Assembly: GCF_000203795.2 (NCBI RefSeq)
Contig: NW_006281103.1
Coordinates: 95,067 to 159,066, forward strand
DNA from: Batrachochytrium dendrobatidis JAM81
Taxonomy: Eukaryota; Chytridiomycota; Chytridiomycetes; Rhizophydiales
DNA: 64,000 bases
Direction of reading: 5' to 3'
Positions 1-64,000 of this stretch are shown one piece after another; the first letter of the stretch is position 1; each line of letters starts with the position of its first letter. The notes beneath the pieces are model-generated. The model ran no database searches. It was given only the letters and a program-made list of their open reading frames with translations, and had not been told where the DNA came from. Position numbers and translations under genes: made by a program.

Positions 1-1711
1 ATGAATCCGAATCCGAAAATCCGAAAATTCAAAATCCACAAATCTAATCCAAATCCAAATTGGCCCAGTCAAATCATTACTCCATATATAATAATTGGTA
101 CTACTAAGATTTAAACCTCGCTAGTTGTCCCAATCCATCTTGTCCAACTGTTCAATACACATTCACGGTATCCACATTGTAGTAATTGCATATCCAAATC
201 AAGATCAAAAAATCAAAAATCCAAATATTGCAACCACATCACATCCTAAACATCAACATTTGCTTTTTCAAGCCATTGGTTCATCTGGTTCTGTACACTT
301 CCTAATCAATTCGGTTTTGCTTCACGCATTCCGTGCTAATCTCGGTTGTGTAAGTCATCAAATCACCCTGTCGGGCCCAATATGCCGTTCAAAAAACTGC
401 TGATTCATATCAAAAAGCATTATAGTAACAGATATGGTCGTGCCGAATACTGTCATCGCTGTCAGTAGTGCCATTATCATCACTATAATTTAGCCATTAT
501 ATTCCGAGTCACCCAAATCTACCATTGTGCATAGCTTCGGGGTGGAAACCAAAAACCACATAGTGCTAACCCATCAATGAGCACCAATTAATAATTACCC
601 GACGGATTGCTCCGACAAACGCTGCTCCCTCCATATCAACAAATACGGCGGGGACGTTCCAAGTGATAATTACAATTGGCTAGCTATCAAAAGCCTATCA
701 ATGTGTGCTGCACCGATCTGTTCTGCCCGCCGAGTTATTTCATCGGGTTGTGCTCTCACAGATATCCGGTTCTTGGATCCTTCCACACTGAATAAATGAC
801 CCTGTTTAAGTCTCGTTATTTTTCTGATTATGCCAAATGGTTTGTTGAAAAACATTGCTTTGGTAACGTCTCGGCAATTCAATATTACTTGGCCGTTTTA
901 CATGTCAATTATCGTCGTGCCATGACCATACATTCCTGTCTGTATTCGTCACCAATATCAATCAATGGCCATTCATCATCACTTTATACAATGCTATACG
1001 TTATACTGTATCGCATACTGCCGGTTTGATTGCTGTATTACCATCCTGTCATCAAAACTGTATCTAGTGTGTGTTGCTGTAGTGATCATCTTTTTGTACG
1101 CATTATAATGTCCATGCTCCATTGTTGTTTGTGCTCCATTCACTGTTGATCTGTACACCATTGTATCCGCAATCATCGTACCTCCATATCCATATACATA
1201 TACTTACATATCGCTTGCATCGTCATCATGTACTGTGCCATTGAATTGCAGTGTGTTGTCCATGTGTGGGACGTGCGTTTTGTACATGTTCAATTACGCT
1301 TGATCATTACAATTTTATTGCAATCATTTGTAGTCCCATCAGTAACACTCGGATTGTATCCATATTTCAACTGGTTGTGTATACAACATGTATGCATGTT
1401 ACTGTCCAATATCACAGTGATCCGACCACCATCATACAGTGTATCATGAGTGTGTCATTACCCCACAATGCGTTGTTTTTTTGCATGATTTTGTGTCGTA
1501 TTTCAATACTATTCAACCGTTTATTTTGACCCTATACAACAGCCATTGTAACTCTGTATTGTTACCATATTGTTACCATATTGTAATGTGTATATACATG
1601 TCATCGAGTCAACCAATGCAGTACTGTATAGGCATATGGCTGCATTTGCATCACCACCCAATATTCGTACAAAAAAACCCGGCAATTGAGCCGTAATCCG
1701 TTGCATACGTA
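1..1711. other. Single-copy DNA left of the satellite, no convincing gene
   Basis: The first ~70 bases carry a short degenerate tandem of AATCCGAAA/AATCCAAAT-like words. A 70-codon open frame on the minus strand at 670-882 has protein-like composition (basic, with E-I-T-R-R-A-E-Q), but it has no recognisable domain and neighbouring frames are closed, so it could be a relic of a transposon or chance. Nothing else in this stretch looks coding. The first satellite A unit begins near 1712. Confidence 0.4.
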
Positions 1712-2047
1712 TGCTGATCATCACCATAATTGACCGCTGCATTAATATATCCGCATTCGGACACTCCAAACGTCATACTAACCACTCGTGTCTGATATTA
1801 TCCGGACATTCGGACAGGATACCATGTCTGACATTCGGACAATATATCCAACTTTGTCAATATTGATGCTATCGTATTGATATATTGACCATTGTAATAT
1901 ATATACATGATATGTATACAGTCCAAACCACAGCGCAATAAGTCGTGTTTTGAGTGTATACCGACGTGTCCAATTCGGTCGACAGTCGTGACTATAACAT
2001 GTTGTTAGTTTAGTTGACAACATGCCATGATGCATGTCCAATATATA

Positions 2048-2063
2048 GTATGTATATACATAC
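2048..2063. repeat. 16-bp perfect palindrome in unit A
   Basis: GTATGTATATACATAC is its own reverse complement and alternates purine and pyrimidine throughout. It recurs at 9047-9062 and 15452-15467 in A2 and A3. It could extrude as a small cruciform or adopt Z-DNA; that is inference. Confidence 0.8.
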
Positions 2064-2887
2064 ATGTCCAGTATCAATCGCATGCATGTAGTGTCATTAT
2101 TCATCGAGATACACGCATTTCCAGTTTCATGTCAAATATTCGTGCTATGTGCAAGTTGTATTTTTTGCATGTATCGTATGACAACACATGCATGCATTGT
2201 ACATACCAATGCCATGTGCATATACTGTAGCAGTTTCATGCAACTAGTGTCACTATTGACGACGATATACGACATCAAACACGTCAAAACGTCATTTTCG
2301 GACTTTGGTCGACCCATTCCATGTCAGATATTGACCATAGTGCGTCAGTGACATCATAATTCGATCCGCAACACATAATTACATATATGTGGTGCATACC
2401 AAGTCATTTGGTCGACTTTTGTGGTCATAGTCGATATTAAAGTTTTTAGTTTGCAATTGGTTTGAAACGACGAGCTCTACTTGTTATTTTAATCTAGTAT
2501 CGTGTCTATCAGTCAATCAACAATTTATCTTGTATGCAAATGCGTCAAAAATACATGTAGTATATCGTTCTGATTCGATATTAGTCGGCATTGACATTGT
2601 ACGACCACTACTGACCAAGTTATTAACATATTATCGACTAGCTCATACTGTCCCAGCATGTCGTCAAGAAAACCATCATATATTACAGTGTTGTGCCAAA
2701 AAACATGCATGGATTGCATTGAAATTGGACATGATACAATATCAAGTGTATACATGTATTGTCATGGCATCAAACTGGCATGATATCATGTATTGGTTGT
2801 GTAATAGACCATAATATATGCCAACAAAACGCTCCAAATCAGGCATGATTATAGTCGTAAATATATTATTGTGACTGTGTTGTTGGA

Positions 2888-2967
2888 CAGTGACTATCAA
2901 TGACTGTCAATGACTACTAATGACTATCAATAACTGTCAATGACCATCAATAACTATCAATAACTGT
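2888..2967 (+). repeat. Eight-copy 10-mer tandem (TGACTATCAA type)
   Basis: Consecutive decamers read TGACTATCAA, TGACTGTCAA, TGACTACTAA, TGACTATCAA, TAACTGTCAA, TGACCATCAA, TAACTATCAA and TAACTGTAAA. The same block recurs near 9889, 16295 and 18660 with small changes in the decamer variants. Confidence 0.85.
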
Positions 2968-3339
2968 AAAAACGATCAAGGTTTGTAGCCTGACAGTGTA
3001 CAATCGAGTTTATTAAATCGTGTAATTCTGGTCGTTATTCGACTTTACCCAACACTTGAACACTCGATTGTTGCATACAGTTTGACAGTCGTCATACATG
3101 GCCATGTGTATGCTGTTGTATAACCAGAGACGCAGTAGTGTTGGCATGTGTTGGTTGAATCGACATACTCGACACACACCAGTCAATGCAGTTTTGTCCG
3201 AATCCCTATTTTTGTTGGCTGTAGTTTTACACAAACTTGAAACAGTCATTGTAACAGTGTTACTGTCATTGTCATCAAGCTGTAGTATGTGTAACTGTAG
3301 TATTGGTTGAGCTATTGACCATGTATTCGAGTATGAACG

Positions 3340-4000
3340 ACTGTGGTTTTTTACAAACAATTGGTCAAACAACTGGTCCAACAACAGTCAAACAACTAGT
3401 CAAATGCAGGTCTGGACAATCGTCAAATACTAGTCAGAATACTGGTCAGAATGCAGGCTAAACTAATCAAACAACAGGTTGAAATGCAGGTCAAATACTC
3501 GTCAAATACACTCGTCAAACACTGGTCAAATACTAGTCAAAATACTCGTCAAATATGATCAAATACAGGTCAGAATAACAGTCAAACAACTGGTCAGAAT
3601 GCAGGTCTGAACAATCGTCCAATACTGGTCAGAATGCAGGTTGAAATACTGGTTAAACTAATCAAACACTCGTCAAATACACTCGTCAAATACTCGTCAA
3701 AATACTCGTCAAATACAAGTCAGAATAACAGTCAAACAACTGGTCAGAATGCAGGTTTAGACAATCATTAAACAATCGTCAAATACTGGTCAGAATGCAG
3801 GTTGAAATGCAGGCTAAACTAATCAAACAACTGGTCAGAATGCAGATCAAATACTAGTTAAAATACTCGTCAAAATACAAGTCAGAATAACAGTCTAAAT
3901 ACTCGTCAAATACTCGTCAAACAACAGTCAAATACAAGTCTAAATACTAGTTGAAATGCAGGTTAAATACAAGTCAAATACACTCGTCAAACAGCCAGTC
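3340..4000 (+). repeat. 11-mer minisatellite tract C1 (GTCAAATACT type)
   Basis: The tract consists of end-to-end ~10-12-base words of the form (T/A/C)(G/C/A)GTCA(A/G)A(T/C)A(C/A), for example CTCGTCAAATA, CTGGTCAGAAT and CAGTCAAACAA, punctuated by ATGCAGGTTGAAATGCAGG. Related tracts follow every other A unit (10450-10810, 16745-17560, 19110-19775) but differ in word order and length, as expected if they expand and contract locally. Confidence 0.85.
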
Positions 4001-6975
4001 AATTAAACTATACAGTGCATTTGATATTCATACATTACACAATCAATCGCTAGTGAATATGCCAGTCATCGATATGTATTGTAGTCAAGTGAATGTATCG
4101 GCCATTGTAACATGAATATATGATGTGTATACAGTCCAAACTACAGTGTAATATCATATGTTTTGAGTGTGTTTCAGTTGCATCCAATTCAGTCGGCAGT
4201 CGTGACTATGACATGTTTCCAATTTAGTTGATGATATGGCCTGATGCATGTCCAGTATATAGTATGCATGTATACTCATGTTCAGTGTCAATCTCATGCA
4301 ACTAGTGTCACTATTGGTCAAGATATATCCAATCTTGGTATCATGTCAAATACTAGTGGTAAGTATAAATTGTATATTTTTTTGCAATTTCATGGCAATA
4401 CATGCATGCATCATACATACCAATGCAATATCTATATACTGTAGCAGTTTCATGCAACTAGTGTCAGTATTGGTCAAGATATACGACATCAAACACGTCA
4501 AAACGACACTTTCGGACATGCACTTGATGGTCATGATACACATTGATATATTGCACCAACGACGACGTAACTATACACACAATACATGACTATATGTGTG
4601 CCATACATTGCAGTTGTCCCTGACATTGTACGACCACTGTAGACCGAGTTATTGACACGTCAAACATCGACTATAATATCCAACCTACAAAACGTCAGCT
4701 ATTCAATTATTGTGTTATCAAACATGCATGGATTGTATTGAAATTGCACATGATACAATACCAAGTGTATACAAGTATTGTCATGTCACCATATCAGCAC
4801 AGGCTTGTGTATTGGTTGTGAAATCGACCATTTAGTACGCGATTGTGATGATGCAAATGGTCCACTTTGAACGCATATAACTTGGCCAATAGCAGTTATT
4901 TCCCAGCCATATTTAAACTGATTGTGTATATAGTATATCACCATTGATTGAGCATGCATATGCACGGTTTGCGTACATTTATAATTCGTGTTGAGTGTGT
5001 TTCAGTTGCATCCAATTCAGTCGGCAGTCGTGACTATAACATGTTTCCAATTTAGTTGACGATATGGCCTGATGCATGTCCAGTATATAGTATGCATGTA
5101 TACTCATGTTCAGTGTCAATCGCATGCAACTAGTGTCACTATTGGTCAAGATATATCCAATTTTGGTATCATGTCAAATACTAGTGGTAAGTATAAACTG
5201 TATATTTTTTTGCAATTTCATGACAATACATGCATGCATCGTACATACCAATGCAATATCTATATACTGTAGCAGTTTCATGCAACTAGTGTCACTATTG
5301 GTCAAGATATTCGACATCAAACACGTCAAAACGACACTTTCGGACATGCATTTAGTGGTCATGATACACATTGATATATTGCACCAACGACAACGTAACT
5401 ATATACACAATACATGACTATATGTGTGCCATACATTGCAGGCCAGTTGGTCAAGTTTTGCGACTATAATGCATGTTTTTGATTGCGATTCGACGACTGA
5501 TTTGGATGGTGTTTTGGATATCGTGTATAGTTTGACAGTTTGTGCGTTCTATACATGCCAGTATATCAAACATACTGTAGTTTGTCGTCCCGAGTTGATT
5601 GCAGTTGTCCCTGACATTGTATGACCACTGTAGACCAAGTTATTGACACGCCAAACATCGACTATAATATCCAACCTACAAAACGTCAGCTATTCAATTA
5701 CTGTGTTATCAAACATGCATGGATTGTATTGAAATTGCACATGATACAATACCAAGTGTATACAAGTATTTTCATGTCACCATATCAGCACAGGCTTGTG
5801 TATTGGTTGTGAAATCGACCATTTAGTACGCGATTGTGATGATGCAAATGGTCCACTTTGAACGCATATAACTTGGCCAATAGCAGTTATTTCCCAGCCA
5901 TATTTAAACTGATTGTGTATATAGTATATCACCATTGATTGAGCATGCATATGCACGGTTTGCGTACATTTATAATTCGTGTTGAGTGTGTTTCAGTTGC
6001 ATCCAATTCAGTCGGCAGTCGTGACTATAACATGTTTCCAATTTAGTTGACGATATGGCCTGATGCATGTCCAGTATATAGTATGCATGTATACTCATGT
6101 TCAGTGTCAATCGCATGCAACTAGTGTCACTATTGGTCAAGATATATCCAATTTTGGTATCATGTCAAATACTAGTGGTAAGTATAAACTGTATATTTTT
6201 TTGCAATTTCATGACAATACATGCATGCATCGTACATACCAATGCAATATCTATATACTGTAGCAGTTTCATGCAACTAGTGTCACTATTGGTCAAGATA
6301 TTCGACATCAAACACGTCAAAACGACACTTTCGGACATGCATTTAGTGGTCATGATACACATTGATATATTGCACCAACGACAACGTAACTATATACACA
6401 ATACATGACTATATGTGTGCCATACATTGCAGGCCAGTTGGTCAAGTTTTGCGACTATAATGCATGTTTTTGATTGCGATTCGACGACTGATTTGGATGG
6501 TGTTTTGGATATCGTGTATAGTTTGACAGTTTGTGCGTTCTATACATGCCAGTATATCAAACATACTGTAGTTTGTCGTCCCGAGTTGATTGCAGTTGTC
6601 CCTGACATTGTATGACCACTGTAGACCAAGTTATTGACACGCCAAACATCGACTATAATATCCAACCTACAAAACGTCAGCTATTCAATTACTGTGTTAT
6701 CAAACATGCATGGATTGTATTGAAATTGCACATGATACAATACCAAGTGTATACAAGTATTTTCATGTCACCATATCAGCACAGGCTTGTGTATTGGTTG
6801 TGAAATCGACCATTTAGTACGCGATTGTGATGATGCAAATGGTCCACTTTGAACGCATATAACTTGGCCAATAGCAGTTATTTCCCAGCCATATTTAAAC
6901 TGATTGTGTATATAGTATATCACCATTGATTGAGCATGCATATGCACGGTTTGCAGACATTTATAATTCGTGTTG
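4000..6975 (+). repeat. Three head-to-tail satellite B units, two of them perfect 991-bp repeats
   Basis: B units here repeat at 828 and then 991 bases. From about 4787 to 6952 the period is exactly 991 with no difference that I can see. The first unit lacks the 163-bp segment that the next two carry after ATTGCAG (5435-5597 and 6426-6588). Each unit ends with the recurrent block around AACTTGGCCAATAGCAG and a run of TATGCATATGC-like words. Confidence 0.9.
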
Positions 6976-8560
6976 AATGTGTTGTATGTGACCATTTGAA
7001 ACTCGACTAATTGTGGTGTATTTTGACATGTATTTTGACATGTATATTGACTGATGTTTAGCGTCTGTTCATGTGTCATTGATGCACCATTGATGTGCCA
7101 TTGATGTGCCATTGATTGAGTATGGTCGATGTAATACTATACACATTATAATCACGCAATAACAGTCAGTATTCATGCATAAAAACATCAAATTCAATCA
7201 TGAATTGGTTGCGTATTTCAGCTACTATGACAACATGAGTTTGATGGCATACCGTTCAGCAATGATATTGATTGTTTGGACATTGTTTCAGACATCCAGT
7301 CAAACACGTATGATCATGTTTGATATTTGGACAAGATGCCGCGTCTGATATTCGGACAATATTGCATGTAGTTTTATCAATATTGATGCTATTATATTCA
7401 TGTATTGACCATTGTAATATGTATATATGATGTGTATACAGTCCAAACTATAGTGCAATATCGTGTGTTTTGAGTGTGTTCCAGTTGCATCCAATTCAGT
7501 CGGCAGTCGTGACTATAACATGTTTCCAATTTAGTTGACGATATGGCCTGATGCATGTCCAGTATATAGTATGCATGTATACTCATGTTCAGTGTCAATA
7601 GCATGCATGTAGTGTCACTATTGGTCAAAATATATCCAATTTTGGTATCATGTCAAACACTAGTGGTAAGTATAAATTGTATATTTTTTTGCAATTTCAT
7701 GACAATACATGCATGCATCATACATACCAATGCAATATCCATATACTGTAGCAGTTTCATGCAACTAGTGTCAGTATTGGTCAAGATATTCGACATCAAA
7801 CACGTCAAAACGACACCTTCGGACATGCACTTGGTGGTCATGATACACATTGAATATTGCACCAATGACGACGTAATCATATACACAATACATGACTGTA
7901 TGTGTGCCATACATTGCAGGCCAGTTGGTCAAGTTTTGCGACTATAATGCATGTTTTTGATTGCAAATTGACGACTGATTTGGATGGTGTTTTGGATATC
8001 GTGTATAGTTTGACAGTTTGTGCGTTCTATACATTCCAGTATATCAAACATACTGTAGTTTGTCGTCCCGAGTTGATTGCAGTTGATTTCGACATTGTAC
8101 GACCACTGTAGACCGAGTTATTGACACGTCAAACATCGACTATAATATCCAACCTATAAAACGTCAGCTATTCAATTACTGTGTTATCAAACATGCATGG
8201 ATTGTATTGAAATTGTACATGATACAATACCAAGTGTATACAAGTATTGTCATGTCACCATATTGACACAGGCTTGCGTATTGGTTGTGAAATCGGCCAT
8301 TTAATTTGTAATTGTGATGATGCAAATGGTCCACTTTGAACATGTATAACTTGGCCAATAGCAGCTTTGTCCCAGCCATATTTAAACTGGTTGTGTATAT
8401 AGCATGTATGTATGATACTACATTGTCAAACTGCATTAGTCAATACATTATAAATTAGTGTATTTCATGTTGGACGTTTCAAGACATTTAAAATTCCATC
8501 AATATCAGCATGTTCTAACCTTGACAATTAGCGTCTGTTCACAAGCCATTGACAAGCCAT
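6976..8560 (+). repeat. Satellite B unit 4 with distinct 3' block
   Basis: After a short tandem of GTGCCATTGAT words (about 7075-7120) a longer B variant runs from about 7140. Its last part (8085-8560) differs from units 1-3 and is instead matched at 14490-14965, at offset 6406. This shows that the end of B4 plus A2 was copied as one block to give the end of B6 plus A3. Confidence 0.8.
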
Positions 8561-8708
8561 CAAGTCGACCAATGCAGTACTATACTAGTTGACATATTCT
8601 GCAAATATCGACAGTATTCGTAGAAAAAAAAAACAGAAAACTTGATCTGTTGTAATGTCAACTGACCTGACGACATAGCTTCGGCTGTATATATTTTAGC
8701 GCTGACAT

Positions 8709-10450
8709 GACCCTGATCACCACCATAATTGACCGCTGCATTAATATATCCGCATTCGGACACTCCAAACGTCATACTAACCACTCGTGTCTGATATTAT
8801 CCGGACATTCGGACAGGATACCATGTCTGATATTCGGACAATATATCCAACTTTGTCAATATTGATGCTATCGTATTGATATATTGACCATTGTAATATA
8901 TATACATGATATGTATACAGTCCAAACCACAGCGCAATAAGTCGTGTTTTGAGTGTATACCGACGTGTCCAATTCGATCGACAGTCGTGACTATAACATG
9001 TTGTTAGTTTAGTTGACAACATGCCATGATGCATGTCCAATATATAGTATGTATATACATACATGTCCAGTATCAATCGCATGCATGTAGTGTCATTATT
9101 CATCGAGATACACGCATTTCCAGTTTCATGTCAAATATTCGTGCTATGTGCAAGTTGTATTTTTTGCATGTATCGTATGTCAACACATGCATGCATTGTA
9201 CATACCAATATCATGTGCATATACTGTAGCAGTTTCATGCAACTAGTGTCAGTATTGGTCAAGATATACGACATCAAACACGTCAAAACGTCATTTTCGG
9301 ACTTTGGTCGGCCCATTCCATGTCAGATATTGACCATAGTGCGTCAGTGACATCATAATTCGATCCGCAACACATAATTACATATATGTGGTGCATACCA
9401 AGTCATTTGGTCGACTTTTGTGGTCATAGTCGATATTAAAGTTTTTAGTTTGCAATTGGTTTGAAACGACGAGCTCTACTTGTTATTTTAATCTAGTATC
9501 GTGTCTATCAGTCAATCAACAATTTATCTTGTATGCAAATGCGTCAAAAATACATGTAGTATATCGTTCTGATTCGATATCAGTTGGCATTGACACTGTA
9601 CGACCACTACTGACCAAGTTATTAACATATTATCGACTAGCTCATACTGTCCCAGCATGTCGTCAAGAAAACCATCATATATTACAGTGTTGTGCCAACA
9701 AACATGCATGGATTGCATTGAAACTGGACATGATACAATATCAAGTGTATACATGTATTGTCATGGCATCAAACTGACATGATATCATGTATTGGTTGTG
9801 TAATAGACCATAATATATGCCAACAAAACGCTCCAAATCAGGCATGATTATAGTCGTAAATATATTATTGTGACTGTGTTGTTGGACAGTGACTGTCAAT
9901 GACTGTCAATAACTACTAGTGACTATCAATAACTGTCAATGACCATCAACAACTATCAATAACTGTAAAAACGATCAAGGTTTGTAGCCTGACAGTGTAC
10001 AATCGAGTTTATTAAATCGTGTAATTCTGGTCGTTATTCGACTTTACCCAACACTTGAACACTCGATTGTTGCATACAGTTTGACAGTTGTCATACATGG
10101 CCATGTGTATGCTGTTGTATAACCAGAGACGCAGTAGTGTTGCCATGTGTTGGTTGAATCGACATACTCGACACACACCAGTCAATGCAGTTTTGTCCGA
10201 ATCCCTATTTTTGTTGGCTGTAGTTTTGCACAAACTTGAAACAGTCGTCGTAACAGTGTTACTGTCATTGTCATCAAGCTGTAGTATGTGTAACTGTAGT
10301 ATTGGTTGAGCCACTGACCATGTATTCGATTTTTGTTGGCTGTAGTTTTGCACAAACTTGAAACAGTCATCGTAACAGTGTTACTGTCATTGTCATCAAG
10401 CTGTAGTATGTGTAACTGTAGTATTGGTTGAGCCACTGACCATGTATTCG
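8709..10450 (+). repeat. Satellite unit A, copy 2, with internal 122-bp duplication
   Basis: This copy matches A1 at offset 6999. At 10208-10451 a 122-bp segment starting TTTTTGTTGGCTG is present twice in tandem, unlike in A1, A3 and A4. Confidence 0.85.
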
Positions 10451-12808
10451 AGTATGAACGACTGTAGTTTTTTACAAACAATTGGTCAAACAACTGGTCC
10501 AACAACAGTCAAACAACTAGTCAAATGCAGGTCTGGACAATCGTCAAATACTAGTCAGAATACTGGTCAGAATAATAGTCAACAACTGGTCAGAATGCAG
10601 GTTGAAATGCAGGCTAAACTAGTCAAACACTCGTCAAACAACAGGTTGAAATGCAGGTCAAATACTCGTCAAACAACAGTCAAATACAAGTCAGAATACT
10701 AGTTAAAATGCAGGCCAAACAACTGGTCAATATATGGTTTAAACAATCGTCAAATACTGGTCAGAATAACAGTCTAAATACTAGTTGAAATGCAGGTCAA
10801 ACAGCCAGTCAATTAAACTATACAATGCATTTGATATTCATACATTACACAGTCAATCGTTAGTGAATATGCCAGTCATCGATATGTATTGTAGTCAAAT
10901 GAATGTATCGGCCATTGTAACATGAATATATGATGTGTATACAGTCCAAACTACAGTGTAATAAGTCATGTTTTGAGTGTGTTCCAGTTGCATCCAGTTT
11001 GACCTGCAGTCGTGATTATAACATGTTTCCAATTTAGTTGACGATATGGCCTGATGCATGTCCAGTATATAGTATGCATGTATACTCATGTTCAGTGTCA
11101 ATCTCATGCAACTAGTGTCACTATTGGTCAAAATATATCCAATTTTGGTATCATGTCAAACACTAGTGGTAAGTATAAATTGTATATTTTTTTGTAATTT
11201 CATGACAATACATGCATGCATCATACATACCAATGCAATATCCATATACTGTAGCAGTTTCATGCAACTAGTGTCAGTATTGGTCAAGATATTCGACATC
11301 AAACACGTCAAAACGACACCTTCGGACATGCATTTAGTGGTCATGATACACATTGATATATTGCACCAATGACAACGTAACTATACACACAATACATGAC
11401 TATATGTGTGCCATACATTGCAGGTCAATTGGTCAAGTTTTGCGACTATAATGCATGTTTTTGATTGCAAATTGACGACTGATTTGGATGATGTTTTGGA
11501 TATCGTGTATAGTTTGACAGTTTGTGCGTTCTATGCATGCCAGTATATCAAACATACTGTAGTTTGTCGTCCCGAGTTGATTGCAGTTGTCCTCGACATT
11601 GTACGACCACTGTAGACCGAGTTATTGACACGCCAAACATCGACTATAATATCCAACCTACAAAACGTCAGCTATTCAATTATTGTGTTACCAAACATGC
11701 ATGGATTGTATTGAAATTGTACATGATACAATACCAAGTGTATACAAGTATTGTCATGTCACCATATCAGCACAGGCTTGTGTATTGGTTGTGAAATCGA
11801 CCATTTAGTACGCGATTGTGATGATGCAAATGATCCACTTTGAACGCATATAACTTGGCCAATACTAGTTATTTCCCAACCATATTTAAACTGATTGTGT
11901 ATATGGTATATCACCATTGATTGAGCATGCATATGCACGGTTTGCAGACATTTATAATTCGTGTTAATGTGTTGTATGTGACCATTTGAAACTCGACTAA
12001 TTGTGGTGTATTTTGACATGTATATTGACTGATGTTTAGCGTCTGTTCATGTGCCATTGATGCACTATTGACATGCCATTGATGTGCCATTGATGTGATG
12101 TTGATTGAGTATGGTCGATGTAATACTATACACATTATAATCACGCAATAACAGTCAGTATTCATGCATAAAAACATCAAATTCAATCATGAATTGGTTA
12201 CGTATTTCAACTACTATGACGACATGAGTTTGATGGCATACTGTTCAGCAATGATATTGATTGTTTGGACATTGTTTCAGACACCCAGTCAAACACGTAT
12301 GATCACGTTGATATTTGGACTGTATACACATCATATATGCATATTGCAGTGAACAATATTGCATACAACTTTATCAATATTGATGCTATCGTATTCATGT
12401 ATTGACCATTGGAACATGAATATATGATGTGTATACAGTCCAAACTACAGTGTAATATCGTGTGTTTTGAGTGTGTTCCAGTTGCGTCTAGTTTGACCTG
12501 CAGTCGTGATTATAACATGTTTCCAATTTGATTGACGATATGGCCTGATGCATGTCCAGTATATAGTATGCATGTATGCTCATGTTCAGTGTCAATCGCA
12601 TGCAACTAGTGTCACTATTGGTCAAGATATATCCAATTTTGGTATCATGTCAAATACTAGTGGTAAGTATAAATTGTATATTTTTTTGTAATTTCATGAC
12701 AATACATGCATGCATCGTACATACCAATGCAATATCCATATACTGTAGCAGTTTCATGCAACTAGTGTCAGTATTGGTCAAGCTATTCGACATCAAACAC
12801 GTCAAAAC
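10450..12808 (+). repeat. C2 minisatellite, B unit 5 and the left part of B unit 6
   Basis: A short 11-mer tract (to about 10815) is followed by a full B unit that includes the 163-bp segment, then by a second B unit which is interrupted at 12808 by the LTR element. The tract 12040-12115 again carries the GTGCCATTGAT short tandem. Confidence 0.8.
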
Positions 12809-13115
12809 TGTGAGGATCACAGCCATGAGGACCTTAGATTAATTACCTTGCGGTTACACAACACCCTAAGGACTGATATTAACCTCCTTATGACCGATCG
12901 AATCCCTAAGGACTCATGTTGACCGCCGTAGGGACACGCAACTCACTAAGAACCTGTGCGATCCCTTTACGGCTGTACTCTTGTTGAGGTCTATAAATAG
13001 ACCATACTTGTCATATATGTTTACCTCAGTTTTATCAATAAAGTTCCTTGATCCTAGTTAGTAACAAGCACCTGGTTTCCCTTCGCCTTATTTTGCGATT
13101 AAGTACTTCCTGACA
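12809..13115 (+). repeat. 5' LTR with TATA box and poly(A) signal
   Basis: The LTR is bounded by TG...CA. TATAAATAG sits at 12992-13000. About 36 bases downstream is AGTTTTATCAAT (13028-13039), the likely start of the R region, overlapping an AATAAA signal (13038-13043). The 3' copy has the same order of elements. Confidence 0.92.
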
Positions 13116-13128
13116 CATTGATAAAACT
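13028..13128 (+). promoter_or_regulatory. Self-priming pair: transcript 5' end and primer-binding site
   Basis: ATTGATAAAACT at 13117-13128, one base after the 5' LTR, is the exact reverse complement of AGTTTTATCAAT at 13028-13039 inside the LTR. A normal tRNA primer site would begin with TGG, and this does not. In the Tf1/sushi group the 5' end of the mRNA folds back on the primer-binding site and is cleaved to prime reverse transcription. The spacing from the TATA box fits transcription starting at the first base of the complementary word. The structure is seen; the mechanism is inferred from that family. Confidence 0.8.
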
Positions 13129-13150
13129 CATATTTTCCTGAACCACCTGC

Positions 13151-13471
13151 TTGTTTACTCCTTGTCCCTGTTCCTATCACAACTTCAAACCTCGTCATGA
13201 AAAACTCCCCGGAAGCCCGTTCCAATCTAATCGACGGTTCCCCTCACTCACGACATTCCAGTCGCACTCGTCCAACGACATGCAGATTGACGCAGTCGTT
13301 CGAGGCCCGTTATCCACTCAAGAAAGGAAGCGCCAACGTCAGCTCGGCTTATGTTTATATTGTGGCCAGCCAGGTCACCGAGCTCATGACTGCCCTAGCA
13401 GAAGTCCTAATAGAAGAACGACTCCAGGTTCCAGATCCGTCGTTCGCCAAACCAACACCTTTGCCTCTTGA
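13151..13471 (+). CDS. Gag fragment with CCHC zinc knuckle
   Basis: This 106-residue frame holds a canonical retroviral-type zinc knuckle, C-x2-C-x4-H-x4-C, at residues 68-81 (13352-13393), preceded by a basic R/Q/E-rich stretch. That order is typical of the C-terminal part of Ty3/gypsy Gag in fungi, where the domain binds element RNA. The capsid part of Gag is missing, and the frame ends soon after the knuckle. The following frame (13468-13686) is probably broken sequence leading towards the lost protease. The ATG at 13151 is only the first available start; translation may begin elsewhere or not at all. Confidence 0.75.
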   Translation: MFTPCPCSYHNFKPRHEKLPGSPFQSNRRFPSLTTFQSHSSNDMQIDAVVRGPLSTQERKRQRQLGLCLYCGQPGHRAHDCPSRSPNRRTTPGSRSVVRQTNTFAS

Positions 13472-13682
13472 AAACAGTTATGGGTGAAGCAGTGGATGTA
13501 GCCCGTGGTATGCTTGACAAGGATGTTGATGTGGTAGTACCCTCTGGGGAAACAGGCTCTTTTACACAGACGCCCTCCACATCTCCTTTGTACTCGCATC
13601 AGCCAGCAAAACCCACACACCATGCTAAGTCTGTTCAATGTAAAACTCCATCCTGTTCATACCCGTTTCCTGTTCTCGTTTC

Positions 13683-13966
13683 CTAGTTTTCCCAGTTATT
13701 CCTTGTTTTCTTGTCAATGATTCACATTTCATTGAACCTCCTAGTTTTCCCAGTTATTCCTTGTTTTCTTGTCAATGATTCACATTTCATTGAACCTCCT
13801 AGTTTTCCCAGTTATTCCTTGTTTTCTTGTCAATGATTCACATTTCATTGAACCTCCTAGTTTTCCCAGTTATTCCTTGTTTTCTTGTCAATGATTCACA
13901 TTTCATTGAACCTCCTAGTTTTCCCAGTTATTCCTCGTTTTCTTGTCAATGATTCCTGTTTTGAGT
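13683..13966 (+). repeat. 58-bp tandem repeat, four full copies plus a partial
   Basis: Copies beginning CTAGTTTTCC start at 13683, 13741, 13799, 13857 and 13915. The last is partial and carries one change. The period is 58, not a multiple of three, so the array cannot keep a reading frame open and replaces the pol region. Confidence 0.95.
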
Positions 13967-14054
13967 TGCCAACCTCAGATTTACCTCGTATCCAGGCAAC
14001 TACCACCGCATCGAAACCCAAGTAACCGTATCGACTCCAGAGACGTCGTCGTTT

Positions 14055-14067
14055 GGAGGGGAGATAA
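14055..14067 (+). other. Polypurine tract
   Basis: GGAGGGGAGATAA lies directly before the 3' LTR, where the plus-strand primer of LTR retroelements is expected. Confidence 0.85.
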
Positions 14068-14374
14068 TGTGAGGATCACAGCCATGAGGACCTTAGATTA
14101 ATTACCTTGCGGTTACACAACACCCTAAGGACTGATATTAACCTCCTTATGACCGATCGAATCCCTAAGGACTCATGTTGACCGCCGTAGGGACACGCAA
14201 CTCACTAAGAACCTGTGCGATCCCTTTACGGCTGTACTCTTGTTGAGGTCTATAAATAGACCATACTTGTCATATATGTTTACCTCAGTTTTATCAATAA
14301 AGTTCCTTGATCCTAGTTAGTAACAAGCACCTGGTTTCCCTTCGCCTTATTTTGCGATTAAGTACTTCCTGACA
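14068..14374 (+). repeat. 3' LTR
   Basis: This 307-bp copy reads the same as the 5' LTR throughout and is followed by the second AAAAC target copy. Its AATAAA signal would end the element transcript. Confidence 0.93.
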
Positions 14375-14379
14375 AAAAC

Positions 14380-16745
14380 GACACTTTCGGACATGCACTT
14401 GATGGCCATGATACACATTGATATATTGCACCAATGACAACGTAATCATATACACAATACATGACTATATGTGTGCCATACATTGCAGTTGATTTCGACA
14501 TTGTACGATCACTGTAGACCGAGTTATTAACACGCCAAACATCGACTATAATATCCAACCTACAAAACGTCAGCTATTCAATTATTGTGTTATCAAACAT
14601 GCATGGATTGTATTGAAATTGTACATGATACAATACCAAGTGTATACAAGTATTGTCATGTCACCATATTGACACAGGCTTGCGTATTGGTTGTGAAATC
14701 GGCCATTTAATTTGTAATTGTGATGATGCAAATGGTCCACTTTGAACATGTATAACTTGGCCAATAGCAGCTTTGTCCCAGCCATATTTAAACTGGTTGT
14801 GTATATAGCATGTATGTATGATACTACATTGTCAAACTGCATTAGTCAATACATTATAAATTAGTGTATTTCATGTTGGACGTTTCAAGACATTTAAAAT
14901 TCCATCAATATCAGCATGTTCTAACCTTGACAATTAGCGTCTGTTCACAAGCCATTGACAAGCCATCAAGTCGACCAATGCAGTACTATACTAGTTGACA
15001 TATTCTGCAAATATCGACAGTATTCGTAGAAAAAAAAACAGAAAACTTGATCTGTTGTAATGTCAACTGACCTGACGACATAGCTTCGGCTGTATATATT
15101 TTAGCGCTGACATGACCCTGATTACCACCATAATTGACCGCTGCATTAATATATCCGCATTCGGACACTCCAAACGTCATACTAACCACTCGTGTCTGAT
15201 ATTATCCGGACATTCGGACAGGATACCATGTCTGATATTCGGACAATATATCCAACTTTGTCAATATTGATGCTATCGTATTGATATATTGACCATTGTA
15301 ATATATATACATGATATGTATACAGTCCAAACCACAGCGCAATAAGTCGTGTTTTGAGTGTATACCGACGTGTCCAATTCGGTCGACAGTCGTGACTATA
15401 ACATGTTGTTAGTTTAGTTGACAACATGCCATGATGCATGTCCAATATATAGTATGTATATACATACATGTCCAGTATCAATCGCATGCATGTAGTGTCA
15501 TTATTCATCGAGATACACGCATTTCCAGTTTCATGTCAAATATTCGTGCTATGTGCAAGTTGTATTTTTTGCATGTATCGTATGTCAACACATGCATGCA
15601 TTGTACATACCAATGCCATGTGCATATACTGTAGTAGTTTCATGCAACTAGTGTCACTATTGACGACTATATATGACATCAAACACGTCAAAACGTCATT
15701 TTCGGACTTTGGTCGGCCCATTCCATGTCAGATATTGACCATAGTGCGTCAGTGACATCATAATTCGATCCGCAACACATAATTACATATATGTGGTGCA
15801 TACCAAGTCATTTGGTCGACTTTTGTGGTCATAGTCGATATTAAAGTTTTTAGTTTGCAATTGGTTTGAAACGACGAGCTCTACTTGTTATTTTAATCTA
15901 GTATCGTGTCTATCAGTCAATCAACAATTTATCTTGTATGCAAATGCGTCAAAAATACATGTATTATATCGTTCTGATTCGATATTAGTCGGCATTGACA
16001 CTGTACGACCACTACTGACCAAGTTATTAACATATTATCGACTAGCTCATACTGTCCCAGCATGTCGTCAAGAAAACCATCATATATTACAGTGTTGTGC
16101 CAACAAACATGCATGGATTGTATTGAAATTGGACATGATACAATATCAAGTATATACATGTATTGTCATGGCATCAAACTGGCATGATATCATGTATTGG
16201 TTGTGTAATAGACCATAATATATGCCAACAAAACGCTCCAAATCAGGCATGATTATAGTCGTAAATATATTATTGTGACTGTGTTGTTGGACAGTGACTA
16301 TCAATGACTATCAATAACTACTAGTGACTATCAATAACTGTCAATGACCATCAATAACTATCAATAACTGTAAAAACGATCAAGGTTTGTAGCCTGACAG
16401 TGTACAATCGAGTTTATTAAATCGTGTAATTCTGGTCGTTATTCGACTTTACCCAACACTTGAACACTCGATTGTTGCATACAGTTTGACAGTCGTCATA
16501 CATGGCCATGTGTATGCTGTTGTATAACCAGAGACGCAGTAGTGTTGGCATGTGTTGGTTGAATCGACATACTCGACACATACCAGTCAATGCAGTTTTG
16601 TCCGAATCCCTATTTTTGTTGGCTGTAGTTTTGCACAAACTTGAAACAGTCATCGTAACAGTGTTACTGTCATTGTCATCAAGCTGTAGTATGTGTAACT
16701 GTAGTATTGGTTGAGCCACTGACCATGTATTCGAGTATGAACGAC
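14380..16745 (+). repeat. Right part of B unit 6 and satellite unit A, copy 3
   Basis: The right part of the interrupted B unit resumes after the retroelement and leads into A3 (15111-16745). The match to 8085-10330 has a constant offset of 6406 up to a poly-A run near 8625/15030 and 6405 beyond it, a single-base change in run length. Confidence 0.85.
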
Positions 16746-18015
16746 TGTAGTTTTTTACAAACAATTGGTCAAACAACTGGTCCAACAACAGTCAAACAAC
16801 TAGTCAAATGCAGGTCTGGACAATCGTCAAATACTAGTCAGAATACTGGTCAGAATAGTAGTCAACAACTGGTCAGAATGCAGGTTGAAATGCAGGCTAA
16901 ACTAGTCAAACACTCGTCAAACAACAGGTGCAAATGCAGGTCAAATACTCGTCAAACAACAGTCAAATACAAGTCAGAATACTAGTTAAAATGCAGGCCA
17001 AACAACTGGTCAATATATGGTTTAAACAATCGTCAAATACCGATCAGAATACTAGTCTAAATACTAGTTGAACTGCAGGTCAAACAGCCAGTCAATTAAA
17101 CTATACAATGCATTTGATATTCATACATTACACAATCAATCGTTAGTGAGTATGCCAGTCATCAAACAACTGGTCAGAATGCAGGTTGAAATACTGGTTA
17201 AACTAATCAAACACTCGTCAAATACACTCGTCAAATACTCGTCAAAATACTCGTCAAATACAAGTCAGAATAACAGTCAAACAACAGGTCAGAATGCAGG
17301 TTTAGACAATCGTTAAACAATCGTCAAATACTGGTCAGAATGCAGGTTGAAATGCAGGCTAAACTAATCAAACAACAGGTTGAAATGCAGGTCAAATACT
17401 CGTCAAATACTCGTCAAATACTCGTCAAAATACTGGTCAGAATAACAGTCTAAATACTAGTCAGACAACTGGTCAATATGTGGATTAAACAATCGTCAAA
17501 CAATCGTCAAATACCGGTCAGAATACTAGTTTAAATACTCGTCAAATACACTCGTCAATTAAACTATACAGTGCATTTGATATTCATACATTACACAATC
17601 AATCGTTAGTGAATATGCCAGTCATCGATATGTATTGTAGTCAAATGAATGTATCGGCCATTGTAACATGAATATATGATGTGTATACAGTCCAAACTAC
17701 AGTGTAGTATCGTGTGTTTTGAATGTGTTCCAGTTGCGTCCAATTCAGTCGACAGTCGTGATTATAACATGTTTCCAATTTGATTGACGATATGGCCTGA
17801 TGCATGTCCAGTATATAGTATGCATGTATACTCATGTTCAGTGTCAATCGCATGCAACTAGTGTCACTATTGGTCAAAATATATCCAATTTTGGTATCAT
17901 GTCAAATACTAGTGGTAAGTATAAATTGTATATTTTTTTGTAATTTCATGACAATACATGCATGCATCATACATACCAATGCAATATCCATATACTGTAG
18001 CAGTTTCATGCAACT
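16745..18015 (+). repeat. C3 minisatellite with a truncated B start, then B unit 7
   Basis: The C3 tract is interrupted at about 17090-17165 by ~75 bp of the B-unit start and then resumes, so at least two C tracts were fused. B7 begins near 17560 and switches directly to A sequence near 18015, inside the shared word GCAACTAGTGTCACTATTG. Confidence 0.8.
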
Positions 18016-20880
18016 AGTGTCACTATTGACGACGATATACGACATCAAACACGCCAAAACGTCATTTTCGGACTTTGGTCGGCCCATTCCATGTCAGATA
18101 TTGACCATAGTGCATCAATGACATCATAATTCGATCCGCAACACATAATTACATATATGTGGTGCATACCAAGTCATTTGGTCGACTTTTGTGGTCATAG
18201 TCGATATTAAAGTTTTTAGTTTGCAATTGGTTTGAAACGACGAGCTCTACTTGTTATTTTAATCTAGTATCGTGTCTATCAGTCAATCAACAATTTATCT
18301 TGTATGCAAATGCGTCAAAAATACATGTAGTATATCGTTCTGATTCGATATTAGTCGGCATTGACACTGTACGACCACTACTGACCAAGTTATTAACATA
18401 TTATCGACTAGCTCATACTGTCCCAGCATGTCGTCAAGAAAACCATCATATATTACAGTGTTGTGCCAAAAAACATGCATGGATTGTATTGAAACTGGAC
18501 ATGATACAATATCAAGTGTATACATGTATTGTCATGGCATCAAACTGACATGATATCATGTATTGGTTGTGTAATAGACCATAATATATGCCAACAAAAC
18601 GCTCCAAATCAGGCATGATTATAGTCGTAAATATATTATTGTGACTGTGTTGTTGGACAGTGACTATCAATGACTGTCAATAACTACTAGTGACTATCAA
18701 TAACTGTCAATGACCATCAATAACTATCAACAACTGTAAAAACGATCAAGGTTTGTAGCCTGACAGTGTACAACCGAGTTTATTAAATCGTGTAATTCTG
18801 GTCGTTATTCGACTTTACCCAACACTTGAACACTCGATTGTTGCATGCAGTTTGACAGTCGTCATACATGGCCATGTGTATGCTGTTGTATAACCAGAGA
18901 CGCAGTAGTGTTGGCATGTGTTGGTTGAATCGACATACTCGACACACACCAGTCAATGCAGTTTTGTCCGAATCCCTATTTTTGTTGGCTGTAGTTTTAC
19001 ACAAACTTGAAACAGTCATTGTAACAGTGTTACTGTCATTGTCATCAAGCTGTAGTATGTGTAACTGTAGTATTGGTTGAGCTATTGACCATGTATTCGA
19101 GTATGAACGACTGTGGTTTTTTACAAACAATTGGTCAAACAACTGGTCCAACAACAGTCAAACAACTAGTCAAATGCAGGTCTGGACAATCGTCAAATAC
19201 TAGTCAGAATACTGGTCAGAATGCAGGCTAAACTAATCAAACAACAGGTTGAAATGCAGGTCAAATACTCGTCAAACACTGGTCAAATACTAGTCAAATA
19301 CTAGTCAAAATACTCGTCAAATATGATCAAATACAGGTCAGAATAACAGTCAAACAACTGGTCAGAATGCAGGTCTGAACAATCGTCCAATACTGGTCAG
19401 AATGCAGGTTGAAATACTGGCTAAACTAATCAAACACTCGTCAAATACACTCGTCAAATGCAGGTCAAACAACTCGTCAAATACTCGTCAGAATAACTGG
19501 TCAAATATGGTCAAACAACAGGTCAAACAACAGGTCAAACAATCGTTAAACAATCGTCAGAATACTGGTCAGAATGCAGGCTAAACTAATCAAACACTCG
19601 TCAAACAACAGGTTAAAATACTAGTTAAAATACTCGTCAAATACTCGTCAAATACAAGTCTAAATACTAGTTGAAATGCAGGTTTAAACAATCGTCAAAT
19701 ACTGGTCAGAATAACAGTCTAAATACTAGTTAAAATGCAGGTTAAATACAAGTCAAATACACTCGTCAAACAGCCAGTCAATTAAACTATACAATGCATT
19801 TGATATTCATACATTACACAATCAATCGTTAGTAAATATGCCAGTCATCGATATGTATTGTAGTCAAGTGAATGTATCGGCCATTGTAACATGAATATAT
19901 GATGTGTATACAGTCCAAACTACAGTGTAATATCGTATGTTTTGAATGTGTTCCAGTTGCATCCAGTTTGACCTGCAGTCGTGACTATAACATGTTTCCA
20001 ATTTAGTTGACGATATGGCCTGATGCATGTCCAGTATATAGTATGCATGTATACTCATGTTCAGTATCAATCGCATGCAACTAGTGTCACTATTGGTCAA
20101 GATATATCCAATTTTGGTATCATGTCAAATACTAGTGGTAAGTATAAATTGTATATTTTTTTGTAATTTCATGACAATACATGCATGCATCGTACATACC
20201 AATGCAATATCCATATACTGTAGCAGTTTCATGCAACTAGTGTCAGTATTGGTCAAGATATTCGACATCAAACACGTCAAAACGACACCTTCGGACATGC
20301 ATTTGATGGTCATGATACACATCGAATATTGCACCAATGACGACGTAATCATATACACAATACATGACTATATGTGTGCCATACATTGCAGTTGATTTCG
20401 ACATTGTACGACCACTGTAGACCGAGTTATTGACACGCCAAACATCGACTATAATATCCAACCTACAAAACGTCAGCTATTCAATTACTGTGTTATCAAA
20501 CATGCATGGATTGTATTGAAATTGCACATGATACAATACCAAGTGTATACAAGTATTGTCATGTCACCATATTGACACAGGCTTGCGTATTGGTTGTGAA
20601 ATCGACCATTTAGTACGCGATTGTGATGATGCAAATGGTCCACTTTGAACGCATATAACTTGATCAATACCAGCTTTGTCCCAGCCATATTTAAACTGAT
20701 TGTGTATATGGTATATCACCATTGATTGAGCATGCATATGCACGGTTTGCAGACATTTATAATTCGTGTTGAATGTGTTGTATGTGACCATTTGAAACTC
20801 GACTAATTGTGGTGTATTTTGACATGTATATTGACTGATGTTTAGCGTCTGTTCATGTGTCATTGATGCACCATTGACAT
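18015..20880 (+). repeat. Partial unit A4, C4 minisatellite and B unit 8; right edge of array
   Basis: A4 lacks its first ~470 bp because of the B7 fusion. It is followed by C4 (19110-19775) and B8. Similarity to the array stops near 20880, just after CACCATTGACATG. Confidence 0.8.
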
Positions 20881-21834
20881 GCTGTATTGTCCAACATTAT
20901 GTCGTGATGTTGAAATCAACAAATTGGTGCAACACTGAATGTATGTGGTGATTGTCGAGTATCGAGTTCATCTAGTTGTTTCTTGGTGTTTTCAATATCT
21001 ATAAGCATCTTGTTCATAATTCCAAGGTATGTGTTGTGTGTCAATGGTCTTGTTGCTCATAATGTGTATTTGCTATTAGGTTATCAACTGTTGGTAGTTG
21101 TGGTCTGAAATCGCATGGGACATGTCAACAAACTGCGTATGTTCTTGTACAATTTGCGATATTGCATTTGTAAACAATGTGTCAAACCGACGTTGAATGT
21201 GGTTCCAAATTGTCGATTGGTGTTTTGATATTGATGGAAATTGAAGTCTAGTTTCCATTCCACATGGCGTTCTAAACGCTTTGCAAAATTCACAGTAGCA
21301 TGGTTCAACAGAGTGTTGGGTATTGGTGTATATCAAACACTGTGGGATTTGAAACCTTGACCAGTGATTGAGGTGACTGTGGTAAAAGACATGACCTGAA
21401 TGCCACTACACAATGGTTTGTTGTACACTCCAGTGTGCGTTGGTTGGTCGAGTAAGCTCTGATATGTTCTTGTTGTATCAAGTTGTTATACAACAAACTA
21501 TCAACGTCAGAAATACAGAGTCAAGCTGATTGAACTCTGAAGATGAGTGCCTCGACTATAAGTGTTCAAATCTGTGATATTTGACATATCTAGTCACTTG
21601 TTCAACCATAACCATCATATCTTTTAGTTCTGGAACCAAAACAACTATGTCGAGTGGTAAAACAATTGTTCTTGTCACAGACGTTATGCTGTATAGTTAT
21701 GGGTCATTTCATTGCTGCTGTTTGAGATTCTGTCATGCCAAGTCTTGGGTTTCAGTTTGTAGTCAAGACATTCTGAACTTGACAAAGTGTTTAGTGTTTC
21801 CACTCTGTACACTTTTTACACTGTAGATTTGTAT
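20881..21834. other. Unassigned AT-rich segment between satellite and transposase relic
   Basis: Several 60-90-codon frames exist on the minus strand (21076-21496) in two different registers, and one contains a C-x2-C pair. They do not join into a recognisable protein. The segment may be the 5' part of the adjacent transposon or another decayed element. No terminal inverted repeats could be identified by eye. Confidence 0.4.
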
Positions 21835-22500
21835 TTATCAGACTCTGGACTCGAACAAGACATTGCAAAGTGGATATGTGACAACCTCGTAAAGTCACCA
21901 ACACTCGGACAAAGTGATGTTGGTAGTGCTCGAATGGACTTTTACCAGGCACACATCTGTCAGTCAACTATTTCAAGCATCTTGAAATGGAACAACACAT
22001 ACAGAAAGCTCACTCTTGTAAGCGACTGATGAATTGGCATGGATGAGTTTGTCAAGTATTGAAAACATTTGCACAATAGAATCAAATATTTGGATTGCAA
22101 TGGACGAGTTGGGGTTTAAACTTGGTGATTGTACAATGCATGGCTACACAAACAGAGGTGAAAGAGTACAGTCCAAAAACAACATTTCAGTTCAAAACTA
22201 TAGTCTAATAGTGTGTGTTTCATATGACGATCAATGTGTTGAGAGATTGATCAAGGCAGCAGTGAATGCTGTAATATTAACTTGTTAAACAATGACATGC
22301 AACATTCCCAAACGGTCCCAAACGGTCACTTTATTCTAGACAACATTCCATTCCACAAAACAACTCTAATTAGACATGGTTTACCAACTATTCAACAAAC
22401 AGCGCGATGTTTGGAACTACACTATACAGCATCATACTGTCCATTCTTGAACCCTGCTGACAATTACTTTGGTGTTTGGAATGACTGTGTGTGCTGAGCC
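21835..22500 (+). pseudogene. Broken Tc1/IS630-type DDE transposase
   Basis: The first part (to a TGA at 22027-22029) ends with a helix-turn-helix of the form C-Q-S-T-I-S-S-I-L-K with a basic tail, as in the N-terminal domain of IS630/Tc1 transposases. A second frame holds A-M-D-E-L-G-F (first catalytic Asp at 22103-22105) followed by G-Y-T-N-R-G-E. A third frame holds I-L-D-N (second Asp at 22339-22341) and L-N-P-A-D-N-Y-F (third catalytic position, Asp, at 22459-22461). Stops and frame changes separate the three parts, so the gene is dead. DNA transposition by cut and paste is the family's role. Fragments of the same family lie near 45.0, 48.4 and 63.5 kb. Confidence 0.8.
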
Positions 22501-23504
22501 ATTTCAGACACCAAACAACTTGTAGCTTCAATAAAACAAATAATCCATTTCCAACAACAACAACAATGAATATGTAACGATTGTTTATTCCAAGACAATC
22601 ATTACAAGATCAATACAGAAAAGTATTTGATTTTACGTGAATACGACTGTAAAATAAACTTGGGTGTTGAACCACAAGATTATATCATGCAAGCAAACCA
22701 TACGAGTGTATTTTGGCAGTGCTACAAGTTTGTTGACCAACTCATGTATGGCAGTATCAGCACAAACTCGACTGATCGAACAGCCATATATACACATTGT
22801 TGTCAGTTACATCGAGTGATTGTTCAAATAGGTCGATTCAGATGGATTGCATATAACCGACTAATCCAGCATCCATCCATTGTCAAACAACCATAATGCA
22901 CAATACCACCAAGTGTGCAATTACACTCGCACTGATCAGTCGTTGCACAGTATGCATTGGTCAATGTCAAACATATGTGTGTCTGCAACTAAATTGCAGT
23001 CCATGACACATCCACACGATCCAACATGACAAATCATGTATTGTGAGTCCAAGATTGATTCAAAACCTGATCATGGTAAACACAGCATGTTGTTGCATAT
23101 CAGAGTCGATATATCGAGTGACAGTTGCACACTTGCTGATGATGCACAGCGTATCAGTCACAATACATGCACGGTATTGCATTGCAGTCATTGGATGACA
23201 GCTGTTTGCAATGTGATACTGATCGACATACATCAGCATGGTGTGATGTGACCATAACCATGGTGGAATGTGTTGGAGTTGACATTGTGAGTTGACAATC
23301 GATACACCATGCACATGACTGGAACATATATATTCGAGTGTGGTTTGGTTGGTGTCAGGTTGATCATGCAATCACATCGGTGCAACGAGTGAGTGAGCTA
23401 ATGGTGATCTGGACCCATTTCAACAACAAGGAATTGACAGTCATGGATTTGCATGCATTCAATATGTGTAGCACACCGAATGATCAGTCATGACAGCACA
23501 TAGT
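22501..23504. other. Transposon 3' flank and unassigned DNA
   Basis: At 22575-22670 the sequence resembles, with many changes, the dispersed module seen at 48.53-48.61 and 63.53-63.61 kb (TTTATTCC...ACATGAATAC), so it is probably the 3' end of the transposon. The remainder to 23504 has only short unsupported frames. Confidence 0.5.
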
Positions 23505-23694
23505 AGTTGATTGGTGCAATATGATCAAACCATTAGTATAATACACTATGGTTTGGCAATACACGATGTTTATTGAATGAATGACATTGGATGCATGACA
23601 CATGACAATTAAACCAACATGCAATACACGCTGCATTGTAGTATATTCTAGATGAGACTGTGATGGTTCACTCAACTCCAACATCGTGACGGGT

Positions 23695-24402
23695 CTATGG
23701 TTGTGAAGCTTGCTGCTGAGCATCCTGCTCAAACCGTAAAAATACACTTGAAAAGTAACTGTAGAAAAAGTCAAAACAACTCTTGTACGAGTGATACGAT
23801 TCCAGGTTTATATTATCGTCAGAATCTGTCACCTCAAACTTATGGTGATGCTCAAAGTAATGTTTAAGCTCCAATTCTTGCTCAGAATCTTTTTTAAGCC
23901 TAATCCGATACCCATCAAGAATTTTTTGGAGAATCTCTTGGAGTTCATCAAGAAACTCACGCTGGGTTCTAATATTAGCTTCAAGGTCGAGGTCTACTGA
24001 TCCTTGACCCGAGGCTCTATTTAAAAAGTCAAAATCTTGCTCCAGATTATACAGCAAGTTTTTTTGAGCTTTGATCCGAGCATCTACATTGTGAATATCT
24101 TTCTCTATTTTGTCGATTTTAACTGAAAGTGTTGCGTGTTCTTCGATCATGAATACTCCCTCCAAGCCAATTGAATAGCAATACTTGCCAAACTCATTAT
24201 ATGATTTTAATTTTTTCGGATAACCAAACCTACTAAAAGTGTTCAAGATGCTAGTTTTAGCACTTGCAGTTTCAGTTGCACTGGGAGGAACTGTCGCAGT
24301 GCTGACTTTAGCACTCATGGTCGAACTGGGATCAACTGGATTGGCAACTGTGACTGAGCAGACAGCAAGGATTGATGACAGTACGGCAATTGAGAATTTC
24401 AT
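23695..24402 (-). CDS. Secreted coiled-coil protein, arm-paired effector-like gene 1
   Basis: The protein is ~235 residues when started at the ATG at 24402, which gives a clean signal peptide (MKFSIAVLSSILAVCSVTVA); an upstream in-frame ATG at 24435 would bury that peptide. After cleavage comes a Ser/Thr/Ala-rich stretch, then heptad-like charged helices (about residues 95-195, rich in K/E/D/L/Q), then an aromatic tail ending in a Gln/Ala-rich C-terminus. No catalytic motif is visible. The signal peptide is nearly the same as that of the gene at 38659-39627 in the opposite repeat arm, while the mature parts hardly align. It is likely a lineage-specific secreted protein of the host-interaction type, by inference. 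A poly(A) signal (AATAAA on the coding strand) lies at 23569-23574. Confidence 0.75.
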   Translation of the reverse strand: MKFSIAVLSSILAVCSVTVANPVDPSSTMSAKVSTATVPPSATETASAKTSILNTFSRFGYPKKLKSYNEFGKYCYSIGLEGVFMIEEHATLSVKIDKIEKDIHNVDARIKAQKNLLYNLEQDFDFLNRASGQGSVDLDLEANIRTQREFLDELQEILQKILDGYRIRLKKDSEQELELKHYFEHHHKFEVTDSDDNINLESYHSYKSCFDFFYSYFSSVFLRFEQDAQQQASQP

Positions 24403-24970
24403 TTTGGTGGTTGGTTGCGCAAGTTGTAATGTCATTCAACGAGCCAGTTTTTGAACTATATTTATATCCATTATTGAATAAATGATATTAAAAGCATATT
24501 TCTTGGAGACCGTCCTAAGGGATTTGTGTTACTATCAGGGTTGGTGTTGATTTGTTATCAATGTTAAAATGACTTTGAAATACCCTTTCTTTATATAATT
24601 GCTTATTGAAATTGGAAACGTAGCATCAGGGTGTGATTTGTGTAGAAATACTGTGTAATGGCACCATAATGCGACAAGGATACCAATGACTTGTATATGA
24701 TAATTCAGTCATCTATACGACCATTTGTCACCAATACAATAGTATGTGACATGATCATATTGCACCAATCGACCAGTATACGATCACTGGATACATCACA
24801 CGTTGGTATTTACCACTGCATATGTGTGATGTATATTGGTTATAGTCCATGATATCAACGAGTTTATGCATACTGCTTACACCACGTACATCAAACTGGT
24901 TTAGTGATATGCAAGTGTTGCGGTTTGACCAAATCACAATCACCCATATTGTCGACTGTCCAACTCGTTG
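24403..24970 (-). promoter_or_regulatory. Upstream region of secreted gene 1, partly conserved in the other arm
   Basis: Between about 24490 and 24545 the coding-strand order of a TTTGTGT-like word, CCTAAG and AGCAT is also found 70-140 bp upstream of the gene at 38659. Conservation of this patch among otherwise diverged upstream DNA suggests a shared promoter element, which is inference. Confidence 0.4.
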
Positions 24971-26085
24971 ACATTCAAACCGTGCCATCACTAGTCACAA
25001 TATAATGGTTGACTGACTTGTTTGGTTGACCTGACATATCGACACTTTGCAAACCTCGACTTGATTCATCAACTTGTATATTCATATAATATTGGGTTTG
25101 TATCATCACGTTGGACTCGTTATCAAACACCTTGATGTGTCCATGCAACACAAACTCGATATACACACATTAGTTACTGTTTGACATGAATGGGTTGATC
25201 ATCAATACCAGACAATGCAACTGTATTAGTTACATGATACAATCGATCATGGTTGGTTCATCACCATCAAATATCAAATGTTGATCACGTATACATTGAT
25301 TTGTAATTGCATGGTCTGTTGGCAATACACACTATGATATGATTGACAAGTTGTTGATTTGCAGTAATCAGATGTGCATCACCTGTAACATTGGATGCAA
25401 TTGACGAGTTGTAACCGCCAGTCAACAATCATCGATATGTTGGTGATTGTATTGACTACATGATTGGTATTGATTAGCTGTCATGATCGATTGGTGAGCA
25501 ATACAATCCACATTGATTATGACGTGTTGCAACTGATTGATATATGCAGACTCGACTGATGATCGAGTATATGTTGATGTGTAACTCTGTCACTGTTTGT
25601 CTTGATTGGTTATTGCTACTGCTTGTATATGCAGTGTATTCATGTGTGATGTATTGGATATCGGTGTTGTGTATGTTGAACCTGTTGGATAATATATTGT
25701 CATGTCGCATCAAATCGCACCACATTTATAATGCAATCATTGATTCGTTGGTTTAATGATCGACTCGACTCACATTCGACTGTAATGGCCACAAATCTGC
25801 ATTGCTGATTGACACGCATATATCGACATGTATTAGACTTGAACATGGTGTATATCTGTCGATTATACCAATCACTGATGCAATTGATGATGATCGATTA
25901 GTCAATCAATTCAATATCAACACCAATGTCAGTCCATTACCACATGGATACTTGCAATTGTGACTTGTATTCAGCCAGTAATATTGGTTCATGTAGTATA
26001 TTGTATAGTCAACCATGCACATACACATGCATGTCATTGTCAATTGATGGTCGTTTGTAAACAACTTGTGGACAACTTGCAAATA

Positions 26086-26908
26086 TTACAATCATGGTGA
26101 TTGCTTGAATGTCGATACCAAGCCATGCGTTTGATGGTCATTTACTGTTCAGTTTACTGTTCAACAATGCAAATGGTCGTTGTCTACCAATCAGTCGAGT
26201 CGTAGACATGAACTGCACATTGTGCGTATCGCTTTGTTCATGACCAAACTGTAACAATGTGCACTTTGCATTGAGTTTGAACTGCAGTCTGCGACTTGTA
26301 CGCATTATGATGCATTGTTTCAATATTCATGTTGCATTCATCAACATCAACGTGCAGTGTTGATATGATGTTTGATGTTGATGTTGTGTTGATATTCCAA
26401 CAACACTGAATATCGCAAATCAGGTCAGCATTAACCCATGTGATAATAATCCACAGACAGTCAGTTGTACCAAACTGTTGTACAAGCATATTGACATTTG
26501 ATCGATTGAAAGTAGTATAGATAGAACACCCGATGATAACAGTTTTTTTAACCGACACTTACTGCTAAATCATGTACAAAGTTGTCAAAACATAAATTAT
26601 TCGCAGAAAGGAATTCAAGTCAAAAGTATTAGGGTAGAATAGTCAATAACTTTGCTTGTAATTCATAATAAATACGAGCTATTTGTGCCAGACTCATACT
26701 TGATGCCTCAAATTGGATACAATGGGTAGTTTTTTAACCAGTACTAAGCGTTAATGTACACAGACTGGGTTTAGCTGGATCTTGTTGTAAGAATGATAGA
26801 GTATAAAATCAAACCACTGACAAGTCCGTGTTTATCGAGTACGAGTCTTTATATTTCCAATCAACTCTTCCAAATGTGATATTTGTGTCTTGCAATGCCA
26901 AAATGGAT
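26086..26908. other. AT-rich spacer, no gene seen
   Basis: The segment between the left repeat arm and the coiled-coil relic has only short frames with no recognisable motif. The minus-strand frame at 26238-26558 has no supporting feature. Confidence 0.4.
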
Positions 26909-27265
26909 TCAAATCTGCTTGATTACACTATGCATTTGGACATCATTGCTGATCTGTTGAATTTCACGCTTTCTTTGATCATCTTTTTGATACTCTAGCA
27001 TATTCCATTCATGATTGTGTCTAGCCTCCAACTCTTGATCCTGGCTCATCCCTGGTTGTTTTTGTCAATACCATTGATTGGAAATAAAGCCACAATCAAC
27101 CCGCTGTTTATCACGTATGGCTATTTGATTCAATTCAGTTGCAAACAATTCTTTGTAAGAGTATACTTTCTGGTACTCCTTGTATCATACCAGCATCTCT
27201 TGAAACAGCTGCTTTTGTGCTTGTAACAATCCCTGCAGTGTTTTATCAGCTGGGAGTTTGGCTCA
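26909..27265 (-). pseudogene. Decayed coiled-coil gene with in-frame TGA stops
   Basis: One continuous minus-strand register reads as a Q/E/K-rich helical protein from 27262 to the final TGA at 26909-26911. It is interrupted by in-frame TGA at 27185-27187 and 27065-27067 and preceded by another TGA at 27263-27265. All four stops lie in the same register without any frameshift. The composition (Q-K-Q-L-F-Q-E and E-Y-Q-K-D-D-Q-R-K-R) is typical of a coiled coil, and no family can be named. It lies 440 bp downstream of the Crinkler-like pseudogene and shows the same style of damage. Confidence 0.5.
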
Positions 27266-27703
27266 AGTTTGAAACCCGAGACTATCGATCGGACAAATCC
27301 AATGTCAGCAAAACTGCTGTACAATTTGGCAGTCAATTGATTGTCCAAAATTGTAAGCAACAAAACAACTTTTATTTGCAAAAGAAAAAGGAAAACGCAG
27401 TTTGTTCTTGAATCAAAATATTAGTTTCAAAACTGTATGGTGAAAAACAGTCTTGGGATTTGCAATTATTTACAAGAAACTATAGGTTTCAAAACCAAAG
27501 CGATTAAATTACACGATTGGGAAGTTCTTGACAATGAAAGTGGTCATTTCCACAAAGTGAGGTTTGTTGTCCAATGGAACCCATACGATATTATTCACCT
27601 TTAAGAAATCAAACGCCGTGTGTTGTGTAGAACGAGGTCAAGAAACAGAGTTAGGATTAGCGTTATGCAGCCAATAAAAATCATTGATTCTAGTCTACAT
27701 ACC
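27266..27703. other. Spacer downstream of the Crinkler-like pseudogene
   Basis: No gene is seen. AATAAA-type words are present on the plus strand (near 27672), but nothing marks a defined terminator. Confidence 0.35.
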
Positions 27704-29398
27704 TTATTGATGAGATGGTTCAAACGTCAAAACAAATCGAGTCAACTTCTCAACACTCGCAATAGTATCGTTTTGCGACAACACTCGACCATCTGTTCCG
27801 TGGTAGCTTTGGCGTGTAAAACAGGCAAAACGATCAGGAGGTACAACAAAATACAGTTCTGGTTTTGACGGATTACCAAGTATTTCCAAAACATCACAAA
27901 GTTCAGTTTGTTTGCAAGGATGATCTTTGGCACCGGTCATTTGGAAAAGTAGATTTGGCTTGATGAACGAATCAACAGATTCAAAAGTATTGCTAATGGG
28001 ACGGAAATAGCAATTCGTTGCGTCTTGAACTTGAGAATTGTTGGAGAATAACAAAGTACTAAGATCCATTGGCAGTTGAAGTGTAGACTCCAGCTTGGTA
28101 CGTAAATCACGAATCTTGAATGAACCACCTTTAGCGATGACTGTATGAGCGTGCTTTTCAAATAATACCCTATTAAGTTGACCAGTTTCACCAATTTCTC
28201 GAGTAACAGAAACGAATCTGATAAGATGATCTCAGTCTCTGGCATACACACGGTTGTAAATTTCATCAACCACATAGTCAGGAGCAAACTGATAAGGACC
28301 ACTGTGGAAGCCATCCTTGACTGATATATGAATCAAACAACTTGAAGCGTCTAGGTTTTCACCATATTTACCAAAAGACTTGACAACTGAATCGATATTG
28401 GAAATATTTAAAGCTTTGTCGAGAAAATCCTGTTTTTCTTTTACCAATGCATATTTAAGAACATAACGAGCAATTCCTCCCCACTTTAAATACAGACTTT
28501 CAACCAATTCTTGTGGGACTGTAGAAAACAGCATTGAGCGACAGGAATGCAATTCTTCTTTTGACCACACTGGCATATACCGAATGTCGCAGGATCCCTT
28601 GGAAAACCGATGTCAAATTTCCCAACGAGGTAAAGTAACAAGAATGGTCTTGGCATCAACATCAACAGGTGCCGAGCCATCAACAATGTATAATGTTGAC
28701 GAGGAATCCAAGATTTGCCAAAAAGCATGCTTTCCTCCTTCGAATACACCATTGGGAGTAAGCAGATATCTTTTTTGATCAACTCCACTCTCATACACGA
28801 CTGTAGCACCAGAGCGAGCAAGATGCAACAGCAAAAAGTAACTAAAATATGTCTTGCCAATTCCAGGATTTCCAAGGATGATCAAATGACGTATATCAGC
28901 AGATTGCACAATAGATAGTGATTTTTCAAAAAGTTTAGGATAACAAGGACGGATGTAAATGGATGATCCAATTGAATGGTTTCCAAGGATGAATACGTCT
29001 GCTGGAAGTTGGACAACAGTGTTTCCTTCAAGAGGGTTAGGGTAGTTTGTGAAAGCAGTCCAAAAATCCAGTAGTGCGGGTGAGGCTGCTGCAGATGTTG
29101 GACCTAGGTCAGTTTGAGTAGGTTGTCTTGGAGGTAGAGGTAAACAACCAATAACAACACAAAAACCATCTTGAGTAAAGTATTATTGAGGAAGAGAGTC
29201 GAGTAAAGCCCAGGTGTTGATTAGTTGGCTCTTGTTACTGTTGGTGTAGAGTTGCAGTTGAGGAGCATCAATGTCAGCCATAGCAGGACCATACTCAGAC
29301 TTGATAGTATCCTGAACGTCACTCAGGTCTTCAAAGTCAGTCACATCGATTTCAGTAGAAATAGTGTTGTATTCAACATCGAGGTATCGTTTTGGCAT
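27704..29398 (-). pseudogene. Crinkler (CRN)-like P-loop effector gene with three in-frame stops
   Basis: A single register of 565 codons runs from the ATG at 29398 to TAA at 27704-27706 without a frameshift, but it is cut by TAA at 29183-29185, TGA at 28613-28615 and TGA at 28232-28234. The second segment contains a Walker A motif, G-N-P-G-I-G-K-T, with the following Y-F-S-Y-F, and a Walker B-like L-Y-I-V-D-G. This NTPase header is characteristic of CRN-like proteins of oomycetes and of Batrachochytrium, which are delivered effectors or domesticated NTPases with variable C-termini. None of the stops is flanked by GT-AG signals that would remove it as an intron, so I call it a pseudogene. Sequencing error at three separate sites is unlikely but possible. 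The N-terminal 71 residues are acidic, without a classical signal peptide. Confidence 0.75.
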
Positions 29399-29556
29399 TT
29401 TATGAAAAAGAAAAAGAGTAAAAAAGCAATTTATTTGTCAAATTGTAAAACAAAAATCGACTTTTTAATCGAGTCAAAATAACAAAATTTTGGGATATTT
29501 CAAGACAATTCACACGATTTAAATATTTGGAAATTAGTCAAATTTACACCAGAATT

Positions 29557-29642
29557 AATGTCTCATTAATGTGAGACATTACTAGTGTGAGAGTGTTGAC
29601 TTGCATTGTGTGAGACATTAGTAGTGTGTGAATGTGAGACAT
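29557..29642. promoter_or_regulatory. Inverted repeat and GTGAGACATT repeats upstream of the Crinkler-like gene
   Basis: AATGTCTCA (29557-29565) and TGAGACATT (29572-29580) are perfect inverted arms separated by six bases. GTGAGACATT then recurs near 29610 and 29633. The block lies 160-245 bp upstream of the pseudogene start and could be a protein-binding cluster or a relic of a small palindromic element. Confidence 0.55.
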
Positions 29643-32199
29643 TTCTGAATAGTTTAACAATCAAAAACCATCAACAATGACGTTTGAATTGGGATTCACA
29701 TGACTTTCTTGGTTTCTTCCATTTTATAAACACACTCACTTTCTTGTTAATAAACAACACAATCGAATATTGATTCATTCCATCACATCTTCAATCAACT
29801 GCAACACACTTGCCAATAATGACAACCATCAATATGCCATCATATGTTCACGATCCTCAAATTCAAAAGTCAATTTGAAAACCCATTTTTAAGCATCTAC
29901 AAGTCTGCAATATCAGATTTGTGGCTGATACATAATAGGTTGCCAATAAAAGTCGACAAATTGAGCAACTGCAATGTGCCTTGCTGTATGATAGTAACAT
30001 ATCAGAAATTATGAATACTTTCAAAGTCAAAAGTCTGCAAATGATGTCACTGCTGGCTTGTAGCCTCTGTTTACAAACCTACAATCAATATATTCACTGG
30101 ATTCGTATAATGGTAAATGCTGAACCACAAACCGCTGATGATATTATTATGGACGATGCTCATATTATTGGAAATCAAACGATTGGTGCAGTTTCAGATG
30201 CTGTTTCATCACACAGAAAGTCTTGCTACAGAGTCTGAATCCAATAGCAGTGAATCTGCAGTTTGACACAACACAGTCAATAATTATCGTTTGAAACTCG
30301 AATCAAATGATGATGTTGCTGTTTCAGATGCACTCAATGTCATCAATGCAGTAACATTGAAACCAACTCAAATCATTGATCATGAACCAATTTACCGTGT
30401 CTTGATAAAAACACTGATAAACCATCATTCATACATGAGCTTGTCAAAAGTATGGACTGATTGCTGAACAGATGTTTAAAGTGGAACTCAAAACAGTGCA
30501 ATTCAATGTGCAGCTTTCCCACGACTTTCCCGCTACAAAAAATACAGTCTTGGAACTCAAAGTGTACATCAACAATACTTGTGTGTATTGACCATCAATG
30601 ATGTTGTTGGTGTAGCATACACAATGTGCATTGCAGAAACGCTTGTTTGTTTGCTGGAGCTATTTCAAGCAAGCAAAAATACTAAAAGGTTCAGTTTGAT
30701 GAATGTCTGGTGTATATTTGCAATGAATTCAAACTCGAGAGATTGTCGTATTTTGCATACAAGACATACTACAATATATTACAACAATATCGTGTATTTC
30801 AATATGCACCCATTCGATTTACAACAGTGGCATAAACATCACATTTGAACAATGGTTCAGTCGTACAAAGTCCAATAACAGCCATGAATTGTATCAGACA
30901 TGAACATACTGGTGCAAAATTCACATCAAATAACACACCGCAACAAACATGTTTCTGGTAGATGGTGGAATTGATGTCATTGATTTTCAAGTACACGATA
31001 TTGGTGTTGAATGATTCAATAAACTATACTCGTCGACTTTGTGTACTTTTTTCAGTTGCATCGTTTCTGATTCCGAGTTTAAAGCATAATAGTTGCGACA
31101 GCGCTGTTGTCCAATTTGCTTGTTTTGTGAATAGTAATCATGATACCACTTGTTTGACGCTTCTTGTTGTTGAACTGGATATGTATGTCAAATTTGGATG
31201 TTAAATATGAATGCATTGCAAGTAATTGTTGTAGTTTTTGATCGAGTCAATGAATGGCATTTATAGTTGCTCTAGAAAACAAGTTGTTTGAAATGTCCTG
31301 TCATATGTCATATGTTTTGTTGTTTTCATGTTCACTAATTGTTGATAATGCATCCAATTGATTTCTGTTTTGACACTGATTATTTGTCATTGTTGGATCT
31401 GGGTTTCTAGATTCAGTAACAAACGTTTCAGCAATTTGGATGTGTTCAAATTCATAATACTTGCAAGTCTGAATTATTTGATCATCATCTGAAATTGGAT
31501 ACGAGTAATCATTTCCACTAACCACAGTATACATAGTATACACAGCATTACTGTATATTGACTTGTATTTTACTCAAAGGTTTGTCCATTCAGTATTCCA
31601 ACACAATTTCCAACACTGATTGAATGGTTTGCAGTGTTTGTTTTAATTGAACCACTTGATGGATCACTTTCATATCTTGATTCAGCAATATCACCAACTG
31701 CACAATGATGGATGTGATTGTAGTCAAACACAATATATTGCAAGGCATTAACGTATTGGTTAGTTTTAGTATATTCTTGATAAAAGGCAATGCTGTTTTG
31801 TAATGGCGTGTTGAATCCTTCAATCAAACATTGTATGTTGTGATTTCCAACATTGACAGTGACATGGCAAACACATTTTGCTTGTGACAGACTTTGAACA
31901 AGTGTATTGCTCCGTTTGTTGTACAATACACGACATGGTTAGTTGGTGGTATCATGCAATTGACAAGTGATTGCAAGTATGACTGATAGTTACAATCAAC
32001 ACTGATTGTTATCATGTCATTGATGTATATGGAACAAACCATGTCAATGTATCAATCAACAATCCAGTAACTGTTGATGTAATATCCAACACAGTATACA
32101 ATCAATGATATGGTTGTTGACCCATTCACAATACTCGACAAGTATCAACACATATCAGAAAGTTTAAATTTATTCAAAATCAAATTCATCGACACATCA
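29643..32199. other. Gene-poor segment with possible coding relics
   Basis: Plus-strand frames at 29981-30238 and 30579-30848 and minus-strand frames at 31570-31926 and 31824-32042 have somewhat protein-like composition but end early, change register and carry no identifiable domain. They may be decayed transposon or gene fragments. I support no gene here. Confidence 0.4.
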
Positions 32200-33426
32200 T
32201 CAATCTGGGTCTGACTCATCAAATTCCAAATCATGCTTTTTCATAAACTGTTTTAATTCATATCTGGCATTGGTTACTTTTTTAACCAACTTTTTATACT
32301 CTTGTTTTAATTGCTTTTGAACGTTTGGATCGTATTTTGATCCAGATATTTCTTTTCCCATTGCTAACGTCATTTGTTGTTCGAATTCAAGGTCTACATA
32401 CCTACGATATTGTTGCCATTTTTTGTCTCGTAATTCTTTAAACGCTTCAAGTCTTTTCTTCATGCGATTAAAGGTTCTCTGATATTTTTGACTTAATACA
32501 ATCACTTGATTTGAACTAGTATTGGCAGATTCGTCTTGGTCCATTGGTTGTTGTTGGTCTTGACTGGAAGTACTTGGAATGGGTTGATTCATTGGCTGTT
32601 GTTGGTCTTGACTGGGAATATTTAGATTAATTATAACAAATAGTGGTATCCAATATTTACCAGAAGTACTTGGATTAGGTTGATCAATCGGTTGTTTTCG
32701 ATCTCGTTTTGGAGTGTCTGAACTGGGCTGATCAATTCGTCGTTTCCGACTTTGTTTGGGAGTGCTTTGACTGGGTTGATCAATCGGCTGTTGCTGATCT
32801 TTGTTGGGAATATTTAAATCAGTTGCATCCATTAGGTGTTGCTGGGTTTGATTGGGAATACTTGAACTGGTTTTATCAGCTGGTTGTTGTTGGTATTTGT
32901 CAAAAGTGTTTGGACTGACTTGATCAATTGGGTCAGGAACTTGACTGGAAGTGCTCGAACTGGGTTGATTCACTATATTTTGCCAGTCTTCATTTGAAGT
33001 ACCTGGATCAATTGGATCTAATATGTTTCGCCAGTTTTCGTCGAAAATGCTTGAATCAAGTTCATCCATTATGTCTTGCCAGTTTTGGTCGGGAATCTCT
33101 AGAATAAGCTCATTAGTCGGGCCAGATACTTGACTGGAAGTACTTGAACTGGGTTGATCAATCGGTTGTTGCTGGTCTTGGCTGGAAGTACTTGGATCAA
33201 TCGGATCAAATATATTTTGCCAGTCTTCGTCGAAAATGCTTAACTTAACTGCATCCACTATACTTTGCAAGTCGTTGGAAGTGCCTGTATTAGGTTCATC
33301 AGTTGGGTCAGACACTTGACTGAAAGTGCTTGATGCTTGTGGTGAACCATTGTTATCAGCCGATATCAGTATTGCATTGGCGGTTGCTGCTGCGCTCAAT
33401 ACGAATAAAATATCAACCAATTTCAT
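32200..33426 (-). CDS. Secreted Gln/Ser/Pro repeat protein with C-terminal coiled coil
   Basis: Started at the ATG at 33426 the protein has ~408 residues; the longer frame begins with a TTG. Residues 1-18 form a signal peptide ending A-T-A-N-A. Residues ~30-285 are imperfect repeats built from D-Q-Q-Q-P-I-D-Q-P and S-S-S-T-S-S-Q words, with two D-E-N-W-Q-N-I-like units, low in hydrophobics and probably disordered. The C-terminal ~110 residues change to a charged helical domain (R-M-K-K-R-L-E-A-F, K-W-Q-Q-Y-R-R-Y) ending in an acidic tail. There is no enzyme motif. The architecture of signal peptide, disordered repeat and helical tail fits a lineage-specific secreted family; function unknown. 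The repeats are unstable in frame-preserving steps. Confidence 0.8.
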   Translation of the reverse strand: MKLVDILFVLSAAATANAILISADNNGSPQASSTFSQVSDPTDEPNTGTSNDLQSIVDAVKLSIFDEDWQNIFDPIDPSTSSQDQQQPIDQPSSSTSSQVSGPTNELILEIPDQNWQDIMDELDSSIFDENWRNILDPIDPGTSNEDWQNIVNQPSSSTSSQVPDPIDQVSPNTFDKYQQQPADKTSSSIPNQTQQHLMDATDLNIPNKDQQQPIDQPSQSTPKQSRKRRIDQPSSDTPKRDRKQPIDQPNPSTSGKYWIPLFVIINLNIPSQDQQQPMNQPIPSTSSQDQQQPMDQDESANTSSNQVIVLSQKYQRTFNRMKKRLEAFKELRDKKWQQYRRYVDLEFEQQMTLAMGKEISGSKYDPNVQKQLKQEYKKLVKKVTNARYELKQFMKKHDLEFDESDPD

Positions 33427-34638
33427 TAGACTGGTCAATGGGTTTAAACTATTAATACAAAAGTAGAGTGTCGAGACTGGTGTCGATTATGAAATTGAAT
33501 GCATTGTATTTTTGTATGTTTTGTATAGAAAACCAACCCTAACCCTTTTAGGTTAACCAACGACACAGGGCTACTTGATTGCTTGTAGTGAGCCACTATC
33601 AAACTAGACAGTATAATTCTCCCTATTCATATCGATTAATTTGATGATCATGCCGATTGAATTATGCTTTTACGACCCTTTGATCAGGTATATTGAAAAG
33701 CACACCCTTCATGAGTGTTGTGCAGCCACAAACACTTTGATTTACAATCGTATTCATTGTGAAATGACTGTATTCTGCATTGCAACATACAATGGTTACT
33801 ACACATTGACTGCATTGCGTGTTTGATATACAACGATCATCATATGACACACAATCAGACTATAGTGTTAAATCTACACTTTGTGCACTCTTAGTAGTCA
33901 TACATTGTACGATCAACAAGTTTGAACCCACATTCATGTATCGTGTTTAATTGTCAATGTTGTCAATACAACTCTGCACATTTATTGTATTCTGAATCAC
34001 AGATACAATCACAATCTAGTTCAACAACAATCATGACACATGTCAGTAATACAACTGCTGTTTGCATGCCAACACTGTTATTTAGTAATCCATTTACATC
34101 AATATGGCTGCAAGTTGTCGTTATATCACGTATTCTGGACATGGTTTTAATATTGCACATCCAGTTCCATCACATTGTTGCTGGCACATCATTGTAACGC
34201 TGTATGTATCAAACACTGGCATGTACTCATAACCACAACCAGCAAAATGACACTCGAGTTGTTTACTGTGGTCAGTATATACAACCCAGTGCGACTACAC
34301 ATACTGGATCCAGTATGTTGGTTGTTTCAGTTGACTTTGATTCACTTTTGATGTTTTGTCCGAGATTGACAATACAAATGTGTCAAGCTGAACCCAAACT
34401 ACACGACTTGACTGTTCATGTCAATTGGATCGTGACTGAGCTATGCGATCATGATGCGTATTCAATCCATACCATGTATTACCAATGCAATAGCATGCGT
34501 GACCATCGTGTATCAAACAACTACGATACACACTGGACTGATCCAATACATGCATGGCTTGGACATATCACACAATCAAACATGAACACACCACATTAAA
34601 TATACGTATAGTATCAGTTTGTCTATAATGAATTGTAT
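33427..34638. other. Intergenic region, possible transposon fragment
   Basis: At 34040-34120 the plus strand has words (CATCAATATGGCTGCAAG) that resemble 45395-45420 and 46785-46815, so a dispersed element fragment is likely. A 131-codon frame at 34204-34599 has no recognisable domain. A short ACCCTAACCC stretch near 33538 is too brief to call telomeric. Confidence 0.4.
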
Positions 34639-36285
34639 TCAGTCGAGTTTATTGAGAGTCTGTTTGTGACTCTTGACAGTGTGGTGGGTGTTTTCAGGTA
34701 CAGCTACTTGATTAGTTGTAGTTGTTGGTTTCCTTCTGCGAATAAATGTGCCATCTGAACCTGAAGTACTTGGTTGTTTAGGCAATCTAACAGTACCCAT
34801 CAAATTCATGATCAGTATATCAATCGACACATACACACATCAATATCAAACAACTTACTGTGTTAATGGCCAGAGCACCTGATCATTGTTTGAAATAGTA
34901 GGATATCCATCAGTCACAGTTTCGCATCCACATCCAGGACCAAACCCAATGCGTGCATTTTGTAAATCAAATGTCAATCCAAGTCGGTTCATAAATGGTA
35001 TACCAAGAACTGCATAATCATTTGAACCAGCTTTTACAGCAAACACCACTATAATTCAACATGTATGTCAGTCAGGTTAATCGAACAACATATTGCATAC
35101 AATTGTCAAATATTTACAATTTTTAGAATCATATCTTTGCATATAGTCTTTGGGACCCAGTTCGATTGTTACAACGGAGTTGCTATTTTCAACAGTTACG
35201 GGTTTTTCAGCAAACATTGTAATTGTAAGCGTCGGCATCATATTCCAATCGATACTAAAACCGGATTCAAGCATTGCGTAGTTTTTCAAAAATATTTTTT
35301 CAATTTCTCTCGAGTTGAGTTTGTTACTAAGCATAATTTTTTTGACAGTGATCGCACCACTATCAACAATAGCATCAACCAACGTATCCACGACTACTCT
35401 AGGGAAATACATATATGTAAGGCATGTTTGTATAACCGAATACAAAGTACGTCCATCTTTCACCCTTTTTTGAAATTCAGCCGGCAGCTCCACTGGTTTC
35501 TCATTGACTAGTATACTCTTGATGTTGATACTAAATTGATCATTTGATGGTGATCGTACCCATGCAATACTCCTTCCATCCGTTCCGCATTTTGCAGTTA
35601 CTTTTGTGTTTCCTATATTGATGAAGCTATCTGAAAGCATGCCATACGGACATAGTTGAAGACCAACCTCATTTTTAGGAATGTTACCATCTTTGTACAA
35701 AGCATCCATCGCAGTGGCTGGTGAACGACGCTTTGAAAATGAGGAATAGGCAAACCCAAATACTCCATCAAACTCTGGATGAATACCAACTAGATCCTCC
35801 GATTGTTTTTCAACTGCTAGCACTGGTAAATTCGCGCCAGTTATACTAGTACCCGGAATCGTCACAGTAGCTGTGGATGTAACTCCATTATACTCTTCGC
35901 CTTTGTAATATATAGTAACGGGTTGTCCATTTGAAGTGTGTTGCGGAGTCAAACTCACATCGCTGCTTGAACTAGGAAGTGGTACGACTATATTAGAAAT
36001 TGTTGAATCGACTTGTAAATTCAACTATTTTAAACGAGTGAGATTGATTAAACGTGGTGCAAACTGATATCAAACTACAATGCATGACATGATACATACA
36101 TTGACTCCATGAACATTAAATCTCATTGTGTAACATTTTGTAAAATCACCATCCAATTGAACGGGTGATCGTTTTGATAGCCTATTGTTTGATTGACTGG
36201 CACTTTCAAAAGGTGAATGTAATGCAAGTCGAACTGCAGCAACCGCCTGCAACGCAAGTATAACGCATTCTAGAGTAATCAACAT
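34639..36285 (-). CDS. Secreted pepsin-like aspartic protease (family A1), first catalytic motif altered
   Basis: Four exons are supported by GT-AG sites: 36100-36285, 35118-36024, 34859-35048 and 34639-34786 (477 codons with stop). The chosen ATG at 36285 begins a signal-peptide-like helix (L-I-T-L-E-C-V-I-L-A-L-Q); an upstream in-frame start at 36336 is possible. A Kex2-type K-R site precedes S-P-V-Q-L-D-G, where mature A1 enzymes begin. The domain has the V-P-L-P and F-D-G-V-F-G-F-A-Y signatures and a second catalytic motif D-S-G-A. However, the first motif, normally D-T/S-G-S/T, reads D-S-T-I in exon 2. Loss of the glycine should weaken or abolish proteolysis, so this may be a pseudoprotease. 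The last exon encodes a Pro/Ser/Thr/basic tail. Confidence 0.85.
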
Positions 36286-37184
36286 TGTATCGAGTAGTGT
36301 GATGAAAGTGTCGTGAATCTGATACATAACTACCATTTTATAATGACGACAGCTTCAAGGGTGACAATCAGCACTTTTCAAATGTACATTTAGAAAACAC
36401 AAGTACACCATGTAGGGTGAGGAAGCCCAAAAACACCCTGTAGGGTGGATTAATAACAAGCATTGCTGTTGGTGTATAATTGACCTCAGTAGTATGCTGC
36501 GTTGATCTCTCCAATTGCGGTCATCTATCCAGTAATCAGGTAGTTATCATCGCATTTACAATCCATTACCACAACATATGCTGTCACTGTATACCAAATA
36601 TTTGACTGATTGTTCAATTGGTCATGTATTTGATCTGTCCGAGTGATTCAAACCATGTCGAAATGGTTGTTGAAATATAAATATATATCATCCAAAGTTG
36701 ATTCAGATTGTCGCTAGCTGTAATCTGTTGATCTGTCAATGTGTGACCATGTGTCAATGCACACAGTAAACTTGAAACCAACTTGCATAGTTGTCAATGT
36801 TCAAATCAAAGCCGCAAAGTTTCATTCTATTTATCATTGTTCATGGCTCATGGCTCACGGATAGCTGATCAATAAATCACATTCGACATGATTGACATGA
36901 TTGTTTTGTTGGACATATCTCAGTAGATTTGTTTAGTTACGATTTCAATCAATTCAACAGATTTGGAAATAACAGTGGTAGCGTAGTAAATGGTTTTAAT
37001 AGCAGCAATTCATATCGATTTTGCAAGATTCATATTTTTGATGTAGAAAATCATGGTTTGTAACAACTATTTGTTGTGTATACATCATAAACTATCAACC
37101 ATTTTCTCATGCATCAACACCAATGTACAGTGTGACATGGTATGTTGAATAGATTCAATGTTGATTCAATGTTAATTCAATATT
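36286..37184. other. Intergenic region, no gene seen
   Basis: The segment holds a small tandem (ACCATGTAGGGTGAGGAAGCCC / ACCCTGTAGGGTGGATT type, 36407-36452) and AT-rich DNA before the right inverted-repeat arm. No coding signal is visible. Confidence 0.4.
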
Positions 37185-39840
37185 CTCAAGTTGTTCACAA
37201 ACGACCATCAATTGACAATGACATGCATGTGTATGTGCATGGTTGACTATACAATATACTACATGAACCAATATTACTGACTGAACTCAGGTCACAACTG
37301 CGAGTATCCATGTGATAATGGATTGACATTGGTGTTGATATCCAATTGATTGATTAATCGATCATCATCAATTGCATCAGTGATTGGTATATGCAACTGA
37401 TATACACCATGTCCGAGTCTGATATATTCCTGTCAATCAGCAATGCATATTTGTGACCACAAGTCGAATGTGAGTCGAGTCGATCACTAAACCAACGAAT
37501 CAATGATTGCAGTCTAAATGTGGTGCGATTTGATGCGACATGACAATATATTGTCCAACAGGTTCAACATACACAACACCGATATTCAATACATCACACA
37601 TGAATACACTGCATATACAAGCAGTAGCAATGACCAATCCAAACCAACAGTGACAGAGTTACTCATCAACATATACTCGATCATCAGTCGAATCTGCATA
37701 TATCAACCAGTTGCAACACGTCATAATCAATGTGGATTGTATTGTTCACCAATCGATCATGACAGCTAATCAATACCAATCATGTAGTCAATACAATCAC
37801 CAACATATCCATGACTGTTGACTTGTGGTTACAACTCGTCAATTACATCCAATGTTACAGGTGATGCACATTTGATTACTGCAAATCAACAACTTGTCAA
37901 GCATATCATAGTGTGTATTGCCAACGAGCCATGCAATTACAAATCAATGTATACGTGATCAACATTTGATATTTGATGGTGATGAACCAACCATGATTGA
38001 TTGTATCATACAACTAATACAGTTGCATTGTCTGGTATGTATGATCAACCCAGTCATGCCAAACAGTAACCAATGTGTGTATATCGAGTTTGTGTTGCAT
38101 GGACACATCAAGGTGTTTGATAACGAGTCCAACGTGATGATACAAGCCCAATATTATATGAATATACAAGTTGATGAATCAAGTCGAGGTTTGCAAAGTG
38201 TCAATGTCAGGTCAATCAAACAAGTCAGTCAACCATTATATTGTGACTAGTGATGACACGGTTTGAATATCAACGAGTTAGACAGTCGACAATATGTGTG
38301 ATTGTGATTTGGTCAAACTGCAATACTCGCATATCACGAAGTCGGTTTGGTGTGCGTGATGTAAGCAGTATGCTTGCTGCATTATGATATTATCACAACA
38401 CATCCTTGAAATTACTAGCCCTAATACTACGCTTCCAGCTTCAATAGTGAGTCATTGTGTAAAGGGATTCTTTGAAAGTTATCTTGACACTAATGACAGT
38501 AAACCGCTGTTATTAACCCTGACCAAAACACAAGTTCCTTAGGAAGGTAATTCAAGGAACATGCTTTTAAAATTATCCGACCAATAACAAGTATAAATAC
38601 GACACCAAACCAACCTCTTGAATGGCATTTATCACACCCTGCTCAACAAATCAATATAATGAAACTCGCAATCACCGTTTTATCATCGATATTGGCTGTC
38701 TGCTCAATCACAGTCGCCAACCCGATTCTTACTACTGCTACCACAAGTACTGAATCTAGCACTTCAACAGTCATTCCCAGCTCGACTACAAGTGCTGAAT
38801 CTACTCCTACTCCAATTTTTGATCCAAAAGAAGTCAACTGTGACCCATTTTCGTCGAACGAAGTAGTTATGATTCAAACCTACGCAAGAGATAGAATGTT
38901 TGCAAAAAAAGTAGGTAAAGAGCTTAATGAAAAAGAATCGGAGGCTATAGCTCAAAGAAATTTGATAGTTCGACTGAAAAGACGCCTTGAAGATTTGAAA
39001 AGTAAACCTTGGGAAAACGGTGGCGCTTCAAATTATGGAGAAACGGTTGAAAACCTTGAGAATGAGATTAGTCGTCAGATTACCGTTTATGAAGGTCTCA
39101 AAAAACAATCGGATAATCTCGATTCGATTTGCTTTGATGTGGGTCACAGGGTGACCGATTCTGAGACACAACTTATGAATCTTTCGCCGAGGTATCGTAT
39201 AAATACAGGACCACGCCATGAGAATATGACACTTGAAGTATTCCTTCCTGGATTTACAAAGTGCGTTGTTGAAGTAAACAGTGTGTTACTAGATATAATT
39301 GCAAAACATGGATTCAAAGGACTTTTCCCAAAGCCCGAGACCGATAGTTCTGAACCCGAGACCGAAGAAAGTCCTGAACCCGAGACCGAAGAAAGTCCTG
39401 AATCTGATGAAGTTTTTTCAAACGAGGATGCGACCGAGCAACAAAATCTTGACGACTTCAAGGAAGAGTATGTGGATGGGCGAGATCTTCAAAACCATGA
39501 GGAGGTGGATGAGCAAGATCTCGAAAACCATGAGGAGGTGGATGAGCAAGATCTTGAAAACCATGAGGAGGTGGATGAGCAACAAGCTTCCGATTCTCAA
39601 CAACAAATTCCCGATGCTCAGCAATAAACTCTTCAACCAGACTTGTCACATTGTTCCAGCTCAGTGGGTTATCAACAATTTCATCTAGAATATACTACAA
39701 TGCAGCGTGTATTACATGTTGGTTTACTTTTGATTTGTCATGCATCCAATCTCACTCATTCAATAAACACCTTTTATTGCCAAACCATGTGTATTAGACT
39801 AATGACTTGATCATATTGCACCAATCAACTACCATGCATT
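37185..39840 (+). repeat. Right arm of the ~2.6 kb inverted repeat
   Basis: This is the partner of 23505-26085 in opposite orientation. The far flank is similar over about 1.1 kb, including an ~83-codon frame at 37518-37769 that corresponds to 25474-25725 on the minus strand with scattered substitutions. The arms are separated by about 11.1 kb. Confidence 0.85.
38659..39627 (+). CDS. Secreted coiled-coil/acidic-repeat protein, arm-paired effector-like gene 2
   Basis: The 322-residue protein starts with a signal peptide almost the same as that of the gene at 23695-24402, then a Thr/Ser-rich segment (about residues 22-52). Residues ~75-160 are charged and helical, with paired K/E heptads. The C-terminal third has two short tandem arrays: an 8-residue P-E-P-E-T-E-E-S unit and an 11-residue N-H-E-E-V-D-E-Q-D-L-E unit repeated about three and a half times (33-bp DNA period, about 39487-39585). 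Four cysteines lie in the middle part. No catalytic motif is seen. It is likely a lineage-specific secreted protein. AATAAA lies at 39772-39777. Confidence 0.8.
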   Translation: MKLAITVLSSILAVCSITVANPILTTATTSTESSTSTVIPSSTTSAESTPTPIFDPKEVNCDPFSSNEVVMIQTYARDRMFAKKVGKELNEKESEAIAQRNLIVRLKRRLEDLKSKPWENGGASNYGETVENLENEISRQITVYEGLKKQSDNLDSICFDVGHRVTDSETQLMNLSPRYRINTGPRHENMTLEVFLPGFTKCVVEVNSVLLDIIAKHGFKGLFPKPETDSSEPETEESPEPETEESPESDEVFSNEDATEQQNLDDFKEEYVDGRDLQNHEEVDEQDLENHEEVDEQDLENHEEVDEQQASDSQQQIPDAQQ

Positions 39841-40864
39841 GTATTGATCATTGCAGTGTCATTGCTAGATCCGTGCGATTGTGTATATTGTCATTTTGGG
39901 TTACCAATCAACCCACTCCATTTGACACCAATTCATTGGTATCACTGGACTATTTGATACGAATGATTCGGCTGGTTTTGACAATCTGACAGTATCCACA
40001 AATCCATGTTTAATATTTGCACATATTCCATTGACATGCTACAAACTGACATTGAACGTCACATCACATTGTTTTGGTCTTGAATGATACGATATGTATC
40101 AACCGATGTTTTGTATCCACATCCACATCCAGTATATACAACAAATCTGTCCATAATTCAACATATCAGCCATATTTGATTTGACAGTCACTTGTCACAT
40201 TGTTGTGTACTTGCAATGATCAGTATCAATCATTTGCATGTAGTCAGCTGTATAGTGTAATGTATGCAGTATGATCACATAGCATGTCATCTGGTGATAT
40301 AGCATACACTACAACCACAACCAGAAACATCGATCGTCGTCCCAATCAATATCAACAGTTGCATCAAACAAATCCACAAATGCACAACTCGGCGAGTGCA
40401 ATGCATACAACTACAACATGTGTATAAGAATACCGATCGTGTCCAACTACAAGCTATGTATATTGAAACTATTGGATAGTATTTGCTTGACATTGCCATT
40501 GATAGTCAAATAGTATTGCGAGTGACCCTATGCATGCAACATGGTTTACATGGTTGACATGTTAGTATCGACTGTATCAATGTGACTATATTCCGGTATA
40601 CACTTGCAGTGGTAAATACCAAAGTATAATGGATTCAGTAATCGTATACTGGTCGATTGGTACAATATGATCAAACACTATTGTATTGATAGTAAAAAGC
40701 GTTTATTGAATGAGTGAATGAATGAGGTCGAGTGTTACAGGACAAACGAGATAAGAAAAAATGTTTCATCATGCAACACATACCATTATATAGCACACTC
40801 TAGACAAAGTTGTTGGTATTGTGATTTCAGTTTTACAAAAGATGAAATCGGACCACTAAGCAGT
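39841..40864. other. Intergenic DNA with a third copy of the shared 3' module
   Basis: At about 40650-40730 the words TTGGTACAATATGATCAAACA and GTTTATTGAATGA repeat those downstream of the gene at 23695 (23513-23580), in the same orientation relative to the neighbouring minus-strand gene. TTTATT at 40702-40707 is AATAAA on the coding strand. The rest is AT-rich with no gene. Confidence 0.55.
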
Positions 40865-41878
40865 CTAGTGTCCAAATGCTGCTCTATTATACACTTTGAG
40901 TTTTGGTAGTTCGAATTTCTTGGTTTTGATTTTGAGTTTGAACTTTGATTTGCGTTTCTGAGTTGATTGTTCTCCATTCTCATTGCTTGCTGATGTAGTA
41001 GGTTGACTTTCATCATAATCACTTGTTGATGTAGTAGGTTGACTTTCATCATAATCACTTGTTGATGTAGTAGGCTGACTTTCATATTCAAAGATTTCAT
41101 TTTCAGTCGCAAAGCTTACTTTAGGTTTCTTTAAACCGATATCGCGAAGTAACCGCTGTAGGAAATCCCTAGAATTACCTTGCTTTGGGTCGTGTTTTCC
41201 AGGAATAAACTCGGTGTTTCCTGATTTCAAGCTGGATTTTAATTGTGGGGTAGGTTTAGATATAACCTCTATTGATCCTTCTTCAGGAGGCTCAAGATCC
41301 AGCATGTGGCGCTCCCATTTTGATCCCAATACTGCCTTTCGTTGATTCATTCTCATACCATCAGGAACGTCATGTCCTTTCCAATCATGATCCATCAGAA
41401 TCTGAAAAAGTTCATCGCTCATATTATGTGGATATCCCTCTCCAACTTCGCTTGGAATCTTCATACCAAGATGTTTCATGGTTCTCTCGAGTCTCTTGAG
41501 TTTATCCGATTTTTGCTCAGGCGTGGGAATAGACCATCGACTTTCCGAGGTGCGACCTTTAGGAGATTCAACATCACTATGAGATATACCACCATATGCA
41601 TCATCTGACTGTTTGGACTGAGAGGGTGACTGTGATTCATTGGACTCGTCGGCAGAGCTGTTTGAATCATCAAGATCTATAGTCGACTGAGCTACATCAT
41701 GATTGGTTTCAGTAGATTGTTGTTCTGTTCCAGTTGAAGAGCAAGCATCAGTGTGTTGCTGCATTTGAGCTGAACATTCTTTTACAGCTTCTGATTCACT
41801 GGTAGACGGACGATCAATGACTACTGCACTGATGGTCGTCGACAATAGCGACAACACAATAACTGATATGAATTTCAT
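40865..41878 (-). CDS. Secreted Ser/Thr-rich protein with 12-residue repeats and basic tail
   Basis: From the ATG at 41878 the product is ~337 residues with signal peptide M-K-F-I-S-V-I-V-L-S-L-L-S-T-T-I-S-A. An acidic, Ser/Gln-rich region follows (residues ~25-120), then a mixed charged domain (about 125-270) and three units of Y-D-E-S-Q-P-T-T-S-T-S-D (36-bp DNA period, about 40975-41085). The C-terminus is strongly basic (K-R-K-S-K-F-K-L-K-I-K-T-K-K). I do not recognise a family. Its 3' flank resembles those of the two arm-paired secreted genes, which suggests common ancestry of the gene cassette. Function unknown. Confidence 0.78.
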   Translation of the reverse strand: MKFISVIVLSLLSTTISAVVIDRPSTSESEAVKECSAQMQQHTDACSSTGTEQQSTETNHDVAQSTIDLDDSNSSADESNESQSPSQSKQSDDAYGGISHSDVESPKGRTSESRWSIPTPEQKSDKLKRLERTMKHLGMKIPSEVGEGYPHNMSDELFQILMDHDWKGHDVPDGMRMNQRKAVLGSKWERHMLDLEPPEEGSIEVISKPTPQLKSSLKSGNTEFIPGKHDPKQGNSRDFLQRLLRDIGLKKPKVSFATENEIFEYESQPTTSTSDYDESQPTTSTSDYDESQPTTSASNENGEQSTQKRKSKFKLKIKTKKFELPKLKVYNRAAFGH

Positions 41879-42795
41879 CCTGTCAATGAGAATGAATGTG
41901 ATAAAGTTTGTCAATTCAGTAGGTCAATCCTTGGTAATGAATGGGTTGGTTGTGGTTATGGACCACAAACTGCCTTTATTTAAGTACTTTTGCGACAGTT
42001 AAGAGCATGATCAAGGGATAAGGGACATATAAGCTTATGCAGGGACAACTCGGCTTCTATTTAGGTATACATAACACAAATACTCATGTGTAGGTTCCTT
42101 TATACATATAGCCCTTCAACTTATTGGATGAAATAGGATACACAATTAAGGGACTAGATAGCTTTGATTTTTCTATTAAAAAATGTTGAAATGGGCTGCC
42201 AAAGCTGGTTAGTCTCAAGTTGGGGCTGGTATAACGACAATGGCTTGTTCATACAACAGTTGGCCAAATATCAACAGTAAAATCTTTCAAGCAGCCCTGT
42301 TTCGACACAATTGATATCAATGATATACCATTATACTACAATTCTGCATGATGCAGTATGAAACTGACAATCATGACAATATTTCATTCGTCAAAACTAC
42401 GACATCAATACTTTCAACATGGCAAATCCAAGACACTCGATCATTTGGAAATTTTAACGGGATTCCGCCGCCTTGTGAGTTGTTACTAGGGAGACTTTGA
42501 TGGAATCCCGCCAACACCATCAACTCGATATACACAAAGTATTCTGATTTGATCTCGTCACAGGATTAGCATACATGTCTTGGATTCACTACACTTGAAC
42601 AAACCATTTCAATATTATCCAACACATTAGACTATTGACTGTCATTCAAAAAACCATATAAATCCTTGTATTTTTGTTTATTAAGATTTGTAAAGGATGA
42701 GCTTGAATTACCATCAAGATAGCATCTATTTAAGCAATACACAATATGCATTTGAAAGAGTTGAACCAATCATGTCAAACTGTTTTAGCAATGGA
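41879..42795. other. Intergenic region, no gene seen
   Basis: This includes the likely promoter of the secreted gene (TATTTAAG-like word near 41976) and AT-rich DNA. The last 210 bp (from 42579) are duplicated at 45749-45964. Confidence 0.45.
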
Positions 42796-44565
42796 TCAGG
42801 GCTCAAATAAAGCATCAGAATCTCGGATTTTGGGGAAACGACCTTCAACAGCTGGCGTGATGGTTCCACGACGCTCAATGCACATTGCCAATGAATCTGC
42901 AATCAACTCGTCAGACTTGTAAGCAATAGGCGGTATCATGTTATCACCTCCTTCTGCAATATAATCCAGAGTGTAGAAATTGTACAAGGTATCCATCTCC
43001 AAAGGTTTACCGCCTACAAGAACTTTGGTGATTTTGCTACCAATAGGTTTCTTGGAGTCAAAATCAAACGTCAAGCCAGAATACTGAGGGACAGTAATGA
43101 TACTTTTTTTCAAAATGGGATTGTACATGGCTGCAGAGTTTTCAAGAAGTTTCATGATTTGCTTGCCCGAGTATTTAAAACTTGCGACCACACTGCCAAA
43201 CGGTGCAATGATCATGATATCGGCATGGGACACTGGTCCCTTGAGAATAGATGCTCGGATTGCACCAGAGTTCACCATGGCGATTTGAGCACCTTCCTCT
43301 TTATGATTTTCAATCATACAATCAGTCACTAGATTTCCAAATGCACACTCACCAGTAATGCAGTCTTCAACAAGGAAATCTCCCAAAGATTTGCCAAGAA
43401 TTTTTTCAGAAAGACTCGAAAAAGATTCACGAAGCTTATCTACTTTGGCTTGATATTCGGGATTGGGCGTAAACTGTTGATCAAGAAGTATGGGATCGCC
43501 TTTAGGTGGTTTCATGTTGTCAAACAAATCCCATTCAAGTTCGAGATATCCAAGATAGTCGCCAAAACGGTGAGCCTGGACCACATAGGTATCCTTTCCT
43601 TCAAGATTCTTTACCACAGTTGGATACAGACCCTCGACATTAGGAAGCGATGTGTCTTTTAAGAGAAGAGAGTGCGAGTGTCCACCAACAATGAGCTGGA
43701 CTCCCTTGGTATTTTGGGCAAGATACTGGTCCTGGTGATATCCATTGTGAGAAACACAAATGATACGCTTAATGCCCTGGCTGTGCAGTTCGTCGACATA
43801 TTTCTGGACTGGCGCAACAGGATCATAAAACTTGACATCCCTTCCTCCAGTGGTAATCTCTGCAGTTGTCTTGGTAATGTATCCAATAATGGCAAGAGAG
43901 TACTTTTCCAAGTAGATATATGGCACGACACCTGCATCTTTAAGCCTTGGCGCTGTCGTCAACTCAATATTGGATGAAAGAGCTGGGAAATTGAGTGATT
44001 TGATAAAGTCGGCTAGATAACCGACACCACGATCAAACTCGTGGTTTCCTAAAGACATGGCATCATATTTCAGATCATTCATGAATTCAGCAGATGGCTT
44101 TCCACCAAATGTATTGAAAAACATGGTGCCTTGGAATTGATCGCCTGCATCCAGCATCAAAACGTCCTTGGCATTTTTTCGAATCTGGTCAACAGCTGTT
44201 TTGATACGAGCTATACCACCATAGCAAGTGTTTGCGTCAATTTCTGCCTGAGAGCAGTCCACACCGCCAACATTAAACTGGTCAAGATGAGCGTGTATAT
44301 CTAAAACAGTGACATGATAAAATCAGTACAGATTTTCGTGAATTGTCATCAATAGCTTAATATTCAAACCATATTGTCTACAAACTATGACTTGATGAAA
44401 CGTAGTTTAGCAATCCATCTATTTCAACTCACCATTTGTATGAACAAGTGTAATTTTGTTGGGTGCGAATCCGTTTGGACGAATTGAAGTTCCAGCCTTT
44501 GTTGGAACAGCAACAGTATAGCTAACAGCAAGAGCAAATATGACTGAGAATAGTGAAGAATTCAT
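42796..44565 (-). CDS. Secreted 5'-nucleotidase / UshA-family metallophosphatase
   Basis: Two exons, 44433-44565 and 42796-44300, joined by GT-AG sites, give 545 residues. The first exon encodes a signal peptide (M-N-S-S-L-F-S-V-I-F-A-L-A-V). The metallophosphatase domain shows the metal-binding series H-T-N-D-I-H-A-H (completed across the intron), D-A-G-D-Q-F-Q-G-T, G-N-H-E-F-D-R-G, V-S-H-N-G and G-G-H-S-H. The C-terminal nucleotidase domain has N-S-G-A-I-R-A-S and G-D-N-M. These are the signatures of dinuclear-metal 5'-nucleotidases, which hydrolyse nucleoside monophosphates outside the cell. There is no GPI-anchor-like hydrophobic C-terminus, so the enzyme is probably secreted into a vacuolar or external space. 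A collapsed copy of the locus lies at 45749-46380. Confidence 0.93.
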
Positions 44566-45748
44566 GATTGAGATTTGGATGATGGTAGTTTGATATCGTG
44601 AAGTCTGCCATTTATATAGGAAATTCAGTGCATGCTTTCGCAAAAAGTGAATACATATGGTTTCACCCGCCCTGATTTCAAAACTGTAGCTAAAATGATG
44701 ATCAGCAGATTTTTTGTATGGAATGCTGTGCGAAATACATACATGGCTGCTAAACTCCCTTTTTATCCCATTGCCACTAGCTGTAACTAAATTTAGAAAG
44801 TATTTGAATAGGATCTATAATTGGAAAGTTGTTTTTATTCCGACACTCCAAGTTTGGTTGACATAAACTAGTCATTTTTCTGTATTTTACGACTGCCTTT
44901 AAAATATACAATAATTAAACATTTTAGTGATTACTACAAATCAATACTTTTAGTTGAACATAAAGTCTATTATACAATGCAACTATCATTTTAAACCTCC
45001 CTTTTTGTATAGCCATACGTTATACCATCACCAAATTTGAACCAGATCCATTCTAATTTGGTGATTGAGTTTGGCTGGTTTGGTGTCGTCAATAGTACTC
45101 TGCACACACTCATTGTTGTATTCTGAATTTCAGATACGTTTGGATTCGAGTTCAGTAATGATTGTAAGTTTGGTTTGTAAGAAAGAAGAATTGGAGATTG
45201 AACAAGTGGGATTGCCTGAAGTTGTAATGTGAGCATTTGTTGAGTTGCTCCACATAGAAATGAATACAATGGAAATCAGTAACCTTTAGTGAGTTCAAAG
45301 GCAGTGCTGTTTAGCACATTTAGTGGAATTTGAAACGAGTATACCATGAGACTGATTGTTTACTATGCACCGACTCCCTTATTCAGTGTTCCAGTCGACG
45401 TGAATATGGCTGTAAGCCTGAATTACAGCTGAAAACAAGAGATGGAATGCTTGGATAGCTGTATAAGGGTGATTTGTAAATGGAATTAAATCTCGACAAG
45501 TCTCGCATTTACTACTACTATTAGCATAACCTCAAGCATACTATTGGCTAGCGTATATGCCTTGATGCCAAAAAAGTGAACCAATTGCTGTTATGAAAAT
45601 GCAGCCAATACAAATGCTTATTCCTGAATAATTATTGGTCATTTATTCGTGTAGCTACCAAAGGGCCACTATTGCAAGCAAAAATGCACCTGCTGCTGTT
45701 GGGCTCTCAATCAGGGCTGCAACACGCCTTCATCTCCAGCAACCTGTG
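44566..45748. other. Nucleotidase promoter and transposase-fragment-bearing intergenic DNA
   Basis: Upstream of the nucleotidase (44566-44850) lies the segment that is duplicated at 46146-46380. At 44995-45070 on the minus strand a frame reads F-K-F-G-D-G-I-T-Y-G-Y-T-K-R, corresponding to the region after the first catalytic Asp of the transposase relic at 22.1 kb, so this is a fragment of the same family. No intact gene is present. Confidence 0.6.
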
Positions 45749-46380
45749 TTGGATCTACTACACTTGAACAAACCATTTCAATATTATCCAACACACTAGA
45801 CTATTGACTGTCATTCAAAAAACCATATAAATCCTTGTATTTTTGTTTATTAAGATTTGTAAAGGATGAACTTGAATTACCATCAAGATAGCATCTATTT
45901 AAGCAATACACAATATGCATTTGAAAGAGTTGAACCGATCATGTCAAACTGTTTTAGCAATGGATCAGGGCTCAAATAAAGCATCAGAATCTCGGATTTT
46001 GGGGAAACGACCTTCAACAGCTGGCGTGATGGTTCCACGACGCTCAATGCACATTGCCAATGAATCTGCAATCAACTCGTCAGACTTGTAAGCAATAGGT
46101 GACATCATGTTATCACCTCCGTCTGCAATATAATCCAGAGTGTAGGAAATTCAGTGCATGCTTTCGCAAAAAGTGAATACATATGGTTTCACCCGCCCTG
46201 ATTTCAAAACTGTAGCTAAAATGATAATCAGCAGATTTTTTGTATGGAATGCTGTGCCAAATACATACATGGCTGCTAAACTCCCTTTTTATCCCATTGC
46301 CACTAGCTGTAACTAAAATTCAGAGAATATTTAAACAAAGCCTACAGTCAAAAAAAGGTGCTTTATTCCGACACTCCCTG
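45749..46380 (-). pseudogene. Collapsed duplicate of the nucleotidase locus
   Basis: 45749-46145 copies 42579-42976 (3' flank plus the last ~60 codons of the nucleotidase). 46146 onwards copies the promoter side (from about 44618). The ~1.64 kb in between is missing, and the junction lies in the shared word TAG(G)AAATT. The coding end is still very similar, while the promoter side decays gradually until about 46380. No functional product is possible. Confidence 0.88.
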
Positions 46381-46863
46381 AATTGTGTTCAGATAAATGA
46401 AACACTCTTTGTACTTGATAATAACTGTTTGTTTTTTGATAGGACTAGTTGGATGCTTGTGCTCACTACAAATGACATTCTCAGTTCCTGAATAAACACG
46501 TCCATCATACGGTATTCACAATCAAACTCGTATTTGTATTTTAAAATATCGAATATGCTTGCGTTCTAGTTAAACAAAACAAGGATTACACATTCAGCAA
46601 TCCAATTGGTGTTTTCTGTCAATTACTCAATATTTACTTGTAACTTTCAGTTTGAAGAGTCGGACAAATGGGGCTGACTGAAACTGTAATGTGAATGCCT
46701 TGTCAAACAGTTCATGGCACAATACTGTACGGTAAATTGACAATCATTTCATGATACTATTATACACTTGCTGCCTTGTTTAGCGTTTTATTTATATGAA
46801 TATGGCGGTAAACCCCCAACCAATAAAGCACAAATCCAATGCAAAATGATTTTATTGAAAAAT
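46381..46863. other. Intergenic DNA with transposon fragments
   Basis: Words around 46690-46815 resemble 45215-45420, which is the dispersed-element fragment. No gene is seen. Confidence 0.4.
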
Positions 46864-47972
46864 CTAGATGCTTGCAGTTTTAGTTGAAACAAACTGGTCA
46901 CTTTCTTCAGTGGTTTGGGTCTTGTCTGGATCTGTAGGCCAAGGATAATTGGAAAGATAGTTTACCAAATTTGAACGGTCATGATTTTTTGAAATGACGG
47001 AAAGTGCTTGAAATGGTGTGACCGGAATGCACTGCGATTTTTGAAACTCCATTACTGATATAGTTTTTTCGTTGGCACTTATACTTGGGTCAGAGTTGGA
47101 ATGTGCCACAATATCGACAACCCTGACAATAATGTATGACTCGCATACTAGCTCAAAGCCAATACACGATATTGCAATGGCATCCAAGATCATTCGGATC
47201 TGTTCATTTGGATCATTGGTGGTGTTGAGATGAATGGCTTCCAAAAAAATGGCCACGACTCCAGCCAAGTTTACCATAAATGTCAAGATTAAAAAAGTGG
47301 CAAGCCGATTGCGTGTCCACGTTGGCTGTTGAGTTGCTGGTCCAGCTTGATGTTTCTCCAACTTTCGTATTATAATAATGGCTTGAGAGAAACTTGTAAC
47401 AATCACAATGGTTACGTTGATAAAAACACCGATAAATTCCCACTATCGAGATATTAGAAAAATAAATTATCGTGAACCAATATAAATGACTCGACGTAAA
47501 TGTTGAAACGTACTGTTTGGATCCATGGAGCAGTATAAAACTTGATATATTCTGGCCAAAATACAATGAGATGCAAGAGAATGACTGCAACACGAATTCG
47601 TGTCTTGTTGGCATCTGTCCAAAAGTGCCAATGCTGCACACTTTTGTTGAAAAACGAACTAAAAATAATACGAATCTCAAGCTGAAGACATCCAACCCCA
47701 CCAATAGAAAGCCCGGATAAAATGCCACGTATAATATGAAGCGTATCTTGACGTGGCAATGGAACTCCCGAGTACATTGATGCTATACTAATTTGAATCA
47801 ATTGCAAGATAATCGACAACATGTTGAGAACAAACAAGGCCTGCTTGAGCGTACGACCTGCGTGGTTTTTGGAAAACAAGTCAAGGGCTAAACGCTTGAG
47901 AATAATCAAATGGCCTCCTATAGAGATTCCACAAAGAGACATTCCCACTATATTCAGCGAATTCAAACTCAT
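46864..47972 (-). CDS. Seven-helix membrane protein of unknown family
   Basis: Two exons (47514-47972 and 46864-47442; 71-bp intron, GT-AG) give 345 residues. Seven hydrophobic helices can be placed: residues about 6-25, 48-70, 82-105, 123-142, 153-177, 202-227 and 240-265, followed by a ~80-residue polar tail. This topology is that of a G-protein-coupled receptor or a related seven-helix sensor. No E/DRY, NPxxY or retinal-lysine motif is evident, so the family is open. It could also be a chytrid-specific membrane protein. A CACGTG box lies 116 bp upstream of the start. Confidence 0.75.
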
Positions 47973-48761
47973 TGTAAATGATCAGAAAATGTATGCTCAA
48001 TTGAGTGGATAAAATACATTTGTGTAAATAACATATACAAATATAGATACACTCTATGTGATATATTCCGATCGATTAATAGCTTTTCACGTGGACATCC
48101 ACGCACAACTATTCGATCAAATATGTAGAGTAAATGGTATTTTCATAAAATGACTCACACCCGATTAAAAAATTGATTTACAGTCGTATTCACGTAGAAT
48201 AGAATATTAAACGGTTTTAATTTATAATAAATGGCTGGTCGCATGAAATGATTGGTATGTCTAGTGTACAACATTGTGCTCTTTAAACTTTTAATGGAGT
48301 TTACTGACATTTTGCTGATGGCTGGTATGGAAGCAGCTGTTGTATTGCCGAGATGTTCTCTTGTACTAGATTGCAAACATATTTGATATTAGAACACAGC
48401 AATGGCATGCAGTATTTTCAAACACTCGTGTTATTCTACACAACACTCCATATTGCTCATTCTTGAATCTTGTACAAAATGACCAAATGTTCAAAGTCAA
48501 TTCGTGGTAAAAAATACAAATATTTAACCATTGTTTATTCCAGAGTAATGACTGCAAGATAAATACATAAAATATTCCACTTTACATGAATACAGCAATG
48601 AATAAAACAAGATACGCAGTCAAACCATGCATAACACATAGTGTAGAGTACAACGAATTAAAACTAGAATTGTATTTAAAAGTCCAAAAAAACTGCCTTG
48701 ACCTTGATTGTAAATCTAGCAAGATAGTTGGTAGCGCTCTAGTCAAATGGCAGTAAAAAGC
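47973..48761. other. Intergenic region containing a transposon-derived 3' module
   Basis: 48395-48485 on the plus strand resembles the end of the transposase relic (CATTCTTGAA...). 48490-48695 is ~97% the same as 63498-63705. It lies directly downstream of the minus-strand permease gene and may supply its 3' untranslated region. Confidence 0.7.
48088..48093. promoter_or_regulatory. CACGTG box upstream of the seven-helix gene
   Basis: The palindromic CACGTG (bHLH/Cbf1-type site) lies 116 bp upstream of the start codon at 47972. The same hexamer occurs upstream of the SF3B3 and aquaporin genes in this window. Confidence 0.4.
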
Positions 48762-50151
48762 TCAAGTGCTTATGGGCAAAAGAGGATCGCATTCGGCAGA
48801 CAAAGTATCGGTAGAACTGCCGTTTCTATTTGATCGCCTTGCACTAAACAAAGATTTGACTCGCATAACATAACCAGAAAACATTTTCTTATAGTCAGCT
48901 TTGCCCCGACTCTTGACAACCCAGTCTATTCTCAATCGCGCCTTGTCGTCAAATATTACAAATACGGCTGTAAGGACGGCTGCCACTGTTGAAATGCAGC
49001 AAGAAGCAGTAATCATAAACATGATAATTTCCTGGTAGTATACAGCATTTTCAACACTGGATCCGCCAAGAATCTGACCCGTCATCATTCTTGAATCATC
49101 ATCAACACAGTTTGAATGGATTAGCATATATCAGAATCATGTGTTAAGCCACAAGAGGGTTAAACAGTGTATTTACCCAGGAATAGAAACAAGTCCAATA
49201 ATGCTCATTGAATTTATAGTAGGCAGCAGCGCAAGCTTAATGGCCTCGACACAAACAGGTCGAGCAGCTTCCCATCGTGATGCTCCAAAAGACAAATGCA
49301 TTTCAATACGATCTTTTTGATCAATTAGCTGGGTCATGACACTACTCAGCCCAATAGCGACAGCAGACATGGAATTGCCAAGCACCATTCCCATGGTGGG
49401 AATAAATTGTCGTGCAGAAAGCCATTGATCTGCACGAATGGCATAAGCATTGCCAATCCAACTGATGATAAAAGTGCTAGAGGCAATGGAAAGCAGCACT
49501 GAGAGGAACATAAATTGATGGCGATAGGGTGTACGGCCCCATACAATCTCTGATGCTGAAATAATAGCCAATAGTGCTAAAATAAAGCAGTAACATTAAA
49601 ATTTTAATTACTCCAAGTACAGATTGATCACACTTGATCATAATTAGACTATAGTCATGAGTAGCTTACCTGCTAAAGCCAGTACAAAAAATGGACTGTC
49701 TATATCAAAGATTGGCTTTAAAATATATCCAAGAATTGTGAGCTGGACAACACATCTAGATACAAGGGTGGTTTGATTTAGTCATTGGTTTCAACTCGAG
49801 TTCAAACAACAAGTCATACCGAAGTGCAGATATAAAAATAGTGATTTCCAACCCAAGACCAAAATACATTGAGATGAGACCTGGATAAAAGACAGTCACA
49901 ACATGAATGAGCATCAATAGCAATACAACTGCACTGCTGACCATAGCAAATTACCATTAATAATCAACATGAGTGAAGCAATCGCAACATTCTCTGGGCC
50001 CTAAATATTGTTGATATGAAGCCAATGTAAGCCATTACTGCAGTTTAATTCTAAACATGAATACAACAAGTACCAATTCTTTCAAAATATCATTATTTGG
50101 ATTAGGAACCGTCTTGTTATAAGCATCTAGTCCCAATAATAGAATTGACAT
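48762..50151 (-). CDS. UPF0014/FetB-ALS3-type ABC transporter permease
   Basis: Six exons with GT-AG borders (50074-50151, 49955-50000, 49820-49880, 49670-49755, 49177-49576, 48762-49089) give 332 residues. The core reads A-I-A-S-L-M-L-I-I-N-G-L-I-S, A-L-R-C-V-V-Q-L-T-I-L-G-Y-I-L, G-M-V-L-G-N-S-M-S-A and F-G-A-S-R-W-E-A-A, the last ending in an IPGMMTGQILGG stretch. These are signatures of the UPF0014 family (bacterial FetB, plant ALS3/STAR2). About six to seven membrane helices are present. FetB exports iron with an ATPase partner and the plant members act in aluminium tolerance; the substrate here is unknown. No ATPase partner gene is in the window. The small first exon was chosen because it alone supplies an ATG in frame with the conserved N-terminus. 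Confidence 0.88.
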
Positions 50152-50910
50152 GACTTGAATAGATTAATGCCAGACAAGGAATTGAAGTTGCATGAAATCT
50201 AAACCTTTATTTTTCAATTGTCTTCACACCAAACAGAGCATCATCTTGCAGTAATTGTCTTGAATAATCAAATGTGTTGGTTTCCTATTAAAAGCCGAGT
50301 TTTTCAATGGAATTTACAATATTCACTATTAAACCCAGTCGAGAATCAAACATGGTTCTGCAGTGTCGACTCTAGACAATACACAGTAACTCGCAATGTT
50401 ACTGCCAGACGATTGAGACCATGTCAAGTCAGCAAACTTTATGGGTTCAAAAGCACGCTGCACAGTAAATTGGATAAGAATTGGAGCCAATCAAACATGA
50501 GATTGTTTATCATGCATTTTGACACCCTTATTTTGTTACATTTTATAAAATATGATAATGATCAAACAAGCCTGTCAGAGCATGAATGCTCATGCTCTCT
50601 GCGTATATCGAGCATCCTTTATAGAAATCATGCATTCATGCAAAAGATTGCATTATAAATCACATTTGACCATCAGTTCACACAATCAGTTGAGCAGTCT
50701 TGGTTTGAAATAATTGTTCTATATTCAATCTCATGTGTTGATTTTATATTGTGTAATAGAACAAAACCATCAATAAAACATCGACAGTATAAAACAATAT
50801 TAAAGCATACAGGGTTAAAATCATCCAATCAAACTCGAATCCAGGAATCAGAAATAGTCGAGGATGATTTACAACTTCAGAATCCAGTCGTCCAGACAGC
50901 GGTCACTTCG
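50152..50910. other. Divergent promoter region; one unsupported open frame
   Basis: A 147-codon plus-strand frame at 50218-50658 starts with a non-ATG codon and has no recognisable domain, so I do not call it. The region otherwise serves as upstream DNA for the permease (minus) and the repeat protein (plus). Confidence 0.4.
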
Positions 50911-52734
50911 ATGTTTCTAAAAAGGTAATATCAACACTTTTTTGGTAGTGTCATTTATGCTAATTCCAGTTGTAAAACATACATTCTAAATATAGCTGGA
51001 AAGGTCTATCACTTTTGTCTAAAGATGAATTGACAAAACTCACAGGACTTTTACCCATTAAATCAACCAAGGAACTCGTACAATCATTAAAAAAACACAT
51101 CATGTCAAATCCTTCATTTACAAATTCAGATGGAACCATTAATTTAAAGGCTCCAGGACTGGTTGTCAATCAACTGTCAACTGCCTGGTACGTCTTGCTT
51201 GGTAGCTTACCAAATCTTGCTTATCAGTATGTAAACAACCAACTATTTTTGTGAATATCTAGGCCTGAAGACTATCCAAAATTCATCATATATGCTCTAT
51301 GCTCGGTATTTGAAATATCCATCAGTAACAGCAAGGAAGAATTCATGGAAAGTGTAATGGTTTTTATCCTGAAAAGCAAATCCAATCCAACAATCATAAA
51401 CGACATTTTTAAAAAACTTGGACTGCCAAGTAAAGACATTACTAAATCCAGGCTGACAAATAGTGATATGCAACTACTCGAATCAAAGTATGAAGCATGT
51501 CTTGTTAAAATTCATCACTCCGTGCTGTAAATCTTGAATGGTTTAATCTAATATATTTAAATAGGTTAAAGCAATGTTCTCATCAGCAAGTACAAAAAAT
51601 ATTTATTGAACACGATATACGTGTGGCCAAAACAACATCAGAGCTTTCAAACTATATCAATGCACATCTTTGGTTTAACCCGCATCTGTTGGGCTTGGAT
51701 GGATCATTAGATTTGCAGCGGGTATTTGATAAAGGAGATAACGGCTGCAACATTCTAGATTTAAACAGGTATACTATTGTTTATGATTGTTTTTTTTCGA
51801 CTGCTCTAACCCTAATCAAGTCATCCATATATCGAGCGCTATTGGTTGGAATCGCTATGCTATCTATTTGGAATAGCGGTGGTGCGTTCCAAAAGAGATT
51901 ATCTAGAATATATATACGACTATATTCTGCAAAAAAACATACGTCTACCCAAAAACGGTGGCATCTTTTCTCTACCTGTACCTCCAAGTACACCCTATGG
52001 CAAACCTATTGCATCAGAAAAACCTATTCACATCAAATGGTCAGTTTTTTCTGGTACTTTTTCAAATTTTGACATTGGCTGCTTGATTCACACTTTGTAT
52101 CTTGTGAGGCTCAATATTCATCATATATTGTCATCTTTGAAATCAATATAATCTAGTCTATCGTCACTGAGCTTTCCACGGCTGATTACCATTTTTACCC
52201 ACTTGGGAGAAATTTATCACAAGAATCGAATCCAACATATTCAGGATATAGAGCAGCTTCTAAAAGACAATCCATATCTTGTTTCCAAAGAGGGTGCTAT
52301 TGATTTTCAAAAGTCGGATTTTTATGATCACACATCAAATAACCCTCTTTTACAAACCACCATCATGGTTAAAGAGTAAGTTTTGCAACTAAAAATTTTA
52401 AATGGACAAAACCAAAAAAACTAATCAGTAAAATTTGATTGCTAAACCCACATGGAATGTTTTTGCAACGTGCAGTTTAAATAATCTATTGTATAACGAT
52501 TTGAGTTGCATATCTACTCATCTGGGCTTGAGCGCGTATTTGGATAAAGACCATTTGATTGATTGGCTACGAAACTACTTGAAAAGCAATCCCAACATGG
52601 TAAAAAGCAATGGGCAAGTTGATGTAAAAAGTTTAAAAGATGTAAGAACATCTCAAAAAACGCTGTCTTTTATTCTCAAAGATATACGAAAGACTGTACA
52701 AACCCCTCATCTCAAAAAAGAAAACCTTGCATGA
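50911..52734 (+). CDS. Protein of six exon-encoded SAP/LEM-like helical repeats
   Basis: Seven exons are supported: 50911-50924, 50996-51226, 51263-51526, 51565-51768, 51821-52039, 52157-52375 and 52476-52734, giving 469 residues. All six introns are phase 2 and each internal exon is a multiple of three. Each of exons 2-7 encodes one ~70-residue unit of the pattern L-x3-L-x2-I-x3-L-G...K-x2-L-x3-L-x4-(N)P...G-x-I-D, clearest in exons 2, 6 and 7 (for example D-L-S-C-I-S-T-H-L-G-L). The helix-loop-helix spacing resembles SAP or LEM domains that bind DNA or chromatin, which is inference from pattern only. The gene could be nuclear. The first exon is least certain: the frame is open upstream without an ATG, so another 5' exon is possible. 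Confidence 0.75.
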
Positions 52735-53124
52735 TCAAATTCACCAAAATCAACCATCCTAAACCCATCAATATTTTCAAGCTACCGATTTCGTGACAAG
52801 AACCAACACTTGCCAGTATAGTTGCGTATGCTCGACAATTGGTTTGCACTGCTGTTTGAAAGATTCTCCACGTGTTAGCAGGCATATTCTGTTTGATTGA
52901 TATATTTTTAAACAGAACCAGCTTTCAGTCATTGACAATAGATTTGACTGAGATAATTTGGAATCGTATAAAATAATAAATAACCAGTTATCACCATCAA
53001 TTCATACCACTTTAAATTGAAATCTACCTTTTTTTATTTAATGCTACGTGGAATACGGCTGTAAATCATACTTCATTTTATATTACCGTTTAAACGGTCT
53101 TGAAAACCACATTCATTTCATATC
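52735..53124. other. Convergent 3' intergenic region
   Basis: This lies between the ends of the repeat-protein gene (plus) and SF3B3 (minus). AATAAA-like words are present (AAATAATAAATAA near 52972-52984). No gene is seen. Confidence 0.5.
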
Positions 53125-56100
53125 TTAAAAAGCAACCCGAGTGCGCATATCCTCTAGTTTTTTACCAACATCGGCAACACTCCGATCCACACTTTCTGCA
53201 ATCCCACGTTTTTTATCCCCAACCATAACGTTGAACATCTCACACAAGTCACCATCAATGATGGCATGAACAGGTGTGTAGAATGATCTGTAAGCAAGGT
53301 GGTCGCGACCACAGAGTGGTGGACATTCACTACGCATCGTCATCTCTAGTGTTTGGAAAAAGTCTACATCATCTTTAGAGATAAAGGGAATGAGAAGACC
53401 AATGCCTCCCATTAGGGTTGTGTAGAGAAGAATCTCGCGACCTCCAGGGACAAGCGATGTTTTTGTCAAAGAGGTGAGCGTTTCACCCAAAAAGAAATCC
53501 GCTTCGTGGTGAACCTAGATACCAAGCACAATATATTTAGTATCAAAAAGACAAATCTCATACTAATTGGCTTTTTGCACCAAGAATGCAAGTGTACCTT
53601 GTGTGGAGCACCTTGCAAATATCCACGATCAAAAATGGCTTGATTTCCAGTAGTATCTTCATCAATTCCTTTGGATACCTCGGCAGACAACCGATTAACA
53701 AAAATATTACCCATTTTATCTCCACCAACCACTGTATCGTAATCAACCATGCATGTAGCAGTGACCCATCGTGGAATAGTATCATCAGCAAAAATCACAA
53801 TACGGTTATCAAAAGCTCTGTACATGGCATAGTGGACTGATTCCTGTGCATCGCCAAGAATTATGCGGTTGCCTTGGGTATGCAGGGTAACAATTGTCGT
53901 TGGGAATCCCTTGCACTCGCACTTGCGAAGCATTTTCTTTTTGCCTAAATCGTATATACGCAAGAGACTACCGACACCAACAAGAAGACGACCTTGGAAT
54001 GAGCACATGACTTTAGGTATACCTTTAATGGGTGTTTTATGCAAAAACTCCAGACTTGTTCCATCAGGAGCCAGCTTGTAAACACGGAGGTATCCCTCTG
54101 TGAATGATGATGAGGATAGATTGACGTTGGACGCCGTACCCACCACAATATGTGTAGTGGTAAGACTGGATTGAAAAATACAAAAGGAAATACAAAATGC
54201 GGCCTCGTTATCGTCAAGATCTTCCAAATGTAACGTTTCGCCATGTATAGGACTGATAACTCGAATACAAGAGGCCCATCTTTCTGGACCAGCTTTGGAA
54301 TGACCAAACTGTTCAACAGCAAGTTCTTCAGGAATAGTGCCCTCATCTGCATCCAGTGTGGCTTTTGTTTCAAGAATCTTTGCACGATCAGATGGGCAAA
54401 ACACACCATGATCAGACTCAATCACAACAAAGTTTTGGCTAACCTGATCAAAAATAAACCTGCGAGGAGTGTATTTTAACGGAATAGACGCTTGCTTAAA
54501 CACACTACCCAGTTTTTCTGTGTTTAAAATTCGCAAAGTGTTTCCAGTAATGGCAACAATACCCTCTGTGCACTGTTCAGAGCAAAAACTGGATCCATAC
54601 TCGAGAGATTCATACGATAGTGGCATCAGTTTAGATCGAGAGTGATACGTAAAAGAAATCCATGGACGACTAGAAAGTGCAAGCAATCCAGTTTCTCCTT
54701 GAATTTTAAGTAAAAACAGCTTCACTCCGCGAGAACCAAGAAATCGCATGCGAGTATCCGACATATTACCAGAGCCTGAATCCACACACGTCTTAAGTAA
54801 TACGCCGTTGGCAAGACCAATGTTCAAAAACAAGTTGGATACGCCAGTAGTAGGATCAGGCATATCAATCATTGCAAGCGAGTCTGGCGGAGCACTGAGC
54901 GCTTGCATACTCAAAGGATGAAGACATGACTCTGGATCAAGTGACAAGATACGCACTGTAAGGTCTGCACATCCAATTGCCAAAAATCTTGCACGGAGTC
55001 TTCCTGTAGGAATTGGAGACAGTGACAAACATAAAACTCGACTAGACATCTCCTTGCGATCCTGAAATTCGTTTAAATGGCCACTAACATCCAGCTCAAA
55101 GTATACAATTTCGTTGTTTGAAAGTGCAACAACAACTTGGCGCTGATTGCATGCAGCAGAAACAATGGATTGGTTTGTAGGCGCTTTCCATTCACTGACT
55201 CGTTTATCTGCACGAATATACCGAATACCTTGTGGGTAAACTTGAACAAGAGCATTTTCTCCCAATTGACCAACAGTAATGGTGGATGTTGTAGCAAGAA
55301 CGCCAGTGTCGGTGACTTCCTCGACAGTCTCACCAATAGACAAAACCAAGGTAGCATTGATGAATGAAATAATAATATAAGAGTCATATATATCGCTGAC
55401 TGACCGACGAACCGTCCAAATAGCATTTGGGTTTCCGGGCAACTCGGATACAGCCATCTCAGATACATCTAGACCATGGCGCAAGATTCGAAATGTGGAT
55501 CTTGATCCGCGACCGCAAAGAGCATAGATTTGTGGAGAGTTTTCATCAGTCAAGTTCAAAACCTTGGCATCAATCAAAGGACAAAGGGATTCCATTTCAT
55601 CTACAGGTGCAAGATTACGAAGTTCGCGAGGAATGAATGCAACCACAGGCATACTGTCAGAATCTGGAAGACTATCGCCTTGAGGAAAATCCACACTGCT
55701 GTACTCGACCTGAGACTCGTCATCATCACCCAGGTTCTCAATCTGATACAGATAATGGTTTCCAAATTCACTGGCAGCAAAAAGAAATCCAGATTTTAAC
55801 AAGGATAGATTAACGGCAACGGGGATAGTGTCAAAGTATTTGATTTTGATGGCTTGAACTTGGCCAGCATTTCCGCTCGAGTCGGCAGTACACTCGACAG
55901 TGATTTTGAAAACATCGCCAACCTCTGTTTGAGCAAGAACAAAAAATCCACGCTTGAGTCTGTGAACAACACTAGAAACAACAATGACCTTGTTTTGGGT
56001 GCCAGGTATGACTGCTGTGGAAGTTGTGCCGTTGGGATCAATACCAGATGTGAGAGGATCTGGTCTTTGAGGAATAGGAACGCAAAATGAGGGTTTTTGC

Positions 56101-56960
56101 ATATGCTTCCAAGTGATTCTTCCTTCAGAACAGACCAGTACACCAGATGGACCATCATCACCACCGGGAATAGCAATTAAATGATTGGCAGAAAAGTCAA
56201 TCTTTTCAGTCCATTTACGAACAATGTGATTCAATCCAAGATCCAATTCATAATATGTGAGCATTTTTTCAGCATCTCGAGCAGCTTCTCCAGTAGGGTC
56301 CTGATCTGCATCAGAATAGTCGACTTCAATGCTAGCAAAAATGGGATTTTCGTATCCAACATCAACACCAATAATTCCATGGCAAATTATAGCAGTTTTA
56401 TGTGCTTCCAGAGGAGAGGAAATGGTGAGTTTAAGAGAAGAATCTCTGTTGAGAATATAGGCAAGTTTCTGTTTTTCAATAGCACCAATCATGACAGCAC
56501 GACCTTTTGGATCTGCCGCAAGATATTGACCAGGAACAACTCTACGAGCACCAGTCTTGCCATAGGTTTCCTGATGCACCTTGTCGAATGTGTTTTTTGC
56601 AGGATTATATTCCAGAATGACAATGCGTCCAGAATCAGAACCAACAACCAGATAATCTTGAATACAAGTGTTTGAATACAGAAAATAGCATTAATGATCA
56701 AAGTTTAATTTATATCAAGGACTGATCAACACACCTTTAGAAGCACCAGCCAGACGAAAAGCAGCAAGAGATCTAATCAAACCAAACACTTGATGCGATA
56801 AAAGAGAAACTATTTTCCCAGTGGAAGGATCGGGTCTAAGCAGTTCAAGAACAGAAGTGTGCGCAACTACGATTTCTTGAGACTTGATGCCAGAAAAGTT
56901 TCCCAAGACGGAGCAAGTGATGGCCTCGCTCTGCTGCAGCGTTAAATTATAAAGTTGCAT
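53125..56960 (-). CDS. RSE1: Splicing factor 3B subunit 3 (SF3B3/Rse1/SAP130)
   Basis: Three exons (56735-56960, 53598-56656, 53125-53514) give 1224 residues, close to the usual ~1210. The N-terminus M-Q-L-Y-N-L-T-L-Q, the early G-S-D-S-G-R-I-V-I-L-E-Y and E-T-Y-G-K-T-G-A-R-R (the latter two spanning the first intron), and the C-terminal G-D-L-C-E-M-F with K-K-L-E-D-M-R are all hallmarks of SF3B3. The protein forms three WD40-like beta-propellers related to DDB1 and CPSF160 and is part of the U2 snRNP SF3b complex that holds the branch point. The start at 56960 was preferred over an in-frame ATG at 56972 because family members begin directly at this sequence. A CACGTG box lies 55 bp upstream. 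Confidence 0.97.
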
Positions 56961-57014
56961 TTTGGCGGTCAAGTTTGAGTTTCAAATAAATTTGAAATTT
57001 GATCAGTTGAAAGT

Positions 57015-57020
57015 CACGTG
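57015..57020. promoter_or_regulatory. CACGTG box in the SF3B3/ankyrin divergent promoter
   Basis: The hexamer stands in the ~415-bp divergent region between the SF3B3 start (56960) and the ankyrin-like gene (57375), on the SF3B3 side. Confidence 0.4.
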
Positions 57021-57039
57021 TTTATGATGGAGTTTTTAC

Positions 57040-57118
57040 AATAAACTGTCATGAATTTTAATGAATTTTAATATAAATTGTAATAAACTGTCATGAGTTT
57101 TAATATAAATTGTAATGA
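57040..57118 (+). repeat. Short AT-rich tandem in the divergent promoter
   Basis: The block AATAAACTGTCATGA followed by TTTTAATATAAATTGT occurs twice, the first copy with an inserted TTTTAATGAA. It is low-complexity, with no protein-coding meaning. Confidence 0.7.
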
Positions 57119-57374
57119 ATTGAATAGATTGAGTTGGTTCATGAATTAAATAATTTGAAATGTAAATTTAAATTAAATCGAGTGGCTCGGCAAACTCGTG
57201 AGGTTCCGATATTGATTATTTCCGTCAACTCTGTAATCTTTTGTTCCGTTGTTCCAATCAAATAGCTTGAAACTCTCATTCCGACTACCATTTCGGGTTG
57301 ATACTTGAACCGCATCAAATTTGTTATAAATACTCGCTCTTCTCTACACACTCGCTATTTTTTAAATTCATTGC

Positions 57375-59210
57375 ATGACACCAAATCCTTGCATCAATTC
57401 ACGCTTACTTGATCGTATCGCATTGTTACCTTGGTTTATCCATAATCAGATATTCGCATACGCTGGTGCATACACTCAGTACATACATAACAGACTACAG
57501 CAACCACTTTCCCTTCCTGTACTTAGACTTATTTTTGCTGGATGTTTCGCCTACAATGATCCTCTCAAGGCAACTGCTTTACTAAAACAGTTTCCCAATT
57601 TTTCGCTTGAATGGGAATCACTATGCATTCAATCACACAGTGTACGCAATGTTGTTCGATTGCTTACCAACACTCCTTGGTCCCCTTTGAGTACCTTGTT
57701 GGACCTCGACCATCTCAACCCCGACTCCAGTATTGCTTTTCTCAACACCCTCCATAGTCTTGTGAGGAAATTATCCACAAATGCGATGGACGCTCTCACC
57801 TATGATGAAACCAATGTGGTGGCACGTCGAATTTTCAACATTGCATGCAAACTGTTGGATTATAATTCCTCTTCTACGCGCATTCGGGAGTTGTTGTTCG
57901 AGTGCGCATGCGCATTGGGCTGCTTGGAATTGAGTGTGACTCCATCTTTTGACATCACGACATTATGTTCCGGATGCATGCTTGCTGCTACAAATGGTCA
58001 TTACAATATTATCAAGCATTTACTTTTAAATGCACATGACCATCACGACAGCTTAGCATCTGCCGCATTAAATGGTGCAATCCAAGGCGGTAATTCCTCG
58101 CTCGTATCCCTTTTCAGACGCATCTATCCCAATGTTATGCCAAGTGACTCTTCCATCCAACTGGCTTTACAGCGCAACCATGACTCAATCATCTGGCAGC
58201 TTTTGTCTGAAAACAACACTGCGTTGCATCTCTCTCCCGGTTTTATCAATCTTAAACAACACGCAGCGGCATGTGGTAATTTGGAACTCATGACATATGC
58301 TGATCAACACAATCTGTGTGATGATGACAGTATAGATGAAATTGATGGACCTGAGCCTGCTGCTAGGAATGGACATTACCACACTGCCGTGCTGCTTTTC
58401 AAAGGAAACATTCGTGCTGCTCGTCGAGCCTTTCATGTTGCTGCTACAAACGGACATGCTCAATTCATTGATCAGATGCTTCATGACCAACAAACATCAG
58501 ACCCTATCGTGACGTGTCAAGACTTGTTAGTATCAACCTTTTTCCCCGATCATTACCCAGTTGTCAAAGTAATCATTGAAAAGGGTATAGGTGTTGATCA
58601 CTTTTATATTCAGAATGCACTTGTTCAAGCTGCTACGCGCGGTCATTTGGATATATTTGCATATCTCTTGCCCAGAGTCAAAGACTTTGGTACATTGATC
58701 ACTGCTGCCCATCAAGCATCGTGCAATCGTCATTCCTGCATCATCGATTATATAGTTACTCATGGCGGAGTTTGGGATGAGATCCTCGAGAATTTGTTTA
58801 ATCAGGGCTGGATGCTAGGAATGCTGCCGTACATATCCATTCATCTCGCACTAAACTTGGCAGGTAAACCCACGCATTCAGCCTATGCCGAGATTGATTC
58901 AAAATGTTTGATTTGGTTCAACAGACATGCTCAGGGTCGGTTGCTTTGTAATGAGATACATGCTGCTTGCAGTCGAGCTCAAGCCAAGCATTTACATTCA
59001 TTTACATCTCTGTTGTATAGAATGTTAAAATCCACTGTACATTTTATAGTAGATGATTTATGGTGGGCTGTAAAGCATGTCATGTCTACTACTTTTAAAT
59101 ATTTAACTGTATCATCCGATAAAAGCCAAAGCGTAGATACAGGTTTTAGCTGCAGATCAAATGTATCCAGCTTTAGTTGGATAGAGTCATTAGTTTGTCT
59201 GATTTTTTAA
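57375..59210 (+). CDS. Ankyrin-repeat-like protein
   Basis: This is a single-exon gene of 611 residues. Degenerate ankyrin units are visible, each with the N-G-H / R-G-H turn: A-A-T-N-G-H-Y-N-I-I-K-H-L-L (about residue 210), A-A-R-N-G-H-Y-H-T-A (about 330), V-A-A-T-N-G-H-A-Q-F (about 355) and Q-A-A-T-R-G-H-L-D-I (about 420). The N-terminal ~90 residues (L-L-D-R-I-A-L-L-P-W-F-I) resemble an F-box-like or helical header rather than ankyrin, which is tentative. Ankyrin units bind partner proteins, so no reaction is implied. There is no signal peptide, so it is probably intracellular. The C-terminal ~90 residues have no repeats. Confidence 0.8.
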   Translation: MTPNPCINSRLLDRIALLPWFIHNQIFAYAGAYTQYIHNRLQQPLSLPVLRLIFAGCFAYNDPLKATALLKQFPNFSLEWESLCIQSHSVRNVVRLLTNTPWSPLSTLLDLDHLNPDSSIAFLNTLHSLVRKLSTNAMDALTYDETNVVARRIFNIACKLLDYNSSSTRIRELLFECACALGCLELSVTPSFDITTLCSGCMLAATNGHYNIIKHLLLNAHDHHDSLASAALNGAIQGGNSSLVSLFRRIYPNVMPSDSSIQLALQRNHDSIIWQLLSENNTALHLSPGFINLKQHAAACGNLELMTYADQHNLCDDDSIDEIDGPEPAARNGHYHTAVLLFKGNIRAARRAFHVAATNGHAQFIDQMLHDQQTSDPIVTCQDLLVSTFFPDHYPVVKVIIEKGIGVDHFYIQNALVQAATRGHLDIFAYLLPRVKDFGTLITAAHQASCNRHSCIIDYIVTHGGVWDEILENLFNQGWMLGMLPYISIHLALNLAGKPTHSAYAEIDSKCLIWFNRHAQGRLLCNEIHAACSRAQAKHLHSFTSLLYRMLKSTVHFIVDDLWWAVKHVMSTTFKYLTVSSDKSQSVDTGFSCRSNVSSFSWIESLVCLIF

Positions 59211-59815
59211 TTTGTATTATATTTAAACACCTATTGTCCATATCCATCTAATAAATGCTTGTTTATTCGAATATCAAAGTAATTGAAGCTCCAATTAAAA
59301 ACTCGACGATAAATACCAAAAGTATATTTGATGATTGGGTTTACAAGCACAACTTACAGTTAAAGACAAAAGGAATGGGAACGCAAAAGTATTTATAGTT
59401 TAGCAACTCAACTTCATCATGTTTGAACCAATTTTGACAACACTAAACAGGTTGATGTTGCAGCCATTTGGGAGCAAGTGTTTCAAGTCAATGTACAGAC
59501 TATATAGGTGGAATAATGATGCTTTTGTGTTAGAACAAAATCAACCGAGTGATATTGTCTTGTATTCAATCGAGAATAGTAGTAGATTGTCCAGTAATAT
59601 GGTCACAAAACACAATGGATAAACACTCGTGCCATTCAAATCAGCAAATAAACAATATACTGATATTTGAAAAAGAATATTATACAACCACACCTGTGAG
59701 GTTGAATTAAGAGTACTTTCTAAACACACAATACACGCTGATGGTGATGGTTGCTGACAATTCTTTATTCATGTCCCATTTTTATTCTCTTTTAACACCT
59801 GTAAACCTTTATCCA
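59211..59815. other. Convergent intergenic region
   Basis: The ankyrin-like gene is followed by an AATAAA word near 59250. A 67-codon frame at 59419-59622 is unsupported. No gene is called. Confidence 0.45.
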
Positions 59816-61170
59816 TTAAATTGCCTGTGAATTGGCAATATTGGCATTGAGGGCAACGCGTTCAGCAGCAGCAGCTTCTAGCGCACCAGTCTTGGTTCGA
59901 ACAGAGGCTGAATGTTGAACTGCCTCATGAGCAAAGAAGTGTTGTACCCATCCAGCCAACGCAGCACCAGTTAAATCACCAACCCAGTAAATCCAATGAT
60001 GAGTCCAGCCTTGACCTGAAATGAGAGTAGGTCCAAATGCACGGGCTGGATTGAATGCACCACCAGATACAGATCCACCAATCAATCCAAGAAATCCAAG
60101 TGTAAACCCAATCGCCAGTGGAGCAAATCCTGCCTTGGTTGTACCTGATGTCGTGTAGATTGTAAGGTTGTTGCCAGAAGACTTGTTTTTCTCTCCTCCA
60201 GCCGTAGCTACTTTGACACCCTTGGTATCAACTATTCAAAAATAAATCGGTAATAACAAGTCAAAAACAAGACTGTTGATTTCTAGTTTAAAACGGGAAA
60301 ACAGATCAGTAACATACCCGTATCAAAAGCAGTAGCAAAAATGACATAAACAAGGATAAACGTGAGAATAAGCTCCATAAAGAACGCCTGAGCAAGATGT
60401 GCACTAGAATCGATATCTACAACTAAAAATTCTGGGATGTTCCAAACACCACCGCCATTGACACCAGGAAAGACAGCAAATAAAAATAGGGTAGATAGTA
60501 TTGATGCCAAGAGTTGGATACCAATAAACGCCAGTCCTTTACGCACTGATACTTTGCCAGTAATTACAGTAGCAAAGGTGACAGCAGGATTAAAATGAGC
60601 TCCTGACACGTCTGCAAAAGAATAGATAAGAGCTACAGATGCCAAGGTTGTAGAAAGTGCCCCAAGAACGAGATTTTCTGGATTGGCTTGTCGACCGTTG
60701 TTGACTGCTGTTGCCTCAACAATAAAAAGAAAAAGAAATGTGACTAATCCTTCACCAAAAATAGCACGAAACATCTACATGTAGACACGCAAAACATGTC
60801 AGTTAATGTATCCAACATCTGAATAGGTTCAGACGCGTAACGAGCTGAACACGACCCAATATTCATTCAAGATGAAGAAACCAAGAAATACAGAGTACAT
60901 CTATACATATACTGTCTTGACTAGTACAAACTAAACCATCAGTTTCATCAAATCTCAGCAAAAACTTACAACACGCTTTTTTTCGTCCATTTCGAAACTA
61001 AACTCTTGAGTCTCCTTCTTAATGCCCAAGTACCAATCATAAGGGTTCCAGCTAAACCTTTCAGAGGGAGGAACCACATTGACGTCTTCAAAATCACCAG
61101 TAGGTGTAGGGTCAATGTCAATGGTAGAGTCCTGAATTTCACTGAATTCAGTTTTTCTAAACTCGGCCAT
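59816..61170 (-). CDS. Aquaporin (MIP family water channel)
   Basis: Three exons (60970-61170, 60318-60774, 59816-60231; GT-AG) give 357 residues. The first 67 residues are a polar cytosolic extension. Six membrane helices follow with the two pore loops S-G-A-H-F-N-P-A-V-T and G-G-A-F-N-P-A-R-A-F-G-P. The residue after N-P-A-R is Ala, not the Asp of glycerol facilitators, so a water channel is more likely than a glycerol channel. The H-W-I-Y-W-V-G sequence of helix 6 is also typical. The loop encoded at the start of exon 3 (G-E-K-N-K-S-S-G-N-N) is longer than usual. The C-terminus is an Ala-rich helix ending near the membrane. Osmotic control in a wall-less zoospore is a plausible role (inference). 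Confidence 0.93.
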
Positions 61171-61568
61171 GGTTGGAATAAAATGCTATTCTCACAGTAC
61201 GAATAAATACAGCAGTTTAAAATTGAAATAAAACTGATTATGTAGTATTTATATCTACTTTTAGTCTATTTTACAAACACCTTGTCACGTGTAAAATGTT
61301 TGCGTTTGTTGGTTGTTCTGTCAACAAGATATTTGCATTGGGCCAGCATGGCATGCAATATTATCTTTAGGTAGATGTCTTGTAGTGCTATTGAAAGACT
61401 GAACCAAACCATTCAACTTAAATGCTGGTTATCCACGAAAACTGAGCTTACAACATGTCGCAAGTATACCATTTACAAGTTTATTTAGTAAAATAGACTC
61501 GCGTAGTTGTAAAGCAAACAGAAACCGTGCAGTGAATCAGTCCAAGTGACTGGCATAGATCATGAAAA
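61171..61568. other. Promoter of the aquaporin gene and 3' end of ERGIC3
   Basis: No gene is seen. A CACGTG box at 61286-61291 lies 116 bp upstream of the aquaporin start. Confidence 0.5.
61286..61291. promoter_or_regulatory. CACGTG box upstream of aquaporin
   Basis: The hexamer lies 116 bp upstream of the start codon at 61170, the same distance as in the seven-helix gene. Confidence 0.4.
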
Positions 61569-63336
61569 TTACGTATTCTTGCCAATTTCCACCTTTGCCT
61601 GAATACTGCGCTGCGTGGCAAATAAAAGTGCATCAATCATACCAGCAACAGTGAATACACCTCCAATAATCGCACACAGATCAGTCAAAAAATGAGTAAA
61701 TGGTTTGCGAAACTCTTTAAACTTGACCAACATGGGCGATATTTCAAAGTTGAAAAACACTCCTATTATTGTTTAGTTATCAAGTACCAGTAGGTATAAT
61801 GAAAAAGGTTAGACTTGGTTAAAAGTAAATACAATGACAAAATTGACACTTTCCTGGCATGCCGATGGGGAGAGCTCCAAAAAGAGGCGTCACATCTTGC
61901 TCATGTTCAGTAACAGAAAACTGATTTGTTGTCAACTGTGATCCATTCAAATAGCTGATATCAGTGCCAACAACCTTGATGTAGTACTGATATGAAAAAT
62001 ACTTTGTTGGCGGTGTTTTGGTTACAGTGTCAAGTGGATTAACAAATGAGCTGCTTTCACCAAACGAAAGTTCATGGATTGTGTGTTTGAAGTTGAATGA
62101 TCCATTGGGAGCATTATAGTCGTGTAGATCGTGAACATGCAAAGCATTTTGCTGAAAACTGTGGCCAGGTGCAAAATGAATGTTTCCTTGCACCTTGTTA
62201 ACTTCAATATGACCATATATATTGCAAGCTTCGTTTATTTGAGTTTCCATCCGTTTTGACCATCCTTCACGCACGCACTAGCATTTACAATTGATTCCAA
62301 TCCAAAAACTGTTAATACCAATCAAAGAGTGTATAGCTTATTGATACATAAACACAATACAAGACTATTCAGCACTTTAAACTACCTGTTCAATAGAGTC
62401 AGGGTCAGTAAAAGACCACCCGCTTCGTTCATAAGCTTCCTGAACTTGCTCACAAGTATTGCAGCATTTTGATTCTGGAGCAACACCGCCATAGCAACTA
62501 CCACAGTATTTTGGATCTAGAGCCATATCGCGAATTTCCTTTTTTACACCAGATGAATTGGTATTTCCAAGTTCTAGAACGGTTTACAAACAATCCAAAT
62601 GAAGTAATCAGATGCATACTCGCAACTTGAAAGATTTAAAATAAACCAAGACTTACCACTTTTTTGTTTTTCAAGTAAGTTGCCCAGTTGGTCAATACGA
62701 ACCTTGTGCATTGAATGTGGTAGATTGTTTTGATGCTCTCCAGAAACATCCATGACATCGACGCTTAATACTATATACGTTTAGTTGATTCAAAAACAAG
62801 TCGGAGTTGAAGATTAGATGACAGAAACAGCTTGAAAACAATACACCTTTCTATACTTACAATAGCAAGGCATATGATAAAAAGTGACATTGAGGTTGAT
62901 ATTCATCTTTTCCTTGCGACCTTTATCGACCTCGAGACTGGGTAGCATTTCTTTTTGATACCAATCGGTAAACTCTGAAAAGGTCAGGAATAAGATGACC
63001 AGTGTAGAGACCACAGTGACTGAGATGACCATCAATTTATTTATACATGAGCACAATTAAAAGGTGAGCATCACTGATAAACAGTTCAAAATCAATGCAG
63101 CTTCGCACTGACTAGAGAATAAGACATCTGGCACAAAACAATGCAAGATCTGGAGGAGTGAATGAACCAGGAGAATAAATACTACCTAAAGCACCACTAA
63201 TAGTTCTGATACGAAAATCATCTAGTGGTTTAGCATATGCATCGTATTTTTTGAGGTCCGATAAGATGCCAGTAGACCCAGAACCACCAGTAGCAGAATT
63301 GATTCCACCAACTAGACGTTGACGCAATTCTGACAT
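61569..63336 (-). CDS. ERV46: ERGIC3/Erv46-type COPII cargo receptor
   Basis: Six exons (63186-63336, 62861-63019, 62657-62770, 62386-62573, 61854-62277, 61569-61762) give 409 residues, near the usual ~385-415. Family signatures include L-K-K-Y-D-A-Y-A-K-P-L-D-D-F-R, F-Y-H-M-P-C, the luminal Cys-rich C-G-S-C-Y-G-G with C-C-N-T-C, and F-T-H-F-L-T-D-L-C-A-I-I-G-G-V-F-T-V-A-G before the end. Two membrane helices flank a large luminal domain. The protein cycles between ER and Golgi as a cargo receptor with Erv41. The fifth intron has the donor GAAAGTG instead of the expected GTAAGTG (position 61852), while its acceptor TAG is normal and the join keeps the conserved G-M-P-G-V-F-F. An upstream in-frame ATG at 63384 would add 16 residues. 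Confidence 0.92.
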
Positions 63337-63764
63337 TTGAATAAAAACTAAAGGCATGCCAGAATTGAAGTTTGATGTGTTCATATCCTCATGTAAATCA
63401 TGTGATTTGGATTATTATCAAGCTTCACTGCCGTATTCACACAACGCCAAGAAATGTTCAAATGTTCAAATTGATTAAATTCCAAATACTGAAAATGTTC
63501 AAAGCAATTCGTGGTAAAAAGTACAAATATTTAACCATTGTTTATTCCAGAGTAATGACTGCAAGATAAATACATAAAATATTCCACTTTACATGAATAC
63601 AGCAATGAATAAAACAAGATACGCATTCAAACCATGCATAACACATAGTGTAGAGTACAACGAATTAAAACTAGAATTGCATTTAAAAGTCCAAAAAACT
63701 GCTCACAGCATACTGATCTAGGGTTGATAGTTTGGCAGTATATACTCGTTATTTTTCTGCACTC
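63337..63764. other. Intergenic region with transposon-derived 3' module
   Basis: 63498-63705 is about 97% the same as 48490-48695 and holds words (TTTATTCC, ACATGAATAC) also found behind the transposase relic at 22.57 kb. Like the other copy, it sits immediately behind a minus-strand gene. Confidence 0.75.
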
Positions 63765-64000
63765 TCATCCTTTTTGTCCTCGTGTATTAAGCGTAGGATC
63801 GTGCTGTGAAGAAAGATGAGGCAAAGACAAGCTGGAATGAATTTTGATTGTAGTAGACACACTAACATCTCCGCCATACACTACTTTCTGTAAACTCCCA
63901 TCGCCAATATGAGTTCCATGACTTGGCTCATCAGATGCACGCACTCGATGCTCCTTGAACAAATGGTGCATAATGCCTGGTTTACCCGACACGCTTGTAT
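63765..64000 (-). CDS. C-terminal end of an unidentified gene, cut by window edge
   Basis: The minus-strand register is open to the window edge and ends with TGA at 63765-63767, giving 78 residues of a polar, His/Gly/Ser-rich sequence (G-K-P-G-I-M-H-H-L-F-K-E-H-R-V-R-A-S). No domain is recognisable. An alternative end is possible: a consensus acceptor (TTCTTCACAG, coding strand, about 63803-63812) would switch the register to one ending K-K-D-E-S-A-E-K. The start lies beyond 64000. Confidence 0.45.
   Translation of the reverse strand, partial: TSVSGKPGIMHHLFKEHRVRASDEPSHGTHIGDGSLQKVVYGGDVSVSTTIKIHSSLSLPHLSSQHDPTLNTRGQKG

What the first reader, a model, noticed from the sequence alone, without database searches (positions are those of the whole stretch)
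12992..13128. Tf1-type self-priming signature in a chytrid LTR element
The 12 bases at 13117-13128, one base after the 5' LTR, are the exact reverse complement of 13028-13039 inside the LTR, and that LTR word begins ~36 bases after a TATAAATAG box, where transcription should start. No TGG tRNA-type primer site is present. This is the arrangement by which Tf1/sushi elements prime reverse transcription with the 5' end of their own mRNA.
Basis: partly seen in the sequence, partly recalled or inferred. Interest (0 to 1): 0.82.

Follow-up and report, generated by a model that had tools for sequence, protein, structure and literature searches.

The report
Self-primed retrotransposon in a chytrid
A short mobile element in the genome of a chytrid fungus carries, just behind its left repeat, a 12-letter word that mirrors the expected start of its own RNA, and distant relatives keep such a match with quite different letters, so the element most likely starts its copying with a piece of its own RNA instead of a borrowed tRNA, as is already known for yeast Tf1.

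Summary
The window copy is a 1.57-kb non-autonomous element with identical LTRs and a 5-bp target duplication. Long relatives in the genome (most likely Batrachochytrium dendrobatidis) are Ty3/gypsy chromoviruses.

In contaminant chromovirus loci of unnamed hosts the place behind the LTR complements a word 29-33 bases after a TATA box, with other letters: ACTCTTGATCAA, AAGGCGAACAA, AAGGTGAACAA, CAGTCTCGACAA. The composite pattern is in 11 of 39 sequences (three are this family, one probably chance), none on minus strands; shuffles average 0.66. Five of these six loci come from one metagenome assembly. L084 and L023 are exceptions. A Tf1-like duplex behind the site is supported; one before it is only predicted.

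Transcription start, primer cut and priming are inferred. Self-priming is known for Tf1/sushi and proposed for Tcn1, so this is a new member of a known kind. Some relatives also carry the primer's complement in U3.

The parts
12804..12808 (.). target site duplication, left copy (AAAAC)
   Evidence: the flanks without the element match 6 other window repeats over 119-120 bp at 94-97%
12809..13115 (+). 5' LTR, 307 bp, TGTG...GACA
12992..13000 (+). TATA box TATAAATAG
13028..13039 (+). putative self-primer AGTTTTATCAAT, inferred first 12 bases of the transcript
   Evidence: start of transcription not measured
13037..13042 (+). AATAAA, possible polyadenylation signal overlapping the primer's 3' end (R region)
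   Evidence: sequence; role inferred
13041..13053 (+). left arm of the predicted duplex 5' of the primer site (13041-13044 and 13047-13053)
   Evidence: minimum-energy fold only; not tested by itself
13060..13078 (+). LTR arm of the second duplex, pairs with 13140-13159
   Evidence: p 0.012; 17 pairs, 0 of 1000 shuffles as strong, where the pieces were chosen after seeing the duplex
13097..13108 (+). right arm of the predicted duplex 5' of the primer site (13097-13103 and 13105-13108)
   Evidence: minimum-energy fold only
13117..13128 (+). primer binding site ATTGATAAAACT, exact complement of 13028-13039
13140..13159 (+). leader arm of the second duplex, pairs with 13060-13078 across the primer duplex (pseudoknot)
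13352..13396 (+). gag zinc knuckle remnant (CLYCGQPGHRAHDCP) in an interrupted frame
   Evidence: the gag frame of L029 has zf-CCHC PF00098
13689..13920 (+). four tandem 58-bp units, matching one stretch of the long relative L029
14055..14064 (+). polypurine tract GGAGGGGAGA, 3 bases before the 3' LTR
   Evidence: sequence; role inferred
14068..14374 (+). 3' LTR, identical to the 5' LTR
14375..14379 (.). target site duplication, right copy (AAAAC)

Best explanation
The window holds a recent insertion of a non-autonomous derivative of a chytrid chromovirus. Shown: the LTR and leader anatomy, the exact complement, its conservation in the family, co-variation in relatives outside the genome. Inferred: transcription starts at or near 13028, so AGUUUUAUCAAU is the 5' end of the RNA; it folds back on 13117-13128, helped by a predicted duplex before the site (13041-13053 with 13097-13108) and a crossing duplex behind it (13060-13078 with 13140-13159); the partner element's RNase H nicks behind about base 12; the 12-nt RNA then primes minus-strand synthesis into U5 and R, and the strand transfers to the 3' R as in Tf1. 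Proteins come in trans from long relatives.
For: Exact 12-nt complement, rare by chance. All 10 LTRs of the 21 aligned that are followed by the leader have both words intact (primer re-checked). 4 of 5 diverged LTRs (67-69% identical elsewhere in LTR 165-307) keep the 12 primer bases uninterrupted. Co-variation: composite pattern in 11 of 39 sequences, 0 on minus strands, shuffle mean 0.66 sequences, maximum 3 (100 sets); 9 sequences with 11 or more bases against a shuffle mean of 0.02 such matches. L082 and L095 differ by one base in the compared 9 bases of the word, with the matching change in the site. In L081, L082, L083, L095, L098 and L111 the site is followed by a frame similar to the chytrid gag, then pol. 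L029 pol has RT, RNase H, integrase and chromodomain. In the RT tree the self-word loci that had enough sequence lie on one side of a 100/99 branch with fish and frog rows; plant-like L107 with a TGG site lies on the other. Downstream duplex: p 0.012, 0.008, 0.002 in window, L028, L029; the three-duplex leader of Tf1 is described in passages of PMC10085805.
Against: No transcript 5' end was measured. Inside this genome the words hardly vary (one solo LTR with a base change; decayed L023), so co-variation rests on outside loci only 43-50% identical in the best pol segment; five of the six clean ones come from one metagenome assembly and their LTR ends are inferred from one LTR. L084 keeps only about 7 bases. 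Gut-fungus-like sisters L085 and L089 show TGG two bases behind TTACA and no self-word was found in them. The upstream duplex has no significant test in the window (p 0.122, and that test settled on another pairing than the fold); the leader's fold energy is about one standard deviation below resampled leaders (-18.3 against -12.9, sd 5.0). The downstream duplex is not significant in L081, L082, L083, L095, L098 or L111.
Confidence: 0.85

Rival explanations
1. Another RNA, such as an internal tRNA fragment or other small RNA, primes at 13117 and the LTR word is incidental.
For: Half-tRNA primers exist in other LTR elements (passages of PMC6317226). Only 63 of 1527 tRNA candidates were scored, so the tRNA set is a lower bound. 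L085 and L089 may have a tRNA-type site.
Against: None of the 63 tRNA matches lies within 6362 bases of any of the 58 copies of the word. No TGG follows the LTR. It does not explain why both words change together in relatives.
Confidence: 0.06
2. The pairing is a leader structure for packaging, dimerisation or translation and not a primer.
For: In the predicted fold the two words form the closing stem of the leader, and compensatory change supports pairing, not priming as such.
Against: Position directly behind the LTR, absence of a TGG site, length 11-12 and start at the TATA-defined end of the RNA are what priming needs.
Confidence: 0.06
3. The match is chance or an inherited relic with no present role.
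For: The window copy encodes no enzyme; a match of 12 or more bases arises in 11 of 20,000 resampled LTRs.
Against: Six insertion sites of the short form have six different 5-bp target duplications (read) and 0-5 differences in seven LTR comparisons, so copies moved with both words; co-variation outside.
Confidence: 0.03

Closest known systems
Tf1 and Tf2 of Schizosaccharomyces pombe (Tf1/sushi group)
   Same: Chromovirus whose primer site is complementary to the first 11 bases of its RNA, with a three-duplex leader (passages of PMC7175516 and PMC10085805); here 12 bases, one supported and one predicted extra duplex.
   Different: Transcript start, RNase H cut and priming are not shown here; the window copy is non-autonomous; gag and pol of the long relative are separate overlapping frames.
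Tcn1 clade, including BatDenTy3-1 of B. dendrobatidis and Tcn1 of Cryptococcus
   Same: Novikova 2010 places the one gypsy copy counted in B. dendrobatidis JEL423 in this clade (passages of PMC2864245); Tcn1 was proposed to self-prime (PMC7175516 passage), and most plant Tcn1-clade elements are predicted to (PMC6317226 passages).
   Different: The passages seen say nothing on the primer site of BatDenTy3-1; that it is the same element as L028/L029 is inferred. For SM-Tcn1 of spikemoss neither tRNA priming nor self-priming was found.
TRIM-type non-autonomous LTR elements
   Same: Short internal part between two LTRs, no working pol (TRIM described in the abstract of PMC6934838, seen in the listing).
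   Different: Carries its own primer word in the LTR and keeps a gag piece.

Membership tests
Tf1/sushi self-priming group | primer site directly behind the 5' LTR complementary to a word in the LTR | tested here: met
[quoted passage not shown]
   only TATA spacing: 36 bases here, 29-33 in L081, L082, L083, L095, L098, L111, 44 in L108
Tf1/sushi self-priming group | no tRNA-type TGG site | tested here: met
Tf1/sushi self-priming group | words co-vary among relatives | tested here: met
   (the 9-of-9 own pairs are true by selection); exceptions L084 and L023
Tf1/sushi self-priming group | duplex between the LTR and the bases behind the primer site | tested here: met
   p 0.012, 0.008, 0.002 in window, L028, L029
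Tf1/sushi self-priming group | duplex between the LTR and the bases before the primer site | tested here: inconclusive
   in the predicted fold; p 0.122 in the window for another pairing
Tf1/sushi self-priming group | RNase H cut of the mRNA 5' end and its use as primer | not testable with these tools
   needs cDNA or RNA ends
Tf1/sushi self-priming group | Ty3/gypsy pol with chromodomain | tested here: met
   for the long relative L029; the window copy lacks pol
Tf1/sushi self-priming group | RT falls in the group | tested here: inconclusive
   tree of 48 rows without named Tf1, sushi or Tcn1 rows
Tcn1 clade | RT and integrase position with Tcn1 | not tested
   only the published placement of BatDenTy3-1, passages of PMC2864245
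tRNA-primed LTR element | TGG plus tRNA 3' complement behind the LTR | tested here: not met

The most novel reading that the evidence does not exclude
In five relatives (L082, L083, L095 and L111, which share nearly one word, and L098; L110 marginal) the last 36 bases of U3 also carry the complement of the primer, and it changes together with primer and site between L082 and L095. R stands at both ends of the RNA but U3 only at the 3' end, so this third word could lock the 3' copy of the primer in a hairpin and leave the site free for the 5' copy: a decoy mask in self-primed elements. The chytrid element itself lacks it (p 0.857). A palindromic promoter element at the start site is the plainer alternative.
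Probability: 0.2. Interest if true: 0.6.

Novelty: new member of a known kind. Interest (0 to 1): 0.42.

Why it matters
It gives sequence evidence for self-primed reverse transcription in a chytrid element, with co-variation among distant relatives instead of a single match, and shows a non-autonomous derivative that carries its own primer. It also predicts where the R region starts, which one transcript 5'-end data set can check.

Tried and rejected
Viral contigs gave no relative (14 stretches matched a pattern, none confirmed). PF00078 found only two RT copies in the genome, so co-variation could not be tested between families inside it. Of the other integrase-bearing loci I scanned two: L045 matches RVT_2 and L044 matches copia-type domains without an RT match in the piece held; their LTRs were not in the fetched stretches. 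Copies of the word at C24:5018, C11:11911 and window 7370 lie in unrelated sequence and were dropped; further copies outside the family were not read. The L106 hit (10 AT-rich bases, no gag-like match behind it) is in the count but is treated as chance. L110 (14 bases) has no TATA box in range and is not in that count. L108 has only 9 bases, at 44 from the TATA box, and no gag-like match. The 'own pair 9 of 9' figures are true by selection; only the shuffles are a test. MAFFT gave L023 12/12, but one search shows the word split by an insertion, so it is not counted as intact. The exact-string check finds only intact sites by construction; the alignment is the fair view. Many of the 36 loci do not reach the LTR-gag junction; I made no strict denominator beyond the 39 sequences scanned, and looked by eye only at the leaders or contig starts printed. 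L111-L115 were too short for the tree.

Full report
What was claimed.

The observation. All of it is there. The LTRs are 12809-13115 and 14068-14374, 307 bp, identical, TG...CA, with a 5-bp duplication AAAAC outside. AGTTTTATCAAT is at 13028-13039, ATTGATAAAACT at 13117-13128, one C between LTR and site. TATAAATAG starts at 12992. There is no TGG in 13112-13160. In 20,000 first-order resamplings of the LTR a complement of 12 or more bases to the first 25 leader bases arose 11 times; 20,000 random window places never gave 12 against the real LTR. The host flanks joined without the element match six other repeats in the window at 94-97% over 119-120 bp, so this is an insertion into a repeat with the empty site visible.

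What the element is. The internal part is about 950 bp: leader, remnants of gag with a zinc knuckle in an interrupted frame, a short pol-derived piece, four 58-bp units that match one stretch of the long relative, and a polypurine tract. No ORF of 150 aa or more lies in it. The window lies in a genome of 23,491,484 bases in 33 contigs, and a search with LTR plus leader gave 27 matches, a lower bound. Six sites carry a short form, each with its own 5-bp duplication (AAAAC, TCAAT, GTTTG, CAACG, GTCAT, CCACT; read), and seven LTR comparisons show 0-5 differences. Two places, on C4 and C12, hold 5-kb relatives; the C4 copy has open gag (listed as 324 aa) and pol (1276 aa) frames, both counted from a TTG, and the C12 copy has a TGA in the RT region. 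Pfam shows gag, RT, RNase H, integrase and a chromodomain. The C4 copy has no matching target duplication and a deletion in its 5' LTR. The pol region searched is 100% identical to a protein named as Batrachochytrium dendrobatidis (P0003), so the host is most likely that species.

Conservation inside the genome. Of 21 LTRs aligned, 10 are followed by the leader, and all 10 have the site and the primer word intact (primer re-checked). One of the other LTRs, at C2:36318, has a base change in the word. Five more diverged LTRs are 67-78% identical outside the word in LTR 165-307; four keep the 12 bases uninterrupted; L023 has an insertion in it and a site one base shorter. The overlapping AATAAA may add to this conservation. 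This is conservation and not co-variation.

Co-variation outside. A scan of genome contigs with an alignment of the L029 pol and 11 relatives gave 36 loci in bacterial and archaeal records, presumably contaminants; their hosts are unnamed. The composite pattern, TATA box, word of 9 or more, then CA, 0-3 bases and the exact complement, is present in 11 of 39 sequences (36 loci, two long copies, window element), in none on the minus strand, and in 0.66 on average (maximum 3) of 100 resampled sets; matches of 11 or more bases are in 9 sequences against a mean of 0.02 such matches. Three of the 11 are the chytrid family and L106 is probably chance. The remaining words are ACTCTTGATCAA (L081), AAGGCGAACAA (L082, L083, L111), AAGGTGAACAA (L095), CAGTCTCGACAA (L098) and AGCAATTAG (L108, only 9 bases). 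L110 has AACAACAGGAGTAG without a TATA box in range. In the first six loci the word starts 29-33 bases behind the TATA box and the site starts 2 bases after an inferred LTR end in ACA; behind the site comes a frame similar to the chytrid gag, then pol. L081, L082, L083, L095 and L111 are from one assembly, L098 from another. L082 and L095 differ in one of the 9 compared primer bases with the matching change in the site. Against: L084 shows the region but keeps only about 7 paired bases, read by eye, and its gag matches in broken pieces; plant-like L107 has TTGGTATCAGAGC (that TGGTATCAGAGC is the usual plant tRNA-Met site is recalled), and gut-fungus-like L085 and L089 have TGG two bases behind TTACA, so not every relative uses this arrangement. 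In a 48-row tree the self-word loci with enough sequence lie on one side of a 100/99 branch with fish and frog rows, L107 on the other; L111 was too short for the tree. No named Tf1, sushi or Tcn1 row was in it.

Leader structure. For Tf1 the literature describes a primer duplex plus two further duplexes between sequences beside the site and the LTR (PMC10085805, passages). Here the minimum-energy fold of 13028-13140 contains the primer duplex and 13041-13053 with 13097-13108; its energy, -18.3, is about one standard deviation below resampled leaders (-12.9, sd 5.0). 13060-13078 pairs with 13140-13159 in 17 pairs around a CC/CC loop, crossing the primer duplex: p 0.012 in the window, 0.008 and 0.002 in the long copies. 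On pieces chosen after that, 0 of 1000 shuffles were as strong in the window; p was 0.004 in L023, 0.028 in L074 and 0.081 in L076. The upstream test gave p 0.122 in the window and settled on another pairing than the fold; its lowest value is 0.006 in L095. The downstream duplex is not significant in L081, L082, L083, L095, L098 and L111 (p 0.34 to 0.94), is 0.066 in L110 and 0.002 in L108.

tRNA. 63 of 1527 tRNA candidates were scored in the genome, a lower bound; the nearest of 58 copies of the word is 6362 bases from any of them.

Mechanism and limits. The best reading is self-priming as in Tf1, with proteins supplied in trans to the window copy. The start of transcription, the cut and the priming are inferred. 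The kind is known: Tf1 and sushi (passages of PMC10085805 and PMC7175516), Tcn1 of Cryptococcus proposed (PMC7175516), plant Tcn1 predicted (PMC6317226). Novikova 2010 (passages) places the one gypsy copy counted in B. dendrobatidis in the Tcn1 clade. A search for Batrachochytrium with self-priming listed two papers: that one, whose self-priming passages concern a spikemoss element, and one whose title is about a water sampler. Chytrid with LTR retrotransposon and primer binding site listed none. I found no statement on the chytrid element's primer in the passages seen; supplements were not read and most subscription papers are not in the library.

An extra pattern. In L082, L083, L095, L111 and L098 the 36 bases before the primer contain its complement (p 0.002 or less), L110 marginally (p 0.048), L084 p 0.098; not in the three chytrid copies tested, L081 or L108. 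The first four share nearly one word, so the independent cases are two or three. The change between L082 and L095 is in all three words. A hairpin that hides the primer copy in the 3' R is one reading, a palindromic start-site element another.

Noticed in passing
L082, L083, L095, L098, L111 (36 bases upstream of the primer word): U3 end carries a third word, complementary to the self-primer, absent from the chytrid element.
   Followed up: partly
L074-L077 (C26:1503700-1505300 and C5:66300-68050): Inverted-repeat-ended derivatives in which the leader and primer site, reversed, abut a forward R-U5 piece; flanks of the two places match pairwise, so probably one event later duplicated.
   Followed up: partly
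G000 C4 and C12 (L029, L028): A long gypsy copy with open gag and pol frames, whereas PMC9926174 (passages) reports no fully functional or autonomous gypsy elements in B. dendrobatidis; both long copies lie at contig ends.
   Followed up: no
L032 (C1:1049500-1054000): Two short-element starts with the same left flank CCATCCAACG about 1.1 kb apart, the first apparently without a 3' LTR: a tandem duplication or an assembly artefact.
   Followed up: no
window 16280-19800: Minisatellite-like arrays of units such as GTCAAATACTCGTCAAA among kilobase-scale repeats that also surround the insertion.
   Followed up: no
L031 (C15:61395-64166): Tandem short elements sharing a middle LTR.
   Followed up: no
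L085, L089: Gut-fungus-like sisters of the chytrid element show TGG two bases behind TTACA, perhaps a tRNA-type site.
   Followed up: no
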